From NCBI GenBank assembly GCA_017643395.1, contig JAEPNP010000001.1, positions 331,806-395,805 of the forward strand: 64,000 nt of DNA, given 5' to 3'. The notes under the pieces were generated by a model that saw only the letters and a list, made by a program, of their open reading frames with translations, made no database searches and was not told where the DNA came from. Position 1 is the stretch's first letter; each line of letters starts with the position of its first letter. The stretch is from Rhodothermales bacterium (GTDB taxonomy: Bacteria > Bacteroidota > Rhodothermia > Rhodothermales > UBA10348). Position numbers and translations under genes: made by a program. Positions 1 to 64,000 of this stretch are shown here, one piece after another.

Positions 1-2
1 CC

Positions 3-137
3 TACTTCGTGTCGTCAACCGGACCGCCACATAGTTTTAGTGGCGTGACCGACCGATGGGTGCTCCCGGACAATGTTCTCGAAGTGGTCGGCGGGCGTCA
101 GGTAGTGCTTGAGATCAAACTGAAGCCGCCGTATTGA
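3..137 (+). CDS. C-terminal end of an unidentified protein (5' truncated by window edge)
   Basis: An open frame runs from base 3 to TGA at 135-137, giving 44 residues that end in GGRQVVLEIKLKPPY. The mix of hydrophobic, acidic and glycine residues looks like a real beta-rich C-terminus, and the next gene begins 18 nt later on the same strand, as expected for an operon. The rest lies outside the window, so no family can be named. Confidence 0.55.
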   Translation, partial: YFVSSTGPPHSFSGVTDRWVLPDNVLEVVGGRQVVLEIKLKPPY

Positions 138-155
138 GTCAGGCTGCCTGAAACC

Positions 156-659
156 ATGAGACGACTGCTTTCGCTCGCCGCACTGGCTTTCTCCGTTGGG
201 TCCACTTTCGGCCAGGGCATCTGCCGGGAGTACTCGGCAGACGGCGTTCGCGAGGTTGACTGCGTAGAGGCACCGCCTCCGCCCCCAGAACGAAGCGGAT
301 ACCTCCTGGAGGTTCACGACGGCCAACGGTCTATCACCGGAAGGGTGTATGACTCCTGGGGAAGCCCGTTGTGGGGGGCTGACGTATTCGCCCGTGGAGA
401 TTCAACCTTCCACGCCCAGGTCGATTCGACCGGCTATTTCGAGTTGTTCATCCCAAGCCGCTTTCCGATTGCGGAACTTGAGTTTCTGCTCGTCGGCTTC
501 CGTCCCATGCTCATAGAAGAGCTGCCTCTGCGGGATTCACTCGCGGTCCAAGTCTGGATGCGATTCGGGCATGTCTTGGATGATCACGATTGGGTGCCGG
601 TTCGGGTGATCGAGCCGTCTCCGCCAAAGACGCTACCTCTGCGAAAGCACCGACAATAA
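156..659 (+). CDS. Secreted carboxypeptidase-regulatory-like domain protein
   Basis: 167 aa. An N-terminal signal peptide (MRRLLSLAALAFSVGSTFGQG) with likely cleavage near residue 20 indicates export. A short proline run (PPPPP, about residue 40) precedes a region from about residue 58 (SITGRVYDSWGSPLWGADV...) with the pattern of a CarboxypepD_reg-like beta-sandwich: G-V-x-D-x-x-G-x-P-L-x-G-A-x-V, then D-S-T-G-Y-F-E. Such domains are common accessory modules in Bacteroidota envelope proteins, but here the domain stands alone without a TonB receptor or peptidase. The ATG at 156 places the signal peptide directly at the N-terminus. The binding partner is unknown. Confidence 0.8.
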   Translation: MRRLLSLAALAFSVGSTFGQGICREYSADGVREVDCVEAPPPPPERSGYLLEVHDGQRSITGRVYDSWGSPLWGADVFARGDSTFHAQVDSTGYFELFIPSRFPIAELEFLLVGFRPMLIEELPLRDSLAVQVWMRFGHVLDDHDWVPVRVIEPSPPKTLPLRKHRQ

Positions 660-725
660 CACGGTCCGCCGTCGCCGGTCCGCGATCGCTTGCTAGTTTG
701 CACGCACCACCATCCGCGGATACCC

Positions 726-1895
726 GTGCGTTCCAAGCTCCCCTTCCTCCTCCTGCTCTTCGCAGCCGCCTGTGCCCCACCAGAGCCGCAGGTCTACTAC
801 AAGGGCAACCTGCACACCCACACCCTGTGGAGTGACGGAGACGAATTCCCCGAGTTGGTGGTCAAGTGGTACCGCGACAACGGATGGGACTTCCTCGCCC
901 TTTCGGATCACAACACGCTTCAGGAGGGCGACAGGTGGGTGTACATATCGGAGGCTCGGGACCTCGCCTACGTCGAGTATATCGCGTGGGATGCCACGGC
1001 AGTCGACCAGCAGATCCGGAAAGACTCGGTGTTCGTGCGCCTGGCTACGTTTGACGAACTCGTGGAGCGCTTCCAGAGCGCCGGGCAATTCATCCTCGTG
1101 CAGTCGGAGGAGATCACCGACCGCTTCGAGGACAAGCCTCTCCATGTAAACGCCACGGGCATCCACGAGCACATCGCCCCGCAGGGCGGGTCGAGCGTCA
1201 CGGACGTGTTGCAACGCAACATCGACGCTGTGCTGGAGCAGCGCGAGGCCACCGGGCGACCCATGGTGCCGCACGTCAACCACCCGAATTTCGGCTGGGC
1301 GGTCACGCCTGATGATCTTGTCCCACTCACAGGAGAACACTTCTTCGAGGTCTACAACGGCCACCCCGCCGTGCACAACGAGGGCGACGACACCCGGCCC
1401 GGTACCGAGGCGATGTGGGACTATGTCAACACGGAACGGCTGGCTCAGGGGCTCCCCCTGTTGTTCGGCCTCGCCGTTGACGATGCGCATGGATACCACG
1501 ACATGCGCACGGGAGTGGCCAACCCTGGACGAGGCTGGGTCATGGTGCGCGCCGATTCGTTGACCACCGGCTCCGTCATCGGCGCCCTCGAAGCCGGTGC
1601 ATTCTACGGCTCCTCCGGAGTGACGATTTCCCGCATCGAGTTCAACGGTCGGCGCCTCGAGGTGGACATCGAACCTGAGGAGGACGTGTTCTACACAACC
1701 TACTTCAGAGGCACCCGCGAAGGCGGCGAACCCGGGCAGTTGCTGGCCACCGTGGAGGGCCCCGAGGCCTCCTACCGCATGACGGGCGATGACCTCTTCG
1801 TGCGCGCGACCGTCGTTTCCACCAAGCTCAAGCCCAATCCCTATCGAGAGGGCGAATTCGAGATGGCCTGGGTGCAGCCGGTGACCCGGGACTGA
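726..1895 (+). CDS. PHP-type metallohydrolase lipoprotein (CehA/McbA-like)
   Basis: 389 aa from a GTG start at 726. That start gives a compact lipoprotein signal (MRSKLPFLLLLFAAAC) with the lipobox cysteine at residue 16; the longer frame back to 690 would put irrelevant residues before it. PHP-domain metal motifs follow: NLHTHT near the N-terminus, ALSDHN about 40 residues later, then EEITD and HVNHPNFGW. PHP proteins hydrolyse phosphoesters or related bonds with a trinuclear metal centre; the CehA/McbA group includes secreted esterases and amidases. The substrate cannot be read from sequence. A TAGTTTG resembling a Bacteroidota -7 element lies at 694-700, but it is one base short of TAnnTTTG. 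The gene ends just before a duplicated terminator. Confidence 0.85.
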   Translation: MRSKLPFLLLLFAAACAPPEPQVYYKGNLHTHTLWSDGDEFPELVVKWYRDNGWDFLALSDHNTLQEGDRWVYISEARDLAYVEYIAWDATAVDQQIRKDSVFVRLATFDELVERFQSAGQFILVQSEEITDRFEDKPLHVNATGIHEHIAPQGGSSVTDVLQRNIDAVLEQREATGRPMVPHVNHPNFGWAVTPDDLVPLTGEHFFEVYNGHPAVHNEGDDTRPGTEAMWDYVNTERLAQGLPLLFGLAVDDAHGYHDMRTGVANPGRGWVMVRADSLTTGSVIGALEAGAFYGSSGVTISRIEFNGRRLEVDIEPEEDVFYTTYFRGTREGGEPGQLLATVEGPEASYRMTGDDLFVRATVVSTKLKPNPYREGEFEMAWVQPVTRD

Positions 1896-1933
1896 GCAGC
1901 CCCTCCCGGGAGGATGGACGGCAGTACCAAACA

Positions 1934-1967
1934 GAAAGGCACCGCCTCCACACAGGCGGTGCCTTTC
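1934..1967. terminator. Terminator hairpin, copy 1 (weak T-tract)
   Basis: A perfect 14-bp stem has its left arm at 1934-1947, its right arm at 1954-1967 and a 6-nt loop CCACAC. It is followed by TAGG rather than a T-run on the plus strand, so on its own it is a poor intrinsic terminator. As a symmetric hairpin between converging genes it could act on both transcripts. Confidence 0.65.
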
Positions 1968-2029
1968 TAGGATAGGCCGCTCTGAACAACCCAGCCCCTC
2001 CCTGGGAGGGTGGACGGCAGTACCAAACA

Positions 2030-2068
2030 GAAGGGCACCGCCTCCACACAGGCGGTGCCCTTCATTTT
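2030..2068 (+). terminator. Terminator hairpin, copy 2, with T-rich tail
   Basis: A 14-bp perfect stem (2030-2043 with 2050-2063, loop CCACAC) is followed by ATTTT, the usual form of a rho-independent terminator for the plus-strand gene ending at 1895. Relative to copy 1, the fourth pair from the base is G-C instead of A-T. Confidence 0.8.
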
Positions 2069-2115
2069 AGGCCGCTGACCCTCCCTGACTGCGGCCTTGA
2101 TGCGAGAGCCCCCAC

Positions 2116-4479
2116 TCAGGACTCGGCGCAAGTGTGGCGCCTTTCACCCGGCGCCGGGGTGCAGTACATCCGGAAGAGGTACTGCAGTTTGAAGAAGAAC
2201 TGACGTTGTGTCTGATAGAACCCGGTCTGCGGCGCGTTCTGGACCTGCTCGAAGTCCAGGAAGTCGTGCGTCGAACCGACGTACACGGCCGTGAAGGGAT
2301 TCACTTTGTAGGTCACCAGCGGATCGACCTCCAGACGCTTCGCGAAGTCGTTGTACTGCGTGATGACGCGCATGAAGAGCCGCTTGGAGAACTGGTAGTT
2401 CATCCGGCTGCGCAGGATGTACCCCGAGAAAATCTCGTCGCCGGTGGCATCATCTTCCAGGCGGGCGTAGGAAAGCCTCGGACTCACGGACAGGCGTGAG
2501 GTCGGTCGGAAGGTCGACCACACGTTCAGGTTCGTACCCATGCCGAGCACGGGGTTGGAGGGGTTCCGGGAGATCTGGTGCCCGTAGCCCATCCAGAAGC
2601 CGGCCGTCAGTTTCTGGCTGAAGTTGGAGTTCAGATTCAGGTTGATGCGCCGCATGTTGCGGAAGTCCTCTCCCGCGAACCGCTCGTTGCTGAATACCAG
2701 GATCTCCGTGTTGAACCACGTCTGACCCTTCATCTGCATGTTCACGCCGACCCAGGCAAACTCGTCCTTGCGCTCGCCGTCGAAGTTCCAGATGTACCCA
2801 CCGAACGCTTTCGGTGAGATGCGCTGGATGAACTTGTCCGAGTCCCGGTAGAACGTGTAGTTCGTGAAGCCGAACACTTCCTTGTTGTTGTTCTGGTTCA
2901 CGAAGCCGTTGGCGGCCCGGAAAGTGGGGTTGTAGGACTCGAAGCTCACCTGCGACCACATGTGCCGCGTGTTGCGCTGCAGCTGCACGCTGGAGGCCCA
3001 TCCCGAATAGCTCTCGCCGTCAAACGCTGCGGTGTATTCGCCGCCATTGAAGGTGGCGTTGCCGGCCTGCTCGGACAGCATATCGTCCATGCCCTCGGAT
3101 GTGTGGCTTCCCGCCAACTGTCCGACGACGGACACCGACTGGCTGAGACGAATGTTGCCGTCGACGGCAAACGTCGATCCGACCCCATCCGTACCCGTGA
3201 ACCGTCGGTCCGTCACCAGCGCACCAAGATGGGAGTTGGTACCGAAGTTCTGCTTCACGCGGAGCAGGCTTGAGTAACTCTCGCCACCCTGAACAAACTG
3301 GCTGCGCTCCTCAAAGGGCAGAATGACCGGGCTGTCTTCGTCAAGGCCACCCACGTAGGAGAAGCTCGTATTTCCGGAACGTCCGGTGATCTTGGCCGCG
3401 GCAGACGGATTGTTGATCGACCGCGTGTAAACGGTCTGAATGGGCGTGTCGAAGAGATCGGACCCTTCCTGGAAGAACGGACGACGTTCCTCAAAGAACA
3501 GCGCGAACGTCGAGTTCACATCGATCTGCGCGGCGTCAGACTCAATCTGGCTGAAGTCGGGATTGACGGCTACGTCAGCAATGAGGTTGGAATTGAAACG
3601 GTACTTCAGTCCAAAACTTGGATCCGTGGTCAGACGACTGTTGTCAAGGCCGGAATCCGGATTGTCGAATGAAGGCAGCGATGCGGCCTGCGAGCCGGTG
3701 AAAGCGGGGAGCAGCTCCAGCTTGCCTGCGGGCGTCGCGCCCGTGATCCCCTCGATACTACCCGCCTGACACAGCCAGCACGGATCGTCCCGGTCAATGG
3801 CTGCCCAGGAGTAGGTATTGCGGCTTTCACGAGGATGTGTGATCCAGAAGTTGATATTCCAGTTCTGCACATCCGTCTGCGGGAACCGCAGGCTCTCAAA
3901 CGGCACGGCCATCTCCACCTGATAGCCCTTCTCGGTCACCTTGCCGTCCGTCTGGAAGATGATGTCGAAGCCCATGTCCTCGTTGCCGCCGCCCAGGATC
4001 CGGGTATCCCCCTGGATGCCGATGGGATTTGAGGCAATGAAGTACGCCCAGGCATTGTTGGCGTACGGATCCAGAATGACCCCCACGTAGTCGTCCTGCC
4101 AGATGGCGTCCCGATCACTCATGTTGACGCGGATGGATTCCGGGTCATCCTCGATCATGAACGCGAAGTAGATGTTGTTGGCATCGTAGGTGGTCCAGAC
4201 CTCGATCCCAACCGGCGGCTTGGACTGATCCCCCGGGAACGTTTCGCTGAAGTTGTAGGCCCGGTCCGCCGAGCTCCATCCGGGATCCGACAGATCGCCG
4301 TCCACGATGATGCGGGATTCCGTCTTCTGCGGCGTGAGAGCCGGCTTGACGTTGGGCGTGAATGTACCCGGATCCGAAAGCGTCGGCGTAGCGGCCGTGC
4401 GGGATGTCTGGGCGGATGTTGGAAGCGCAAGCGCCAGCGCCAGGATGCCCAGCGACAGCAGTTTGTAGCACCGATTCAT
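2116..4479 (-). CDS. DUF5916-type outer-membrane protein with CBM9-like N-domain
   Basis: 787 aa from the ATG at 4479, chosen because it begins a clean signal peptide (MNRCYKLLSLGILALALALPTSAQ); the frame stays open upstream, but that part is unlike protein. After the signal comes a carbohydrate-binding-family-9/DOMON-like sandwich (IIVDGDLSDPGWSSAD..., to about residue 240), then a long C-terminal part of alternating short strands typical of a DUF5916 beta-barrel, ending in a barrel-like strand and a short tail. The motif FFEERRPFFQEGSDLF is characteristic of this family. The location is the outer membrane; the molecular role is not established. A paralogue lies at 19055-21754. Nothing nearby identifies a substrate. 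Confidence 0.85.
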   Translation of the reverse strand: MNRCYKLLSLGILALALALPTSAQTSRTAATPTLSDPGTFTPNVKPALTPQKTESRIIVDGDLSDPGWSSADRAYNFSETFPGDQSKPPVGIEVWTTYDANNIYFAFMIEDDPESIRVNMSDRDAIWQDDYVGVILDPYANNAWAYFIASNPIGIQGDTRILGGGNEDMGFDIIFQTDGKVTEKGYQVEMAVPFESLRFPQTDVQNWNINFWITHPRESRNTYSWAAIDRDDPCWLCQAGSIEGITGATPAGKLELLPAFTGSQAASLPSFDNPDSGLDNSRLTTDPSFGLKYRFNSNLIADVAVNPDFSQIESDAAQIDVNSTFALFFEERRPFFQEGSDLFDTPIQTVYTRSINNPSAAAKITGRSGNTSFSYVGGLDEDSPVILPFEERSQFVQGGESYSSLLRVKQNFGTNSHLGALVTDRRFTGTDGVGSTFAVDGNIRLSQSVSVVGQLAGSHTSEGMDDMLSEQAGNATFNGGEYTAAFDGESYSGWASSVQLQRNTRHMWSQVSFESYNPTFRAANGFVNQNNNKEVFGFTNYTFYRDSDKFIQRISPKAFGGYIWNFDGERKDEFAWVGVNMQMKGQTWFNTEILVFSNERFAGEDFRNMRRINLNLNSNFSQKLTAGFWMGYGHQISRNPSNPVLGMGTNLNVWSTFRPTSRLSVSPRLSYARLEDDATGDEIFSGYILRSRMNYQFSKRLFMRVITQYNDFAKRLEVDPLVTYKVNPFTAVYVGSTHDFLDFEQVQNAPQTGFYQTQRQFFFKLQYLFRMYCTPAPGERRHTCAES

Positions 4480-4682
4480 GGTGTATCCGATCTCGGGGAG
4501 AGTGGTTTGGCAGGATGGAGAGAGGTTCGTCGCGGGAGGCGCTTCCGGTGGATGCGACGACGTTCCATGCAGCGGACCTACGGGGCCAGGGTTCAGACTG
4601 TTACACAGGGTGCTAAATTTTTCCCCATGCCCGGCGCAGGTCATCAATAGAGGACACAGCAAGTCCGTTTTTGGTAGACAAA

Positions 4683-4742
4683 GGGCATCTATTAGTGCCC
4701 TAAACCGCCAAATTAAGCCAGAAAGGGCATGCGCAAGTGCCC
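4683..4742. other. Two tandem short hairpins with conserved stem GGGCA/TGCCC
   Basis: GGGCA-N8-TGCCC occurs at 4683-4700 and again at 4725-4742, each flanked by AAA. The five stem bases are the same while the 8-nt loops differ (TCTATTAG and TGCGCAAG). They lie in the 290-nt gap between the dusB stop and the downstream minus-strand DUF5916 gene, so they could be paired operators or leader hairpins for that gene. No protein or ligand can be assigned. Confidence 0.5.
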
Positions 4743-4749
4743 CAAAATC

Positions 4750-4771
4750 ACTCCGCCATTTCGGGGGAGTC
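4750..4771 (-). terminator. Probable terminator of dusB
   Basis: An 8-position stem with one G-G mismatch (ACTCCGCC against GGGGGAGT) overlaps the dusB stop codon at 4770-4772 and is followed in the minus direction by GATTTT. The T-run is short, so termination may be partial. Confidence 0.5.
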
Positions 4772-5852
4772 AGGCCGCTGATTCGCGCTCGACCCGCCGG
4801 GTCGCGGGTACCGGGAGCTTGGCCTGGATGGCTGCACTGAGCCTGGCCGGACGCGCAACCGAGGCCGACACCACGGTCTCCGGCTCATCCTCGCGGAAGT
4901 TCATCATGACCTCCAGGACCCCATCGCGCGTGTCCTCCTCCATGATGAGCAGCCGCAATCGGCTCGCGTTCCGGAAGCCCTTGAAATAGCCTCCGTACAT
5001 GCGACGCATCTCCAGCACGCCTTTGCGCTCGCCGAGCCATTCGCACTTCAGCGTCAGGTGCTCCGCCACGACCGCCATGCGCTCCTCCCAGGTGGGTGCG
5101 GGAGGAACTTCGCCGGTCTCGCGATACACCTTCAGATCCCGGAATATCCACGGGTTGCCGATGGCGCCCCGGCCCACCATGACCGCATCGACACCCGTCT
5201 CGCGGAACATGGCTTCGATCTTCTCAGGTGTTGTCGCATCACCATTCCCGATCAGCGGGATGGTCAGGCCGGCCTCCTCCTTGATCCGTCGCAGCCATTC
5301 CCATCGCGCGTCCCCGCGATACATCTGCGAGCGCGTACGGGCATGCACGGCCAGCGCCTGCACGCCGATCTCCTCGAGCATGCTGGCTACCTCGATGATG
5401 CGGATGGACTCGTCGTTCCAGCCCAGACGCGTCTTTACCGTGACAGGCCTCGAAGCCTGCTCAATGACGGCCTGCGTAATGGCCTTCATCTTGGGCAGAT
5501 TGCGCAGAATGCCGGCGCCACCATCCTTGCAGACCACCTTTTTGACAGGGCAGCCGAAGTTGATGTCGATGATGTCCGGACCGGCCTGATCCACGATGGC
5601 GGTCGCCTCTCGTACCTGCTCGATTTCGCCCCCGAAGATCTGGATGGCAAGCGGCCGCTCCGACTCGTAGAAGTCAAGCTTCATGTGGGAGCCATCGGCA
5701 CCATAGACGAGGCCGCCACTCGAGATGAACTCGGTGTACAGCAGGTCCGCCCCGTACCGTTTACAGAGCAAGCGGAACGGCGGATCGCTGACGTCCTCCA
5801 TCGGCGCCAGAAATACCGGGCGTTCGCCTAAGTCTATGGATCCAATACGCAT
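4770..5852 (-). CDS. dusB: tRNA-dihydrouridine synthase (DusB type)
   Basis: 360 aa from ATG 5852 (MRIGSIDLGERPVFLAPMED); a TTG four codons upstream is less likely. FMN-dependent TIM-barrel enzyme that reduces uridine to dihydrouridine in the tRNA D-loop, in the cytoplasm. Visible family motifs: APMEDVSDPPFR near the N-terminus, the catalytic-cysteine segment INFGCPVKKV, VTVKTRLGW, HARTR and the glycine-rich VGRGAIGNPWIF. The length is slightly above the usual 320-350 aa because of a C-terminal tail rich in Ala and Arg. It transcribes toward the DUF5916 gene and diverges from the small membrane protein at 5955 across 102 nt. Confidence 0.95.
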   Translation of the reverse strand: MRIGSIDLGERPVFLAPMEDVSDPPFRLLCKRYGADLLYTEFISSGGLVYGADGSHMKLDFYESERPLAIQIFGGEIEQVREATAIVDQAGPDIIDINFGCPVKKVVCKDGGAGILRNLPKMKAITQAVIEQASRPVTVKTRLGWNDESIRIIEVASMLEEIGVQALAVHARTRSQMYRGDARWEWLRRIKEEAGLTIPLIGNGDATTPEKIEAMFRETGVDAVMVGRGAIGNPWIFRDLKVYRETGEVPPAPTWEERMAVVAEHLTLKCEWLGERKGVLEMRRMYGGYFKGFRNASRLRLLIMEEDTRDGVLEVMMNFREDEPETVVSASVARPARLSAAIQAKLPVPATRRVERESAA

Positions 5853-5954
5853 GAGACCGCCCAAACGAGGCCCGTTTTACACCAGTTCCACGCAGGCGCT
5901 GCAACCCGGCAGACTGACTCCGTATAACGAGCAGTATTCACTGATTCCCTTCCG

Positions 5955-6227
5955 ATGAAACGATTCCACGCGTACGCACTACCCGTCTTTGCCGTCCTGA
6001 TGACGACCGTGCTCGCCGGCTGCGGAGGACCCAACCTGATTGAGCTGGCCGGCGGAGGCCTGCTGGGCTACGGGATTTGCGGCGGCGTGATTCTGATTCT
6101 GGACATCATTGCCCTTGTCCAGATTGCAGGCACCGATTGGGCCTTCAAACGCAAGGCCATCTGGGCGCTCATCATCATCTTCTTCCCTGTCGGCGGCCTC
6201 ATCCTCTGGTGGTTGTTCGGCAAGTGA
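5955..6227 (+). CDS. Small PLDc_N-domain membrane lipoprotein
   Basis: 90 aa. MKRFHAYALPVFAVLMTTVLAGCG looks like a lipoprotein signal with the lipobox cysteine at residue 23. Two membrane segments follow, with a connecting W-A-F-K-R-K-A-I-W-A; this pattern (ILDIIALVQI ... FPVGGLILWWLFGK) is that of the N-terminal membrane domain of cardiolipin synthases (PLDc_N). The catalytic phospholipase-D part is absent, so the protein is a free-standing anchor-like domain. Free-standing PLDc_N proteins are widespread and have no agreed function. A strong hairpin follows. Confidence 0.75.
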   Translation: MKRFHAYALPVFAVLMTTVLAGCGGPNLIELAGGGLLGYGICGGVILILDIIALVQIAGTDWAFKRKAIWALIIIFFPVGGLILWWLFGK

Positions 6228-6254
6228 AATTCGCCGCAAACGCAGCGAAAGATG

Positions 6255-6293
6255 CACGCCGGTCCGGTTTGTCCGGGCCGGCGTGTTCATTTT
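6255..6293 (+). terminator. Strong intrinsic terminator after the PLDc_N gene
   Basis: A 13-bp stem (6255-6267 with 6273-6285, one G-T wobble, 5-nt loop TTTGT) is followed by TTCATTTT. The T-tract ends only 5 nt before the ATG of the next gene at 6299, leaving almost no room for that gene's own leader. Confidence 0.85.
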
Positions 6294-6298
6294 CCGGC

Positions 6299-7495
6299 AT
6301 GCGCGTTCTGCTCCTTCTCTCCCTCCTGCTCGTGGGCTGCCGCCCTGCGGCCCAGGACACCCTGATTCTGATCTCGATTGACGGGTTCAGGGCGCAGTAC
6401 ATGCACGATGTGGATCTGCCGGCCCTGAGCGATCTCGCGGCGGGAGGCGTCTGGGCGCCCGATGGGCTCACGCCGGTCTTCCCCAGCAAGACCTTTCCGA
6501 ATCATTACACCACCGCAACCGGCCTATATCCGGCCAAACACGGAATCGTGGCCAACACCATGTACGATTCCGAGCTGGACGCGTGGTTCAGGATCAGTGA
6601 TCGCGATGCGGTAGAGGATCCCCGGTGGTGGGGCGGGGAGCCCATCTGGGTTACCGCAGAGGCACAGGGCCAGACGGCCGCCACGTTCTTCTGGGTGGGG
6701 TCCGAAGCGCCGGTCAAGGGTCGCCAGGCTACCCACTGGTTCCGGCACGATGCGGCCGTGCCGGGCGAGGACCGCGTGGCTCAGGTCCTCGAGTGGCTGG
6801 ACCTGCCGGTCGACGAGCGTCCAACCGTCATCACGCTCTACTTCAGCGATGTGGACACCAAGGGCCACCTGTTTGGACCGCGTTCGACGGAGACCGAAGC
6901 GGCGCTCCAGGCCGTTGACAACCACATCGCCCGCTTGCTCGGCGGCCTGAGGCAGCGCGAACTGCTGTCCACCACCAACCTCGTTCTAACCTCGGACCAT
7001 GGCATGTCGGAGGTCGACCCCACCGCGGTCAGTTACCTGGAGGACGTGATGGGGCCGGACGATGGGCAGGTCATCGACCTCTCCCCGATTCTTGCCATTC
7101 GGCCTGCTCCCGGTCGGGAAGACATGGTGCGCGATGCAGTACGCAGTCTTGAGGGCGTCGATCTGCTCAGCCACACGGAGCTCGCCGACCTTCACTACAC
7201 CGGCCACCACCGCATTCCGGCCGTGATCGGACTGGCCCGGGAGGGGTGGACTGTGCTTCCGACCCGCGACCGCCACCGGGAGATCGGATCACCCAATCCC
7301 GGCAATCACGGATATCACCCCCACCTGCCGGCCATGGCCGGCCTGTTCATAGCGGCCGGCCCTGCGTTCCACTCCGGCGTGCGCGTGGAGTCTTTCGAGT
7401 CGGTGCACGTCTACAACCTGCTCACTGAAGTGGCGGGACTCACGCCGGCACCGAATGATGGCGATATTGCGGTTGTCACCCCGTTCTTGAGGTAA
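6299..7495 (+). CDS. Ectonucleotide pyrophosphatase/phosphodiesterase-like lipoprotein (ENPP family)
   Basis: 398 aa from ATG 6299, which gives a lipoprotein signal (MRVLLLLSLLLVGC, Cys 14). Alkaline-phosphatase superfamily fold with the two-metal site visible: ISIDGFR (first Asp), the nucleophile Thr in PSKTFPNHYTTATGLYP, DVDTKGHLFGP (Asp and His), TSDHGMSEV (Asp-His) and GNHGYHP (His). These residues and their order match NPP-type phosphodiesterases that cut nucleotide and phosphodiester bonds outside the cell. A periplasmic or surface role in phosphate or nucleotide scavenging is inferred. The start codon follows immediately after a terminator T-tract; the next gene starts 3 nt after the stop. 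Confidence 0.92.
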   Translation: MRVLLLLSLLLVGCRPAAQDTLILISIDGFRAQYMHDVDLPALSDLAAGGVWAPDGLTPVFPSKTFPNHYTTATGLYPAKHGIVANTMYDSELDAWFRISDRDAVEDPRWWGGEPIWVTAEAQGQTAATFFWVGSEAPVKGRQATHWFRHDAAVPGEDRVAQVLEWLDLPVDERPTVITLYFSDVDTKGHLFGPRSTETEAALQAVDNHIARLLGGLRQRELLSTTNLVLTSDHGMSEVDPTAVSYLEDVMGPDDGQVIDLSPILAIRPAPGREDMVRDAVRSLEGVDLLSHTELADLHYTGHHRIPAVIGLAREGWTVLPTRDRHREIGSPNPGNHGYHPHLPAMAGLFIAAGPAFHSGVRVESFESVHVYNLLTEVAGLTPAPNDGDIAVVTPFLR

Positions 7496-7498
7496 GCC

Positions 7499-7888
7499 AT
7501 GACTCCCAATATTCAGCCGGCCCAGGTGCGCCTGATCAGACTCGCCCTGCTGAGTGGCATCGTGCTTTTTGGCCTGGTTGCCCTGTTCATTGCGGGCCAG
7601 GCGGACCATGGTGTCACGCTCAATGCTGACGGTCCGTTGGCAGGATTCGTCGCATTGCTGGTGATTCTGGCGGCGGGCGTGGTGATGCTGTTTCGACGCC
7701 GCATTGACGGGGCCGCGTCCTACGAGGAGCGGGCACGCATGCTGATCATCGCCTATGCAGCCTGTGAACTGGCCGCGCTGGTTGGTGCCGTGCACCTCCT
7801 GATGACCGGGGGCATGCTACCCTACATCGCTGGTGTGGTCGTCTATTTGTTCGCCCTGGTGTTGCTTCCCGTCGAAGCTCCCGCGTGA
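7499..7888 (+). CDS. Four-helix integral membrane protein of unknown function
   Basis: 129 aa with four evident hydrophobic segments (about residues 14-33, 46-64, 81-102 and 107-124) and an RRR charge cluster after the second. No signal peptide beyond the first helix and no catalytic motif are recognisable. It starts 3 nt after the phosphodiesterase stop and overlaps the downstream methyltransferase by a GTGA junction, so it is translated in the same operon. Confidence 0.75.
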   Translation: MTPNIQPAQVRLIRLALLSGIVLFGLVALFIAGQADHGVTLNADGPLAGFVALLVILAAGVVMLFRRRIDGAASYEERARMLIIAYAACELAALVGAVHLLMTGGMLPYIAGVVVYLFALVLLPVEAPA

Positions 7889-9027
7889 GGCTGCTCTATC
7901 AGGAAACGGGCCGTTTCTTTGGCCTGGCTGCCGGAAAACTGGAGATACCGGCCGCTGAGGAACTGAAAGAACTCGGCGCGCGCTCCACCAGTCCGGCCTA
8001 CAGAGGCGTCTATTTCGAGGGCAGCCTTGAGACCCTCTATCGCGCCAACTACGAATCCCGGCTGCTGACGCGGGTGCTGGCTCCTCTGGCCGAGTTCAAC
8101 TGCCACTCGGACCGGTACCTCTACACGCAGGCCCAGAAGATCGACTGGAGTCAGTTTTTCGGCCTCGATGAGACGTTTGCCGTGTTCGCCACGGTCTCGA
8201 ACAGCAAGATTCGGCACTCCCAGTTCGCAGCGAGACGCCTGAAGGACGCGATCGTGGATCAATTTCGGGAGGCTACCGGGAAACGACCGTCCGTGCGCAC
8301 CCCGGACCCCGACGTCTGGCTGAATCTGCACATCCACGCCAACGTCGCCACCATCAGTCTGGACACGTCCGGCGGCTCCCTGCACCGCCGCGGCTATCGA
8401 AAGGAAACGCTGGAGGCCCCCATGCAGGAGACGGTGGCCGCCGCGGCGCTCAGATTGGCAGGATGGACGGGCGATACGCCCCTGCTGGACCCCATGTGCG
8501 GCTCGGGTACCATCCTGGCAGAGGCGGTGATGGTAGCGGGGCGGGTGCCGGCGGGCTACCTGAAGAAGCGGTTCGGATTCGAGTCGCTACCCGATTTCGA
8601 TCCTGCTGCCTGGAGCCGGGTGCGAAAGGCCGCCAACGCGGCCATCCAGCCGGTTGAGCCCGGTCTCATCCGTGGATCGGACGTGGACGCCGACGCCGTC
8701 AAGGCAGCCCGCCTGAACCTTTCCGGCCTGCCGGCCGGCAAGGCGGTGCACGTGGAGCGGCGCGACTTCCGCAGCATCGAGGAGGTGAGCGAAGGCGTGA
8801 TCGTCTGCAACCCGCCGTATGGACTGCGACTGGGCGACGAGCGATCCGCCGGTAACCTGATGAAGGAGCTCGGCGATTGGCTCAAACAATCCTGCACGGG
8901 TCGTTCTGCATTCATCTACGCCGGAAAGCCCAAGCAGCTGAAGTCGGTGGGCTTGCGCACCACCTGGAAGAAGGCGTTGGTCAACGGTGCCCTGGAGGGG
9001 CGCCTTGCCCGCTATGACATGTACTAG
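7885..9027 (+). CDS. THUMP-domain class I RNA methyltransferase (RlmL N-terminal-type)
   Basis: 380 aa from a GTG at 7885 that overlaps the previous stop (GTGA). The N-terminal third carries a ferredoxin-like/THUMP region (YFEGSLETLYRANYESRLLTRVL ... DVWLNLHIHANVATISLDTSG). The C-terminal half is a Rossmann methyltransferase with LDPMCGSGTILAEA as the S-adenosylmethionine motif, a SDVDADAV loop and the catalytic NPPYG signature of N2-guanine methyltransferases. Members of this family methylate 23S rRNA guanosine (RlmL, G2445 in E. coli); the exact site here is inferred from family only. It lacks the RlmK half found in the gammaproteobacterial fusion. Confidence 0.92.
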   Translation: MRLLYQETGRFFGLAAGKLEIPAAEELKELGARSTSPAYRGVYFEGSLETLYRANYESRLLTRVLAPLAEFNCHSDRYLYTQAQKIDWSQFFGLDETFAVFATVSNSKIRHSQFAARRLKDAIVDQFREATGKRPSVRTPDPDVWLNLHIHANVATISLDTSGGSLHRRGYRKETLEAPMQETVAAAALRLAGWTGDTPLLDPMCGSGTILAEAVMVAGRVPAGYLKKRFGFESLPDFDPAAWSRVRKAANAAIQPVEPGLIRGSDVDADAVKAARLNLSGLPAGKAVHVERRDFRSIEEVSEGVIVCNPPYGLRLGDERSAGNLMKELGDWLKQSCTGRSAFIYAGKPKQLKSVGLRTTWKKALVNGALEGRLARYDMY

Positions 9028-9106
9028 AACCGCCGGGCCCGCGTTATCCCTTTTGCGCGGCCGGCGCATCCCCCTATTCTCTCCCCCTCATCAAGCCAGC
9101 CCCCCG

Positions 9107-9637
9107 ATGAAAGCCATTCTTCTCGCTGCCGTTCTGATGTTGACGACCACTGTGGTCCAGGCCCAACCTGCCCCCGACGATTGGCCGGAGCCTGCGGCCG
9201 CGGACGTGGAAAGCGTTGATGCCATCATGGCTGCCGTCTATGACGTGATATCGGGGCCCGCCGGCCCTCGCGACTGGGACCGGTTCCGTTCATTGTTCAG
9301 GCCTGAGGCCAAACTGATTCCCATCGCCCGCACGCCGGACGGCAACTACCCGGTGTATATGGGTGTGAACGACTACGTGGAACGCGCCGGCGGCCAGTTC
9401 AATACGATGGGCTTCTTTGAGCGGGAAATCTCCCGCACGCAGGAGCAATATGGCTCCATGGTGCACCTCTTCTCCACCTATGAGGCCCGCCGTGCCGCCG
9501 AAGATCCCGAGCCCTTCATGCGCGGCATCAACTCGTTCCAGCTCTTCAATGACGGCAGCCGCTGGTGGGTCGTCAACATCTACTGGCTGGCCGAATCACC
9601 GGACACCCCCATCCCGGACGCCTACCTGGACAACTAG
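9107..9637 (+). CDS. Secreted NTF2/SnoaL-like protein
   Basis: 176 aa with a signal peptide (MKAILLAAVLMLTTTVVQAQP). The mature part shows the cone-fold pattern: a helix containing VDAIMAAVYDVISG, W-D-R-F-R-S-L-F, then strands PEAKLIP, NYPVYMGVNDYV, SMVHLFSTYEAR and a C-terminal strand WWVVNIYW. Related proteins bind small molecules or act as enzymes, and no catalytic dyad is certain here. The stop codon TAG shares the palindrome CTAG with the stop of the converging aminotransferase. Two other small proteins of this fold occur at 50245 and 54870. Confidence 0.75.
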   Translation: MKAILLAAVLMLTTTVVQAQPAPDDWPEPAAADVESVDAIMAAVYDVISGPAGPRDWDRFRSLFRPEAKLIPIARTPDGNYPVYMGVNDYVERAGGQFNTMGFFEREISRTQEQYGSMVHLFSTYEARRAAEDPEPFMRGINSFQLFNDGSRWWVVNIYWLAESPDTPIPDAYLDN

Positions 9638-10809
9638 GTCTGATCCAGCGCGCCGCGCATGACGGACAGCGCCTGATCCAGCACGTCCCACGAGATGTTA
9701 AGTGGCGGGGCGATGCGCACCAGGGAGTTGCTGTGCAGCGTCCAGCCCAGCAGCACACCCCCTTCCAGACAACGGATCACCACGGCCTCGGTCAGCGCCG
9801 CATCACCCAGCTCCATGCCAAGCATGGCGCCCCGACCGCGGACTTCCCGCACGCGGGGGTGCTGGAGCGCTTTCCGTACTCGATTGCCGACCTCGACGGC
9901 GCGACCGGGCAGACCCTCTTCCATGAGCACGGTGAGTGCGGCGTCGGCCGCTGCGCAGCTGACCGGGTGACCACCGAAGGTCGTGACGTGACTGAGCGGC
10001 GGATCGCGCCGGAGCGAGCCCATGATCTCGGCGCTTGAGATGAAGGCGCCGAGTGGCATGCCGCCTCCCAACGCTTTGGCCGTTGTCAGAATGTCGGGCA
10101 CGACCCCAAATCCCTGGAACGCGTAGAGCGTGCCTGTCCGGCCCATTCCGGTCTGGATCTCATCGAAGATGAGCAGCGCGCCGGCATCCGTGCAGCGCTC
10201 GCGAAGGGCCTGCATCCAGGCATCGGACGGCACATTGACTCCGCCCTCCCCCTGAATCGGCTCGGTGATCACACCGGCGACTTTATGGTCGATGACCGAG
10301 AGCACCTCCGGATCATCAAACGGCAGGAAAATCACCTCTGGCAAGAGCGGCAGGAACGGGTCCCGGTACACCCGGCGCCCGGTCACCGACAGCGAACCAT
10401 GCGTGTCACCGTGATACGAATGCTCGAAGGCCACCAGGCGGCTGCGGCCGGTATACTTTTTGGCCAACTTGAGTGCGCCCTCGTTGGCTTCGGTGCCGGT
10501 CATGGTGAAGTACGCCGTCGAGAGCGACTCCGGCAGATGACTCGCCAGCCGGGCCGCAAGCGCCGACTGCGGCTCCTGCACAAACTCGCCGTACACCATC
10601 ACATGAAGGTGTCGATCCAGTTGGGCTTTGATCGCCTGCAAGACCCGGGGATGACGGTGCCCCAGGCTGGAAACCGCAATTCCACTGATCAGATCGATTA
10701 CGGTGCGGCCGTCGGCCAGGTGCAGCAGGGGGCCCTCCGCCCGCTCCACCACCAGCCCCAGGGGCGCGTCGCTGGTCCAGGCCACGTGATCCCGAAAGCG
10801 TGGATCCAT
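9634..10809 (-). CDS. Class III PLP aminotransferase (acetylornithine/ornithine aminotransferase-like)
   Basis: 391 aa from ATG 10809; a TTG three codons upstream would overlap the preceding gene. Fold-type I class III transaminase. Visible motifs: the TGTEANEGALKLAK phosphate-binding segment, IFDEIQTGMGRTG with the PLP-nitrogen Asp, and the Schiff-base lysine in LTTAKALGGGMPLGAF. The length is normal for the class. The donor and acceptor cannot be read from sequence; argD-type, ornithine or GABA-type activity are all possible. It lies 1 nt after a Tat-exported class V aminotransferase homologue and probably shares its transcript. Its stop overlaps the convergent gene. Confidence 0.9.
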   Translation of the reverse strand: MDPRFRDHVAWTSDAPLGLVVERAEGPLLHLADGRTVIDLISGIAVSSLGHRHPRVLQAIKAQLDRHLHVMVYGEFVQEPQSALAARLASHLPESLSTAYFTMTGTEANEGALKLAKKYTGRSRLVAFEHSYHGDTHGSLSVTGRRVYRDPFLPLLPEVIFLPFDDPEVLSVIDHKVAGVITEPIQGEGGVNVPSDAWMQALRERCTDAGALLIFDEIQTGMGRTGTLYAFQGFGVVPDILTTAKALGGGMPLGAFISSAEIMGSLRRDPPLSHVTTFGGHPVSCAAADAALTVLMEEGLPGRAVEVGNRVRKALQHPRVREVRGRGAMLGMELGDAALTEAVVIRCLEGGVLLGWTLHSNSLVRIAPPLNISWDVLDQALSVMRGALDQT

Positions 10810-10810
10810 C

Positions 10811-12043
10811 TCAGGCAAGGGCGGCTACGGCTGACACGGCATGGTGCACATCGGCGAGTGTATTGTAGATGTGGGGCGAGAGGCGAATGCCGCCTGTCGG
10901 TGCTCCTGCAACGCCATGCTCATCATACAGTCTCGAAAAGACCTCACGCCCGTCCTTGCCGGGCAGCTGGAAAATGACCACGCCGCCACGGGATCTCGGA
11001 CTCGGCGGCATCGAGAAAGAGATTCCGGGCACCGCCTCCTGCAGACCGGCGATGAGCGCCTCCGTCAATTCCCGTACGCGAGCCTCGATGCGCTCCTTGC
11101 CGATGCGGTCGTGCAACTCCGCCGCCGTGACCATCGCCGCGACACAGGCATCGTCGCGCTGTCCAAGAGATTCAAACTTGCGCGCTCCATGCTCCGGGGT
11201 TTCGGCATAGCCGACACCGACATCGGTCGCCCACACCTCCGAAATCCGATCGGCCCTGACATACAGGATTCCAGCCTCCTTGGGGCCGCAGTACCATTTG
11301 TGGGAGCTGGAGGCATAGGAGTCGCATGCGATGGCGTGCAGATCCAGCACGTGGCTTCCGAAGGTTTGGGCACCGTCCAGGTGGACGTACACGCCCCGAT
11401 TGCGGGCTTCCGCGCACAGCTCGCCGGCCGGCAGCAGCACCCCCGTGAGATTGGAAAGGTGACTGACCGACAGGACCCGGGTCGCAGACCCCATCGCCCG
11501 GAGGAAGGGCTCGATCAGCGATCCCGTTGGATCGACCGATACCTGCCGTACCTGGAAGCCGTCCCGTCGGGCACGCACCTGCCAGGCCTCCCGATTGGTG
11601 GGATGGTTTTCATCCCAGATCACCACCTCATCGCCCGGGCCGAGCTCCAGACCCTGCACGATGGTATTGTTGCCTTCCGAGGTGTTGCGCGTGATGGCGA
11701 GCTCCGCAGGATCGGCACCAATCTGCGCCGCGATGGCGGACCGGGCCTGCTCCCGCATCGCATCGAACTGCGCACGGTTCTGGAACGAGGCGTCGGCGTC
11801 CACGGCTCGCGTCAGCGTGGAAACGGCCTCCGCCACCGCGCGGGGCGACGGACACAGGTTGGCGGCGTTCATCATGATCAGGCCCGGACGTACCGAAAAC
11901 TGGGCCTTGACCAGTTCCCAGTACGCCTCGTCCGCAATCGCGGGCGGAGACGGCAGCCCGGGCGCAGCGGCGGGCAGCCCGGCCAGCATCGCGCCGGCGG
12001 ACCCACCGGCGAGGGTCTTCAGGAATTTTCGACGGTCGGCCAT
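10811..12043 (-). CDS. Tat-exported class V aminotransferase-fold protein (isopenicillin-N-epimerase-like)
   Basis: 410 aa from ATG 12043, which begins a twin-arginine signal (DRRKFLKTLAGGSAGAMLAG). The body is a fold-type I PLP enzyme of class V: TRNTSEGNN, DENHPTN, the PLP aspartate in VHLDGAQTFG and the lysine in SSSHKWYCGPKEAG. Relatives include cysteine desulfurases and isopenicillin-N epimerases; the NifS active-site cysteine loop is not obvious, so the latter comparison is better. Export of a folded PLP enzyme through Tat fits cofactor loading in the cytoplasm. Substrate unknown. Divergent from the metalloprotease at 12121 across 77 nt. Confidence 0.88.
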   Translation of the reverse strand: MADRRKFLKTLAGGSAGAMLAGLPAAAPGLPSPPAIADEAYWELVKAQFSVRPGLIMMNAANLCPSPRAVAEAVSTLTRAVDADASFQNRAQFDAMREQARSAIAAQIGADPAELAITRNTSEGNNTIVQGLELGPGDEVVIWDENHPTNREAWQVRARRDGFQVRQVSVDPTGSLIEPFLRAMGSATRVLSVSHLSNLTGVLLPAGELCAEARNRGVYVHLDGAQTFGSHVLDLHAIACDSYASSSHKWYCGPKEAGILYVRADRISEVWATDVGVGYAETPEHGARKFESLGQRDDACVAAMVTAAELHDRIGKERIEARVRELTEALIAGLQEAVPGISFSMPPSPRSRGGVVIFQLPGKDGREVFSRLYDEHGVAGAPTGGIRLSPHIYNTLADVHHAVSAVAALA

Positions 12044-12060
12044 GGCGACCTCAGGTTGGC

Positions 12061-12093
12061 TTGCTTCGGCCTGCAAGATAGCGGGTATCTTTC
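12061..12093 (+). promoter_or_regulatory. Candidate Bacteroidota-type promoter for the metalloprotease gene
   Basis: TTG at 12061-12063 and TATCTTTC at 12086-12093 resemble the -33 TTG and -7 TAnnTTTG elements known for the Bacteroidota primary sigma factor, with a 22-nt spacer and one mismatch in the last base of the -7 box. The match lies about 28 nt before the ATG at 12121. It is weak and unique enough to note only as a candidate. Confidence 0.3.
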
Positions 12094-12120
12094 GGGCTCT
12101 GCAGTTCAACCCGTTTCCGG

Positions 12121-14574
12121 ATGTTACGTCTCGCACCCCTCGCTCTGATTCTTCTGGTCGCCTGCACGACGGCGCAGTCTGCCACGCAGCCGGCCACTCC
12201 GGCCGAGCGCCCATCGCCCACCCAGCGCTCCGAGTCCGACTCTCCGTTCAAGCCCTACGACGAGGTCATCACGGATGAGGCCGTTTCTGACGATGGGCTC
12301 TTCACCGTGCACAGGGTGGATGAGGACTACTTCTTTGAGATTCCCGACTCGTTGTTGGGTGCCGAACTGTTGCTCGTATCCCGCATCGCCCAGACCCCGG
12401 CCAACCTGTCCGGTTTCATCAACGGCGGCTCGAAGGTGAACGAGCAGGTGGTGCGGTTTGAGCGCCGGGCCAATCAATTGCTTCTGCGCCGCATGGCCTA
12501 CTCCAGCGTGGCACCGGACTCACTCCCGGTAGCGTTTTCGGTAGCAATAAACAACTTCGAGCCGATCATCATGTCGTTCGACATCGAGGCGCTGAGCCCG
12601 GATTCAGCGGGCACCGTCATTGAGGTCGGTGATCTGTTTGAGTCGGATGTGCCCGCACTTTCCGGACTGTCGAACAGCCAGCGCACACGCTTCCGGGTAC
12701 GCCGTCTGGACGGATCTCGCAGCTTCATCGATGAAGCCAAGTCGTTCCCGCTGAACGTGAATGTGCGCCACACGATGACCTACGAGGCTTCGGATCCGCC
12801 CTCAAACTCGGATACCGGTACCATTTCGATGCAGATGTACCAGTCCATGGTGCTGCTTCCTGAGCGTATGATGCCGCGCGTGCATGATCACCGTGTAGGC
12901 TATTTCACCGTGCGCCAGCTGGATTTCAGCCTGGACGAACTCAAGGCCGGCACGCGGAGCTACATCCGCCGCTGGCGACTGGAGCCTTCGGATCCCGCAG
13001 CTTACCTGCGTGGCGAGCTCGTGGAGCCCGTCAAGCCCATCGTCTATTACCTGGACCCGGGCACGCCCGAGCGGTGGCGGCCTTACTTCTGTGCCGGCGT
13101 CGAAGACTGGAATCGATCCTTCGAGGCGGCCGGATTCAGGAACGCCATCCGCTGCCACGAATCGCCGGAGGACGATCCCGACTGGGATCCCGAGGACGTG
13201 CGCTACTCGACGGTGCGTTATGTGGCGAATACCACACGCAACGCGACCGGTCCGAGCGTGTCGGATCCGCGGACCGGGGAGATCATCGAGAGCGACATCA
13301 TCTGGTACCACAACCACATGCGCTCCTACCGCAACCGCCTCATGATCGAGACGGGTGCGGCCAATCCTGGCGCGCGCACCCTGAATACGGAAGAGAGCCT
13401 GATCGGCGAGACCATGCGTCAGGTCATCGCACACGAAATCGGCCACGCGCTGGGCCTTCCGCATAACATGATCGCCAGCTCCAGCTTTCCCGTGGATTCG
13501 CTGCGCTCGCCGACGTTCACCTCGGAATACGGCGTTGCCCCGACGATCATGGACTACACCCGGCAGAACTACATCGCCCAGCCGGGTGACGGCGTTACGC
13601 GATTCGTGCGCATGGTGGGCCCCTACGACGACTACGTCATCAACTGGGGCTACCGCTGGTATCCCGGCATCGAGCATCCCGACCAGGAGAAGGGGGCGCT
13701 GGACGCGCTCATCCTGGAAAAGGCGGGTGACAAGCGATTCCGCTTCCTCACGTCCACGGCCTTCACCCCGGACGCCCAGACCGAGGACATGGGCGACGAC
13801 CCCGTGCGAGCCTCCGGATACGCGGTGGCCAACCTGAAGCGCGTGGTCCCGAACCTGGTGGACTGGACCTCGACGGACGGCAAGGCCTATGACGACCTCG
13901 ATGAGATCTACGGCGAGCTTCTGGGCATGTGGTCGCGCTATATGCGTCATGTGGTGACCGTGGTCGGTGGGCGCTATGTCACGCCGAAGACCACCGACCA
14001 GGAGGGTCCTGTTTATGAGGTCGTGCCGCGTGACAAGCAGGAGGCCGCAATGGCCTTCCTGGACGAGCATGTCTGGCAGACCCCGACCTGGGTTCTGGAT
14101 TCCGATCTGCTTCGGCGCATCGAGCCAGCAGGCGCAGTGGATCGCATGCGCGCCGGTCAGGCCTCGATTCTGAACAATCTGCTCGGGCCCGCCCGCATTC
14201 AGATGCTTATCGAGGCGGAGACCATCGACCGGGAAGGGTACACGGCCCTTGAGTTCCTGGACGACCTGCGTAACGCGATCTTCGCGGAGCTGAACGGCAA
14301 TCGTCCCGAAGTCGATACCTATCGCCGCGCGCTGCAACGCGCCTACGTCGAGCGCATGGAGTACCTCATGACCGAGGAGCCGTCCCTGCCGGCCTTCTTC
14401 TTCGGCACGTCGGTGGACGTCAGCCAGTCCGACATTCGCGCCATGGTGCGCGGCCAGTTGCGTGATCTGGATGCGCTGATTTCGGCCCGACTCCCGTCCA
14501 CGCGTGACCGCACCACCCGATATCACCTGCAGGATGTGCAGGCCCGCATCGCAGACGTGCTGGACGCCGATTGA
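12121..14574 (+). CDS. Zinc metzincin-type metalloprotease lipoprotein (DUF5117/DUF4953-like)
   Basis: 817 aa. The lipoprotein signal MLRLAPLALILLVAC has Cys 15. The zinc site HEIGHALGLPH lies near residues 438-448 (HExxHxxGxxH), followed by TIMDYTRQ as the Met-turn, both diagnostic of metzincins. The long N-terminal region (residues 40-300) with FFEIPDSLLGAELLLVSRIAQ and the acidic APTIMDY context match the large secreted zinc-dependent metalloproteases annotated as DUF5117/DUF4953 in Bacteroidota. It is expected to face the periplasm or outside and to degrade proteins. It starts next to the divergent Tat gene and is followed by the histidine operon. Confidence 0.9.
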   Translation: MLRLAPLALILLVACTTAQSATQPATPAERPSPTQRSESDSPFKPYDEVITDEAVSDDGLFTVHRVDEDYFFEIPDSLLGAELLLVSRIAQTPANLSGFINGGSKVNEQVVRFERRANQLLLRRMAYSSVAPDSLPVAFSVAINNFEPIIMSFDIEALSPDSAGTVIEVGDLFESDVPALSGLSNSQRTRFRVRRLDGSRSFIDEAKSFPLNVNVRHTMTYEASDPPSNSDTGTISMQMYQSMVLLPERMMPRVHDHRVGYFTVRQLDFSLDELKAGTRSYIRRWRLEPSDPAAYLRGELVEPVKPIVYYLDPGTPERWRPYFCAGVEDWNRSFEAAGFRNAIRCHESPEDDPDWDPEDVRYSTVRYVANTTRNATGPSVSDPRTGEIIESDIIWYHNHMRSYRNRLMIETGAANPGARTLNTEESLIGETMRQVIAHEIGHALGLPHNMIASSSFPVDSLRSPTFTSEYGVAPTIMDYTRQNYIAQPGDGVTRFVRMVGPYDDYVINWGYRWYPGIEHPDQEKGALDALILEKAGDKRFRFLTSTAFTPDAQTEDMGDDPVRASGYAVANLKRVVPNLVDWTSTDGKAYDDLDEIYGELLGMWSRYMRHVVTVVGGRYVTPKTTDQEGPVYEVVPRDKQEAAMAFLDEHVWQTPTWVLDSDLLRRIEPAGAVDRMRAGQASILNNLLGPARIQMLIEAETIDREGYTALEFLDDLRNAIFAELNGNRPEVDTYRRALQRAYVERMEYLMTEEPSLPAFFFGTSVDVSQSDIRAMVRGQLRDLDALISARLPSTRDRTTRYHLQDVQARIADVLDAD

Positions 14575-14590
14575 CGGGTTTTTGGTAGAA

Positions 14591-14607
14591 CCGCCTCCGC
14601 CAGGCGG
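14591..14607 (+). terminator. Short GC hairpin between metalloprotease and hisG
   Basis: CCGCCT (14591-14596) pairs with AGGCGG (14602-14607) around loop CCGCC. There is no T-run directly after it (GGTTGG follows), so termination is uncertain; it could instead be a leader hairpin of hisG, which starts 35 nt later. No His-codon leader peptide is visible. Confidence 0.35.
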
Positions 14608-14642
14608 GGTTGGAGCGCTTTTCCCGCAGCAAGACCCCTGCC

Positions 14643-15503
14643 ATGCCCGCCCAACTCCGCCTGGCCATTCAGAAATCCGGACGCCTGTCAGACGATTCGA
14701 TCGATCTGCTGAAGCATTGTGGTATCCGGTTTTCGCATCCCAAGGGGCGGCTTCGGGCGGTGGCGCACAACTTCCCGGTGGAGGTCCTGTACCTGCGGGA
14801 TGACGACATCCCGGGCTATGTCGCAGACGGTGTCGCAGATTTGGGCATCGTCGGCCAGAACGTGGTGCTCGAAAAGGGCCACGTGGTCCGCGAGATTCGG
14901 GCGCTGGGTTTCGGCAAATGCCGGCTGGCGGTCGCCATCCCGCGTGGCGATGCCTACGAGGGCATTCAGTCCCTGTCCGGCAGGCACATCGCCACGTCCT
15001 ACCCCAATCTGCTCGGCACGTATTTGTCGGAGCGAGGGGTTGAGGCATCCATCCACGAGATCAGCGGATCCGTGGAGATCGCGCCCGGGATCGGGCTGGC
15101 AGATGGTATCTGCGACCTGGTATCCACCGGCTCGACGCTACTGTCGAACGGTCTCGTAGAGGTGGAGACCATTCTGAAGTCCGAAGCTGTGCTCGTGTCC
15201 AATCCCGAGCTGTCAGCCGACAAGCAGGCGCTGCTGGATCAGATCACGTTCCGCATGGACGCGGTGATGCGGTCCCGAGGGTCCCGGTACATCCTGCTCA
15301 ACGCCCCGAACAGCGCCGTGGAACGCATCAAGGATCTCCTTCCCGGAATGCGCTCTCCGACCGTCGTTCCGCTTGCGGATGAAGGCTGGAGCTCCGTGCA
15401 CAGCGTGATCAAGGACGACGAATTCTGGTCGGTGGTGGATCAACTCAAGGATGCCGGGGCCGAAGGCATGCTGGTCGTCCCCATCGAAAAGATGGTGCTC
15501 TGA
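14643..15503 (+). CDS. hisG: ATP phosphoribosyltransferase, long form
   Basis: 286 aa from ATG 14643 (MPAQLRLAIQKSGRLSDDS). First enzyme of histidine synthesis: ATP plus PRPP gives phosphoribosyl-ATP. The long form contains the catalytic bilobed part (DLGIVGQNVVLE, EIAPGIGLADGICDLVSTGSTL) and a C-terminal regulatory ferredoxin-like domain (residues about 210-286, RSRGSRYILLNAPNSAVERI ... GMLVVPIEKMVL), so it should work without HisZ and be feedback-inhibited by histidine, as known for the family. The stop overlaps the next start (TGATG), so translation is coupled to the hisD-hisB fusion. Confidence 0.96.
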   Translation: MPAQLRLAIQKSGRLSDDSIDLLKHCGIRFSHPKGRLRAVAHNFPVEVLYLRDDDIPGYVADGVADLGIVGQNVVLEKGHVVREIRALGFGKCRLAVAIPRGDAYEGIQSLSGRHIATSYPNLLGTYLSERGVEASIHEISGSVEIAPGIGLADGICDLVSTGSTLLSNGLVEVETILKSEAVLVSNPELSADKQALLDQITFRMDAVMRSRGSRYILLNAPNSAVERIKDLLPGMRSPTVVPLADEGWSSVHSVIKDDEFWSVVDQLKDAGAEGMLVVPIEKMVL

Positions 15504-17377
15504 TGCGCATCGAGATCCGGCCCGACCCCGCGCTGTGGAGTGAGCTGGTACAGCGCCCTACCGCTCCGCTGGAGGATGCCGTCGCCGGCATCGACGAGAT
15601 CATGCAGGCCGTGCGGGATTCGGGCGATGCGGCCCTGCTGGACTTGACCGAGCGCTTTGACGGCGTTCGGCTGGAGAATTTGCGCGTGCCCTCCGAGGCC
15701 TTCGAGGCCGCGCGGGAACAGGTATCACCCGAACTTCGCGCCGCGATTCGCACCGCTGTGCGCAACCTGACCTTGTTTCACGAGGCCCAGCGGGAGCCCG
15801 TCCGGCGCATTGAAACCACCGCGGGCGTGACGTGCTGGCGGCGGTCGGTGCCGATAGAGCGTGTCGGGCTGTACGTGCCCGGCGGAACTGCGCCGCTCTT
15901 CAGCACCGTGTTGATGCTGGGCGTGCCGGCGCGGCTGGCCGGTTGCAGCACGCGGGTGCTCTGCACGCCCCCGGACTCACGCGGAAACGTGCACCCGGCG
16001 ATTCTCTTCGCCGCTCACGAGGTCGGCATTGAAGACGTCTACCGGGTGGGCGGCGCACAGGCCATCGCTGCCATGGCCCTGGGCACCGAGTCCGTCCCGA
16101 AGGTGGACAAACTCTTTGGCCCGGGAAACCAGTATGTGACCGCAGCCAAGCAGTGGGCCGCAATGCGCGGGATCGCCGTGGACCTGCCCGCCGGGCCGAC
16201 GGAGGTCGGGATCCTGGCGGACGCTTCGGCCAACCCGGTGTTTGTGGCCGCCGACATGCTGTCGCAGGCCGAGCACGGGCCCGACTCGCACGTATTCGTG
16301 GTGCTCACCGATGACGCGTTGCTGAAACCCCTCCGGACAGCCCTGGAAGAGCAGCTGGCGGAGCTGCCTCGCGCCGATGTGGCCCAGGAGGCCCTGACGC
16401 ACAGCGTGGTGGTGGTCGAGCCTGACCCGGATCGAGCTGTCGAATTGATCGACGCGTACGCTGCCGAGCACCTCATCCTCGCTACCGAAAACGCTTCCGG
16501 AATTGCATCCCGCATCACGCAGGCCGGATCTGTGTTCGTCGGGCACCTGACACCGGAGAGCGCAGGCGACTACGCTTCCGGAACCAACCACACACTGCCG
16601 ACGGGCGGTGCCGCGCGAGCGTTTTCCGGCGTGAGCCTGGACTCCTTCGTGCGCAAAATCACGTTCCAGGAGATCTCCGAGCAGGGATTGCGCCGCCTGG
16701 GTCCGGCGGTCATAACCATGGCAGAAGCGGAGGCGCTGAGAGGACACGCGCTCGCCGTTCAGCGCCGGCTTGAGCAGCTGCCGGAAGGCAGCGCTGTCGA
16801 AGATCGTCTGGGGGTCGTCACTCGCCAGACCTCGGAGACAGACATCTTTGTGCGCCTCAACCTGGACGGCGCCGGGCGATCGTTCATCGACACAGGACTC
16901 GGGTTCTTCGACCATATGCTGACCCAGATTGCCCGTCACGGCGGGGTGGATCTCGAGGTGCGTGTACAGGGAGACCTGGAGGTGGACGAGCACCATACCG
17001 TGGAAGACACGGCCATCGCCCTGGGTGCGGCCCTCAGGCAAGCGTTGGGCGACAAGCGAGGCATCGAGCGCTACGCGTTTCTGCTGCCCATGGACGAGGC
17101 CCTGGCCCACGTCGCCCTGGATTTGGGCGGGCGCAGCCACCTGGTCTGGGAGGTGCCTTTCTCACGAGAAGTCGTGGGTGACGTGCCTACGGAGATGTGG
17201 CAGCACTTCTTCAAGAGTTTCTGCGACGCGGCCGCCTGCAACCTCAACATCAAGGCATCCGGCGAGAACGACCACCACGTCATTGAGGCCGTATTTAAAG
17301 GCCTTGCCCGCAGCCTGCGGCAGGCCGTGCGCCAGAGTGGCGGCAGCGACATTCCCAGCACGAAGGGCACACTGTGA
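15503..17377 (+). CDS. hisD-hisB: Fused histidinol dehydrogenase (HisD) and imidazoleglycerol-phosphate dehydratase (HisB)
   Basis: 624 aa in one uninterrupted frame. Residues 1-425 are a complete HisD: GGAQAIAAMALGTE, the zinc and catalytic residues Gln 255 and His 258 (QAEHGPDSH), Glu 322-His 323, Asp 356 (GDYASGTNH) and His 415 (RGHALAVQRR). Residues 440-624 are a complete HisB dehydratase domain: GFFDHMLTQIARHGG, the manganese motifs HHTVED (497-502) and DHHVIEA (590-596). HisD does the last two oxidations to histidine and HisB the dehydration of imidazoleglycerol phosphate, so they are not consecutive steps. In Bacteroidota hisC usually lies between them and HisB usually also carries a phosphatase domain; both are absent here. 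TGATG and GTGA overlaps couple it to hisG and hisH. Confidence 0.95.
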   Translation: MRIEIRPDPALWSELVQRPTAPLEDAVAGIDEIMQAVRDSGDAALLDLTERFDGVRLENLRVPSEAFEAAREQVSPELRAAIRTAVRNLTLFHEAQREPVRRIETTAGVTCWRRSVPIERVGLYVPGGTAPLFSTVLMLGVPARLAGCSTRVLCTPPDSRGNVHPAILFAAHEVGIEDVYRVGGAQAIAAMALGTESVPKVDKLFGPGNQYVTAAKQWAAMRGIAVDLPAGPTEVGILADASANPVFVAADMLSQAEHGPDSHVFVVLTDDALLKPLRTALEEQLAELPRADVAQEALTHSVVVVEPDPDRAVELIDAYAAEHLILATENASGIASRITQAGSVFVGHLTPESAGDYASGTNHTLPTGGAARAFSGVSLDSFVRKITFQEISEQGLRRLGPAVITMAEAEALRGHALAVQRRLEQLPEGSAVEDRLGVVTRQTSETDIFVRLNLDGAGRSFIDTGLGFFDHMLTQIARHGGVDLEVRVQGDLEVDEHHTVEDTAIALGAALRQALGDKRGIERYAFLLPMDEALAHVALDLGGRSHLVWEVPFSREVVGDVPTEMWQHFFKSFCDAAACNLNIKASGENDHHVIEAVFKGLARSLRQAVRQSGGSDIPSTKGTL

Positions 17378-17958
17378 GTCAGGTTGCCGTCGTTCGATAC
17401 AACGCTGGAAACATCAGCAGCGTGTCACACGCCCTGCGGCGGTTGGGCGTGGCGTTCGAAGTCACCAACGACCACGATGCGCTGCGAGCCGCCGACCGCG
17501 TGATCTTTCCCGGCGTAGGCGAGGCCTCATCGGCCATGGCCTACCTGCGAGAGCGCGAATTGCACACGCTTATCCCATCGCTCACGCAGCCGGTTCTGGG
17601 TATCTGCCTGGGTCTGCAACTGATGTGTGACGCGTCCGATGAAAACGAGGCTACCTGCCTGGGCATATTCCCGGGACGGGTGCGCCTGTTTCCTCCGCGG
17701 GACAAGGTTCCCCACATCGGATGGAACTCGATTCACGACCTCCGGGGGCCCTTGTTCAAAGGCATCCCGGACGGAGCACACGTGTACTTTGTGCACGGCT
17801 ATTACGCTGAATTGGGCGCCCAGACGACCGCGCGCACGGATTACGTCCTGCCCTTCAGCGCCGGGTTGTCCGGCGGCAACTTCCACTCCGTGCAGTTTCA
17901 CCCGGAAAAGAGCGGTGACGTCGGGGCCGCCATCCTGCAGAACTTCCTGAGCATCTGA
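17374..17958 (+). CDS. hisH: Imidazole glycerol phosphate synthase, glutamine amidotransferase subunit
   Basis: 194 aa, GTG start overlapping the hisDB stop (GTGA). Class I glutamine amidotransferase supplying ammonia to HisF. The nucleophile Cys in LGICLGLQLM and the His-x-Glu of QFHPEKSG complete the triad; N-terminal VVRYNAGNISS and PGVGEASSAM are typical HisH segments. Its partner hisF is not adjacent but about 32 kb away (49406-50182). The stop overlaps the following 91-aa ORF (TGATG). Confidence 0.95.
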   Translation: MSQVAVVRYNAGNISSVSHALRRLGVAFEVTNDHDALRAADRVIFPGVGEASSAMAYLRERELHTLIPSLTQPVLGICLGLQLMCDASDENEATCLGIFPGRVRLFPPRDKVPHIGWNSIHDLRGPLFKGIPDGAHVYFVHGYYAELGAQTTARTDYVLPFSAGLSGGNFHSVQFHPEKSGDVGAAILQNFLSI

Positions 17959-18233
17959 TGTCCTACACGCTTGTCGGCAAACAGGTGCGCGTGCACCTCT
18001 ACAACCGCGCCGGAATCACCCTCGGCACCGTGACGGGCCGTGTGGCCGACTATGCACCCAGAGTGCAGGTAGCCCCCGGCATGCACAAGGACCTGGTCTA
18101 CGTGGTGGATATTGAGACCGGCGATCCTGAGGTCCCCTATACAAACAGCTCGGGAGAGGACAATGAGTCCTGGTTCGCGGTGCAGGACATCGAGGTGATC
18201 GAAGGGGAAGGACCACGGCTCTTTACCAACTGA
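17958..18233 (+). CDS. Uncharacterised 91-aa protein coupled to hisH
   Basis: 91 aa, ATG at 17958 sharing a base with the hisH stop (TGATG). No signal peptide or membrane segment. The sequence alternates short strands (VGKQVRVHLYNRAG, LGTVTGRVADYAPRVQVAP, KDLVYVVDIETGDPEVPY) and ends with an acidic segment (FAVQDIEVIEGEG), suggesting a small SH3/KOW-like beta-barrel; this is a guess from pattern only. It sits where hisA stands in many Bacteroidota operons but is far too short for HisA. No homology can be assigned here. Confidence 0.7.
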   Translation: MSYTLVGKQVRVHLYNRAGITLGTVTGRVADYAPRVQVAPGMHKDLVYVVDIETGDPEVPYTNSSGEDNESWFAVQDIEVIEGEGPRLFTN

Positions 18234-18291
18234 GTCACGCCGTAGCCCTGCGCCTCCCAGTGCCTTGATCGCAGGCCTGCACCGACAGTAC

Positions 18292-18314
18292 CCTCCATGG
18301 CCAATTATTGGAGG
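18292..18314 (+). promoter_or_regulatory. Shine-Dalgarno sequestering hairpin before the cytochrome gene
   Basis: CCTCCA (18292-18297) is an exact complement of TGGAGG (18309-18314), which contains the Shine-Dalgarno GGAGG placed 5 nt before ATG 18320. The 11-nt loop holds CCAATTATT. A strong SD is itself uncommon in this window. If the stem forms in mRNA, ribosome access to the gene would depend on opening it. Confidence 0.45.
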
Positions 18315-18319
18315 TATCC

Positions 18320-19054
18320 ATGCTTCGCCTGCTACTCGCCGCCGTCCTTGTAGCCCCGCTGGCTATTCCCGCACAAGCCCAGCGCACGCCACAAAACCTG
18401 CAGGTCCTGCCGCGGGACTGGAGTCGTGGCCAGGTGATCAGCCTGATGCGGCAGTTTTCATTCGGCACCGGCCTGCGGTGTGAGGGCTGCCACTATGATC
18501 CGGTCGGTGAGGGCAACTTCCAGGATATCGACTTTGCCAGCGACGAGAACCCGCTGAAGGAGAAGGCCCGCTTCATGATTCGCATGACGCGCAATCTCAA
18601 CGACGCGATTCTTCCCATGGTGCCCAATCGCGACGACCCGCCCGTCGTGATCACCTGCAAGACGTGCCACCGGGGCGTAGCCAAACCACGCACGCTCATG
18701 CAGGAACTGCTGCTGACGGCGCACGAGTCGGGAGGCGATTCTGCGGCCACACAGTACCGGGACCTGCGCGAGAGCAGTGGCATGGCCGGCGTCTACGACT
18801 TCAGGGAATGGGAAACCAATGAGGTAGCCTCCCAGCTGGCCGAGGCCGGCAAGGTGGACGATGCAATCGTCATCTACGAGCTGAACGCCGAGTTCCATCC
18901 CGAATCCTCCAGCATTCAGTTGGCTCTTGGCCAGCTTTATGAGGGCAAGGGGGATGTCGAGGCCGCTATTGCAGCCTATGAGAGGGCCATTGAACTGGGC
19001 GCACCCGCGAATCGTGTGCAGCCGCGCATTGACGATCTGCGCGGAGACAACTGA
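18320..19054 (+). CDS. Exported two-haem c-type cytochrome (reaction-centre cytochrome subunit family) with TPR tail
   Basis: 244 aa from ATG 18320, supported by GGAGG at 18310-18314. Signal peptide MLRLLLAAVLVAPLAIPAQAQ. Two covalent haem sites, CEGCH and CKTCH, about 60 residues apart; the surrounding pattern (LMRQFSFGTGLRCEGCH ... DFASDENPLKEKARFMIRMTRNLN) is that of the PSRC cytochrome family (PF02276-like), which is widespread in non-phototrophs. The C-terminal 60 residues look like one or two TPR units (GDVEAAIAAYERAIELG), so it may dock on a partner. Periplasmic electron transfer is inferred. No reaction-centre or photosynthesis gene is present. Stop and convergent stop abut (TGATCA). 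Confidence 0.9.
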   Translation: MLRLLLAAVLVAPLAIPAQAQRTPQNLQVLPRDWSRGQVISLMRQFSFGTGLRCEGCHYDPVGEGNFQDIDFASDENPLKEKARFMIRMTRNLNDAILPMVPNRDDPPVVITCKTCHRGVAKPRTLMQELLLTAHESGGDSAATQYRDLRESSGMAGVYDFREWETNEVASQLAEAGKVDDAIVIYELNAEFHPESSSIQLALGQLYEGKGDVEAAIAAYERAIELGAPANRVQPRIDDLRGDN

Positions 19055-21754
19055 TCAGACGCCGAACCAGTAGTTCAGCTTCAGCATCACCACGTTGTAG
19101 GCGTCTGCGCCCAACAGCGCGTCCACGTCCCGGCGGAAGCTGAAGTCCCCCTGCACAATGCGATCACTTTGCTGGCGCTGCCAGACCAGGAATAGCGTAG
19201 AACCAGGGCGATATTCCCATCGCAAGACCGCATTGCCGATCAGGGAACGCACATTGAAGTCTCGCTCCCGGGTGCTCGCATCGGCCACTCCGTCGCCGTC
19301 AAAATCGAAGTAGCGCGTGTCCCCCTCGCGGCAGGTCCGGCCCGCGCTGCAGCCGCTACCAGCCGGTGTGCCCTCTCGAAAGTCGTCGAAGTCAAAGGAC
19401 ATGGCACGCACCAGCTGGCGGTAGGAGGTGTAGTCACCGGCCGACAGTAGCGGCTGCGCATACACCTGCAGACTCAGCCGAGGGTTGAGGGCCACGTCGA
19501 TCCGCGTTTCCACGGACAGCTCCGAGCGCTCCAGGTACCCGAAGATGTAGCGGCGACCGAACGTTTCGACGTAGGCGGCGTCCGCGATGCTCGTGACGTA
19601 CTGGGCCGGATTTGTGGATCTGCCAAAGATTGGCGTCAGGCCGACTTCAACCCGCGGGCTGGGCCGATACTCGGCCTCGAATCCGAACGAGAGCTCATCG
19701 CCCGAACCATTCGTACCAGCCGCGTATTCGACCCGGGGGCCGAAGCTGAACGATGTGCGCGGGTCGGTCGAGAATCCGATGTCGAAGCCGCGGGAGGCTG
19801 GCTCACGGATCAGTGGTCCGCCCCGCGTTGCCGTGCGGTTGGTGAGCGGTGGCCGGTAGTCAACGCTGCCCTCCACGCTCCAGTAGTTGAGGAACTGCGC
19901 GTCGGCACCCAGCCGCACGAATCCACGGACGTGCGCATCGCTCCAGCTGCCGTCCAGGGCCTCGTGGCTCCAGTTGTGGAAGGTGAACGCAGAGACGCGG
20001 TAGTTGCGGAGCACCCTACCGGGCTGAATCTCCTGATACTGAATCCGGGCACCGCCGTCGAGCACTTCCTGGCGGTTCGAGAAGCCCAGGTCGTTGGTCT
20101 CGAATCCGGGCGTCACCTGGGCCGCCCAGACGGCTCCAGTCCAGTGCCGGCCACGCTCGCGTGAGAGGGTTGCTCGCCAGTCGAGACCTGACATGGTGGT
20201 CCTTGTCGGATCCAGCTCCAGGCGGGTCGCGTCAGGCCGCTGGTAGTAGTGATTCGAGGAACGCTGCACTCGGAGCAGCGCCTCCTCGTCCCCACGGATA
20301 TGACTGCCGGCCACGTAGCCCTGGAACGACCACTCGCGGTCTGCCCACTGGTGCTGCCAGTCCAGTCCGGCATTGAAGGCCGACGAGGTGAGAAAGTTGA
20401 AGGATCCGTCTTCCGGGAGTCCCCTGTGCATGGCCGTGGCGATGGCACCGACCGTCGAAGCGCCGCCGTTGAACTCCTGCTGCAAACGCACCACTCCGAA
20501 GCCCGTACGAGGCTCCACGGTGAAGCGTGCCCGGGTGTCGGTCTGCTGAAAAAAGGCCTCGCCTTCTTCCTTTTGTGTCAGGGCCGTGAGCACCCCCACG
20601 GACAGGCCGTTGGACGTGCGCCCTGTCAGCTTTGCGGCTCCGAGAATCGTCGCTGCTTCGGGTTCGTCGACGAATGTGGCACCGTCCGGGGCGCGACCCG
20701 ACGGCGCGCGTCCGATCCGGCGGGAGTAGAACAGAAAGCTCCGGCCGGAGAGCCTGAAGTCGAAGATGCGCGCGTCTTCGACAAAGAAGGGTCGGCGTTC
20801 AGGGAAGAAGGTCTCGAACGCCGTCAGATTGATGACGGCCGGATCCGCCTCCACCTGACCGAAGTCGGGGTTGATGGTCGCGTCCAGATTGAACTGGGCG
20901 CCGATGCCGTAGCGAAGATCAAATCCCGCCCGACCTCCGAATCCGGAGCCGTCCTCAAAGGGGTTGCCGGCCACCTTGGGAGAGCTCTCCGCCCGGGACA
21001 ACAGGTAGGGTCGCACCTCAAGTCGGGTCGACGCGCGGGGGATGACCACGTTCTCCAGCCGACCGAACTGGGACACCCGGCCGCTTTGCAGCTGGGATAT
21101 CAGCGCAAACTGGGTCTCCTCAGTCGTGCTGAATTTGTGACGCACGTACTCGACACCCCAGGTCTGCGGCTCCGGAGAGGCCGCGTAACGCATCTGCGAC
21201 AGCGGGATGCGCATCTCGACGCTCCATCCGTCTTCCAGCATCTGCACGGCCGATGTCCATACGGCGTCCCAACTGCCGTCGAGCTCCCCGTCATCGTAGA
21301 GATACATGTCCAGCTGCACGTTGGCCGCGCTCACCGCGAACAGATAGCCGGTGCGCAAGTCGAGGTTGGTGTCGAACGCGACCATGAAGTCGTCATACTG
21401 CCCGCGCTCGTCCCGTCGCACCAACTGCCGGGCGATGGTCGAAGGCTCCGGGTCCCACATACGCGCCGAGACGTACACCGCGCTCCCGTCGAACATGGTG
21501 CGGGCCTCCGTGCGGATCGTGGCGGGCGCGCCTTCCACGGGAGTCTGCTGAACGAAGCCGGTCGCAATCGGGACAGCCTGCCAGGCCTCCTCGTCGATGT
21601 GCCCGTCAATGACCACGTCTCCGGCCTTTACACCGGCGCTGACGCTCGGCAAGGGGACGGCGGATTCTTGTGCCGCCGCGGGACGGCCGGCGAGCGACAG
21701 GAGGAGCACAGAGCCCATCGCACAGGATATCTTGCGCGCCCAATTGGTGACCAT
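19055..21754 (-). CDS. DUF5916-type outer-membrane protein, second paralogue
   Basis: About 899 aa from ATG 21754 (MVTNWARKISCAMGSVLLLSLAG, signal peptide ending near AAAQ); an in-frame ATG at 21757 is equally possible. The N-domain is CBM9/DOMON-like (DVVIDGHIDEEAWQAVP ... DNNL-type beta-sandwich), followed by the family motif ETFFPERRPFFVEDARIF and a long barrel ending in LKLNYWFGV. Same architecture as the protein at 2116-4479 but clearly divergent, so not a recent duplicate. The start codon overlaps the start region of the divergent M24 gene. Confidence 0.85.
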   Translation of the reverse strand: MVTNWARKISCAMGSVLLLSLAGRPAAAQESAVPLPSVSAGVKAGDVVIDGHIDEEAWQAVPIATGFVQQTPVEGAPATIRTEARTMFDGSAVYVSARMWDPEPSTIARQLVRRDERGQYDDFMVAFDTNLDLRTGYLFAVSAANVQLDMYLYDDGELDGSWDAVWTSAVQMLEDGWSVEMRIPLSQMRYAASPEPQTWGVEYVRHKFSTTEETQFALISQLQSGRVSQFGRLENVVIPRASTRLEVRPYLLSRAESSPKVAGNPFEDGSGFGGRAGFDLRYGIGAQFNLDATINPDFGQVEADPAVINLTAFETFFPERRPFFVEDARIFDFRLSGRSFLFYSRRIGRAPSGRAPDGATFVDEPEAATILGAAKLTGRTSNGLSVGVLTALTQKEEGEAFFQQTDTRARFTVEPRTGFGVVRLQQEFNGGASTVGAIATAMHRGLPEDGSFNFLTSSAFNAGLDWQHQWADREWSFQGYVAGSHIRGDEEALLRVQRSSNHYYQRPDATRLELDPTRTTMSGLDWRATLSRERGRHWTGAVWAAQVTPGFETNDLGFSNRQEVLDGGARIQYQEIQPGRVLRNYRVSAFTFHNWSHEALDGSWSDAHVRGFVRLGADAQFLNYWSVEGSVDYRPPLTNRTATRGGPLIREPASRGFDIGFSTDPRTSFSFGPRVEYAAGTNGSGDELSFGFEAEYRPSPRVEVGLTPIFGRSTNPAQYVTSIADAAYVETFGRRYIFGYLERSELSVETRIDVALNPRLSLQVYAQPLLSAGDYTSYRQLVRAMSFDFDDFREGTPAGSGCSAGRTCREGDTRYFDFDGDGVADASTRERDFNVRSLIGNAVLRWEYRPGSTLFLVWQRQQSDRIVQGDFSFRRDVDALLGADAYNVVMLKLNYWFGV

Positions 21755-21755
21755 C

Positions 21756-23054
21756 ATGCGACTGTCTCTGGTTCTGATCCTTGTTCTGGCGGCCTGCCGT
21801 GCCGAGCCGCAAACCCAGACCCTGTTCGAGGGGGATCCGTGGCCGGAGATCCGGCAGAATCGCATCCACAATCTATTGCCTGCCGCCATGGATCGCGCGG
21901 GTGTGGACGGGTGGCTGACCGTCTGCCGTGAGAACAACAATGACCCGATGGCGCGTCACGTGGGCTGCGAAAACGCGGGTGGTACGGCGGCATTCCTGTT
22001 CTTTCGCACGGGCGATGGGGTCGAGCCGGTGGCCATCTCCCCGGCTGGAGAGGCGACCTCGCTTGCCGAACTCGGCACGCATCGTGTGGTCGCCATCGAG
22101 CGCGGGAGTAGCGTATGGGACGCGGTGGTGGCGGAGCTCGAGCGGTATGATGTTCAGTCGCTTGCGGTTAATCGAGGGCGTCGCGCGGCGGCCGATGGGC
22201 TCTCCTCGCTCCAATGGGAAGCGCTGCAAGCAGGCCTGGGTCCTGCGTGGAGCGCGCGGTTGGTTTCTTCTGAGCCTCTGATTGTCTCCTGGCTGGCCGT
22301 CAAGACTCCGGAGGAGGTGGCCATCATGCGGCGGGCGGCCGAGGTGACCGCCCAGTGGGAGGTCGAGGCGTATGCCGCGGCCGTGCCGGGCGTGACGACG
22401 GACCTGGACATCGCAAATTTCCTGGAGGCCCGCATGGCGGAGGCCGGGGTTGGAGATGCGTGGAGCCCTGCCCAGAATCCGGCCGTGAACTCCGGCAAGG
22501 ACCGCGGGCACTCCCACCCGACACCCAGGGTTATCCAGCCCGGGGACTTCATTCAGACCGATTTCGGGATTCGGGTGCACGACATGTGGGTGACCGACAT
22601 TCAGCGGTTTGCCTATGTGCTCGGACCGGAAGAGGTGGAAGCGCCTCCGGAAGCATTCCGGAAGTGGGAGGCTGCGATTCGGGGGAGCCGCGCTGCCTTT
22701 GCGGCCATGCGTCCCGGCGCATTCGGATCGGAGGTGGACCGTGCCCAGCGGGAGGTGCTCGAAGAATCCGGTTCGCTGCCGGTCATGTGGAGCACCGGCC
22801 ATCCCGTCGGGTTCTGGGCGCACGACGTCGGGCCGCGGCTCGGTGGTGGACATCTGGGCCGCGAGTTGGACCGGTCACCCGAGAACGAACTGGCTCCGGG
22901 GATGACGTTTGCGTTTGACGGCTTCTTTTCGTGGCCGTTGACCGACTCCACGACCAAGACCATCTCCGTGGAGGACATGGTGGTCATCACGGAGACCGGA
23001 GCGGAGTGGCTGACCCCACCTCAGGAGGACCTGATCCTCATCCCGTACCGGTAG
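21756..23054 (+). CDS. M24-family Xaa-Pro aminopeptidase-like lipoprotein
   Basis: 432 aa from ATG 21756 (lipoprotein signal MRLSLVLILVLAAC, Cys 14). Creatinase-like N-domain, then the pita-bread catalytic domain. Metal ligands: Asp in QTDFGI, Asp in VTDIQRF, His in STGHPVGFW and Glu in ISVEDMVV. The fourth ligand, normally Glu in an EPG-type segment, reads Asp in TFAFDGFFSW, which is unusual. It is probably a periplasmic or surface-anchored peptidase acting on proline peptides, if the changed ligand still allows metal binding. It overlaps the convergent membrane gene by 17 nt. Confidence 0.85.
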   Translation: MRLSLVLILVLAACRAEPQTQTLFEGDPWPEIRQNRIHNLLPAAMDRAGVDGWLTVCRENNNDPMARHVGCENAGGTAAFLFFRTGDGVEPVAISPAGEATSLAELGTHRVVAIERGSSVWDAVVAELERYDVQSLAVNRGRRAAADGLSSLQWEALQAGLGPAWSARLVSSEPLIVSWLAVKTPEEVAIMRRAAEVTAQWEVEAYAAAVPGVTTDLDIANFLEARMAEAGVGDAWSPAQNPAVNSGKDRGHSHPTPRVIQPGDFIQTDFGIRVHDMWVTDIQRFAYVLGPEEVEAPPEAFRKWEAAIRGSRAAFAAMRPGAFGSEVDRAQREVLEESGSLPVMWSTGHPVGFWAHDVGPRLGGGHLGRELDRSPENELAPGMTFAFDGFFSWPLTDSTTKTISVEDMVVITETGAEWLTPPQEDLILIPYR

Positions 23055-23985
23055 CCAGGTCAGCACGCACATCGTGGCGGTCCTCGGCCCATCGGTGCCA
23101 GGCCATCATCCCACCGACGAGTGCGACCATGAGGCCGTACCAGCCGAGGGACTGCAGCGTCTCCACCATCGGTCCGAGTTCGGCCAGAAACTCCGGGTCC
23201 GAGAAGGCGGAGTCCTCGCGGCGCATCATGTCCATGAATGGCCCGTTGAGAAAAAACGGCAACTGGGCGGCCAGCAATGCCTGGAAGGCACCCACGGATG
23301 CCAGGACCAATCCGAGCGTGGCCTGCCACCTCTTTCGGCCCCAGAGGAAGATGCCCAGAACGAGGGCCACCACTCCCAAGAGCAGGGGCACCATAAAGAA
23401 TGTGGCGTAGCCGGAGAAGCCGCCCGAGCCGCTGCTCGAGAACAGCACGGCGTACAGGGATGCGACCAGAGTGGCCGAGAAATATGCCAATACGGTCCCT
23501 GATACCAACACGATCAAACCGACGATCCGTGCGAGGTCCCCGGACTGGCGTGCGCGTCGATATCGGTGGAGACCGGGCACCAAGCCCGGCTCCGGATCAG
23601 GCTCGCCGTCAAACCAGGCCGTTGCCCGAGGGCGGGTAATGGCGATGGCTATCGCAACGGAAGGCAGGTTCACGATGAGTTGCCAGACCCACGCTCCCTC
23701 CATCGACGAAGAGAACTGAAAGGATCCCCAGAAGAGCGAGAACAGGAGGACGCCCAGGAAGAGATTGCGCCCCCACTTGTGCCCTTCCAGCATGCCCCAA
23801 CCCGCGGCGACCGACAGCAGCGGCCCGAGGCTGCTGATCACCAGTGTGGCAGGTCCCCGTCCGATCTCCCCCACCAACTCGCGCGCTTCGGGCATGCTGA
23901 GGGCCCAGATCAGGGCCGGCACTGACAACACGCCGTTGATGAGCAGAAACCAGGCAGAAGCCGTGACGGAAAGTGGTCGAGACAT
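23038..23985 (-). CDS. Multi-pass membrane protein of unknown function
   Basis: 315 aa from ATG 23985, chosen because it directly precedes the first hydrophobic segment; the open frame upstream is non-protein-like. I count about six to seven hydrophobic stretches, including WFLLINGVLSVPALIW, NLFLGVLLFSLFW and FFMVPLLLGVVALVLG, and a soluble arginine-rich loop at about residues 130-150. No transport or enzyme motif is visible. It diverges from the dienelactone hydrolase at 24059 across 73 nt containing a small inverted repeat (AACGC-AAA-GCGTT, 24016-24028). Confidence 0.75.
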   Translation of the reverse strand: MSRPLSVTASAWFLLINGVLSVPALIWALSMPEARELVGEIGRGPATLVISSLGPLLSVAAGWGMLEGHKWGRNLFLGVLLFSLFWGSFQFSSSMEGAWVWQLIVNLPSVAIAIAITRPRATAWFDGEPDPEPGLVPGLHRYRRARQSGDLARIVGLIVLVSGTVLAYFSATLVASLYAVLFSSSGSGGFSGYATFFMVPLLLGVVALVLGIFLWGRKRWQATLGLVLASVGAFQALLAAQLPFFLNGPFMDMMRREDSAFSDPEFLAELGPMVETLQSLGWYGLMVALVGGMMAWHRWAEDRHDVRADLATGTG

Positions 23986-24058
23986 GACAGAGTCGCGGAG
24001 GGGTTCACAGACGAAAACGCAAAGCGTTATTCTGGTGCGACACTCTCCCGACCCCGCG

Positions 24059-24868
24059 ATGCGCTTCTTTTCTCTGATCCTTTGTGTCCTCTTTGTACTC
24101 CCGGCTTCTGCACAAGACTGGGCCGTTGCCGCGCTGGACGCGTCGCCTCGCCACCACGAATGGACCACTGTGGAGTCCCGCGATCGTGACCTGCATCTCT
24201 TCGTGGCGTATCCGGAGTCCTCGGAGCCGGCGCCCACCTTCATCGTGATTCACGAGAACCGGGGATTGACGGACTCGGTGAGGTTGTTTGCAGATCAGGC
24301 CGCCGAGGCAGGCTATTTGGCGGTGGCGGTGGACCTGCTTTCGGGATTCGATGAGCAGCATGGCAGGACGAGCGATTTCGAGTCGTCCGATGCCGCCCGG
24401 TCAGCCCTGTACGAACTGGACCCGGACGGCATCACGCAGGATCTCCTGGCGGCGCAGGCCTACGCACTCGGCCTTCCGGCATCCGACGGCCTGCTGTTCG
24501 TGGCGGGATTCTGCTGGGGCGGCAGCCAGACCTTCCGGTTCGCCACCAATTCCGACGCACTGGTGGGCGCGATGGTGTTCTATGGGTCGTCCCCAGAGGA
24601 GGGCTACGAGCGCATCGAGGCGCCGGTTTGGGGGTTCTACGGGGAAAACGACGCTCGCATCAATAGGCAGATTCCAGGAACGGAGACGGCGATGGAGGAA
24701 CTGGGCAAGACGTACCACCCTGTCATCTACCCGGGAGCCGGACACGCCTTCATGCGTCGGGGAGACGACCCCTCAACTGGGGCGGACGACCCGAACAAGC
24801 AGGCGCGGGATGCGGCCTGGGAGCGCATTCGTATGCTGGTAACCCTGGTTCAGGCAGAGCAGGGATGA
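24059..24868 (+). CDS. Secreted dienelactone-hydrolase family protein
   Basis: 269 aa from ATG 24059 with signal peptide MRFFSLILCVLFVLPASAQ. Alpha/beta hydrolase of the DLH type: the oxyanion segment IVIHENRG, nucleophile Cys in GFCWGGS (Cys is typical of DLH), Asp in YGENDARI and His in GAGHAFMR, so the triad is complete. It is expected to cleave small lactones or esters in the periplasm; the natural substrate is unknown. It couples to the next gene by ATGA. Confidence 0.9.
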   Translation: MRFFSLILCVLFVLPASAQDWAVAALDASPRHHEWTTVESRDRDLHLFVAYPESSEPAPTFIVIHENRGLTDSVRLFADQAAEAGYLAVAVDLLSGFDEQHGRTSDFESSDAARSALYELDPDGITQDLLAAQAYALGLPASDGLLFVAGFCWGGSQTFRFATNSDALVGAMVFYGSSPEEGYERIEAPVWGFYGENDARINRQIPGTETAMEELGKTYHPVIYPGAGHAFMRRGDDPSTGADDPNKQARDAAWERIRMLVTLVQAEQG

Positions 24869-25380
24869 AGTCGGCTCTGTGGGTCCTGCTGCTGCTGCCT
24901 GGAGTTGTCCGGGCGCAGGTGCCGGCGTGGGCCGCGGAAGAGCTGTCGCGCGTAGTCGGCGTTTGGGAAGCTGATAACAGCGCGTACGTGAGCGAGACAG
25001 AGCCAGACCTGGCGTATCGACAGGAATGGCGGGCCGGGCCCGGAGGACACTCCGCCACCGGTCGTCTGTACGGGATGCTTCACGGGGAGGAAACCGGCGA
25101 GTACTGGCAATTCCGGCTGTTCTGGGACCCCGGCACCGAACGCCTTAGACTCATGCAGTGGAGTGCCTCCGGCATTGTGGGTGACGGTTTGTTCACGCAA
25201 ACCGGTCCCGACCGCAACGAGGTGCTGCAAACGTTCACGAGCCAGGACGGCACCAGCTGGATGCAGGGACATCGCAACCGCAACGAGTCCGACGACCAGC
25301 ACATCGGCACCTCGTACGGCGTGTCTGAAGACGGCGCCTGGACCAGAGAGCGCACCTATACCTGGAGGCGCATTCGCTAG
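24865..25380 (+). CDS. Secreted hypothetical protein
   Basis: 171 aa, ATG overlapping the hydrolase stop (ATGA). Signal peptide MKSALWVLLLLPGVVRAQ. The mature part begins ELSRVVGVWEADN and continues with repeated strand-like segments ([58 protein letters not shown]), the pattern of a small lipocalin-like or DUF1579-like barrel. That family call is tentative. Operon context with the hydrolase suggests a role in the same exported process. Its TAG stop shares CTAG with the converging gene. Confidence 0.7.
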   Translation: MKSALWVLLLLPGVVRAQVPAWAAEELSRVVGVWEADNSAYVSETEPDLAYRQEWRAGPGGHSATGRLYGMLHGEETGEYWQFRLFWDPGTERLRLMQWSASGIVGDGLFTQTGPDRNEVLQTFTSQDGTSWMQGHRNRNESDDQHIGTSYGVSEDGAWTRERTYTWRRIR

Positions 25381-25967
25381 CGTTTACGCTTGGGCCACTC
25401 GTTGGCCCGCTGGTTGACCGCGGCCGCATCGGCAATCTCAGTGATGCGTCGTTCCCGCGTGGCGGCGCGTTTTGCGTTTACCAGCCACTCCAGCATGGCG
25501 CGCCTGGACCACCTCGGGAAGGCGAGCCAATGCCCTTCCGCTCCCGGCCGGGCATCAAAAGCGGCCTGCAGATCCGGGGGTACCACCAGGGCTTCGACCG
25601 CGTCCAACGCGCTCCATGAGCCGTCCTCCCGGGCCGCCTCCACCTTGGCGATTCCGCTCGGGTGCATGAGGCCCGCCTGCATCATCCTGTCCACCCGGGC
25701 CTTGTTGATCGCGGACCAGTTGCTGCCGGGTTTTCGGGGAGCGAGCCAAAGCATGGTCCGCTCGTCATCCAGCTTGCGAGGGAGGCTGTCGATCCATCCG
25801 AAACACACTGCTTCTTCCACAATGTCCTCCATGTCCAGCCGGGGTTTGCCCGATGCCTTCAAGTGGTTGATGAGCCACAGCCCATCCGGGCGCGCATGAT
25901 GTTCCAGAAGCCACGCCCGCCACTCGGCCCGGGACAACGGATGGAAGGAGTTTTCGGGAGGGTTCAT
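25377..25967 (-). CDS. YdeI/OmpD-associated family protein
   Basis: 196 aa from ATG 25967 ([20 protein letters not shown]). The segment [17 protein letters not shown] followed by [23 protein letters not shown] is the family hallmark, and a C-terminal DUF1905-type basic tail ([24 protein letters not shown]) is present. Members are cytoplasmic proteins; the E. coli homologue is linked to resistance against cationic peptides, but the biochemical role is unsettled. The open frame extends far upstream across the tRNA and repeats, which argues against any longer start. Confidence 0.88.
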
Positions 25968-26030
25968 GGATGGTCGATGAGGTCCTGCCAAGGTACCGAA
26001 CCTCCCCCAGGGCATCGAGTATGAGCGCGC

Positions 26031-26116
<86 letters not shown>

Positions 26117-26270
26117 AACAAGTTTGGCCAGGCGCGAAGCGCTCCAGCGTGGGGCCGGCGCCGAGCCGAGCTTGCTCGAGCGAGCGTGCCGGCAGCGCCG
26201 CCCAGCCCCGAGGCGATCTCGCCCGGCGGTGCCGCCCCCGCAGCCCCGCAACCGCGAGTCCGGCGCTGGA

Positions 26271-26398
26271 GTGGAATCGCACCCCCATATTCCACACCGA
26301 CCGCCCCCTGCCCGGCGCGTAGGTCGAATACGCCGCCGTATTACACCTGGCAAGCCCCCGGGCCGGCCCAAACATGGAATAGCGGCCCCACATTTCAC
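26271..26398. repeat. 128-nt structured repeat, copy 1
   Basis: By hand alignment it differs from copy 2 at about 12 of 128 positions with no gaps. It begins with the inverted repeat GTGGAAT-N11-ATTCCAC (26271-26295), contains a perfect AATACG-CCGC-CGTATT palindrome (26327-26342 region), and ends with a decayed version of the closing palindrome (ATGGAATA ... CATTTCAC). Orientation and role are unknown. Confidence 0.85.
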
Positions 26399-26582
26399 TC
26401 CGCGCGGCGCCACCTCCGCTTCCCGTCCGGCGTGGCGCCCAACCGGGAGCCCGGGGCCGGGGCCCGGGGCATTCCCGCCCGGCAGTGCCGCCCCTGGCAG
26501 AGGCGACCTCGCCCAAGAGGGCCGAGCCTACGCATAGCCAGGCCTCCCGCAGCCCCAGCAGCCCCCGCGGCCCGCCGCTCGA

Positions 26583-26710
26583 GTGGAATCGCACCCCCAT
26601 ATTCCACCCCGACCGGCCCCTGCCTGGCGCCGAAGTCGAATAGGCCGCCGTATTACACCTGGCAAGCCCCCGGGCCGGCCCAATCGTGGAATAGTGGCCC
26701 CATATTCCAC
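26583..26710. repeat. 128-nt structured repeat, copy 2
   Basis: It lies 312 nt from copy 1. The opening palindrome GTGGAAT-N11-ATTCCAC is identical. The central palindrome is broken by one base (AATAGG). The closing palindrome GTGGAATA-N9-TATTCCAC (26686-26710) is perfect, so the unit is bounded by GTGGAAT at one end and ATTCCAC at the other and can fold as two terminal hairpins or one long-range stem. Confidence 0.85.
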
Positions 26711-26821
26711 TGCGCCGCGCCTGCTTCGCTCCGAAGCCCAACCGGCTGGCACTATGGGCCGTTCGACCCTACGAAGCGGCCAGGGCGGACAGTAGCAGGT
26801 ACATTTGCACCATGCGCCGAT

Positions 26822-26929
26822 CCCTCCGGCGCACTCACCATCGACTCCTCGACCTGGCCGGCTGGCGTCTACATTCTGCGGGCCGCCCATCGCCCGGATC
26901 AAACCCGCATGCTAACTGTGGTACGATAG
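26822..26929 (+). pseudogene. Orphan T9SS type A C-terminal sorting-tail fragment
   Basis: Reading to TAG at 26927-26929, the last residues are SSTWPAGVYILRAAHR then MLTVVR. This matches the end of a type A T9SS sorting domain and resembles the tail of the next gene (RPAGVYMVRTSLDG then ALTIVR). The frame upstream runs through the non-coding repeats and the tRNA, so there is no plausible start or N-terminal body. The simplest reading is the surviving 3' end of a deleted secreted-protein gene. Confidence 0.6.
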
Positions 26930-26930
26930 T

Positions 26931-29597
26931 ATGAGACGCACTCTCCTCATTCTCCTGCTCCTGATGGGGTTGACCGCCGTCGCCCCCGCACAGGAACTGC
27001 TTGTCGACCTCAATACCACCCCGCGCGGCCTCTATCCCAAGAACCTGCTGAAGGGCCCTGGCGGCACGGCGTTCTTTACCGGCTGGACGGAGGAATCCGG
27101 CCGGGAGCCCTGGGTCTTTGAGGGTGGCGTAATCCGGCAACTCGTCGATCTCACACCAGGCACCGAGGGCTCCAATCTCACCTTTCACGCCGCCAACGAC
27201 TCGCTGGTCTTTTTTACGAGAGACGACGCAGAACTGTGGGTTTCGGACGGCCACGAGACCAGACTGGTTACGACGTCGGAGCGCATCATTCCCTCAGGCG
27301 TGTTCCGAGACCACTTCGTCTTCGTCGATCGCGGGGATGCGTATCGCGTTCGAGCCACTGACGGTTCAAACACAGTGACCCTCTTCACCGGCGGCTACAC
27401 CAGAGGACTGTATGACTGGAATGGAGGGCCGCTGGTAGCAAACGACCGGTTGTACTTCTTCGGCATCGACAACCAGGGGATCGGGATGGGGCTCTGGTCG
27501 ACGGATCTGACTGAGGCCGCCACGTACCATGGGCTGGTGCAGGCCCCGGGTTCGGATGCCGTCGTTTTCGGAGACCGCATCATCTACGGCGGATGGTCAC
27601 AGGAATTGGGCGATGAGGTCTGGACGGTAAACCTCGACGGCACAAACAACCAGCGGCAGTCGGAGCTGGGTGTCAACGCCAGGTGGGAAGACATCGGCGA
27701 CTTCGTAGTAGGATCCGAGGAGGTGTTCTTCCTGGCGCAGGACCTGTCCACGGGGTGGGAGCTGTTCAGGACGGACGGCACTGCGGCAGGAACGGTGCTG
27801 GTGAAGGACCTGGCTCCCGGCCTGCTCGACGCCTACCCCGAAGACAAACACGCCTTCCGCGACGGTATCCTTTTCACGGCCTGGACGCCGGAGTTCGGCA
27901 AGGAGCTGTGGTTCTCGAACGGGGATCCCGACGGCACGATCATGCTTGGCGACATCGAGCCGGGTCGTTCGGGCAGCGACCCGGTCACACTCGCCGTGCG
28001 AGGAAATCGGGCCTGGTTCTGCGCGGTCACCGAGGCCACGGGGATGGAGCTCTGGGTGACCGACGGCACGCCGGAAGGCACACGCCTGGTCTCCGACTTT
28101 GCCCCCGGAGCTGCATCTTCGACGCCGGAATGGGTCGCACTCCTGGACGACTCCCTCCTGATTTCGGCTTCGACCCCCGATTCGGGGCAGCAGCTTCGAA
28201 GCCTCGACCTGACCGGCGAATCCATTGCCACGGTCGGCACCCGGATCAGCTCGGGTTCACTGGGTTCGTTTCCCGAGCATTTCGCGCGATGGGGCGAGCA
28301 GGTGGTCTTTGCAGCCAACTCAGGTCTTGCGGGCGCCCAGATGTGGCAGACCGACGGCACGCCATCCGGTACCCGACAGCTGGCTCAGTCTGACGGGACA
28401 GGAATATTCGAGACCCGGGTCGACGGGGACCGTCTCCACTGGAGAACCCTGCGAGGCGTCTGGGTGCTGAACGCAGGCGAGTCGGTTGCCACGCGTGTCT
28501 TTGAGGGCAACCTGAACAGCATGGACGTCGCGGCCGGCATGGTGGCGGGTCAGGTCTGGAGAGACGGCGCTTTCCTGATTGACGCCGAAACGGGAGAAGT
28601 GCTGGTGCGAGTGCCCGATGCCTGGAACTATGCGCTGACGGACGACGGACAGTTTTTCACGGACGACGACCACAAGCTCTATCGGTACACGCGTCAGGAG
28701 GGGCTCTCCGTCGTCATGGAGATTCCGGCCGGTGAGCGAATCCGCGATCTGCACGGTGCCGGTTCGGCTGCGTTCTTTCGACTCCTCGATGGCAACGACG
28801 GCAAGTTGTGGATGGTGGACGGCAGTGGCGCCCGCGCCATCTCCGAGCAACCACTCTCCACCACGTCTCCACTGCTGACGTTCAGGGGAGAAAGCGTCTT
28901 CCGGGGATGGCAAGGTCTCTATATCACCGATTCCGCTGCGGAATCGTTCGACATCCTCGCCTCAGGGGACTACTTCTTTCGGGAGGCGCTGGTGCACAAT
29001 GACCGATTCTACTATTCCGCCTCGACGCGCCACGGGTTTGGTGTGTACGAGTCCGACGGGACGCGCACGGGCAGCCGGATCCTGGCCGGCTTCGATCAGC
29101 CCGTGGAGGTGCTGACGGTCGTCGGAGACGAGATTCTTGTGGCCGAGCGCCTGGAGCCCTACGGAACCCAGCTCTGGGTGACCGGAGCACATCGAAACAC
29201 GCGTCGACTGGGCGCCGCGCTGCCAGGCGCAACCGTCGACGAAGCAGCCACTACAGACCGCGCCATCCTCTTCCGCAACGGCCATCCCGAGTCGGGCTCC
29301 GAACCGTTCGTCCTCAGCGCTACGCTCGTGCAACCAGAGCCGGACCCCATCGCCCCTGAACTCCCGGAGGACGTGGGCATCCCGTACCCGAATCCCGCTA
29401 CCAAGGTGGCTCAGGTGCGCGCGCCGCTTGGCGCGACCGTTCAGGTCTTCGACATGCTGGGGCGCCTCCGCGGCTCCTATACGGGCGATGGGGAACTGGT
29501 CGATCTGAACGCCGCCTCCAGGCCGGCCGGAGTCTACATGGTCCGCACCTCCCTGGACGGGTTCGTGCGCACTTCTGCCCTCACCATCGTGCGCTAA
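26931..29597 (+). CDS. Secreted ELWxxDGT-repeat protein with T9SS type A sorting domain
   Basis: 888 aa. Signal peptide MRRTLLILLLLMGLTAVAPAQ. Multiple ELWxxDGT-type repeats are visible (ELWVSDGH, ELFRTDGTAAGTVLVKDL, ELWFSNGDPDGTIML, ELWVTDGTPEGTRLV, MWQTDGTPSGTRQL, LWVTGAH), expected to form a beta-propeller-like solenoid. The last 80 residues (from IPYPNPATKVAQVRAPLG, with MLGRLRGSY and RPAGVYMVRT) are a type A T9SS C-terminal domain that directs export across the outer membrane and surface attachment. ELWxxDGT proteins are seen in Bacteroidota and myxobacteria without a proven function. It starts 1 nt after an orphan tail of the same kind. No T9SS machinery gene is in the window. Confidence 0.92.
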   Translation: MRRTLLILLLLMGLTAVAPAQELLVDLNTTPRGLYPKNLLKGPGGTAFFTGWTEESGREPWVFEGGVIRQLVDLTPGTEGSNLTFHAANDSLVFFTRDDAELWVSDGHETRLVTTSERIIPSGVFRDHFVFVDRGDAYRVRATDGSNTVTLFTGGYTRGLYDWNGGPLVANDRLYFFGIDNQGIGMGLWSTDLTEAATYHGLVQAPGSDAVVFGDRIIYGGWSQELGDEVWTVNLDGTNNQRQSELGVNARWEDIGDFVVGSEEVFFLAQDLSTGWELFRTDGTAAGTVLVKDLAPGLLDAYPEDKHAFRDGILFTAWTPEFGKELWFSNGDPDGTIMLGDIEPGRSGSDPVTLAVRGNRAWFCAVTEATGMELWVTDGTPEGTRLVSDFAPGAASSTPEWVALLDDSLLISASTPDSGQQLRSLDLTGESIATVGTRISSGSLGSFPEHFARWGEQVVFAANSGLAGAQMWQTDGTPSGTRQLAQSDGTGIFETRVDGDRLHWRTLRGVWVLNAGESVATRVFEGNLNSMDVAAGMVAGQVWRDGAFLIDAETGEVLVRVPDAWNYALTDDGQFFTDDDHKLYRYTRQEGLSVVMEIPAGERIRDLHGAGSAAFFRLLDGNDGKLWMVDGSGARAISEQPLSTTSPLLTFRGESVFRGWQGLYITDSAAESFDILASGDYFFREALVHNDRFYYSASTRHGFGVYESDGTRTGSRILAGFDQPVEVLTVVGDEILVAERLEPYGTQLWVTGAHRNTRRLGAALPGATVDEAATTDRAILFRNGHPESGSEPFVLSATLVQPEPDPIAPELPEDVGIPYPNPATKVAQVRAPLGATVQVFDMLGRLRGSYTGDGELVDLNAASRPAGVYMVRTSLDGFVRTSALTIVR

Positions 29598-29774
29598 ATC
29601 AAGGCTTCTCAGCCTCTTCGCGTAACCGAGCGCCCTTACCGGTCGTAGGGAGGGCAATTACGGAGATTCTGTCACGGCATGTGGCGGGCTGCAACCGTGC
29701 GTTCCCGGAACGCGTGTACCCGCCCTTTGACCGGCAATCCCGCCTCCCACAGAAGCCAACAGGCCCCCTTTCTC

Positions 29775-31130
29775 ATGCGCTTCCGACTTCCCATGCTGGC
29801 ACTGGCCGGCATGCTTCTCCTGCCGCAGGCAGCGTCCGCGCAGACAGTGATCACGTACGAAGACGCTGTTCGCATTGCGCTCGACCAGAACGTGGCGCTC
29901 CGCAGGGCGCAGAATTCCCTGGAACTGCAGGCCACCTCGCTGTCGCAGGCCCGCGCCGCCCGACTGCCGAACCTGAACTTCAGCACGAGCACCGGCCGCA
30001 ACTGGGGTCTTCAGTTTGACCTTACGACGGGACGCCTGGAGACCTCCTCCAGCGATCGGTTCTCGCTGTCCGCAAGCTCAGGTGTGACCTTGTTCGACGG
30101 GTTCGCCATGGGTGCGAACGTCGATCAGGCAGAGGCTGCCCTCGAAGCGCAGGAGTTCTCCCTGGAGAACAGCAAACAGGCTACCGTGCTCGCGGTCGGC
30201 AGCGAATACCTCCAGGTATTCCTCGATCAACAGCAAATCCGGATTCAGGAGGAAAACCTGGCGGCACAGCAGCAACAGCTCGAACGCATTGTTGAGTTTG
30301 TTCGCGTCGGCCAGCGTCCCATTTCCGACCAGTACGTGCAGGAAGTGCAGGTGGCCAACGCCGAGGCCTCACTGCTGACGGCTCAGCGCTCCCTGCAGTT
30401 GAGCGAATCCCGCCTCATCAACACGCTGCAGCTGGACCCGCTGGAAAGCTGGATCTTCCAGGCTCCGTCCCCGGACGATATCGAACTTACCCTGCGCTCC
30501 TACAACCCGGACGAGTTGCTTCGCACGGCGTATGCTCAGCGCCAGGATCTCAAGGCTTCCGAATTTCTGATTACGGCCGCCGAAGCCGGCATCACGGTGG
30601 CCAAATCCAGCCGCCTGCCTCGAGTGAGCCTCTCGGCCGGCGCCAGCACCAGCTACTCCAGCTTCGGTCGCGATCCCCTGACCGGCCAGACCGCATCTTT
30701 TGACGATCAGTTGGCCGACAACCGGTCGCGCAACATCGGCCTCAACCTGAGCCTGCCGATTTTCAACCGGTTCCAGACGCGCAACTCGGTGGAGCGGGCA
30801 CAGGTCCAATTGAGCAACGCGCGGCTGGATCTGGAGAACATCAGACAGTCGATCGCGCTTGATGTGCGTCAGGCCTATCTGGACTATCAGACTGCCGTAA
30901 AGCGCCTGGAGGTTACCGAGAAGCAGGTTCAGAGTGCGCGGCAGGCCCTGGAGGTCGAGCAGGCCCGGTATGACGTCGCCTCTTCGACTCTGGTGGAACT
31001 GACGCAGGCCCGGGCCTCCTTTGTCGATGCTGAGAGCCAGCGCCTTTCGGCAATTGCCCAGTTCTACTTCCAGCAGACGCTGATCGAATTCTACCTCGGT
31101 GCCTTGAGCGCCGACAACCCACTCTTCTAG
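29775..31130 (+). CDS. TolC-family outer-membrane efflux protein
   Basis: 451 aa from ATG 29775 (signal peptide MRFRLPMLALAGMLLLPQAASAQ). The two-fold OEP repeat is visible: ITYEDAVRIALDQNVALRRAQNSLELQ opens the first half and ARLPNLNFSTSTGRNWG its strand region; YNPDELLRTAYAQRQDLKASEF opens the second, with ARYDVASSTLVELTQARASFVDAE near the end. It forms the trimeric channel-tunnel for the HlyD adaptor and ABC ATPase directly downstream (31-nt gap, then an ATGA overlap). A G/C-rich imperfect hairpin at about 29629-29655 may end the preceding transcript. Confidence 0.93.
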   Translation: MRFRLPMLALAGMLLLPQAASAQTVITYEDAVRIALDQNVALRRAQNSLELQATSLSQARAARLPNLNFSTSTGRNWGLQFDLTTGRLETSSSDRFSLSASSGVTLFDGFAMGANVDQAEAALEAQEFSLENSKQATVLAVGSEYLQVFLDQQQIRIQEENLAAQQQQLERIVEFVRVGQRPISDQYVQEVQVANAEASLLTAQRSLQLSESRLINTLQLDPLESWIFQAPSPDDIELTLRSYNPDELLRTAYAQRQDLKASEFLITAAEAGITVAKSSRLPRVSLSAGASTSYSSFGRDPLTGQTASFDDQLADNRSRNIGLNLSLPIFNRFQTRNSVERAQVQLSNARLDLENIRQSIALDVRQAYLDYQTAVKRLEVTEKQVQSARQALEVEQARYDVASSTLVELTQARASFVDAESQRLSAIAQFYFQQTLIEFYLGALSADNPLF

Positions 31131-31161
31131 GACTTACTTCTTCCCCCAACCCTCCCTCCCA

Positions 31162-32538
31162 ATGGCTAAGAAGAAGAACGCCACCCGGCGTTTGATCATC
31201 ATTATTGGCGTGCTGGCGGTAGTCGCGCTTGGCGCCGTCGTTGTATTGAGCCAGGTGCTCGGTGGCGGCCCGGACGCGACGGCCGTGGAAATGGAGCAGG
31301 CCTCCGTGCGCACGCTGACGCAGGTCGTCACCGCCTCAGGCCGAGTGCAGCCCGAAATCGAGGTCGTCATCAGCCCCGACGTTTCGGGTGAGATCGTGGC
31401 CCTTCCGGTGAACGAAGGCGACCGCGTCTCGCAAGGCGAACTGCTGGCCCGCATCAAGCCTGACTTTTACGAGGCACAGCTTGAGCAGGCCCAGGCCAGT
31501 CTCCTGCAGAGCCGAGCCAGCATGGCGCAGCGAAAAGCGGACCTGCTCACTTCCGAGCTGGAGCTGAATCGCTCGAAGCAACTCTTTGAGAACGGAGCCA
31601 TTGCTGAGGCGGAGCTGCAGACCGCAGAGAATCGCTTTGAGACGGCCAAGGCCGGACTGGAAGCCTCCGAGTATGCCGTGGCCGCAGCGAACGCACGGTT
31701 GCGGGAGTCCCGTGAGCAGCTGGCCAAGACGGCCATCTTCGCACCGATGGACGGCACCGTATCCATGCTGAATGTCGAGCTCGGAGAGCGCGTCGTGGGT
31801 ACCACCCAGATGACGGGTACCGAGATGATGCGGGTCGCCAAGCTTGATGCGATGGAGATCATGGTGGACATCAATGAGAACGATGTGGTCAACATCGCCC
31901 TCAACGACTCGGCCGCCATCGAAATCGATGCCTACCCGAACCGGACCTTCAAGGGCGTCGTGACTGAGATCGCCAACTCCGCCCGCGTCGCCGGTGCCGG
32001 CACGCAGGAGCAGGTGACCAACTTCCCAATCAAGATTCGCATTCTGGATCCGCACAACGTGTCGCAGTCCACCGCTGCCGGCGTCGTCGTGGCATCCGCG
32101 GAAAGCCCGACGGCCTCGACCGCCCCGAACTTCCGCCCGGGTATGAGCGGAACGGTGGACGTCTTCACGGAGACGGTAGTCGACATCGTGGCCGTGCCGA
32201 TTCAGGCGGTGACGGTGCGGGACTTCAACGCCATCGCACGCGAGGAAGCCCGTCGCAATCGCCGTGGTGCGAACGCAGACTCCACGGCCGCCACCGAAGA
32301 GGTGCCGGACGAGGAAGACCTGCGGCGAGTGGTCTTCGTCGCTGAGGACGGCGAGGCCCAGCTGATCGAAGTCGAGACCGGCATCGCAGATGACACGCAC
32401 ATTCAGATTACGTCCGGATTGTCCGGTGGCGAAATGGTCATCATCGGCCCGTTCCGCGCCGTATCCCGCACGCTCGAGAAAGGCGATGCGGTGACTGAAG
32501 AGCGCAGCGGCGGATTCAACCCCGGCGCACGGTCATGA
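31162..32538 (+). CDS. HlyD/MacA-type periplasmic adaptor of an efflux pump
   Basis: 458 aa. One N-terminal membrane helix ([24 protein letters not shown]), a biotinyl-lipoyl-like half-domain ([30 protein letters not shown]), a long coiled coil (about residues 105-185, rich in Q, E and R), the second lipoyl half ([22 protein letters not shown]) and a beta-barrel domain. This is the MacA layout. An acidic, Arg-rich insertion near residues 355-385 ([14 protein letters not shown] ... EEVPDEEDL) precedes the membrane-proximal domain. It bridges an inner-membrane permease to TolC; the permease is not encoded here. The stop overlaps the ATPase start (ATGA). Confidence 0.92.
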
Positions 32539-33275
32539 GCGAGCGCCCGATCATTGAACTGAAGGGCGTCAAGAAGATCTACAAAATGGGTTCGGAGCTG
32601 GTCCGAGCCCTGGATGGCGTAGATCTCACGATCGACCGGAACGAATACGTGGCCATCATGGGCCCGTCGGGTTCGGGCAAATCCACGATGATGAACATCA
32701 TCGGTTGTCTGGATACGCCGACAGAGGGGTCGTACATCCTGAATGGCCAGCAGGTCAGCGAGATGGACGACAACGAGCTGGCCAACGTGCGCAACCGCGA
32801 AATCGGGTTCGTCTTCCAGACGTTCAATCTGCTGCCCCGCGTCAACTGCCTTCAGAACGTCGAATTGCCGCTGATCTACTCGGGCAAGCGGCGTTCGGTG
32901 CGCAAGGAAATGGCGGCCACGGCGCTGGAGAATGTGGGCCTGGGAGACCGGATGACCCACAAGCCCAATGAGTTGTCAGGCGGTCAGCGTCAGCGTGTGG
33001 CCGTCGCCAGGGCCATCGTCAATCAGCCCTCGATTCTGCTGGCTGACGAGCCTACCGGAAACCTGGATACGCGTACGGGCGATGAGATCATGCTGCTCTT
33101 TGAAGCGCTGTACCGGAAGGGAAACACCCTGCTGGTGGTCACGCATGAAGAGGACATCGCCCGTCATGCCCGCCGCATCATCCGCCTCCGTGACGGACTG
33201 ATCGAGGTGGACGAGCGCGTGCCCGAACCGGTGCTGGCAGGCGCGGACCTGGGCAACGTGCTGACGGAGGCCTGA
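32535..33275 (+). CDS. ABC transporter ATPase (MacB/LolD-type)
   Basis: 246 aa. Walker [11 protein letters not shown]-loop [11 protein letters not shown], signature [14 protein letters not shown], Walker [13 protein letters not shown] and H-loop VVTHEED are all intact. Sequence features match the LolD/MacB ATPases that drive FtsX-like permeases. The MacB ATPase is normally fused to, or followed by, its permease; here the next plus-strand gene is absent and a minus-strand gene converges 4 nt after the stop. The set TolC-adaptor-ATPase therefore needs a permease from elsewhere. Confidence 0.95.
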
Positions 33276-33279
33276 GCCG

Positions 33280-33756
33280 CTAGGGCTGTTTCCAGGTACA
33301 CTCGTAGCGCTGGGTCGCGCGTTCAAACCGGACCGGTTTGTCGTCAAACCGGCGCACGGAAACGACCTGGAACGGAAGCGCCAGGGCCGCGAGCGTGATA
33401 CAGTCCCGAGCGGGCTCGTGGAACAGGTAGGTCACGACCACCTCGTCCCCCATATCCTCGACGGACTGCACCTCCACGTGGTATCCGCCTGATTCGGTGG
33501 GGATGGCCACGGCCACCACCACGGACTGGGAGAAGTCCACCCGCTTGTAGGGAGCCAGCGGCCGCAGCTGACGGGAGGCGTCCACCCAGGCCAGAGAGTC
33601 GCGGACCACGACTTCAAGCGTGTCCTGTGCCGATCCGGCCTGCCCGATAGCCACGGGCTCAAAGAAGAGGACCACTCCTTCGCTCACGATTTCGCTGTCC
33701 TCGCCGCAGGCGGAGAGCAGCACAGCAAGCAAGACGGCACAAAGAATTCGGGTCAC
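33280..33756 (-). CDS. PrcB-like lipoprotein
   Basis: 158 aa from a GTG at 33756, which gives MTRILCAVLLAVLLSAC with the lipobox Cys at 17; the TTG seven codons upstream adds nothing. The C-terminal segment VDFSQSVVVAVAIPTESGGYHVEVQS then EVVVTYLFHEPARDC resembles the PrcB C-terminal domain, found in lipoproteins of Treponema and Bacteroidota. In Treponema PrcB belongs to a surface protease complex; no such partner is here. Role unknown. Confidence 0.7.
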   Translation of the reverse strand: MTRILCAVLLAVLLSACGEDSEIVSEGVVLFFEPVAIGQAGSAQDTLEVVVRDSLAWVDASRQLRPLAPYKRVDFSQSVVVAVAIPTESGGYHVEVQSVEDMGDEVVVTYLFHEPARDCITLAALALPFQVVSVRRFDDKPVRFERATQRYECTWKQP

Positions 33757-33852
33757 AGTCCGGAGGTTTTGGGGCAAGACACGCGAGGTACCAAGATCGT
33801 TGCTGCGCGCGTCACGAACCTCCGGTTTTCGCGCTCGGACCCGGCTCGCGTG

Positions 33853-33927
33853 CCGGCAGCCGCCGCGTCAGGCGGGCTTCCGCCGTGCTCCGGATTCGGG
33901 CGGTCCGGCAGCCGCGACGTCAGGCGG
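33853..33927. repeat. 23-nt direct repeat spanning a stop codon
   Basis: Two 23-nt copies (33853-33875 and 33905-33927) match at 21 positions and are 52 nt apart. The second includes the TGA stop of the glycosyltransferase gene on the minus strand, so the 3' end of that gene has been partly duplicated into the 163-nt gap downstream. Confidence 0.7.
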
Positions 33928-36331
33928 CCTGCGCCAGGCAGTGGCCGCGCAGCGCCTCCAGCTGAGGTCGCATCGACGGATGACAGCGATCCGAGCTCAT
34001 GAGGGACTCCAACGCCGGCAGCGCCCGTGCGAACTGCCCGGAGTACATCGCGCTGACCGCGCGCACGAACGTCGCGACCACATGGCCCGTCTCCTGCTCG
34101 AGTACGGTGGATGCACGACGGTCCGCTTCGGCATAGTCGTTCCGCGCCAGCGCCAACTGCGCCAGGGTCGTCTCCAGATCGATGCGCGCCTCCGGCACCT
34201 CATTCTGCATGCCAATGCGCTCGGCCAACAGTAGATGCTGTTCGGCCCGCTCGAAGTCCTGCAGGCTCTTGTAGGTCACGCCCAGTTGGTAGTGCAGATA
34301 GGGATCACGGGGACGCTTTGCAGCTGCCCCGGCCAGAAGGCGCAGGTTGCGTTCGGCCCGCTTTGCTCCGCCCTGCACCGTCTCGCTCATATATCCGTCG
34401 TGCAGCAACACCCACGTGGAATCCTCCACATGACCACCCGCGCGTTTGATGGACGGCAGGATCTGCTCATGAATGGGCTGCTCGTAGCGGAATCGCTCGT
34501 CGTTTCGGAAGAGTCTAGTGAGCGGCGTATCGTCGAATCGCGAGACTTCGCCTTCCGGCTTGAAGTTGCGCTGTAGCAGTCGGAACGCGTGCACGTCCTC
34601 CCGTGCGATGGCCCTGCGAATGGGCGCGACGGCCGCCTCATCGAGGACCTCGTCGGCATCGATGACCAGGATCCAGTCACCAGTCGCCAAAGACAGCGAG
34701 TGGTTGCGTGCCGCCGCGAAATCGTCCGGCCACTCCAGGTGCTCCACCCGAGCTCCGGCCCGGGTGGCAATCTCAATCGTGTTGTCGGTTGAACCGGTGT
34801 CCAGCACGATGACCTCATCGGCCACCGGCGTCACCGAAGCCAGGCAGCGGCCGATGCGCTCCGCCTCGTTCCGGGCAATCATGCACACCGAAAGCGTGGG
34901 CTGACTGAACAGCTCGCTCCATTGCGCAGCAACGGCCTGCCAGGAGAACGCTGCTCGCGCACCGGGAATCATTTCTTCCCGGATCTGCTCCTGGCGATCG
35001 GGGTCTTGCAGCATTCCAATCAGCGCCTGCAGGTAGGCCTCGCGATCACCGGCCTCGATGCAAGCGCCCCAGCGGACCGTTTCCGCGAGTGCCGCCAGAT
35101 TCCAGACCACCGGCACGGCCCCGCAGGCCTGCGCCTTCATGGCGGTAATGCAACTGGTCTCCTCGAACGTCGACGGGTAGGCGAGCACGCCAGCGGCGTA
35201 GGATTCGTCGATAATACGCTGCTGGCTGACGCGACCATGCTCGTGCACGCCGGGCTGCTGCATCAGCTGCTTCATGTGCGCCACCCACGCAGCCACCTCC
35301 GGGTCGTCCATGCGGGATTCGAACCCGTGCCAGCCATAGAACACGTGCACCTCTGCATCGGGCACCGCGTCCAGCACCGCCGGCCACATCTCCAGCAGGG
35401 CCTCCAGTCCACGCTCATACGAGCTTGCGTAGAGGCAGCGTTTCGGGTTTCGCTGCTGCGGCTCGGAAGGCTCGAGGGACGCCTGATCGATCCCGTTCGC
35501 GGTGATCACAAACTTTTCGTCCGGTACGTGCGGCAGTGTGGATCGATGGAAGGCTGAGAGGACCATGATGCCCGTCACCCGGTCGACTCTTCCCCGGGTA
35601 AAGGACGCGGTTTCCGGCAGGTCGTGCAGCCAGACGTAGGTCTGCCGGGCCCGAAAGTCTGAATCAACCCACTGAATCGAGCGCCACAGCACCACGACAT
35701 TGAATTGGTCCCGGATGTTGAGGTGGTCCAGGGCCTGGTAGGAGACACCGTCGTAGTCGCCCGCTTCCTCTCCGACATTGGCGAAGACGGTCACCTTCCA
35801 TCCTTCGGCGGCCAGGCAGCGCCCCAGCCGGATGACGGCTTCCTCGCTCCCGCCGACTCCGCGGGCCAGGCTGCGCGGTGACCAGGTATGCCCCGTGGGT
35901 CCGCAAAAGATCGCTATCTCGTCGGCGGCCCAGTCCCGCTCAGCCCGAGTTTCGGCAAGCGTCGTCTCCACCGTTTTCTCCTTCAGAGCGCGTAATTCGG
36001 CGATTTTGTCCGGATCGAAGGCTACCGACTCCAGAATGCCGATGGCTGCATCCAGTCCTGCGGGATCGCCGGTATGGTGACAGAGAAGGCCAAAGGCGTG
36101 AAGCACCACGGGCTGTGGACCACCCTCCTGCTGCAACGCCGACTGCACCAGCGTAACGGCCTCGGTGAGCCGGCGCTGGTTCATGTACAGGCGCGCCAGA
36201 ACGGCGACGATTTGACCGTTGCCAGGCTCGGCTTGCAGGGCCTTCAGCCAGCAGGCCTCAGCCTCGTCGAATTGGCGCTGGGAGAGCAGATCCGCGCCAC
36301 GCTGGAGCAGTTCGTGAACGGTACCGGACAT
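33920..36331 (-). CDS. Two-domain glycosyltransferase (GT4-like plus GT2) flanked by TPRs
   Basis: 803 aa. Residues 1-110 are TPR-like (ADLLSQRQFDEAEACWLKAL, ARLYMNQRRLTEAVTL). About 135-470 is a GT-B glycosyltransferase: GGSEEAVIRLGRCLAAEGWKVTVFAN, then the GT4-type SYAAGVLAYPSTFEETSCITAMKAQACGAVPVV with its E-x7-E-like element. About 478-690 is a GT-A family 2 domain: LSVCMIARNEAERIGRCL, VLDTGSTDNT and the metal DAD of VIDADEV. The C-terminus (about 700-803) is again TPR. Two transferase folds in one chain suggest two consecutive sugar additions, on protein or lipid. No cytoplasmic membrane segment. No other glycan genes are adjacent. Confidence 0.88.
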   Translation of the reverse strand: MSGTVHELLQRGADLLSQRQFDEAEACWLKALQAEPGNGQIVAVLARLYMNQRRLTEAVTLVQSALQQEGGPQPVVLHAFGLLCHHTGDPAGLDAAIGILESVAFDPDKIAELRALKEKTVETTLAETRAERDWAADEIAIFCGPTGHTWSPRSLARGVGGSEEAVIRLGRCLAAEGWKVTVFANVGEEAGDYDGVSYQALDHLNIRDQFNVVVLWRSIQWVDSDFRARQTYVWLHDLPETASFTRGRVDRVTGIMVLSAFHRSTLPHVPDEKFVITANGIDQASLEPSEPQQRNPKRCLYASSYERGLEALLEMWPAVLDAVPDAEVHVFYGWHGFESRMDDPEVAAWVAHMKQLMQQPGVHEHGRVSQQRIIDESYAAGVLAYPSTFEETSCITAMKAQACGAVPVVWNLAALAETVRWGACIEAGDREAYLQALIGMLQDPDRQEQIREEMIPGARAAFSWQAVAAQWSELFSQPTLSVCMIARNEAERIGRCLASVTPVADEVIVLDTGSTDNTIEIATRAGARVEHLEWPDDFAAARNHSLSLATGDWILVIDADEVLDEAAVAPIRRAIAREDVHAFRLLQRNFKPEGEVSRFDDTPLTRLFRNDERFRYEQPIHEQILPSIKRAGGHVEDSTWVLLHDGYMSETVQGGAKRAERNLRLLAGAAAKRPRDPYLHYQLGVTYKSLQDFERAEQHLLLAERIGMQNEVPEARIDLETTLAQLALARNDYAEADRRASTVLEQETGHVVATFVRAVSAMYSGQFARALPALESLMSSDRCHPSMRPQLEALRGHCLAQAA

Positions 36332-36425
36332 CGTGTCGGGACGGGTGGTTCAGGATGTGCCCACCCTACCGACAAACGGGGTGCCAATCCCGTCAGATCG
36401 TAGCCGGCTTCACTCCGGAGCCGCC

Positions 36426-37835
36426 CTACCGAATGCCGACTTCGCCGCGCACCGCTTCAATCATCGCAGCCGAGTCATAGCCGATCCCGTTGCGGAACAC
36501 CAGCCTGACTCCCCGGATCTCGGTCGGGTTAGCCGCCGGGTCTCCCTCGATCACCACAAGGTCTGCCTCCTTGCCGACCTCCACGCTGCCGGTTGCGTCC
36601 TCGATGCCCAGGATGCGGGCCCCGTTCAGCGACATGATCTGCACGGTCTCCTCAGCAGAAAAGCCGGCCTCACGCAGCAGCTCGTAGTTACGCTGATCGC
36701 CAAATCCGGGTAGGGCACCGCCGTACCCGGTGGGATCCACACCTGCCCCCAACAGACCCCCGGCCGCGACAAACGCGCGCTCGAACGCCTGCGCCCTGGG
36801 AAAGAGCTCGCGCCACACTTCGGAGTTCTGCTCCGAAATGGCCGCGCGGGTCAGGAGAAAATCGGAACGGGTGCCCTCCGACATCGCGTCCAGCGTGCGC
36901 TGCTCCAGGGGCGGGCGATTCGGCACAAACATCTCGTAGACCGCCAGCGTGGAGGTCATCGGCACGCCCGCATCGATCATCGCGCGAAATGTGGACTGGA
37001 TCTCATCCGACTCCATGTCCACCTCCAGCAGCGAGTTCCTGAAGTCGCCCGGGCAGGTGTCCGGGGCGCGGTCCGCATCGTAATCCGTATTCGTAAAGAA
37101 GCCGTGTTCCAGATTGTCGATGCCGGCCGCGACGGCCTCCTTGAAGGAGACCGAACACAGGTGTCCCGTGACCTTCACACCGTGCTTGTGGGCCTCATCG
37201 ACGGCAGCCGCCAGCTCCTCGCGGGTGATCAGGGTGTAGGCCTTGATCCAATCGACCCCCTCTTCTGCCCAGTAGCGTACCACCCGGCGGGCATCCTCCG
37301 CAGTCCCGAGACGCGTCATGTAGGTCATGCCTTCGCCGCCGGTGATGTAGGGACCGGTCACAAACATGCGCGGGCCCGCACGCTCGCCAAGCCGCACGGC
37401 CTCTTTGAGGTTGATTTCGCTGTAGGGGTGGTAACTCCCCGTGGTCCTGATGGTGGTCACGCCCGAGGCCAGGTACAACAGCGGCGCCGTCTCACTGGCC
37501 TGCACGCGCCGGGCCGACGTGGTGTAGAAGGTGTGGTTGTGCAGACCCACCATGCCCGGGATCACGGTGTGGCCGGCGAGGTCGTGCCTGCTGGCAAACG
37601 GCGGAATGTCCACATCCGTACCGACAGCAGAGATTCTTCCCCCTTCGATGAGCACCGTGACCCCTTCCATCGCGGCGCTCCCCGTGCCGTCAATCAGGCG
37701 CACGTTTTCAAGAGCGATGGCCTCCGCATCCTCCACCACAAACTGCTTGGCCGCGGGGCCCATGTTGGCGGCACGTTGGGCCAGAGCCGGCAGCGCCAGG
37801 ACCGAGATCAGAAGACTGAGTAGTGCAGCTCGCAT
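36426..37835 (-). CDS. Secreted amidohydrolase (imidazolonepropionase-like)
   Basis: 469 aa with signal peptide MRAALLSLLISVLALPALAQ. Composite-barrel amidohydrolase: the entry motif is HNH (MVGLHNHTF) rather than the usual HxH, followed by carboxylated-lysine candidate DWIKAY, His in VTGHLC, His in NLEHGFF and Asp in GAGVDPTG. The C-terminal strand (GKEADLVVIEGDPAANPTEI) closes the beta-sandwich. Exported members are often peptidase- or dipeptidase-like; the substrate is not deducible. It lies 46 nt downstream of the multicopper oxidase on the same strand. Confidence 0.9.
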   Translation of the reverse strand: MRAALLSLLISVLALPALAQRAANMGPAAKQFVVEDAEAIALENVRLIDGTGSAAMEGVTVLIEGGRISAVGTDVDIPPFASRHDLAGHTVIPGMVGLHNHTFYTTSARRVQASETAPLLYLASGVTTIRTTGSYHPYSEINLKEAVRLGERAGPRMFVTGPYITGGEGMTYMTRLGTAEDARRVVRYWAEEGVDWIKAYTLITREELAAAVDEAHKHGVKVTGHLCSVSFKEAVAAGIDNLEHGFFTNTDYDADRAPDTCPGDFRNSLLEVDMESDEIQSTFRAMIDAGVPMTSTLAVYEMFVPNRPPLEQRTLDAMSEGTRSDFLLTRAAISEQNSEVWRELFPRAQAFERAFVAAGGLLGAGVDPTGYGGALPGFGDQRNYELLREAGFSAEETVQIMSLNGARILGIEDATGSVEVGKEADLVVIEGDPAANPTEIRGVRLVFRNGIGYDSAAMIEAVRGEVGIR

Positions 37836-37881
37836 GGTGGGGACTCGAATGATGGGTCCCGAAAAAGTAGAGCCGACCGGG

Positions 37882-39935
37882 CTACTGATCCACTTCGAAT
37901 ACCATGCGCATGCCTGAAGACAGGTGTTCGGCGATGTGGCAATGCACCATCCAGGCCCCGGGATTCGACAATTCCAGCAGGATCTCCACTTCCGCGCCTA
38001 CCGGCACCAGCACGGTGTCTTTCCACGCCCGATGTGTGTTTGGCTCTCCGTTGACGGAAAGCACGACGAATCGCTGGCCGTGGATATGGATGGGATGCTG
38101 CATGGCGTGTGGACTGTCCGGGTCGTTGAACAGGCGCACGCGCACCAGATCGCCTGCCCGAAAGCGCCAGGACACATCCATGTTCTCCTCCCCCGCCTGC
38201 GGATCCCGAAGCACCCATCGTACTTCCCGAGCCGAGGACACCCAGTTCATGTGTGGCATGGTGCCCGTCCACTCGACCGGATTGAAATAGCTCTGATCGA
38301 GCAGCATCATTTGACGCACGATGGCCGGCAGGCCTGCCGTCTCCAGCCTCAGCTCCAACTCCAGCTCCGGCAAGCCTGCCAGCAGGTCCGCTTCGAGCAG
38401 ACCGGGCACATCGGCCGCCGGTGTCGGGCCGTGCCGCCTCAGGGTGCCGGGCTGGGCCGCGCCGACCTGCAGGACACCCAGCGTGTCCACCGTTGAGAAG
38501 AACCGGCCTCGCCCGTGATCAATCGACTGCACACGATTCGTGATCGCAAAGCGGCCGGGCGCTTCCGGCATGACATCCACCACGTAGCGCTCGGCCGGTG
38601 CAATGACCACACTTTCCGTCCAGGCGGGCTCTGCGAAGGGGCCCACGTCCGTAGCCACCACGCGCACCGCATGACCATCAATGGACCAGTTGAAGGTGCG
38701 AGTGTTGGATACGTTGGTCAGAAAGAGCCGCAATGTGCTACCTGCCGGCGCACTCAGGTCGTGGCGAGGCTCGCCATTGACCAACAGCCGGTTTCCGAAG
38801 CGCCCCATCAGGGCGAAGTTCGCCTCCTCATCGCCAAAAGGCAGCAATCCGCCGTCCCGCCCCAGCAGAACGTCATCGAGCATGAAAACCGCTTCGTGAT
38901 CCGATGGAGGGAGCCAGTCCGCATCCACCCGGATGTTGCCGAAGAGCCCCAGATCCTGCCACACATCCTCGCGGTGGTGTGGGTGGTACCAGTACAGGCC
39001 GGCATCCGGAAAGCGAAGCCTGTATGTAAACGTGCCCCCTGGCGGAATGGGATCCTGGGTGAGGCCCGGCACGCCGTCAAACGCATTCTCCAGTCGCAGC
39101 CCATGCCAGTGCACGGCGGTCTCCGACGGTGTTCGGTTGGTCACAATGACGATGATCTCCGTGCCGCGATCCACGCGGATCAGCGGCCCGGGAATCTGAC
39201 CGTTGTAGGCGAAGCCAGGCACAGCCCGCCCGTGCACGACGCGTGTGACGGGTGAGGCCTCCAGTCGTAGCGTGTCCCCATCGGCAAGCCGCACTTCCTT
39301 GCGCACCTCCGCCTCCGGCCCGGCAAGTTCGGGCAGCCAGGGCGAGACGGTGGGACGCGTCCGGTTCATGCCGGGCATCATGCGCACACCGGCCACCATG
39401 GGCGGCGGCGTCCACGGCCCCGCCCCCGGTTCTGCCGGCATGAAGGCCGACAGTCCCATGAAGCCATGAGCCTCCATGCGGGTGCTTGGAGAAAGCCCGC
39501 GCATCACGAGTGGTCCTCGCCGCTCGGCCGTGAGCGTGTCCGGCTCGGCGGTAACCCAGAGCATGTACTTGTTGCGGGCAACGACTCCGGTACGAACCGT
39601 ACCGTTTCGCACGATCCCGAGTGGCTGCAGCCGGTTCAGGTCGGGATCCACCACCCAGGCCCGGTATACCGCGTAGTCGCCCAACTCAGACGGCGCCGGA
39701 AGCCCCTGCAAAGCGAACTCGGTCTCATACCGGTGTCGGCCGTCCCGATCCACAGCTACCGTAAACGGGCTGCCGGCAGGCCGGAGCAGGCGCACGGACC
39801 CCATCGCCCCATAGACGCGCGAGGCGGGCTCCAGCCGAATGCAATAGTCGTCTCCGGCGACACAGGCGTCCTGCGCCTGGATCGGCACGGCGGCCAACAA
39901 CAGGGCGACGACTGCCAGGTGCCGGCAGTGCCTGA

Positions 39936-39939
<4 letters not shown>
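37882..39939 (-). CDS. Secreted multicopper oxidase with a novel N-terminal extension
   Basis: 685 aa. Signal peptide ending near residue 23. The canonical copper ligands are all visible: HWHG (277-280), YHPHH (318-322), HPIHIHGQ and [12 protein letters not shown] near the C-terminus, with Met as axial T1 ligand. Residues 24-150 form an extra beta-rich domain ([12 protein letters not shown] ... [20 protein letters not shown]) and 150-195 a Met- and Pro-rich linker with several MxxM-type patterns, which may bind copper. The order of cupredoxin motifs is that of a three-domain oxidase. Its ATG overlaps the uvrB stop (ATGA), so the two are cotranslated. Confidence 0.92.
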
Positions 39940-41984
<2,045 letters not shown>

Positions 41985-42159
41985 GGCGGCCTCTTCCACG
42001 TTGGGGCGATGGGCAGGATCCTCGGGGAAGTCGGTATCCGGGTTGCCGCTCCCCTTTGCACGGCCCGCCTGTGCATTCGTGGCAAGAAACTGTGTGTTTT
42101 GGGCTTCAGGCGCGCGCCGAAATGCCGATAACAAAGCAGTCTCATCCCCCCTGTTTGCC

Positions 42160-43272
42160 ATGCAGATTCATCAGCAGACCTGGCGCCCTGGCGAAGAACT
42201 CACCCCTGGCGATGCCCAGTGGGTGCTCGCCTTCGGCAGTCGCGACCAGATATCAGACGCATTCTCCAGCATCCGTGCCGCCTACCCGGAGGCCGTCATC
42301 GTTTCCGGATCGACCTCCGGGGAGATTTACGACACGGAAGTCTCCGACGACCGGGTGACCATCACTGCCGTGACGTTCAAGAAGACGCGTGTTCGGGCTG
42401 CCTCCATGTCCATCGAAAAGGACGACTGCAGTCACCGTGCCGGGGTCGAACTCGCCGAGAAGCTAAGCGCGGACGACCTCCAGCATGTCTTCGTCGTGTC
42501 TGACGGACAGTTGGTCAACGGCAGCGCCCTGGCCAAGGGGTTCAACGAAACGCTCCCGGAGAACACACTCCTCACCGGCGGCCTCGCCGGCGACGGCACC
42601 AAATTCGAATGCACCCTGGTCGGCCTGGACGGCCCGCCGAAGTCGGGGCAGATTGCGGCAGTCGGCTTCTATGGCGATGCGCTCTCGGTAGGCTTCGGAT
42701 CCTCCGGCGGATGGGCCCCCTTCGGTCCCGTGCGCACGGTCACGTCCTCCGAGGCGAATGTGCTGTATCAGCTGGACGGCAAGTCTGCGCTGGAGCTCTA
42801 CAAACTGTACCTCGGTGACCAGGCCCAGCACCTCCCCGGTTCGGCCCTGCGTTTCCCGCTGTGTCTCATGCTCCCCGACGGACGGCGCCTTGTGCGCACG
42901 ATTCTCTCCGTCAACGAGGAAGATCAGTCGATGACGTTTGCAGGCGACGTGCCGCATGGCACCAGCGTTCGCTTCATGCGTGCCTCGTACGAGGATCTCG
43001 TGGACGGTGCTGCCTACGCGGCCGAGCATGCGGTTCGCGGCCTGGAAGGCCACTCTCCGGAGCTCGCTATCCTGGTATCCTGTGTCGGACGGCGGATCGT
43101 GCTTGGTCAGCGAACCGAAGAGGAAACCGAAGTTGTGCGCGAAACCATTGGGGCAGCGGCCAAGATGACCGGCTTCTACTCCTACGGCGAGCTCGCCCCG
43201 ACGGCCCACGCCGATTGGTGCGAACTGCACAACCAGACGATGACCATTACGACGCTCAGAGAAGCTGCGTAA
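42160..43272 (+). CDS. FIST-domain sensor protein
   Basis: 370 aa, cytoplasmic (no signal). The FIST N-domain occupies the first 210 residues ([24 protein letters not shown] ... [12 protein letters not shown] ... [12 protein letters not shown]) and FIST_C the rest ([17 protein letters not shown] ... [20 protein letters not shown], ending [10 protein letters not shown]). FIST proteins are sensory modules thought to bind small ligands, often amino acids, linked to two-component or methyl-accepting systems. The stop is 1 nt before a hybrid kinase, so the pair very probably forms one signalling unit. Confidence 0.92.
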
Positions 43273-43273
43273 C

Positions 43274-45175
43274 ATGCATCGTCTCCTGAAGCGCCAGATT
43301 CGCAAGTATCTGGGCGAAGGCGACACCCCGGAAGATCTGCAGGCTTTCCTGCAGGCTGTCAGCGACGCCTACACCCAGTACGACTCGGACCGAAAGGTTC
43401 TGAGCCGTTCGATGGACCTCAGCTCCAGCGAGCTGTATGAGGCCAATCAGCGGCTCACCGAGGAAGCAGCGAATCAGGCCCTGGTTCTGCGGCGACTGAA
43501 GAACTCGCTCCGCTCCCTCCAGCTCACCGAGTCGGAGCAGGATCTTGCGGACGAGAACGTGCTGTCCATCGTGACCCTGCTGCAGGATCAGATTGACAGG
43601 CGGAACGCCGCTGAGGACGCGCTTCGGGAACGCGAGCGCAAGCTTCAGCTGATTCTCGAGGCATCTCCGGACGCAATCATGCTGCTGGATGCCGCCGGGC
43701 AGATCACCAGTTGGAACGAGAGCGCCTCAAAGACCAGTGGATTCTCAGCAGACGAAGTGATGGGGCAGCGTCCTGTTGCCTTCGTGGTGGAGGCAGATGT
43801 GTGGGAAGAGTCGCTTCGAGAAGCCGCCCTGACCGGCTATGCGCGCACAGAAGGTTGGCGTCGTCGCAAGGACGGCGGCATGTTCTGGGCCGAGGCCACT
43901 ACCACCGCACTCCGTGATGATGCCGGTCGACTGACGGGCTACGTAGAGATTGCGCGTGACATGACCGAGCGGCGGCGCGACGAAGAAGCGTTGCGGCTCA
44001 CCAAAGAGGCGGCTGAGGCCGCATCGCACGCCAAGAGTGAGTTTCTGGCCAACATGAGCCACGAGATTCGCACGCCCATGAATGCCGTAATAGGCATGAC
44101 GGGCCTTCTGGAGGACACGGACCTCTCCGGGGATCAGCGTGATATGGTGCAGACCATTCAGTCGAGTGGCAACGCGCTACTCTCCCTGATCAACGACATC
44201 CTGGACCTATCCAAAATTGAGGCAGGCAAGTTGACCTTTGATGCAGAGCGCTTCGATTTTCAGGCCTGCGTTGCCACAACGCTGGACGTCTTCCGCCCGC
44301 TGGTCAACGCAAACAGTGTGCGTCTCAACCTGCGGTATCAGGCCGGAGCCCCCAACTGGGTGACCTCGGACGAGACGCGGTTGCGCCAGGTGCTCTTCAA
44401 TCTGGTCGGCAATGCCGTCAAGTTCACGGAGTCTGGAGAGATCTCGGTGGCCGTCTCGGCGCGCGCACGGGAAGGCCAGGTGTGGTATCACGTGTCGGTT
44501 TCCGACACGGGGATCGGCATCGACGGCGCCAAACTGCGGTCCATCTTCGCCCCCTTCTCACAGGTAGAGGATGCCTACAACCGCACAAAGGAAGGCACCG
44601 GACTGGGACTTGCCATTTCGAAGCGACTCGTGGAGGCGTTGGGCGGCGAAATATGGGTCGACAGCAAAGTGGGCCAGGGAAGCACGTTCCACTTCACATT
44701 TGTCGTCCCGGAAACCGAGCAGGAGTCAACCCGAAACGCCGATGTCAAAACGGATCGCGAGCCGAGGCGCGCCTCCTTCGACATCAAGGTGCTGGTAGTG
44801 GAGGACAACCCGACCAATCAGCGTGTGGTGTGCAAGCTGCTGGAGCGCGCGGGCGTCTTTGCCGATGTGGTGGAGAACGGTCTCCAGGCCGTGGAAATGG
44901 CCAAGGTCGAGTACTATGACCTCTACTTCATGGACCTGCAGATGCCTGTCATGAACGGCCTGGACGCGACCATCCAGATCCGGGATATGCACATCAAGCA
45001 GCCGCACATCTGCGCGCTCACGGCGAACGCCATGCCGGAAGACCGCGCGCGATGCCTGAAAGCCGGGATGGACGACTACCTCTCGAAGCCTGTGACGCTT
45101 GCCGACCTGAAGCAGGCGCTCTCGCGCTACCAGGAAATCAAACGCACCGAACGCGGCCTCGGGCTGGGAAGCTGA
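43274..45175 (+). CDS. Cytoplasmic PAS hybrid histidine kinase with receiver
   Basis: 633 aa, no membrane segment. Order: N-terminal helical coiled-coil (1-115), PAS (about 118-235, [26 protein letters not shown]), HisKA with phospho-His 263 ([10 protein letters not shown]), HATPase (N-box NLVGNAVKF at 376-384, then SDTGIGI and [10 protein letters not shown]), receiver (about 504-620) with phospho-acceptor Asp 554 ([12 protein letters not shown]) and Lys 605. No DNA-binding output, so its phosphate goes to another protein. It lies 1 nt after the FIST gene, which presumably supplies the sensory input. Confidence 0.93.
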
Positions 45176-45224
45176 AACCTGCCGGAGCGGACCGCATCCA
45201 AGCGGCGCACAATCTCCGGTCCCC

Positions 45225-46397
45225 ATGTCGCGCCTGCTTCCCCATGCCTGCCTGTCCCTCATCCTGAGCGCCTGCGCCGTATCTGAAGCCGATACGCCCC
45301 AGCAAGAAGTCCCGTGGGTGTTGCCTCCTGAGCTGGCTGCCGAAGCCGAGAAGCTCGACGGCATGACCATCGAGGAATACGAACCGGTGTCCACGCTGCG
45401 TGTGCCAGGATTCGGCGTACCAACCGCGCAGTTCCCGTTCGTTGATGTGCATGGGCACTGGTTTCGCGCGCCCGCCTTCACGGAAGGTGCAGTGGATACG
45501 CTGGTGGCACAGTTCGACTCGCTGAATCTGGCGGTGAGCGTCAACCTGAGCGGCGGCACCGGGGATCGCCTCGAACAGGCGATCGCGAATACAGAGGGTC
45601 GACATCCCTCCCGCTTCGTCACGTTTGCCAACGTGCCCTTCGACAGCGTCGGGGCACCCGGATGGACGGAGCGCGCGGTGGCACAACTGGCCCGCGATCT
45701 GGACGCCGGCGCCCGCGGCCTGAAGATCTACAAGAACCTGGGTATGGACGTGCAGGATGTGGACGGCAACCGCGTTGCGGTGGATGATCCCCGTCTCGAC
45801 CCCATCTGGGCACTGTGTGGCGAGCGCGGCGTGCCGGTCCTGATCCACACGGCAGACCCGGCGATGTTCTGGCAGCCCCGAAACAAGCACAACGAGCGAT
45901 GGCTCGAGCTGAAACTTCGGCCACGGCGGTATCGCCCCGCGGATCAGTTCCCGCCGTTTGATACGATCATCGGCGAACAGCACAACCTGTTCCGAAACCA
46001 CCCGAATACCACCTTCATCGCCGCCCACCTCGGATGGTTGGGCAGTGACCTGGACCAGCTCGGCGGCCTGCTGGATGAACTACCGAATGTCTACACCGAG
46101 ATCGGAGCGGTCGTGCAGGAACTCGGTCGGCAGCCACGCCACGCCGCGGCCTGGCTCGAACGCTACAAGGACCGGGTTCTCTTCGGCAAGGACTTCTACA
46201 ACCCGGTGGAATTCCACACCTACTTCCGGGTGCTCGAGACCGATCACGAGTACTTCCCGTACTACCGCAAGTACCACGCATTCTGGCGGCTGTACGGACT
46301 CAACCTCCCTGACGATGTGCTTCGTGCCGTCTACTACGGCAATGCAATGCGCATCATCCCCGGCCTGGATGAGTCGCTGTTTCCCGCGGCAGGCTAG
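45225..46397 (+). CDS. Amidohydrolase-2 family metal-dependent hydrolase (lipoprotein)
   Basis: 390 aa. Signal MSRLLPHACLSLILSAC with lipobox Cys 17. TIM-barrel amidohydrolase of the amidohydro-rel 2 group: VDVHGHWF (HxH), Lys in RGLKIYKNLGM, His in VLIHTADPA, His in FIAAHLGWLG and Asp in LFGKDFYNP. These are decarboxylase or hydrolase type enzymes; the substrate cannot be read. Its TAG stop shares CTAG with the convergent TonB receptor gene. No operon partner is apparent. Confidence 0.88.
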   Translation: MSRLLPHACLSLILSACAVSEADTPQQEVPWVLPPELAAEAEKLDGMTIEEYEPVSTLRVPGFGVPTAQFPFVDVHGHWFRAPAFTEGAVDTLVAQFDSLNLAVSVNLSGGTGDRLEQAIANTEGRHPSRFVTFANVPFDSVGAPGWTERAVAQLARDLDAGARGLKIYKNLGMDVQDVDGNRVAVDDPRLDPIWALCGERGVPVLIHTADPAMFWQPRNKHNERWLELKLRPRRYRPADQFPPFDTIIGEQHNLFRNHPNTTFIAAHLGWLGSDLDQLGGLLDELPNVYTEIGAVVQELGRQPRHAAAWLERYKDRVLFGKDFYNPVEFHTYFRVLETDHEYFPYYRKYHAFWRLYGLNLPDDVLRAVYYGNAMRIIPGLDESLFPAAG

Positions 46398-48655
46398 CGC
46401 AGCTCCAGCTTCATCCCTACCGACGGCACAACCGGCAGCTGGTCCACCCGCCGATAGGTATACAGGTCGAAGTAGAACAGGTTGGACCGGTTGAAGACGT
46501 TCAGGGCACCCGCTCGCAGCGTGCCCACGTATCGCCCGCGTTCGATGCGCCGCTGAATAAACACGTCTGCGCGGCCGTAGGTGGGCTGCCGTGCCGAATT
46601 GCGCTCGGCGTACAGCAGTCGATCCTCTCCCGCTTCCCACGCCACGTCTACATCCGGCGTGAACAGGTACCACTTGTCAAACCCGGCCGATGGGGTGAAC
46701 GGCAGACCGGACCCATATTGCGCCTGTACGGACAAACTGACTTCTCCTTTGGAGACAGTGATGACGCCCTGCGCCAAATGCCGCCGATCGTGGCCTGGGG
46801 GGAAAACGGCGCCCGAGTCGGTGGTGTACTCCACCTTGCCGAGCGAGTAGCTCACCCGTCCGCCGATCTGGCTTTCCCGCACGAACTCCTGGCCGGTGAA
46901 CTCCAGACGGACGTCTGCCCCGTATGCCTGTCCGTCTGCTGACTCGAGCCGCGTATTGAACCGCGGAAACGCACTGAAGATCGGGATGCGCAGGTCTGCA
47001 TAGTCCTTGAAGTACCCCTCGACGGCCAACCGAACGCCGGCCGGCAATGTGCCGGACCAGCCGAGCACTGCGTGCATGGACTGCGGAAGGGACTCGCCAT
47101 CCACCGGCATCCAGGCGGTAAACACATTCCCGAGATCCCGCTGATCATTCAGGCCGATCAGTGCCTGGTGGAACAAGCCCCACGATGCCGACACCTCATG
47201 CCCATCGGCCACGGAGGCCGCGACCCGCAGACGAGGCTCAAACACAGACTGCGACAGATCCGGCACGGAATACCAGCGCAACCCTGGCGTGAGCGTCAGC
47301 AGTCCTGCCCGGGCCTCCACCGAGAGATAGGCCGCAATCTCTTCCAGGGCGGCCGAACCGCGATTCGGTACGTCGTCGAACTGCCCGTCCATGAAGTAGG
47401 CTGTGTCCGTGGCCCGGAACAGGCCTCCCAGGGCGACTTCCCCACCCGAGAGGAAGTAGACCAGATCCGCCTTCAGGTCCAGGCTCTCGATTGAAGACTC
47501 GCGCTCGAGCTGCTCAGCCGGACCGAACTCCTGCGTGCTGGACGATAGTCCGCCCGAAAGCGTGAACTGCGCCGGCATGAAGCCCGGGAAATACTCGTAG
47601 CGCGCACCAAAGACCGTGTTGGTCCAGGCGATGCGGGTCGAGTCCGTGTCTGGCGTCGCCAGGGCATCCCCAAGAAACGTCTTCTCCGTGGCGGCGAGGT
47701 CCCCGCGATCAAACGTGTGCAGACCGGTGATGGAGAGTCGGTGCTGGCGACCAAGCAGCGCGTGAACCTTACCGAATACATCGCCGAACCGGTATGCCAT
47801 GCGCTGGCCGAAGAAGTCCGGGGTCAGCTCCTCCACCAGGGAACGCCGTCCCGACAGCAGAAAAGAAGCCCTTCGGGTCAGCAGGGGCCCCTCCAGTCTC
47901 AAGCCACTAAGAAACGGTGCCAGCGCCGCCGCTCCGGCAAAGTCCTGCTTGTTGCCGTTGCGTGCCGTGACATCCAGCACCGAGGACATGCGCTCGCCGT
48001 AGGCGGCGTGGTAGCCACCGGTGTAAAAGTCAGCGCCGTCTATGACCTCCTCCGGAAAGGCGGAAAACATGGACAGTACGTGCAACGGGTTGTAGACGGG
48101 GATGCCGTCCAGCAGCACCTGGTTCTGGTCCGGCGCCCCTCCCCGCACGTGGAAATGACCACCCCGGTCACCGGGCAGCACAACGCCCGGGACAGTCTGC
48201 AGATACGCGGCGAGGTCCCCGGACACCCCAGGCACCGGAATCCGATCCACATCCGACGGCCGAATGGTCTCCAGGCCCGCTGCGACCGCGGCAATGCCGC
48301 TTTCGACCTCCGCAACCACCAGCGCCTCCTCGAGCTCTCCGGTGGCGGGTTCGAGCGCAATCGAGAGGTCACGGAGCTCGCCGGCCGTTACCGAAATCGT
48401 TTCCTCCCGTGTCTGGTAGCCTACAAAAGAGACGCGCAGGGTGTAGGACCCGATGGGTACCCGGCGAAGCGTGAAAAAGCCGTCGCCGTCTGTGGCCTCC
48501 CCGAGCAATGCGCCGGCACGCTCCAAGACAACTGTGGCCCCTTGCAATGCGGTTTCGGATTCGGCGTCCGTAACGAAACCCCTGACGGTGGCCGTCTGGG
48601 CAGCAGCACCCGTGACACAGCTGAATAGCAGCAGGACAATAAGGAGACGGCGCAT
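46394..48655 (-). CDS. TonB-dependent receptor with carboxypeptidase-regulatory N-domain
   Basis: 753 aa, signal peptide MRRLLIVLLLFSCVTGAAAQ. Residues 22-105 are a CarboxypepD_reg-like domain (GFVTDAESETALQGATVVLERAG ... SYTLRVSFVGYQTRE). The plug follows (VSGDLAAYLQTVPGVVLPGDRGGHFHVRGGAPDQNQVLLDGIPVYNP), then a 22-strand-type barrel ending in LKLELR. It imports a large or scarce nutrient using TonB energy. It lacks a neighbouring SusD, so it is not a Sus-type glycan pair. The 161-nt gap to hisIE (48656-48816) holds nothing I can identify. Confidence 0.93.
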   Translation of the reverse strand: MRRLLIVLLLFSCVTGAAAQTATVRGFVTDAESETALQGATVVLERAGALLGEATDGDGFFTLRRVPIGSYTLRVSFVGYQTREETISVTAGELRDLSIALEPATGELEEALVVAEVESGIAAVAAGLETIRPSDVDRIPVPGVSGDLAAYLQTVPGVVLPGDRGGHFHVRGGAPDQNQVLLDGIPVYNPLHVLSMFSAFPEEVIDGADFYTGGYHAAYGERMSSVLDVTARNGNKQDFAGAAALAPFLSGLRLEGPLLTRRASFLLSGRRSLVEELTPDFFGQRMAYRFGDVFGKVHALLGRQHRLSITGLHTFDRGDLAATEKTFLGDALATPDTDSTRIAWTNTVFGARYEYFPGFMPAQFTLSGGLSSSTQEFGPAEQLERESSIESLDLKADLVYFLSGGEVALGGLFRATDTAYFMDGQFDDVPNRGSAALEEIAAYLSVEARAGLLTLTPGLRWYSVPDLSQSVFEPRLRVAASVADGHEVSASWGLFHQALIGLNDQRDLGNVFTAWMPVDGESLPQSMHAVLGWSGTLPAGVRLAVEGYFKDYADLRIPIFSAFPRFNTRLESADGQAYGADVRLEFTGQEFVRESQIGGRVSYSLGKVEYTTDSGAVFPPGHDRRHLAQGVITVSKGEVSLSVQAQYGSGLPFTPSAGFDKWYLFTPDVDVAWEAGEDRLLYAERNSARQPTYGRADVFIQRRIERGRYVGTLRAGALNVFNRSNLFYFDLYTYRRVDQLPVVPSVGMKLELR

Positions 48656-48816
48656 GGGTCGGTCGGCAAATGGCCCGGCAATCTAGACGGTGTTCGCCAA
48701 TGCCGTTGGTGCACGCATCCGCGAGCGGTTCCATGCGCCCGGTGACCCGCCGTTCAGGCGGCCGACTCGGAGGCGTCACCCGGTTCCGGAGACCTCCGAT
48801 ACTGAGCGGGACCGCT

Positions 48817-49416
48817 TCAGCCCGCGTGACGCTGCCGGAGTCGCTCCCCGATGTCGTCAAGCGTCAATCCGCGGCTCTTGAGCAGCACCAGCAGGTGATA
48901 GACCAGATCCGATGCCTCGTTGACCAGGTCATCGTCCGATTCGGACAGCGCGGCAATCACCGTCTCCACAGCCTCCTCCCCGACTTTCTGTCCGGGCCCT
49001 GCAGGACCCTTGTCCAGCAACCGCCGGGTGTAGGAAGCGCCGGCCTCTGCCTGCGCGCGATCGTCGATGACCGCCGAAAGGGTGCGCAAGAACCCCGCGC
49101 CTTCCCGCGCGTCCGGCTCGCCCCAGCAGGTGCTCGCGCCGGTGTGGCACGTGGGGCCCTCGGGGCGCGCGCGAATCAGGAGTGCATCGCCATCACAATC
49201 AGCCCGCGCGTCCACGAAATGCAGGACGTTTCCGCTGCTCTCACCCTTTTGCCAGAGGCGCCCCCTGGAACGGCTGAAGAAGGTGACCAGGCCGGTCGAG
49301 CGTGTAGCGGACAGCGCGTCCTGATTCATATAGCCGAGCATGAGCACATCGCCCGTGCGCACGTCCTGGACTACGGCCGGCACCAGCCCGTCCATCTTGT
49401 CAAAATCAACCTGCAT
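48817..49416 (-). CDS. hisI: Bifunctional phosphoribosyl-AMP cyclohydrolase / phosphoribosyl-ATP pyrophosphatase
   Basis: 199 aa from ATG 49416, overlapping the hisF 3' end by 11 nt (hisF stops at 49406). HisI domain: [58 protein letters not shown] with zinc cysteines. HisE domain after about residue 110: [13 protein letters not shown] and [16 protein letters not shown]. The fused HisIE catalyses steps 2 and 3 of histidine synthesis. The earlier in-frame codons inside hisF are rejected as start. Confidence 0.95.
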
Positions 49417-50182
49417 CGAACGCCATGGGTAAACGGACCGAAACACCCTGCTCGTGCAGCCAGGCTTTCAGGTCCGGAACGGGAATCTCGCCAAAGTGAA
49501 ATATGGAGGCGGCAAGCGCAGCATCCGCCTTGCCCTGCCGAAACACATCCACAAAGTGTTCTCGGGCTCCGGCACCACCGGACGCGATGACGGGCACGTT
49601 GACGGACTGCGAAACGCGGCGTGTGATGTCGAGCGCAAATCCGGCCTTCGTCCCATCGTGATCCATGGAGGTGAGCAGGATCTCCCCCGCTCCCCGATCG
49701 ACACTCTCCCTGACCCAGGGCTCCGTTTCAAGGTCCGTCGGCGTGCGCCCTCCGTGCGTGTGCACCACGGACCTGCCGTCAGTATCCCGGCAATCGACGG
49801 CCAGTACCACGCATTGCGATCCGAACTCTTTGGCCAATTCGCTCACCAGCTCCGGCCGCCGCACCGCGGCCGAGTTGACCGAAACCTTGTCGGCTCCGGC
49901 CCCCAGCAGACGATCCACATCTGCCGCCGAGCTGATGCCACCACCAACGGTGAAAGGGATGTTGATGGCGGCCGCGATATCGGCCACGAGGTCGGCAAAC
50001 GTGCGACGACCTTCCACCGTGGCCGTGATATCCAGGAAAACCAGCTCGTCCGCGCCGTGATCGGTGTAGCGGACCGCCAGCTCGACAGGGTCTCCGGCGT
50101 CCCGAAGGCTGACAAAGTTTATCCCTTTGACAGTACGCCCGTCGCGGATGTCCAGGCAGGGTATGATGCGCTTGGTGAGCAT
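49406..50182 (-). CDS. hisF: Imidazole glycerol phosphate synthase cyclase subunit
   Basis: 258 aa. Eight-fold barrel: [15 protein letters not shown] with catalytic Asp 11 and AVDCRDTDG with the second catalytic Asp near residue 130; phosphate loops FTVGGGISS and VIASGGAGA. It takes ammonia from HisH to make imidazole glycerol phosphate and AICAR. hisH lies in a different cluster (17374). hisF and hisIE form a pair translated by overlap; hisA, normally just before hisF, is missing. Confidence 0.96.
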
Positions 50183-50244
50183 GGCGCGCGATTACCGGAC
50201 CCGCTCATGCGCGTTCCCTGTCTCCGGTCAAGAAGGCGAAAAGC

Positions 50245-50724
50245 CTACTGGGAGGCTTCGTGCACCTTGATGATCTCGACAAACGGCACGGCGAGCTCAT
50301 TCGGGACCGGAATGGTCAAGTGGTACTGGGTGATGAGCCACCCATCGTCCTGTCTGACCAAGACCCCGGTACCTCGAGTCAGTCCGAGACGGTCGTTGGT
50401 CAACAGCTCATCGAACCAGGCCACCTCACCAGACGGGGAGAAGTCGATGTTGCGTTCCAGCATGTGGTAGGTCCATGCCGTGCCCTCAGCAAAACGACCC
50501 CTGGTGTAGTCCTTGAAGATCTCCAGCGGCCACCGTTCCGAGGCATCGGTGCCGAAGAAGACGGCGTTCTCGGCATACAGGGAGAAATAGCCTTCGAAGT
50601 CCCCTTCGGACGCTTTTAGATGCAACTGATCCAGCACGGAGGAGACATCCGACTCGGCATCCTGAGCGACGGCAAGTCCGGGAAGAAGTACGAGGGCCAG
50701 TACCGGTATGAGGGAAGTGCGCAT
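50245..50724 (-). CDS. Secreted SnoaL/DUF4440-like protein
   Basis: 159 aa with signal peptide MRTSLIPVLALVLLPGLAVAQ. NTF2-like cone: helix VSSVLDQLHLKASEGDFEGYFSLYAENAVFFGTDASERW, IFKDYTRGRFAEGTAWTYHMLERN, then strands EVAWFDELLT, TRGTGVLVRQDDGWLITQYHLTIPVPNE. This order matches the DUF4440/SnoaL-like calcium/calmodulin-kinase association-type fold found as single exported domains. No enzyme activity can be assigned. It lies 62 nt upstream of hisF on the same strand and diverges from the FdhF gene across 40 nt. Confidence 0.82.
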   Translation of the reverse strand: MRTSLIPVLALVLLPGLAVAQDAESDVSSVLDQLHLKASEGDFEGYFSLYAENAVFFGTDASERWPLEIFKDYTRGRFAEGTAWTYHMLERNIDFSPSGEVAWFDELLTNDRLGLTRGTGVLVRQDDGWLITQYHLTIPVPNELAVPFVEIIKVHEASQ

Positions 50725-50764
50725 GGCAGCGTCAGGGTTGGGTTCTCGGTCCGTATGTTAATGC

Positions 50765-52963
50765 ATGGCAGGAGCACGAGCAGGGGGCGGCTGGGCCGCG
50801 ATCGGTTATTCCTGGCGCAAGGCTCGGGAGGCGGGTGGAATCCTCCCTCTCTGGCGGGCGATGCGCTCGCGCAATGCCTGCAAGACCTGCGCCGTGGGCA
50901 TGGGAGGCCAAAAGGGCGGCATGGTCAACGAGGTCGGCAGCTTCCCTGAGCTCTGCAAGAAGAGCCTTCAGGCCATGGCTGCCGACATGCAGCCCGGCAT
51001 TCCGGGCGATTTCTGGCACCGCTACCCCATCGCCCGGATGCGCCAGCTGACGCCTCGTGAACTCGAAAGCGCTGGCCGGCTGACCCGGCCTGTCCTGTAT
51101 CGACGAGAGACGGGACGGTATGAGCCCGTCAGCTGGGACGAGGCTCTGGGACTTGTTGCCTCTACGCTGCGGGCCACCCCGGCGGACGAGACCTTCTGGT
51201 ATTTCAGCGGACGCAGCAGCAATGAGGCCGGCTTCCTCCTGCAGCTGTTCGCGCGGCTGTACGGCACGAACAATGTCAACAACTGCTCCTACTACTGCCA
51301 CCAGGCCAGCGGGGCGGGGTTGACGAGTTCGGTCGGCACGGGCACGGCCACGGTGGTGCTGGAGGATCTGGACAAGACGGATCTCGTGATCCTGGTCGGT
51401 GCCAACCCGGCCAGCAACCATCCCCGGTTGATCGAGAGTCTGCGGCGTGTGCGGGCGCGGGGCGGGGATGTCGTAGTCGTGAACCCGCTGCGCGAGCCGG
51501 GACTGGAACGCTTCAAGGTGCCCAGCCATCCGTGGAGTCTGCTCTTCGGTTCCGAGATTGCGAGCTGGTTTGTGCAGCCGGATATCGGCGGAGACCTAGC
51601 GCTGCTTACGGCGATCTCCAAACGCGTGGTCGAGCTCGACGCTCACGACGCCGGTTTTCTGGCCATGCACTGCAACGGCTGGCAGGAGTACGCCGACTCA
51701 CTAGAGGCACACGCATGGGAGGACCTGATCGCCTGCTCAGGCGTGGCGATGGCGGATATCGATCGCATCGCCCGCCGGTATGCAGACTCGGACAGCACCA
51801 TTTTCTCCTGGGCGATGGGCATTACCCATCACGCGCACGGCGTGAAGAACGTGCAGGCGCTGGCGAACCTGGCCCTGCTGCGCGGCATGGTAGGCAAGCC
51901 GGGCGCGGGGCTGATGCCCATTCGCGGCCACTCCAACGTGCAGGGCATGGGTTCGGTGGGTGTCACACCGACGCTGAAGAAGGCCGTGTTCGATGCGCTG
52001 GAGGATCGCCTGGACGTGCAGCTGCCGACCAGTCCGGGCCTGGACACGATGGCCTGTATGGAGGCTTCCGACGCAGGACACATGCGGCTCGGCGTGTGCC
52101 TGGGAGGCAACCTGTACGGCTCGAATCCGGACGCAGACTTCGCGGCCTCTGCGCTACGCAACCTCGACCTGACGGTGTATCTCAGCACCACCCTCAATAC
52201 GGGGCACGCCTGGGGCACCGGCGCGCAGTCCCTGATCCTGCCGGTCCTGGCCCGGGATGAGGAGCCGGAGCCGACGACCCAGGAGTCCATGTTCAATTAT
52301 GTGCGCATGAGCGATGGGGGGCCTGCCCGACTGGAGGGCCCCAGGTCTGAGGTGCAGGTGATCGCCGAGCTGGCTCGGCGTGTTTTGGGCGTTCAGGGGC
52401 CGGTCGACTTTGAGTCGCTCGAGCACACCCGGTCCATCCGCCAGGTCATCGGAGCCGTCATCCCGGGCTGGGAGGCCATGTCCGCCATGGACACAACCCG
52501 GGAGGAATTTCAGATCGGCGGTCGCACGCTGCACCAGCCGCGCTTCCCGACCGAAGACGGACGTGCGCGACTGTTTGCGCACGCAGTGCCCGACTCGAGG
52601 TCACTTGAGCCCGGAGAAACGAGGCTGATGACGGTCCGCAGTGAGGGGCAATTCAACACGGTGGTCTACGAGGAGGAGGACCTCTACCGCGGCGTATCGT
52701 CCCGCGACGTGATCCTGATGCACCCGCGAGACATGGATGCCGCAGGCGTCAAGGCTGGGGATCGTGTTGCCGTACACGGTCCGGCAGGCAGCCTCTATCC
52801 CGTGCGCGTCACCCGATTCGAACGGCTGAAGCCGGGCAATTCTGCCATGTATTTCCCCGAGGCCAACAAGCTTGTCAGTCGGACCGTGGACCCCACCAGC
52901 CGTACCCCGGCGTTCAAGGGCGCAATCGTTCGGGTTGAGGCGATGGATCAGCCTTCGGCCTGA
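50765..52963 (+). CDS. Molybdopterin oxidoreductase, FdhF/YdeP family
   Basis: 732 aa. N-terminal CKTCAVGMGG and the segment RTFWYFSGRSSNEAGFLLQLFARLYGTNNVNNCSYYCHQASG are characteristic of the FdhF/YdeP group of molybdenum bis-MGD enzymes. The C-terminal half has the cofactor-binding domain (HPRDMDAAGVKAGDRVAVHGPAG, FPEANKLVSRTVDPTSRTPAFKG). Only two cysteines are visible at the N-terminal cluster site, fewer than the four of a classical [4Fe-4S] site. No small or membrane electron-transfer subunit is nearby, no Sec codon is needed, and no Tat signal is present. E. coli YdeP is linked to acid resistance with unknown substrate. Confidence 0.9.
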   Translation: MAGARAGGGWAAIGYSWRKAREAGGILPLWRAMRSRNACKTCAVGMGGQKGGMVNEVGSFPELCKKSLQAMAADMQPGIPGDFWHRYPIARMRQLTPRELESAGRLTRPVLYRRETGRYEPVSWDEALGLVASTLRATPADETFWYFSGRSSNEAGFLLQLFARLYGTNNVNNCSYYCHQASGAGLTSSVGTGTATVVLEDLDKTDLVILVGANPASNHPRLIESLRRVRARGGDVVVVNPLREPGLERFKVPSHPWSLLFGSEIASWFVQPDIGGDLALLTAISKRVVELDAHDAGFLAMHCNGWQEYADSLEAHAWEDLIACSGVAMADIDRIARRYADSDSTIFSWAMGITHHAHGVKNVQALANLALLRGMVGKPGAGLMPIRGHSNVQGMGSVGVTPTLKKAVFDALEDRLDVQLPTSPGLDTMACMEASDAGHMRLGVCLGGNLYGSNPDADFAASALRNLDLTVYLSTTLNTGHAWGTGAQSLILPVLARDEEPEPTTQESMFNYVRMSDGGPARLEGPRSEVQVIAELARRVLGVQGPVDFESLEHTRSIRQVIGAVIPGWEAMSAMDTTREEFQIGGRTLHQPRFPTEDGRARLFAHAVPDSRSLEPGETRLMTVRSEGQFNTVVYEEEDLYRGVSSRDVILMHPRDMDAAGVKAGDRVAVHGPAGSLYPVRVTRFERLKPGNSAMYFPEANKLVSRTVDPTSRTPAFKGAIVRVEAMDQPSA

Positions 52964-54207
52964 GTTTCGTGGGCGCGGCCCAGCCTGAGCCCGACCAGCG
53001 CCCAGACGGCTGCAACCGGCGCTGCGACCAGCGCAATCGCCCCGATCGACAAACCGAGTGCACCGAGACCGTAGTAGACCCAGCCGCTGACCGTATCGCC
53101 GCCGCGATACACGGCGGCGTCCAGGAATGATTTGGTCTGATACTTCTCTTCCCGGGGCAATACCGTGAACAACACTTCCCGCGCCGGTTTGGCGAGTCCA
53201 TAACGACCGGCCCGGTAGGCTACCTGGAGAACGACCAGCACTGCGAGCAGCGGATAAACACCCAGCGTCAGGAAACCAAGGGCCGTCACGGCGGGCAGCA
53301 GGAGAAGCGCGGTGCCCAACCCAATCCACCGAATGATGCGCGCGGTGACGTAGAGTTGAAGCAGCAGAGTGATAATGTTGGTCGCCAGGTCAATGCGGGC
53401 ATAGAATGCGGTCCGGGCGGCGCGGTCCTCCGGAAACGCATTGCCGATAAGTTCGGCCTGCTGGAAGTAGAGCACGGTCGAAGCGAACGTCATCAGCAGG
53501 ATAAAGGCCATGATGCCCTGCAGGTACTTCGAGCCGGCAACACGCTTCATGCCACTGAGAGCGGATCCGGTCAGAGGCTGATCCCGTACCGCGTCCGGCT
53601 CCCCGGCCACCCCGGCGCGATTGAGTACGTGCACGCACCAGCTTGCGATTTCCAGCGGTACGCAGGCCACCAGCAGCAGGGTGAATGGCGGAAGCGGCTC
53701 GGCCAGGAAGGATGAAATGGACGAGCCCGCCAGAGCGCCCAGTGACGCGCCGGTTGCGATGAAGGCAAACAGCCGTTTGCCCTGCTCACTCGTGAACAGG
53801 TCCGCAAAGAATCCCCAGTAAACCGTCACCGCAAAGAGCGCGAAGACGGCCGCCCACACGTAAAACACGCGGTCGATCCATGGCCGAGCGGACTCGGGAA
53901 GAATCATCAGGACCGCGTAGAACAGGAGCAGGTTCGCCAGGAAGAAGCGATTCGTGAGCGGGATGAATCGTCCCCTTGCATACCGCGTGGTCAGCCAGGA
54001 GTACGCGGCGACGGCAGCCAGCATGACCACAAAGACGACCGTCCAGATGATCTGCAGGTTGCCCAGATCGGCCGAGGAGATCTCGTCTCGCACCGGCCGC
54101 AGAATGTAGTAGCAGGTGAAGATGCAGAATCCATAGACCGTGGCCCAGAGAAGGCGGGAGATCTCCTCATCCCGTACGGGCACCAGGCGTTGGAGCAGCC
54201 CTTTCAT
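52948..54207 (-). CDS. ADP/ATP-antiporter-like MFS membrane protein
   Basis: 419 aa with about 11-12 membrane segments. The opening (VRDEEISRLLWATVYGFCIFTCYYILRPVRDEISS) and the cytoplasmic FADLFTSEQGKRLFAFIATGASLGALAGSS segment resemble the TLC/NTP:NDP exchange protein family, which in rickettsiae and chlamydiae imports ATP. Related proteins in free-living bacteria are common and their substrate is unknown. It overlaps the converging FdhF gene by 16 nt and the upstream thioredoxin-like gene by ATGA, so it is coupled to that gene. Confidence 0.8.
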   Translation of the reverse strand: MKGLLQRLVPVRDEEISRLLWATVYGFCIFTCYYILRPVRDEISSADLGNLQIIWTVVFVVMLAAVAAYSWLTTRYARGRFIPLTNRFFLANLLLFYAVLMILPESARPWIDRVFYVWAAVFALFAVTVYWGFFADLFTSEQGKRLFAFIATGASLGALAGSSISSFLAEPLPPFTLLLVACVPLEIASWCVHVLNRAGVAGEPDAVRDQPLTGSALSGMKRVAGSKYLQGIMAFILLMTFASTVLYFQQAELIGNAFPEDRAARTAFYARIDLATNIITLLLQLYVTARIIRWIGLGTALLLLPAVTALGFLTLGVYPLLAVLVVLQVAYRAGRYGLAKPAREVLFTVLPREEKYQTKSFLDAAVYRGGDTVSGWVYYGLGALGLSIGAIALVAAPVAAVWALVGLRLGRAHETQAEG

Positions 54208-54785
54208 TGGCCGGCCGCAGCAGCTTCCATGAGCTCGACCACCTCGTGCATGGTGGTCCGACCCAGATCCTGGTCATACCAGTCAAACTTGGCCTGCAGG
54301 AATTCGCCGGAGCTCATCGAGTCCCGATGGGCGATGGCCCATTCCTGCAGAGGCGCCGGCCGTTCGATAAAGACGCCTGCCAACTCGTATTCCGCATCCA
54401 GAAGCACCACCGTCGGGGTGGCGGGCCTGCCGTCGGGGGTTCGATGGGCCTCCATGAGTTCGCGTCCGACATCGGAGCCTACAATGCGCATCGTCAGCCC
54501 ATCCCCAGCGTCGACCAGAGCTGCGAGATAGGGAATCGTATTGGCGGAATCGCTGCAACCGTCCACAGCGATGGCGAGCAGATGCCACGTACCTGCGACT
54601 GCCTGCAGACGGGTCCGGATGGAATCGGGTACGACAGCCTTCTCGGTATTGTCGTGCCACATGGCCTTGCGGCGATCCGCCTGCTCCAGAAACGCCTCGT
54701 AGGTCTGGCCGGACTCGTACAGTTCGCGCAGGGCCTCGTCTGCAAGAGGCGCCAACAGCAGCGAGAACAGGAGAATTCGCTTCAT
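54204..54785 (-). CDS. Thioredoxin-fold protein (thioredoxin_9-like)
   Basis: 193 aa from ATG 54785 (MKRILLFSLLLAPLADEALRELYESGQTY). A weak signal-like start is followed by the family motif VDGCSDSANTIPYLAALVD, matching the C-x-D-S form of thioredoxin_9 proteins, then PATPTVVLLDAEYELAGVFIERP with the cis-proline loop. A classical CxxC is absent: one cysteine only. It could act in thiol transfer or be non-redox. It is coupled (ATGA) to the antiporter-like gene. Confidence 0.75.
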   Translation of the reverse strand: MKRILLFSLLLAPLADEALRELYESGQTYEAFLEQADRRKAMWHDNTEKAVVPDSIRTRLQAVAGTWHLLAIAVDGCSDSANTIPYLAALVDAGDGLTMRIVGSDVGRELMEAHRTPDGRPATPTVVLLDAEYELAGVFIERPAPLQEWAIAHRDSMSSGEFLQAKFDWYDQDLGRTTMHEVVELMEAAAAGQ

Positions 54786-54869
54786 ATCGGTCGGGGGCAA
54801 CTGCGACATTATAGCCCACTGTCGATGGGGCGGCACCCCATTCCGCCTTCCTCCCAAATCCGCACACAA

Positions 54870-55331
54870 ATGAAACATCTCGCCCTGTCGATGCTCCTGG
54901 TCGGGGCGGCCTGCTCCGAGGTCGCCGCTCAGGCCGATCGCGCAGCCGTCGAGGCCGTGGCGCGCCAGGCCCTCGACGCCATTTCAGAGCGCGATTCGAC
55001 GGCATTCATGGCGCTGATGCTGCCCGGAGCACGCGCCTATTCAGTCCGGGACCGAGACGTCCGCTTCCGGGATGTCACGGTGGATGCACAGGGCCTGGCA
55101 CAGGACGGGCCGATGTACCTGGAGAGAATGTGGGATCCGCAGGTCTTTGTGGATGGCGACCTGGCCATCGTATGGACGCGCTATGATTTCTGGCTCGACC
55201 GCACGTTCAGCCACTGTGGCACAGACGCCTTTCAGCTCTTTCGAACCCGGGAGGGCTGGAAAATTGCATCGATTGCCTACAACGTGAGCCGGGACTGTCC
55301 GGTAAGCCCTCTCGGAATTCCGCAGTTCTGA
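54870..55331 (+). CDS. Secreted NTF2/SnoaL-like protein
   Basis: 153 aa. Signal MKHLALSMLLVGAACSEVAAQA; Cys 15 could make it a lipoprotein. Cone fold pattern: AVEAVARQALDAISERDSTAFMALMLPGARAYSVRD, RFRDVTVDAQGLAQ, DLAIVWTRYDFWLDRTFSHCGTDAFQLFRTREGWKIASIAYNVSRD. The last strand block is that of DUF4440-type proteins. Two cysteines (FSHCG and SRDCP) could form a disulfide in the periplasm. Diverges from the thioredoxin-like gene by 84 nt and converges on the M20 gene, 6 nt from its stop. Confidence 0.8.
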   Translation: MKHLALSMLLVGAACSEVAAQADRAAVEAVARQALDAISERDSTAFMALMLPGARAYSVRDRDVRFRDVTVDAQGLAQDGPMYLERMWDPQVFVDGDLAIVWTRYDFWLDRTFSHCGTDAFQLFRTREGWKIASIAYNVSRDCPVSPLGIPQF

Positions 55332-55337
55332 GAGGTC

Positions 55338-56894
55338 TCAGTCATTGGTGCGTACGGTAGGATAGGTGATGCCCAACTGCTCCAGGTAGTTGTCGTACCG
55401 ATCCGGGTCATAGTAGAAGGCCTTCAGCTTTTCGCGATAGGCCCCCTGCCGCTCCGCGTTCATATGGATCGGCGGAGGCTCGTCGGGATCGAGGAACGAC
55501 GTGTAGGTCATCTCCGCCGTCTGCACCTCCCGATAGTAGTCCCAGGCCTGCTCCACCTTCTCCGGGTTCAGGAAGAAATCGAGCGCCGTACGCGCCATGA
55601 CGCGCGCCCCGGCCAGTGAGCCCTTGTGGGCGATGGGCGTGGCCATGGCCACCGCGCTGGACCAGTGGTGGCCTTGTATGCCCGGCATGTTGGCCGGGAA
55701 GCGCAGCGTGACGGTGGGCACGGCCCAGGAGATGTCGCCGATGTCGTCCGAGCCGCCGCTACGCCTGGGTCCAATCGGGACGCCGATGGTATCCAGCTCG
55801 GTGTTCAATCCACGCTCGCGGTTTCCAAGCTCTTTCTGCAGGGCACGAGCCAGCGTCTGGTCATCCTCAGACCACTCGGGCAGACCGACCACCTTGATGT
55901 GCTCGTACATGTTTTCTGCGATCACCTTGTTGAAATGCCGGGGCCAGGCCGCGCCCACCACCCGATAACTCATTTCGGTGTCCGTCATGAGCGCCGCACC
56001 CTGCGCCATGCGGGTGGCGGTGTCGAAGTTGGCCTTGATTCCGTCATAGGTCATCTCCCGGATGAAATACCAGACGGTGGCCTTGGAGGGAACGACGTTT
56101 GGTTGATCTCCGCCGTCCACGATGACGTAATGTGAGCGCTGGAGTGGGTGCAGATGTTCGCGTCGGAAATTCCAGCCGACGTTCATCAACTCGACGGCAT
56201 CGAGCGAACTGCGACCAGCCCAGGGGTCTCCGGCACCGTGGGCCGCATCACCGTCAAATGAGAACTGCACGCTGACCAGGCCCGTGCCGTGGGCCTGCCC
56301 GTAGCCCACCCTGAGATTGGACGAGACGTGGGTGAAAAAGACCAGATCGACGTCGGCGAAGTGCCCATCGCGCACGAACCATGCCTTCGATCCGAGCACT
56401 TCCTCCGCAACTCCAGGCCAGAGGACCAGCGTGCCCTGAATGTTCTCGCGCTCCATCACCTGCTTGACCGCGATCGCGGCGGCGACGTTGACGGCCGAGC
56501 CGGAATTGTGACCCTCACCATGGCCGGGAGCTCCCTCCACTAGCGGGTCGTGGTAGGCCACGCCGGGTTTCTGGTTCGCTTTGGGGATGCCGTCCAGGTC
56601 CGAGCCGAAGGCAATTACCGGCTCCCCGGAGCCCCATGTAGCCCACCACGCGGTAGGTATACCGGAAATGCCTCGCTCCACATGGAATCCGTTCTCTTCC
56701 AGAATGGCCGTGACATAACGGCTTGTTTCAACCTCCTGAAAGCCGAGTTCGGAGAATGAGAAGATCTTGTCGACCATGACCTGGACCAGCTTCGCCTGGG
56801 CAGCGGCAGCCTCGTCGGCTTGCTGGATCAGTCGATCCTGGGCCTGTGCGGTCACGGCGAGGGCCAGGGTGAGGATGCAGAGGGAGAGTCGCAT
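55338..56894 (-). CDS. Secreted M20 amidohydrolase (AbgB/p-aminobenzoyl-glutamate hydrolase-like)
   Basis: 518 aa with signal peptide MRLSLCILTLALAVTAQA. M20 metallopeptidase: GSDLDGIP, GHGEGHNSG (the AbgB-type GHGxGHN), VAEEVLGSK with the catalytic Glu, FFTHVSS and the C-terminal zinc His in IQGHHWSS; the lid domain begins near GTGLVSVQFSFDGDAAHGA. The family hydrolyses amide bonds of N-acyl amino acids and p-aminobenzoyl-glutamate; the exact substrate is open. Export suggests a scavenging role. The 95-nt gap upstream to the sensor kinase (56895-56989) shows nothing distinctive. Confidence 0.92.
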   Translation of the reverse strand: MRLSLCILTLALAVTAQAQDRLIQQADEAAAAQAKLVQVMVDKIFSFSELGFQEVETSRYVTAILEENGFHVERGISGIPTAWWATWGSGEPVIAFGSDLDGIPKANQKPGVAYHDPLVEGAPGHGEGHNSGSAVNVAAAIAVKQVMERENIQGTLVLWPGVAEEVLGSKAWFVRDGHFADVDLVFFTHVSSNLRVGYGQAHGTGLVSVQFSFDGDAAHGAGDPWAGRSSLDAVELMNVGWNFRREHLHPLQRSHYVIVDGGDQPNVVPSKATVWYFIREMTYDGIKANFDTATRMAQGAALMTDTEMSYRVVGAAWPRHFNKVIAENMYEHIKVVGLPEWSEDDQTLARALQKELGNRERGLNTELDTIGVPIGPRRSGGSDDIGDISWAVPTVTLRFPANMPGIQGHHWSSAVAMATPIAHKGSLAGARVMARTALDFFLNPEKVEQAWDYYREVQTAEMTYTSFLDPDEPPPIHMNAERQGAYREKLKAFYYDPDRYDNYLEQLGITYPTVRTND

Positions 56895-56989
56895 GGCGCC
56901 GTCGTCTGTGAGACGCCAGAATAGGTCATGTACGGATTCGCCGCCCTGCGCCCCCCTGGGTCGCGCTGTAAGGTCAGCCTTGCGGGGGC

Positions 56990-59900
56990 TCAGGCCGAGC
57001 GCTGGTGCTTGAAGGCAGGCCCTCGCTCGACGCGCGTCTGAATCCGAATGGTGGACCGCGTGCCGTAGTCTGCGGCCGACTTGATGCTCAGGGTGCCCCC
57101 GAACAGGGCCAGGCGCTCGCGCACGCTGTAGAGCCCGAACCCGCCGGCCGCACCGACATCGCCCGTCTGTTCGCTGTCGAACCCACGGCCCTTGTCGCGT
57201 ACATGGATCTCCAGACCGCCCTCAATGTCTTTCATCTCGACCCAGGCGCGACTGGTGCCTGAGTGTTTGGCGACGTTGAACAGGAGTTCGCGCACAATCT
57301 GAAAGAGCAGGACCCGCATGTCCTCATCGGGGATGTGGAAGGAGTGGACCGCACGCAGTGACACCTGCAACCCGTGCAGGCTCTTCATCTGTGCGAACAG
57401 CCACTCCAGCGCCTCTTTGAGTCCCTCGTTCTTCAGGATGGGAGGGCTCAGATCCACAGTCAGCTGGCGCGTGAGTCGCACACTCTCGTCCAGCCACTCG
57501 TCCATGGCCTGAAGCTTCTTGAGGATGGGCTCTGTCTTTCCTGCTCGTGCGTCCTTCCGCACACGATTGAGTTGGAGCTGGACCCCGCAGAGTAGTTGCT
57601 GGAGGTTGTCGTGCAGGATTTGGGAAATCCGACGACGCTCCTCCTGCTCGGCCATGGTCAGGCGAGAGGCGGCATCGCGAAGCTGGCCCGTGCGCTCGGC
57701 AACCTGCTCCTCGAGCGACTCATTCAGCTGCCGGATTTCGTCCAGCAGGCCCTCCACCTGTCGTCTCGATTCGATGTGGCCGGTCACGTCGACGGCCACC
57801 GTCATCAGCGAAGTGACCTCGCCTGTCTCACTGAACACCGGTGCCAGACTGAAGTGGAAGAAGACGTCTTCCGGCACGCCCGTGCCCTTTTGGTCGATCT
57901 TGACGGGGAACTCGGTCGCGATATAAACCTCCCCGGTGTCGTACACCCTGTGCATGAGCTGGATGGCGGGCGCATCCCTCGGCAGCTCCGGAAACACCTC
58001 ATAGATCGTCTTCCCGATGACCTCGGAACGACCGATCATCTCCAGGTAGCGCTCGTTGGCGAGCTCATGCGTGAAGTCCGGCGCGGACCACACGGCTACT
58101 GCCACCGGGGCCTGCATCAGGAGCCGGGTCAGCTTTTCGTTGGTGGATTTGTGCAACTGACCGATCTGGACCTGCGCGCCCACTTGAGCGATCAACTCTC
58201 CGGCCGAGAAGGGCTTGACCACGTACGCGTCTGCGCCTGCTGAAATGCCCTCGATGCGCGCTTCTTCGCCGGCCCGCGCGGACAACAGGATGACGCGCAC
58301 CGAGGCCAGGTCGGCATCAGCCCGGATCGCCTCGAGCAATTCGAACCCGTCCAGTTCGGGCATCATCACATCGGACAGAATCACATCAGGATGGTGCAGC
58401 CGGGCGGCCTTCAAGGCCTGCTCCCCATTGCCGACCGCGACGACCTCGTAGTCCTGCTCGGCGAGCAGGCGGTGGAGATAGTCCCGCATGTCAGCGTTGT
58501 CTTCGGCCAGCACCACCTTGCCCCGCGGCCGCGCTGGTCCGGTCGCCTCCAGCACAGGATCGGCAGCGGCAAGAGGAACCGAATCGTCATCGGGCAGCCA
58601 CCTGCGGACTTCCTCCAGATACGGCGTAGATGCGCCCGACGGCAGGGGGTGATCGTCGGTCTCGCGCACGAGTTCGGGATCCAGGTGTCCCGCTCCCGCA
58701 GGGATGGTGATCCGAAAGCAGCTTCCCACCCCGAGCGTGCTCTCCACGGAGACCGAGCCTCCGTGCATGTGGGCGAGTTCCTGAACGAGCGACAACCCGA
58801 TCCCCGTGCCCTCGGCCGTGCGTCCCTGCGCACCCTCTACCCGGTGGAAGCGCTCGAAGAGGTGCGGCAGGTCTGCTTCGGGGATTCCGGTGCCTGTGTC
58901 TTCCACCTGCAGCTCAATGCGGCCCTCCACACTTCGGATAAACACGCCGATGTGGCCCTCAAACGTGTGTTTGAAGGCGTTGGAGATCAGATTGAGCACA
59001 ATCTTTTCCCACAGGTTGCGATCTACGAAGACCGGTTCCGGAATCGGATCACATTGGATCCGCAGCTCCATGCCGGCCCGCTCAATGGTGCTGCGAAAGA
59101 TGCTCGCCAGCTCCGTGGTGAAATGGGCGAGGTCGGTCTTTTCGTACACCGCGCGAAGCCGGCCCGCCTCAATCCGCGAGAAATCGAGCAGCGTATTGAC
59201 CAGCTTCAGGAGTCGGAGCGAGTTGCGATGTACAAGCTCGGCCCGCTCGCGCTGGCGGCCGGCGAGCACCTGCTCCTGATCGGCCAGGGCATCCTCTACC
59301 GGTCCCAGAATGAGCGTCAGCGGCGTGCGGAATTCGTGGCTGACGTTGCTGAAGAAGGTGGTTTTTGCCTGGTCGAGTTCGGCAAGGGCTTCTGCACGCC
59401 GCCGCTCCGCCTCGAAGGCCTGGGACTCACCGACCGCCGTCGCGATCGTCGTCGCGACCAGATTGAGATATTCCCGATACTCCTGATCGAAAGGAATCCT
59501 CGGACTGATGCCTGATACCATCACCCCCGAAGCGGCCTCCTGACCTGGCTGGATGATGGGTAACACGAGGGCTTCTTCGATCGGCTCCGGCCATGGACCG
59601 GCCACCAGCTCGCCGCACCTGGCGGTGACATCCGTCAGGTGTCTCGCTTCCCCCGCTTGCATGACGGCTCCGATCTCCCATAGATCTGCCGATGAGTCAG
59701 GATGCACCTCTTCCGGCGCGGCGGGCTCGCCAACCCCGGGCACCGTGGAAACGACACGACGGGCCGTGTCGGCCTGCGGATCATCCAGATAGATCAGCAA
59801 AAACGGAATGTCGCTCGGTGCCTCGGCAAGAACCGCAGCCGCCGCCTCGCATGCCTCAGTCTCCGAATGAGCACCTCGGGTGGCCGCGGCCAATTGAGCC

Positions 59901-60418
59901 AGGGATTGCATGCGGCGATCGGCCAGGACTTGACCGGTGGTCTCGGTCAGCACGACCAGAATCCCTTCCACCTCTCCGGATTCAACGCGGACCGGACTAT
60001 GGCTGTAGGTCCAGAAGACCTCTTCCATGCGGCCGTTCCGAAGAATCGGGACGAGCTGATTTTCACTCCAGGTCGACTCGCCTTCCCGGACCCGCTCGAT
60101 CTGGGGTTCGATGAAATTCCAGATATCCGTCCAGCATTCCTCTCCGCGTTGGCCGAACGCAGCGGGGTGACGCAATTCCCCGAGACTTGGACGGTAGGGG
60201 TCGTTGTAGAACTGGATCAGCTCTTTCCCCCACCACAAGAACATCGGGTAGCGGGAGGCGAAGAGGATCGACAGCGTCGTCTTCAGACTGGGTGGCCACT
60301 GCTCAGGGGGGCCTACGGGAGACCGTGACCAGTCGTATTCCCGCGCCATCGCGCCCATCTCTCCGCCACCGGAGAGGAAGTACAGGTGGTCCTGGTCGCG
60401 AGCGACGTGTCCTGCCAT
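56990..60418 (-). CDS. Hybrid sensor with two histidine-kinase modules, PAS, GAF and receiver
   Basis: 1142 aa, no membrane segment. PAS-like N-domain (about 30-165, SRYPMFLWWGKELIQFYND), GAF-like domain (about 175-340), HisKA with His 361 (NVSHEFRTP), HATPase (N480; DTGTGIP, GTGIGLSLV), receiver (about 634-752) with Asp 683 (LSDVMMPELDG) and Lys 735, PAS (about 765-885), coiled coil (886-915), then a second kinase of the NarL/HisKA_3 kind: His 936 (QILHDNLQQLL), HATPase Asn 1048 and RDKGRGF, GGFGLYSVRERL. The last three-domain block is a complete orthodox-response kinase of the LuxR-partner type. It starts 22 nt downstream of pxpC and may be cotranscribed. Confidence 0.93.
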   Translation of the reverse strand: MAGHVARDQDHLYFLSGGGEMGAMAREYDWSRSPVGPPEQWPPSLKTTLSILFASRYPMFLWWGKELIQFYNDPYRPSLGELRHPAAFGQRGEECWTDIWNFIEPQIERVREGESTWSENQLVPILRNGRMEEVFWTYSHSPVRVESGEVEGILVVLTETTGQVLADRRMQSLAQLAAATRGAHSETEACEAAAAVLAEAPSDIPFLLIYLDDPQADTARRVVSTVPGVGEPAAPEEVHPDSSADLWEIGAVMQAGEARHLTDVTARCGELVAGPWPEPIEEALVLPIIQPGQEAASGVMVSGISPRIPFDQEYREYLNLVATTIATAVGESQAFEAERRRAEALAELDQAKTTFFSNVSHEFRTPLTLILGPVEDALADQEQVLAGRQRERAELVHRNSLRLLKLVNTLLDFSRIEAGRLRAVYEKTDLAHFTTELASIFRSTIERAGMELRIQCDPIPEPVFVDRNLWEKIVLNLISNAFKHTFEGHIGVFIRSVEGRIELQVEDTGTGIPEADLPHLFERFHRVEGAQGRTAEGTGIGLSLVQELAHMHGGSVSVESTLGVGSCFRITIPAGAGHLDPELVRETDDHPLPSGASTPYLEEVRRWLPDDDSVPLAAADPVLEATGPARPRGKVVLAEDNADMRDYLHRLLAEQDYEVVAVGNGEQALKAARLHHPDVILSDVMMPELDGFELLEAIRADADLASVRVILLSARAGEEARIEGISAGADAYVVKPFSAGELIAQVGAQVQIGQLHKSTNEKLTRLLMQAPVAVAVWSAPDFTHELANERYLEMIGRSEVIGKTIYEVFPELPRDAPAIQLMHRVYDTGEVYIATEFPVKIDQKGTGVPEDVFFHFSLAPVFSETGEVTSLMTVAVDVTGHIESRRQVEGLLDEIRQLNESLEEQVAERTGQLRDAASRLTMAEQEERRRISQILHDNLQQLLCGVQLQLNRVRKDARAGKTEPILKKLQAMDEWLDESVRLTRQLTVDLSPPILKNEGLKEALEWLFAQMKSLHGLQVSLRAVHSFHIPDEDMRVLLFQIVRELLFNVAKHSGTSRAWVEMKDIEGGLEIHVRDKGRGFDSEQTGDVGAAGGFGLYSVRERLALFGGTLSIKSAADYGTRSTIRIQTRVERGPAFKHQRSA

Positions 60419-60440
60419 GCGTTGGAATTCGTGCCCCTGC

Positions 60441-61340
60441 TCAGCGCAATTCGAAGAAACTCCGATGCGAGCTAGACACGCGACGGATCACCTCAGGGTT
60501 TCCAAGTTTGAAGCGAACGGCCTCGCCCGGGCGGATTTGTGCCAAACGATCCAGATCGCGGGGCGAAACGCTACCCAGTTTTGCGTAGCCACCGATGGTC
60601 GGGCGGTCTCGCATGAATACGAGTGGCCTTCCCGAGGGCGGCACCTGAACGGTGCCGTCTACCAGCGGCACCGAGTCGAGCACGCGAGGACCGGACGCAA
60701 GTTGGGCCCCGGAAAGGTGACGGGCGATGCGATTGCTGCTGGGTTGAATGGTCCAGCCAGTGTGGAGGAAGGTGTGCTGGTCTTCTTCGGAGAATCGGCC
60801 CCATTCGTAGCCAGGCAAAAAGGCGAAGGCCGTCTCGCTTCTGGCGTGTACCTCGGGGCGAACCCGGGCCGGCCGGGCGTTCCCACCCTCCCAGCGCAGT
60901 TCGTCGCCGGCCCTCACCGGCGAGAGCCCGACTCCCTCGCGCATCACCACGGAGGCAGAGCCAAGAAATCTCGGCGCGACCAGCCCTCCCGGGAAGGCCA
61001 GGTAGGCGTAGTTGCCGTCGGCTGCATATCGCAGGCTCAGTGTCTGTCCCGCTTGTACGCGGACAGCGCTCCAGGGGGCAATGCGCTCGTCGTCCAGGGT
61101 GGCCGTGCAATCCGCCCCGGTCAGCGCGCAGAGTCCATCGTCCATGAACTGCACCGTGAGTCCGCCGAAAGCGACTTCCAGGAGCGGGGCGTTTATCGGG
61201 TTGGCCAGTAGCCGGTTGGCCCAGAGGAAGGCCTCACGGTCCATGGGGCCGCCCGGTGCCAGGCCTCGTCGGGCCTGTCCCATGCGGCCGAGATCCTGAA
61301 TGGTCGTCAGCGTACCCGGGCTGTGAATCACGGCCGTCAC
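60441..61340 (-). CDS. pxpC: 5-oxoprolinase subunit C (biotin-dependent carboxylase-like)
   Basis: 299 aa from GTG 61340 overlapping the pxpB stop (GTGA). PxpC (formerly YbgK-type) family with PGTLTTIQDLGRMGQARRGLAPGGPMDREAF near the N-terminus and LVFMRDRPTIGGYAKLGSVSPRDLDRLAQIRPGEAVRF near the C-terminus, the second being characteristic. It forms the ATP-dependent 5-oxoproline hydrolysing complex with PxpB and PxpA. Confidence 0.95.
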   Translation of the reverse strand: MTAVIHSPGTLTTIQDLGRMGQARRGLAPGGPMDREAFLWANRLLANPINAPLLEVAFGGLTVQFMDDGLCALTGADCTATLDDERIAPWSAVRVQAGQTLSLRYAADGNYAYLAFPGGLVAPRFLGSASVVMREGVGLSPVRAGDELRWEGGNARPARVRPEVHARSETAFAFLPGYEWGRFSEEDQHTFLHTGWTIQPSSNRIARHLSGAQLASGPRVLDSVPLVDGTVQVPPSGRPLVFMRDRPTIGGYAKLGSVSPRDLDRLAQIRPGEAVRFKLGNPEVIRRVSSSHRSFFELR

Positions 61341-62008
61341 GAGGCGCGGGCGAATTCTTGCTCGGTGATGGCCCGAAAACGGACCTGATCTCCGGGCATG
61401 AACCGTGCAAGCCGTTGTTCGGCATCTGCGAAGAGGGATGCGGGCACCCTGCCGATGAGCTGCCAGCCGCCCGGACCGTTTGAGGGATATACCGCGGTGC
61501 GCCGATCTGCCAGTCCGACGCTGCCGGCCGCGACGTCCGGACGAGGCGCGTCGCGCCGGGGCGTCGCCAGCCTGGAGTCGAGGTCGCCCAGGTAGGCAAA
61601 GCCGGGCGAGAATCCTACAGCGAGCACCGTATAGGTGCTTTCTGCGTGGATCCGGGCGAGGTCCTGCGGAGTCAGCGAGTGCCGCTGCGCCACCGCCTCG
61701 AGGTCGGGAGCCAGCGCCGGGGAGTAGCACGCCGGGAGCTCGATGGTCTGCGGTGAGGATGTCACTGGAGGCGGCTGCTCCAGAAGTCCTTTTGCGAAGT
61801 CTGACAGGCGGCGTTCGACGATTCGCGGATCCCAGGATTCGGGGCGGCCGGTCACCAGGAGGGCATTGAAGGCCGGTACCGTGTCGACGACTTCGAGATC
61901 GCAAGCCAGGATCGCCTGCTCAAGGGCGAGAATGACGGCAACGGTGGACGCACTGGGAGCGAGCGGCAGCGTTATCAGGGCACTCCAGGGTGCGGGATGC
62001 GAGATCAC
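61337..62008 (-). CDS. pxpB: 5-oxoprolinase subunit B
   Basis: 223 aa from GTG 62008 overlapping the pxpA stop (GTGA). Allophanate-hydrolase-subunit-1-like (YbgJ) fold. TYTVLAVGFSPGFAYLGDLD and SNGPGGWQLIGRVPASLF are signature segments. With PxpC it phosphorylates the substrate ring before hydrolysis, according to the characterised bacterial system. Start choice is fixed by the tight overlap. Confidence 0.95.
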   Translation of the reverse strand: MISHPAPWSALITLPLAPSASTVAVILALEQAILACDLEVVDTVPAFNALLVTGRPESWDPRIVERRLSDFAKGLLEQPPPVTSSPQTIELPACYSPALAPDLEAVAQRHSLTPQDLARIHAESTYTVLAVGFSPGFAYLGDLDSRLATPRRDAPRPDVAAGSVGLADRRTAVYPSNGPGGWQLIGRVPASLFADAEQRLARFMPGDQVRFRAITEQEFARAS

Positions 62009-62736
62009 GGACTGCGTGGGATGAGCGCGCGCACGCGTCGCACGGCTTCCAGCGCGACCGGATTGTCGCCGTGCACGCAGAGCGTATCGGCGCGGATCTG
62101 CAAGGGCCCGTCAGGAGTCTGGACCGTACCGGCAAGAAGCATCTCCACGTGGCGCTCCACCTCCTCGGGGTCCTCGAGTACGGAGCCGGCATGCCGCCGG
62201 GACTGCAGCCTGCCGTCGGACCGGTAGCGGCGATCCGCGAATGCTTCGAAAGCGAGTTGCAGACCGGTGTTCTGCAGCGCGAGCGCGTGGCGATCGCGAT
62301 CGGGGGTGGCCTGGAGCACGAAGACCAGGGAGGGGTCCACAGCGGCTACGGCCTGCCCCAATCGGACCAACAGACCCCAATCCTCCATCATCGCGTTGTA
62401 CAGGGCACCATGCGGCTTGACGTGGTGCAGGGTGACGCCCTCGGCGCGGGCCACGGCCTGCAGGGCACCGATCTGAGCCTGAACCTCGTGGACCAGAGTG
62501 TCGATGGGCATGTCGATGCGGAGGCGCCCGAAGTGTCGCTTGTCCGGGTAGCCCGGGTGGGCACCGGCTCGCACGTTGTGTTCAGCTGCTAGCGCAAGCG
62601 TGCGCGCCATCGTGTCCGGATCTCCGGCGTGACCGCCACAGGCGATGTTCGCCCAGTCGATGAGCGGCATGACTTCAGCGTCCCGGCCCTTTTGCCAGGG
62701 CCCGAAGGACTCCCCCATATCGCAGTTCAGCAGCAT
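62005..62736 (-). CDS. pxpA: 5-oxoprolinase subunit A (LamB/YcsF family)
   Basis: 243 aa from ATG 62736 (MLLNCDMGESFGPWQKG); the frame runs 16 codons further up but that region is non-conserved in character. LamB/YcsF fold with LNCDMGESFG, NIACGGHAGD, AHPGYPD, VKPHGALYN and ADTLCVHGDNP. Together pxpA, pxpB and pxpC encode the complete prokaryotic 5-oxoprolinase, turning 5-oxoproline plus ATP into glutamate; each junction is a 4-nt overlap. Confidence 0.95.
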   Translation of the reverse strand: MLLNCDMGESFGPWQKGRDAEVMPLIDWANIACGGHAGDPDTMARTLALAAEHNVRAGAHPGYPDKRHFGRLRIDMPIDTLVHEVQAQIGALQAVARAEGVTLHHVKPHGALYNAMMEDWGLLVRLGQAVAAVDPSLVFVLQATPDRDRHALALQNTGLQLAFEAFADRRYRSDGRLQSRRHAGSVLEDPEEVERHVEMLLAGTVQTPDGPLQIRADTLCVHGDNPVALEAVRRVRALIPRSP

Positions 62737-62799
62737 CGGCGAAAGATACACGGGCGGGACGGCCCTGATGTAGCTTGCCGCCAAACCAACCCGGATGCA

Positions 62800-63876
62800 A
62801 TGACCGCAGGAGACCGCGCCTTTCTCAAGGAGCTTCTAGACACCCCCAGCCCCACCGGATTCGAACTTCCAGGCCAGCGCGTCTGGGCTCGCCGCGTGCG
62901 CGAGTTCGCCTCGGAGGTCGGCAACGATGCCTATGGCAACACCTGGGCAACGCTGAATGGGCGCGGCGGTCCGACCCTGATGCTGGAGGCCCACGCGGAC
63001 GAAATCGGTTTCATGGTGAAGTACATCACCGACGACGGATTTCTGCATGTCGACCGCATCGGTGGCTCCGATCATGCGATTGCACGTGGCAAACGGATTC
63101 GGATTCTTGGGGACGATGGCCCCGTGCTTGGCGTCATCGGAAATACCGCGATTCACCTCCGTGAGCGGGGTACGGAAGAGAAGGCGCCGAAGCTGGAAGA
63201 GCTGTTTGTGGACATCGGTGCCGGCAGCCCGGACGAGGTCGCGCAGCGTGGCATTCGGGTAGGTCACCCGGCTGTGTACACGGACTCGGTCGATGAGCTC
63301 GGCGACGGGAAACTGATCGGACGCGCCCTGGACAATCGGCTTGGTGGATTTGTGATTGCGAAGGTGCTGGAGAACCTGGCGGCGTCGGCCGACCCTCCCG
63401 TTGCGACGGTGCTTGCCGTGAACGCGGTTCAGGAGGAGATCGGTGGAAATGGGGCACGCATGGTGTCGTACCGGTTGGAACCTCAGATTGCGCTCGTGCT
63501 GGATGTCACCCATGCCACGGACTCGCCGGGGATCAAGAAGGAGAAGCACGGAAAGGTGGTGCTTGGGGAAGGTCCGTCCATCACACACGGCACGGTGAAT
63601 CACCCCCTGATCGTCGAGCGGCTGATGAAGCTAGCGGAGGCGGAGAGTATCCCGCTGCAACATGAAGCCAGCAGCCGCTTCTCCGGCACGGATACGGACA
63701 AGATCTTCGTTACCAAGCGGGGCATACCCAGCGCGCTGATCTCGATTCCCATGCGATACATGCATTCGACGATCGAGATGGTGGATCTGAGAGATGTGGA
63801 GAGGACCGTGGCGCTGATGACGGCGTTCGCGCGGTCGATTGGGCCAGACGAGTCCTTCCGAAGCAGTCTGGCGTAG
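62800..63876 (+). CDS. M42-family aminopeptidase/endoglucanase-like peptidase
   Basis: 358 aa from ATG 62800 (MTAGDRAFLKELLDTPSPTGFE). Cytoplasmic tetrahedral-type M42 peptidase. Zinc and catalytic residues: His in LEAHADEIGF, Asp in GRALDNRLGG, Glu pair in NAVQEEIGGN, Asp in LDVTHATD and His in IPMRYMHST. These are complete, so an active dinuclear aminopeptidase is expected, degrading peptides in the cytosol. An ATG 5 nt upstream is out of frame. It diverges from pxpA by 63 nt. Confidence 0.93.
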   Translation: MTAGDRAFLKELLDTPSPTGFELPGQRVWARRVREFASEVGNDAYGNTWATLNGRGGPTLMLEAHADEIGFMVKYITDDGFLHVDRIGGSDHAIARGKRIRILGDDGPVLGVIGNTAIHLRERGTEEKAPKLEELFVDIGAGSPDEVAQRGIRVGHPAVYTDSVDELGDGKLIGRALDNRLGGFVIAKVLENLAASADPPVATVLAVNAVQEEIGGNGARMVSYRLEPQIALVLDVTHATDSPGIKKEKHGKVVLGEGPSITHGTVNHPLIVERLMKLAEAESIPLQHEASSRFSGTDTDKIFVTKRGIPSALISIPMRYMHSTIEMVDLRDVERTVALMTAFARSIGPDESFRSSLA

Positions 63877-63882
63877 ACAGGA

Positions 63883-64000
63883 ATGGCACCCGGCCTTACC
63901 AGCAGCAGCACGCAACGGGTCGTCTCCGCGCTTGTGGTGGCCCTGTGCCTGGCGCAGGCCGCGTACTCTCAGTCGCAGGAGGAGCCGTACCCAATTGCGG
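63883..64000 (+). CDS. N-terminal part of a secreted protein (cut by window edge)
   Basis: From ATG 63883 the frame is open to the window end: 39 codons and one base. The visible part has a signal peptide (QRVVSALVVALCLAQAAYSQ) with cleavage probably after SQ near residue 32, then EEPYPIA. The start lies 6 nt after the M42 stop, on the same strand. Product unknown. Confidence 0.65.
   Translation, partial: MAPGLTSSSTQRVVSALVVALCLAQAAYSQSQEEPYPIA

Follow-up and report, generated by a model that had tools for sequence, protein, structure and literature searches.

What are the two similar 128-nt repeats that lie beside a tRNA gene in this Rhodothermales genome, and what might they be for? They were found in a 64-kb stretch of DNA (the window, C1:331806-395805 of the source genome G000, which comprises 4.5 Mb in 21 contigs and is 98% complete), and a sequence-only reading had proposed either a non-autonomous mobile repeat of the REP or MITE type or a structured RNA, located after a tRNA as a common integration site. 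The comparisons described below make it probable, with a good deal of room for doubt, that these repeats are arrays in which a dimeric, sequence-specific protein would bind duplex DNA at sites lined up on one face of the helix, and that they have spread, at least in part, by way of small dispersed repeats.

Array design and recurrence

Both copies were confirmed at 128 nt each, 312 nt apart, and neither they nor their parts are assigned to a strand. Copy 1 (26271-26398) is a row of three palindromes: site 1 (26271-26295), GTGGAAT-N11-ATTCCAC with perfect arms; a 27-nt spacer (26296-26322); the middle site 2 (26323-26346), GTCGAAT..ATTACAC with an N10 core; a second 27-nt spacer (26347-26373); and site 3 (26374-26398), ATGGAAT..ATTTCAC with N11. 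Copy 2 (26583-26710) follows the same plan, with perfect arms and N11 in sites 1 (26583-26607) and 3 (26686-26710) and N10 in the middle site 2 (26635-26658). This regular spacing of three sites (N11, N10, N11, with starts 52 and 51 nt apart) had no place in the earlier reading of the copies, most other details of which held. The hand count of about 12 differences was reproduced (12: seven in spacers, three in palindrome cores and two in arms), and the palindromes described as intact were so: the opening one in both copies, the central AATACG-CCGC-CGTATT in copy 1 and the closing one in copy 2. The boundaries given for the copies, GTGGAAT and ATTCCAC, apply except at the end of copy 1, which reads ATTTCAC. 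The flanks are partly repeated, as had been stated: the aligned block extends over 144 nt at 90% identity (direct repeat 26260-26403, partner 26572-26715), and the left flank 26200-26238 recurs at 26456-26494 (79%).

The gap holding the copies is bordered on the left by a minus-strand gene with an OmdA (PF13376) domain (25377-25967), followed by tRNA-Ser(TGA) on the plus strand (26031-26116), and on the right by a plus-strand gene of 888 aa (26931-29597) which starts 220 nt beyond copy 2. A 454-aa open frame on the minus strand (window 25377-26741) crosses both copies; codon usage calls a gene at 25377-25967 only, so the rest of the frame looks spurious. The right-hand gene gave only repeat-type matches over part of the protein (29-45% identity) in an orthologue search of nine relatives, and the window locus is therefore not comparable by position.

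The idea of dispersed copies was borne out for the design and not for the 128-nt unit: BLASTN with the 128-nt copy against the source genome returned the two window copies only, while the three-palindrome design was found at dozens of intergenic places, so that the family shows by its arms and its lattice. In the window, perfect TGGAATN11ATTCCA matched three times, always inside the two copies, and with up to three mismatches it matched 15 times versus a shuffle mean of 12.9, i.e. no excess. In the whole source genome, the exact pattern GTGGAATN{7,14}ATTCCAC was found 19 times (reversed pattern, 0) and TGGAATN11ATTCCA with at most one mismatch 158 times (reversed, 2). The latter figure is five times the next highest among 60 genomes (source plus relatives), the range outside the source being 0-32 and that of the controls 0-9. 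The reversed-pattern control is imperfect, and many relatives lacking arrays also exceed it (e.g. 32 vs. 7 in G053 and 27 vs. 4 in G054); single sites alone thus prove little, and the argument rests on the arrays. An exact pattern for the two outer sites was abandoned as too strict (2 places in the source genome, 0 in 40 relatives).

Forty-four source-genome loci with arrays of this first arm class were read, each being a row of sites, usually three, with differing spacers; some arrays had 4-10 units. A 400-kb sample of contig C1 (20 stretches, 20 kb each; reversed control 0) contained five arrays, from which about 56 arrays per genome are extrapolated (95% interval 11-113). The loci are partly alike (178 BLASTN matches at E < 1e-4 among the 44 loci, the 120 listed being mostly short and at 67-80%), and no common unit was found outside the arrays, where the flanks are simple and CGG-rich.

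The array can be summarized as three 24-25 nt palindromes, GTGGAAT-N10/11-ATTCCAC, with centres about 51.5 bp apart; each site is made up of a variable G/C-rich core between two half-sites in inverted orientation, whose consensus is A-N-GTGGAAT and whose centres lie 18 bp apart. When spacing was left free in 45 source-genome sources (the window, 24 other loci and L085-L104), 111 of the 212 site pairs within 160 bp fell at 51-53 bp and 59 at 102.5-105 bp, and 2 of 94 strong sites stood alone; these loci were picked for holding palindromes, and the figures describe arrays, not the genome. Among 40 triples, N10 was found in 20 middle sites vs. 2 of 80 outer sites (Fisher p 7e-10). Such special treatment of the middle unit is not expected of a plain tandem repeat. 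The 52/51 pattern was also present in one array of G010 (Rhodothermales bacterium RX1_metabat.bin.83) and in arrays of a second arm class from the source genome and a relative, G002.

This second class, AGGTTNAAT-N11-ATTNAACCT with at most two mismatches, occurred 36 times in the source genome and 5 times in G002 (reversed, 0 in both), and 0-3 times in the other 25 family genomes (controls 0-2). Nineteen second-class arrays of 3 to 10 units were detected in the 20 loci scanned (15 from the source genome, 4 from G002 and 1 from G010), and 57 of their 61 gaps measured 51-52 bp, gaps of 50-54 bp being accepted. The classes differ at position 3, where first-class sites have G and second-class sites T in both half-sites; at position 4, second-class sites are often mispaired. 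The second-class half-sites are mixed (GTTNAAT-like, the commonest being GTTGAAT, GTTCAAT, GTTCCAT and GTTCAAA), and palindromes hybrid between the two classes exist. This second class suggests that one protein family includes variants of different specificity. Near-identical units of 51-52 bp were also seen in second-class arrays: 10 at L178:1186-1690 (C1:1437685), 7 at L179:1045-1385 and 5 at L184:619-852.

Arm variation and the hairpin question

Local tandem copies of arrays, present at many source-genome loci, allowed the parts of the array to be compared. In nine tandem-copy pairs from eight loci, differences were found at 9 of 378 arm positions (2.4%), 16 of 292 core positions and 74 of 488 spacer positions (15.2%), so that arms differed six times less than spacers (p 1.5e-11); L101 was dropped for its other spacing, and L011, L089 and L103, which also have repeated arrays, were not entered. 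Arms and cores thus change more slowly than spacers, a sign of selection on the arms. The conservation of the arms, like the anticorrelation of left and right arms (r -0.23, 141 units), is partly biased, since the loci were found through their palindromes; as a counterweight, acceptance of the second tandem copy tolerated many mismatches. Within an array, the units are related and not independent.

Tandem copies at so many loci, together with simple CGG-rich flanks, are what functionless tandem-repeat drift of G/C-rich intergenic DNA would leave behind. Drift should not, however, retain the same arms and lattice with differing spacers across two genera and two arm classes, nor make arms differ six times less than spacers, and it is considered a most improbable explanation.

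If the palindromes acted as hairpins, changes in one arm should be compensated in the other. No arm pair exceeded z 1.5 in the 115 N11 units examined, which came from the first array of each of 44 loci (N10 units excluded). Pair 14/32 comprised 76 G-C, 18 G-A and 16 T-C combinations, and 0 T-A vs. 2.5 expected; double changes that keep pairing were found in four units at pair 17/29 (z 1.5) and in one at pair 11/35. The cores were anti-complementary (z -4.0 and -3.1), tending to runs of G or of C unable to pair. The near-independent variation of the two arms speaks against a conserved hairpin or RNA, and the uncompensated arm changes and unpairable cores point to protein contacts on duplex DNA.

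An RNA structure, e.g. a hairpin at mRNA 3' ends or a terminator, remains a very unlikely reading. The palindromes can fold (mean z -0.9 for the 25-nt units), and convergent gaps outnumber divergent ones around the arrays (14:5 vs. 11:13 in the sample, p 0.12; 18:7 with the second class included, p 0.08), a difference which is not significant. Spacer folding, in contrast, was near random (mean z -0.26 vs. -0.09 in flank controls), and the Rfam scan of the window matched nothing but the tRNA; the structured RNA proposed for the window copies was accordingly dropped. One source-genome spacer pair reached z 2.4, and the spacers between sites in G010 appeared partly palindromic by eye. A promoter operator was also considered and rejected: divergent gaps were few, though the difference was not significant.

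Genomic position, range and dispersal

Arrays did not overlap predicted genes at any of 53 loci (43 in the source genome, 10 in relatives) or at any of 13 second-class source loci, whereas the intergenic share of a 464-kb sample was 7.7%; genes were called with our own codon-usage script, trained on the source genome. The genes flanking the arrays (87 proteins) had little in common: among the 25 most frequent of 157 Pfam families, Por_Secre_tail occurred in 7 proteins and the others in 3 or fewer, no transposase was present, and Phage_integrase occurred in 2. A tRNA shared the array's own gap at 5 of 53 loci scanned for tRNAs, all in the source genome (L068, L070, L071 and L073, in 20-kb stretches, were left out), roughly as large gaps would give. 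The tRNA as an integration site thus found no support, and the one beside the window arrays looks incidental. At two loci, a homologous gene (58.7% aa), a tRNA-Val(CAC) and an array follow one another, the array being first-class in the source genome (L043:1678-2811) and second-class in G002 (L187:1-1005); by reckoning, 12-15% of large source-genome gaps hold an array, and this shared position is therefore not significant. Another homologous gene (68% aa), presumably phospholipase D-like by its motif, lies next to an array in each of two genera, though not on the same side of it (L088:5001-5749 and G010 L109:1913-2767).

Among the genomes searched, few had arrays. The first-class two-site pattern, searched in 27 family genomes, gave 43 matches in the source genome, 9 in G001 (Bacteroidota bacterium OFTM201), 6 in G010 and 0 in the other 24 (controls 0). 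A generalised two-site pattern, searched in 114 genomes of the order Rhodothermales, gave 42 in the source genome, 10 in G010, 6 in G001, 1 in G002 and 0 elsewhere (controls 0): array carriers were 4 of 114, all in the family of the source genome. In a sample of 394 phylum genomes the first-class pattern was found in the source genome and G010, with one match each in G191 and G326, taken as coincidence. These two-site matches (L115 and L116), like L127 and L131 below, come from unrelated genomes and lie in AT-rich DNA; they may reflect a coding motif, possibly a histidine-kinase-like one.

A contig scan of named genomes, which may omit records near the source genome, gave 19 stretches: 7 from OFTM201, 2 from RX1 bin.83 and 10 single matches elsewhere. 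These ten were rejected, eight having 12-16 of 42 arm mismatches and two (L127 and L131, which lie within open frames 1041 and 946 aa long) having 8 of 42, for which a coding coincidence was assumed. Stop-to-stop frames of 954 and 754 aa also run through the array at the two G010 loci; they were taken as spurious, the DNA being 68-69% G+C, and the gene caller placed no gene over the array at the one of the two put to it (G010 C14, L111/L139). Viral contigs gave 8 matches, the best triples with 13-15 of 42 arm mismatches; phage sequences searched with the window region and plasmid sequences searched with the left part of the G001 unit described below gave no match.

In G001, a sister genome, the array can form part of a larger dispersed repeat. 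A unit of about 323 bp, with its left edge at CTAG-CAGYCTGTCGGACTTA and its right edge just past the last array site, had seven matches (the query itself and six others, these 85-97% alike) in different flanks. Six of the seven hold an array, the remaining one being cut by a contig end. Both edges are present in four copies, of which C83, C107 and C106 contain a three-site array; the array of the fourth, C40, is shortened, and another partial left edge follows this copy directly. The other copies, C84, C69 and C143, run into contig ends. CTAG was found before all 5 left edges and after 5 of the 6 right edges, the exception being CTGG at C84 (L156). The four copies with both edges have it on both sides, as a target site duplication might leave it, but CTAG is also the normal start of a spacer. 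The array was seen at the right end of the repeat at L153 (1504-1821), L155, L158 and L159, and an apparent insertion-sequence transposase, presumably of the IS1380 family, starts directly after the CTAG edge of one repeat (L105:1679-1944). At least one array subfamily has thus spread recently. The source genome gave one weak 35-nt match to this unit, and its arrays are therefore not copies of it.

Could the arrays then be a selfish miniature element, MITE- or REP-like, whose palindromes are recognised by a mobilising transposase or recombinase and which does nothing for the host? The G001 unit with its seven matches in different flanks and CTAG at its edges would suit such an element, as would local tandem copies, patchy presence and intergenic position. 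Decayed copies of such an element, however, should not keep arms and spacing at source-genome loci that are otherwise only partly alike. No Y1_Tnp domain was detected in the source genome, no transposase was among the 25 most frequent flanking Pfam families, and the G001 unit had no terminal inverted repeats by eye (left end CAGTCTGTCGG, right end the last array site), its right CTAG being ambiguous as noted. No target site duplication was seen beside the window copies. The selfish reading is given a limited chance; it overlaps with the protein-site reading on the matter of spread, and the two do not exclude each other. Of the mobile repeat first proposed for this locus, dispersal in kind is retained, with a G001 unit that is MITE-like in size and dispersal but shows no terminal inverted repeats by eye, and the REP type is not (no Y1 domain in the source genome, no significant pair compensation).

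Proposed function and relation to known systems

Under the preferred protein-site reading, each array would offer three double-stranded sites, with one dimer occupying each pair of inverted half-sites. With a site every 51.5-52 bp, or 5 helical turns, the dimers would all be bound on one face of the DNA, where they could contact one another or connect the array with a second one. Protein binding, the dimeric state and cooperative assembly as the reason for the spacing are what we infer from this layout. A dimeric protein with sites helix-phased in threes would explain the arms, the spacing, the middle site and the independent change of the two arms; arrival as small mobile units, perhaps followed by local tandem duplication, would explain the patchy presence. 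A selfish repeat would account equally well for the patchiness and the local duplication. The bound array may have a role in chromosome organisation, recombination or local control. A bolder version, which we regard as rather unlikely in full, would be a chromosome-wide nucleoprotein system: a dimeric protein with GTGGAAT and GTTNAAT-like specificity variants would assemble on helically phased three-site intergenic platforms, and tie distant loci together (as anchor or insulator), the platforms being spread as small mobile units and kept by selection.

Dispersed bacterial palindromes are commonly interpreted as hairpins that RAYT transposases mobilise. The arrays are a palindrome family in a genome without a detected RAYT transposase domain, with arms lacking significant pair compensation, and a protein complex of defined form is implied by sites set exactly five turns apart and by the shorter middle one. 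The protein, once found, would reveal either a novel mode of bacterial chromosome organisation or a small mobile element of a new type. Full-text searches of open-access papers brought up no description of such arrays in this lineage.

One likeness is to REP/BIME and REPIN elements, which are also extragenic and in many copies. A genome with such elements carries numerous short palindromes outside its genes, frequently grouped at regular intervals, and IHF, gyrase and DNA polymerase I are among the proteins bound by REP/BIME (PMC2817692; PMC3116915). In contrast to REP stems, with their complementary stem changes, the arrays showed no significant arm pair compensation (115 first-class units), and three sites on a 52-bp lattice, a shorter middle site and two arm classes are features of the arrays. 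The Y1 (RAYT) transposase domain, PF01797, had 0 matches in the source genome (98% complete, 21 contigs), while 5 of 14 control genomes matched. The unit consensus begins with GTGGAAT and not with the REP tag GTAG or CGTC, although GTGG is mentioned as a GTAG variant in one REP family (PMC3733652).

MITEs such as RUP and Correia (PMC2817692) and the enterobacterial RU elements (PMC2759123) resemble the arrays in being small, dispersed and intergenic, and the G001 unit of about 323 bp behaves in this way. Unlike them, that unit had no terminal inverted repeats by eye, and the source arrays have no common unit outside the arrays.

A further analogy is with the res site of Tn3, for which PMC9943657 gives 114 bp, three dimer-binding sites and inner spacers of unequal length. 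By that analogy, the three dyad, dimer-type sites over 128 bp, with a middle site of other length in half the triples, might form a recombination or synapsis site working like that of a serine resolvase. Such a role seems unlikely: about 56 arrays per genome, dispersed in dozens and some with 4-10 units, differ from one res per transposon. CRISPR arrays offer a likeness in the palindromic repeats of about 25 nt and the 27-nt spacers, but here the spacers within several arrays are alike, and arrays of two to ten units stand at dozens of loci.
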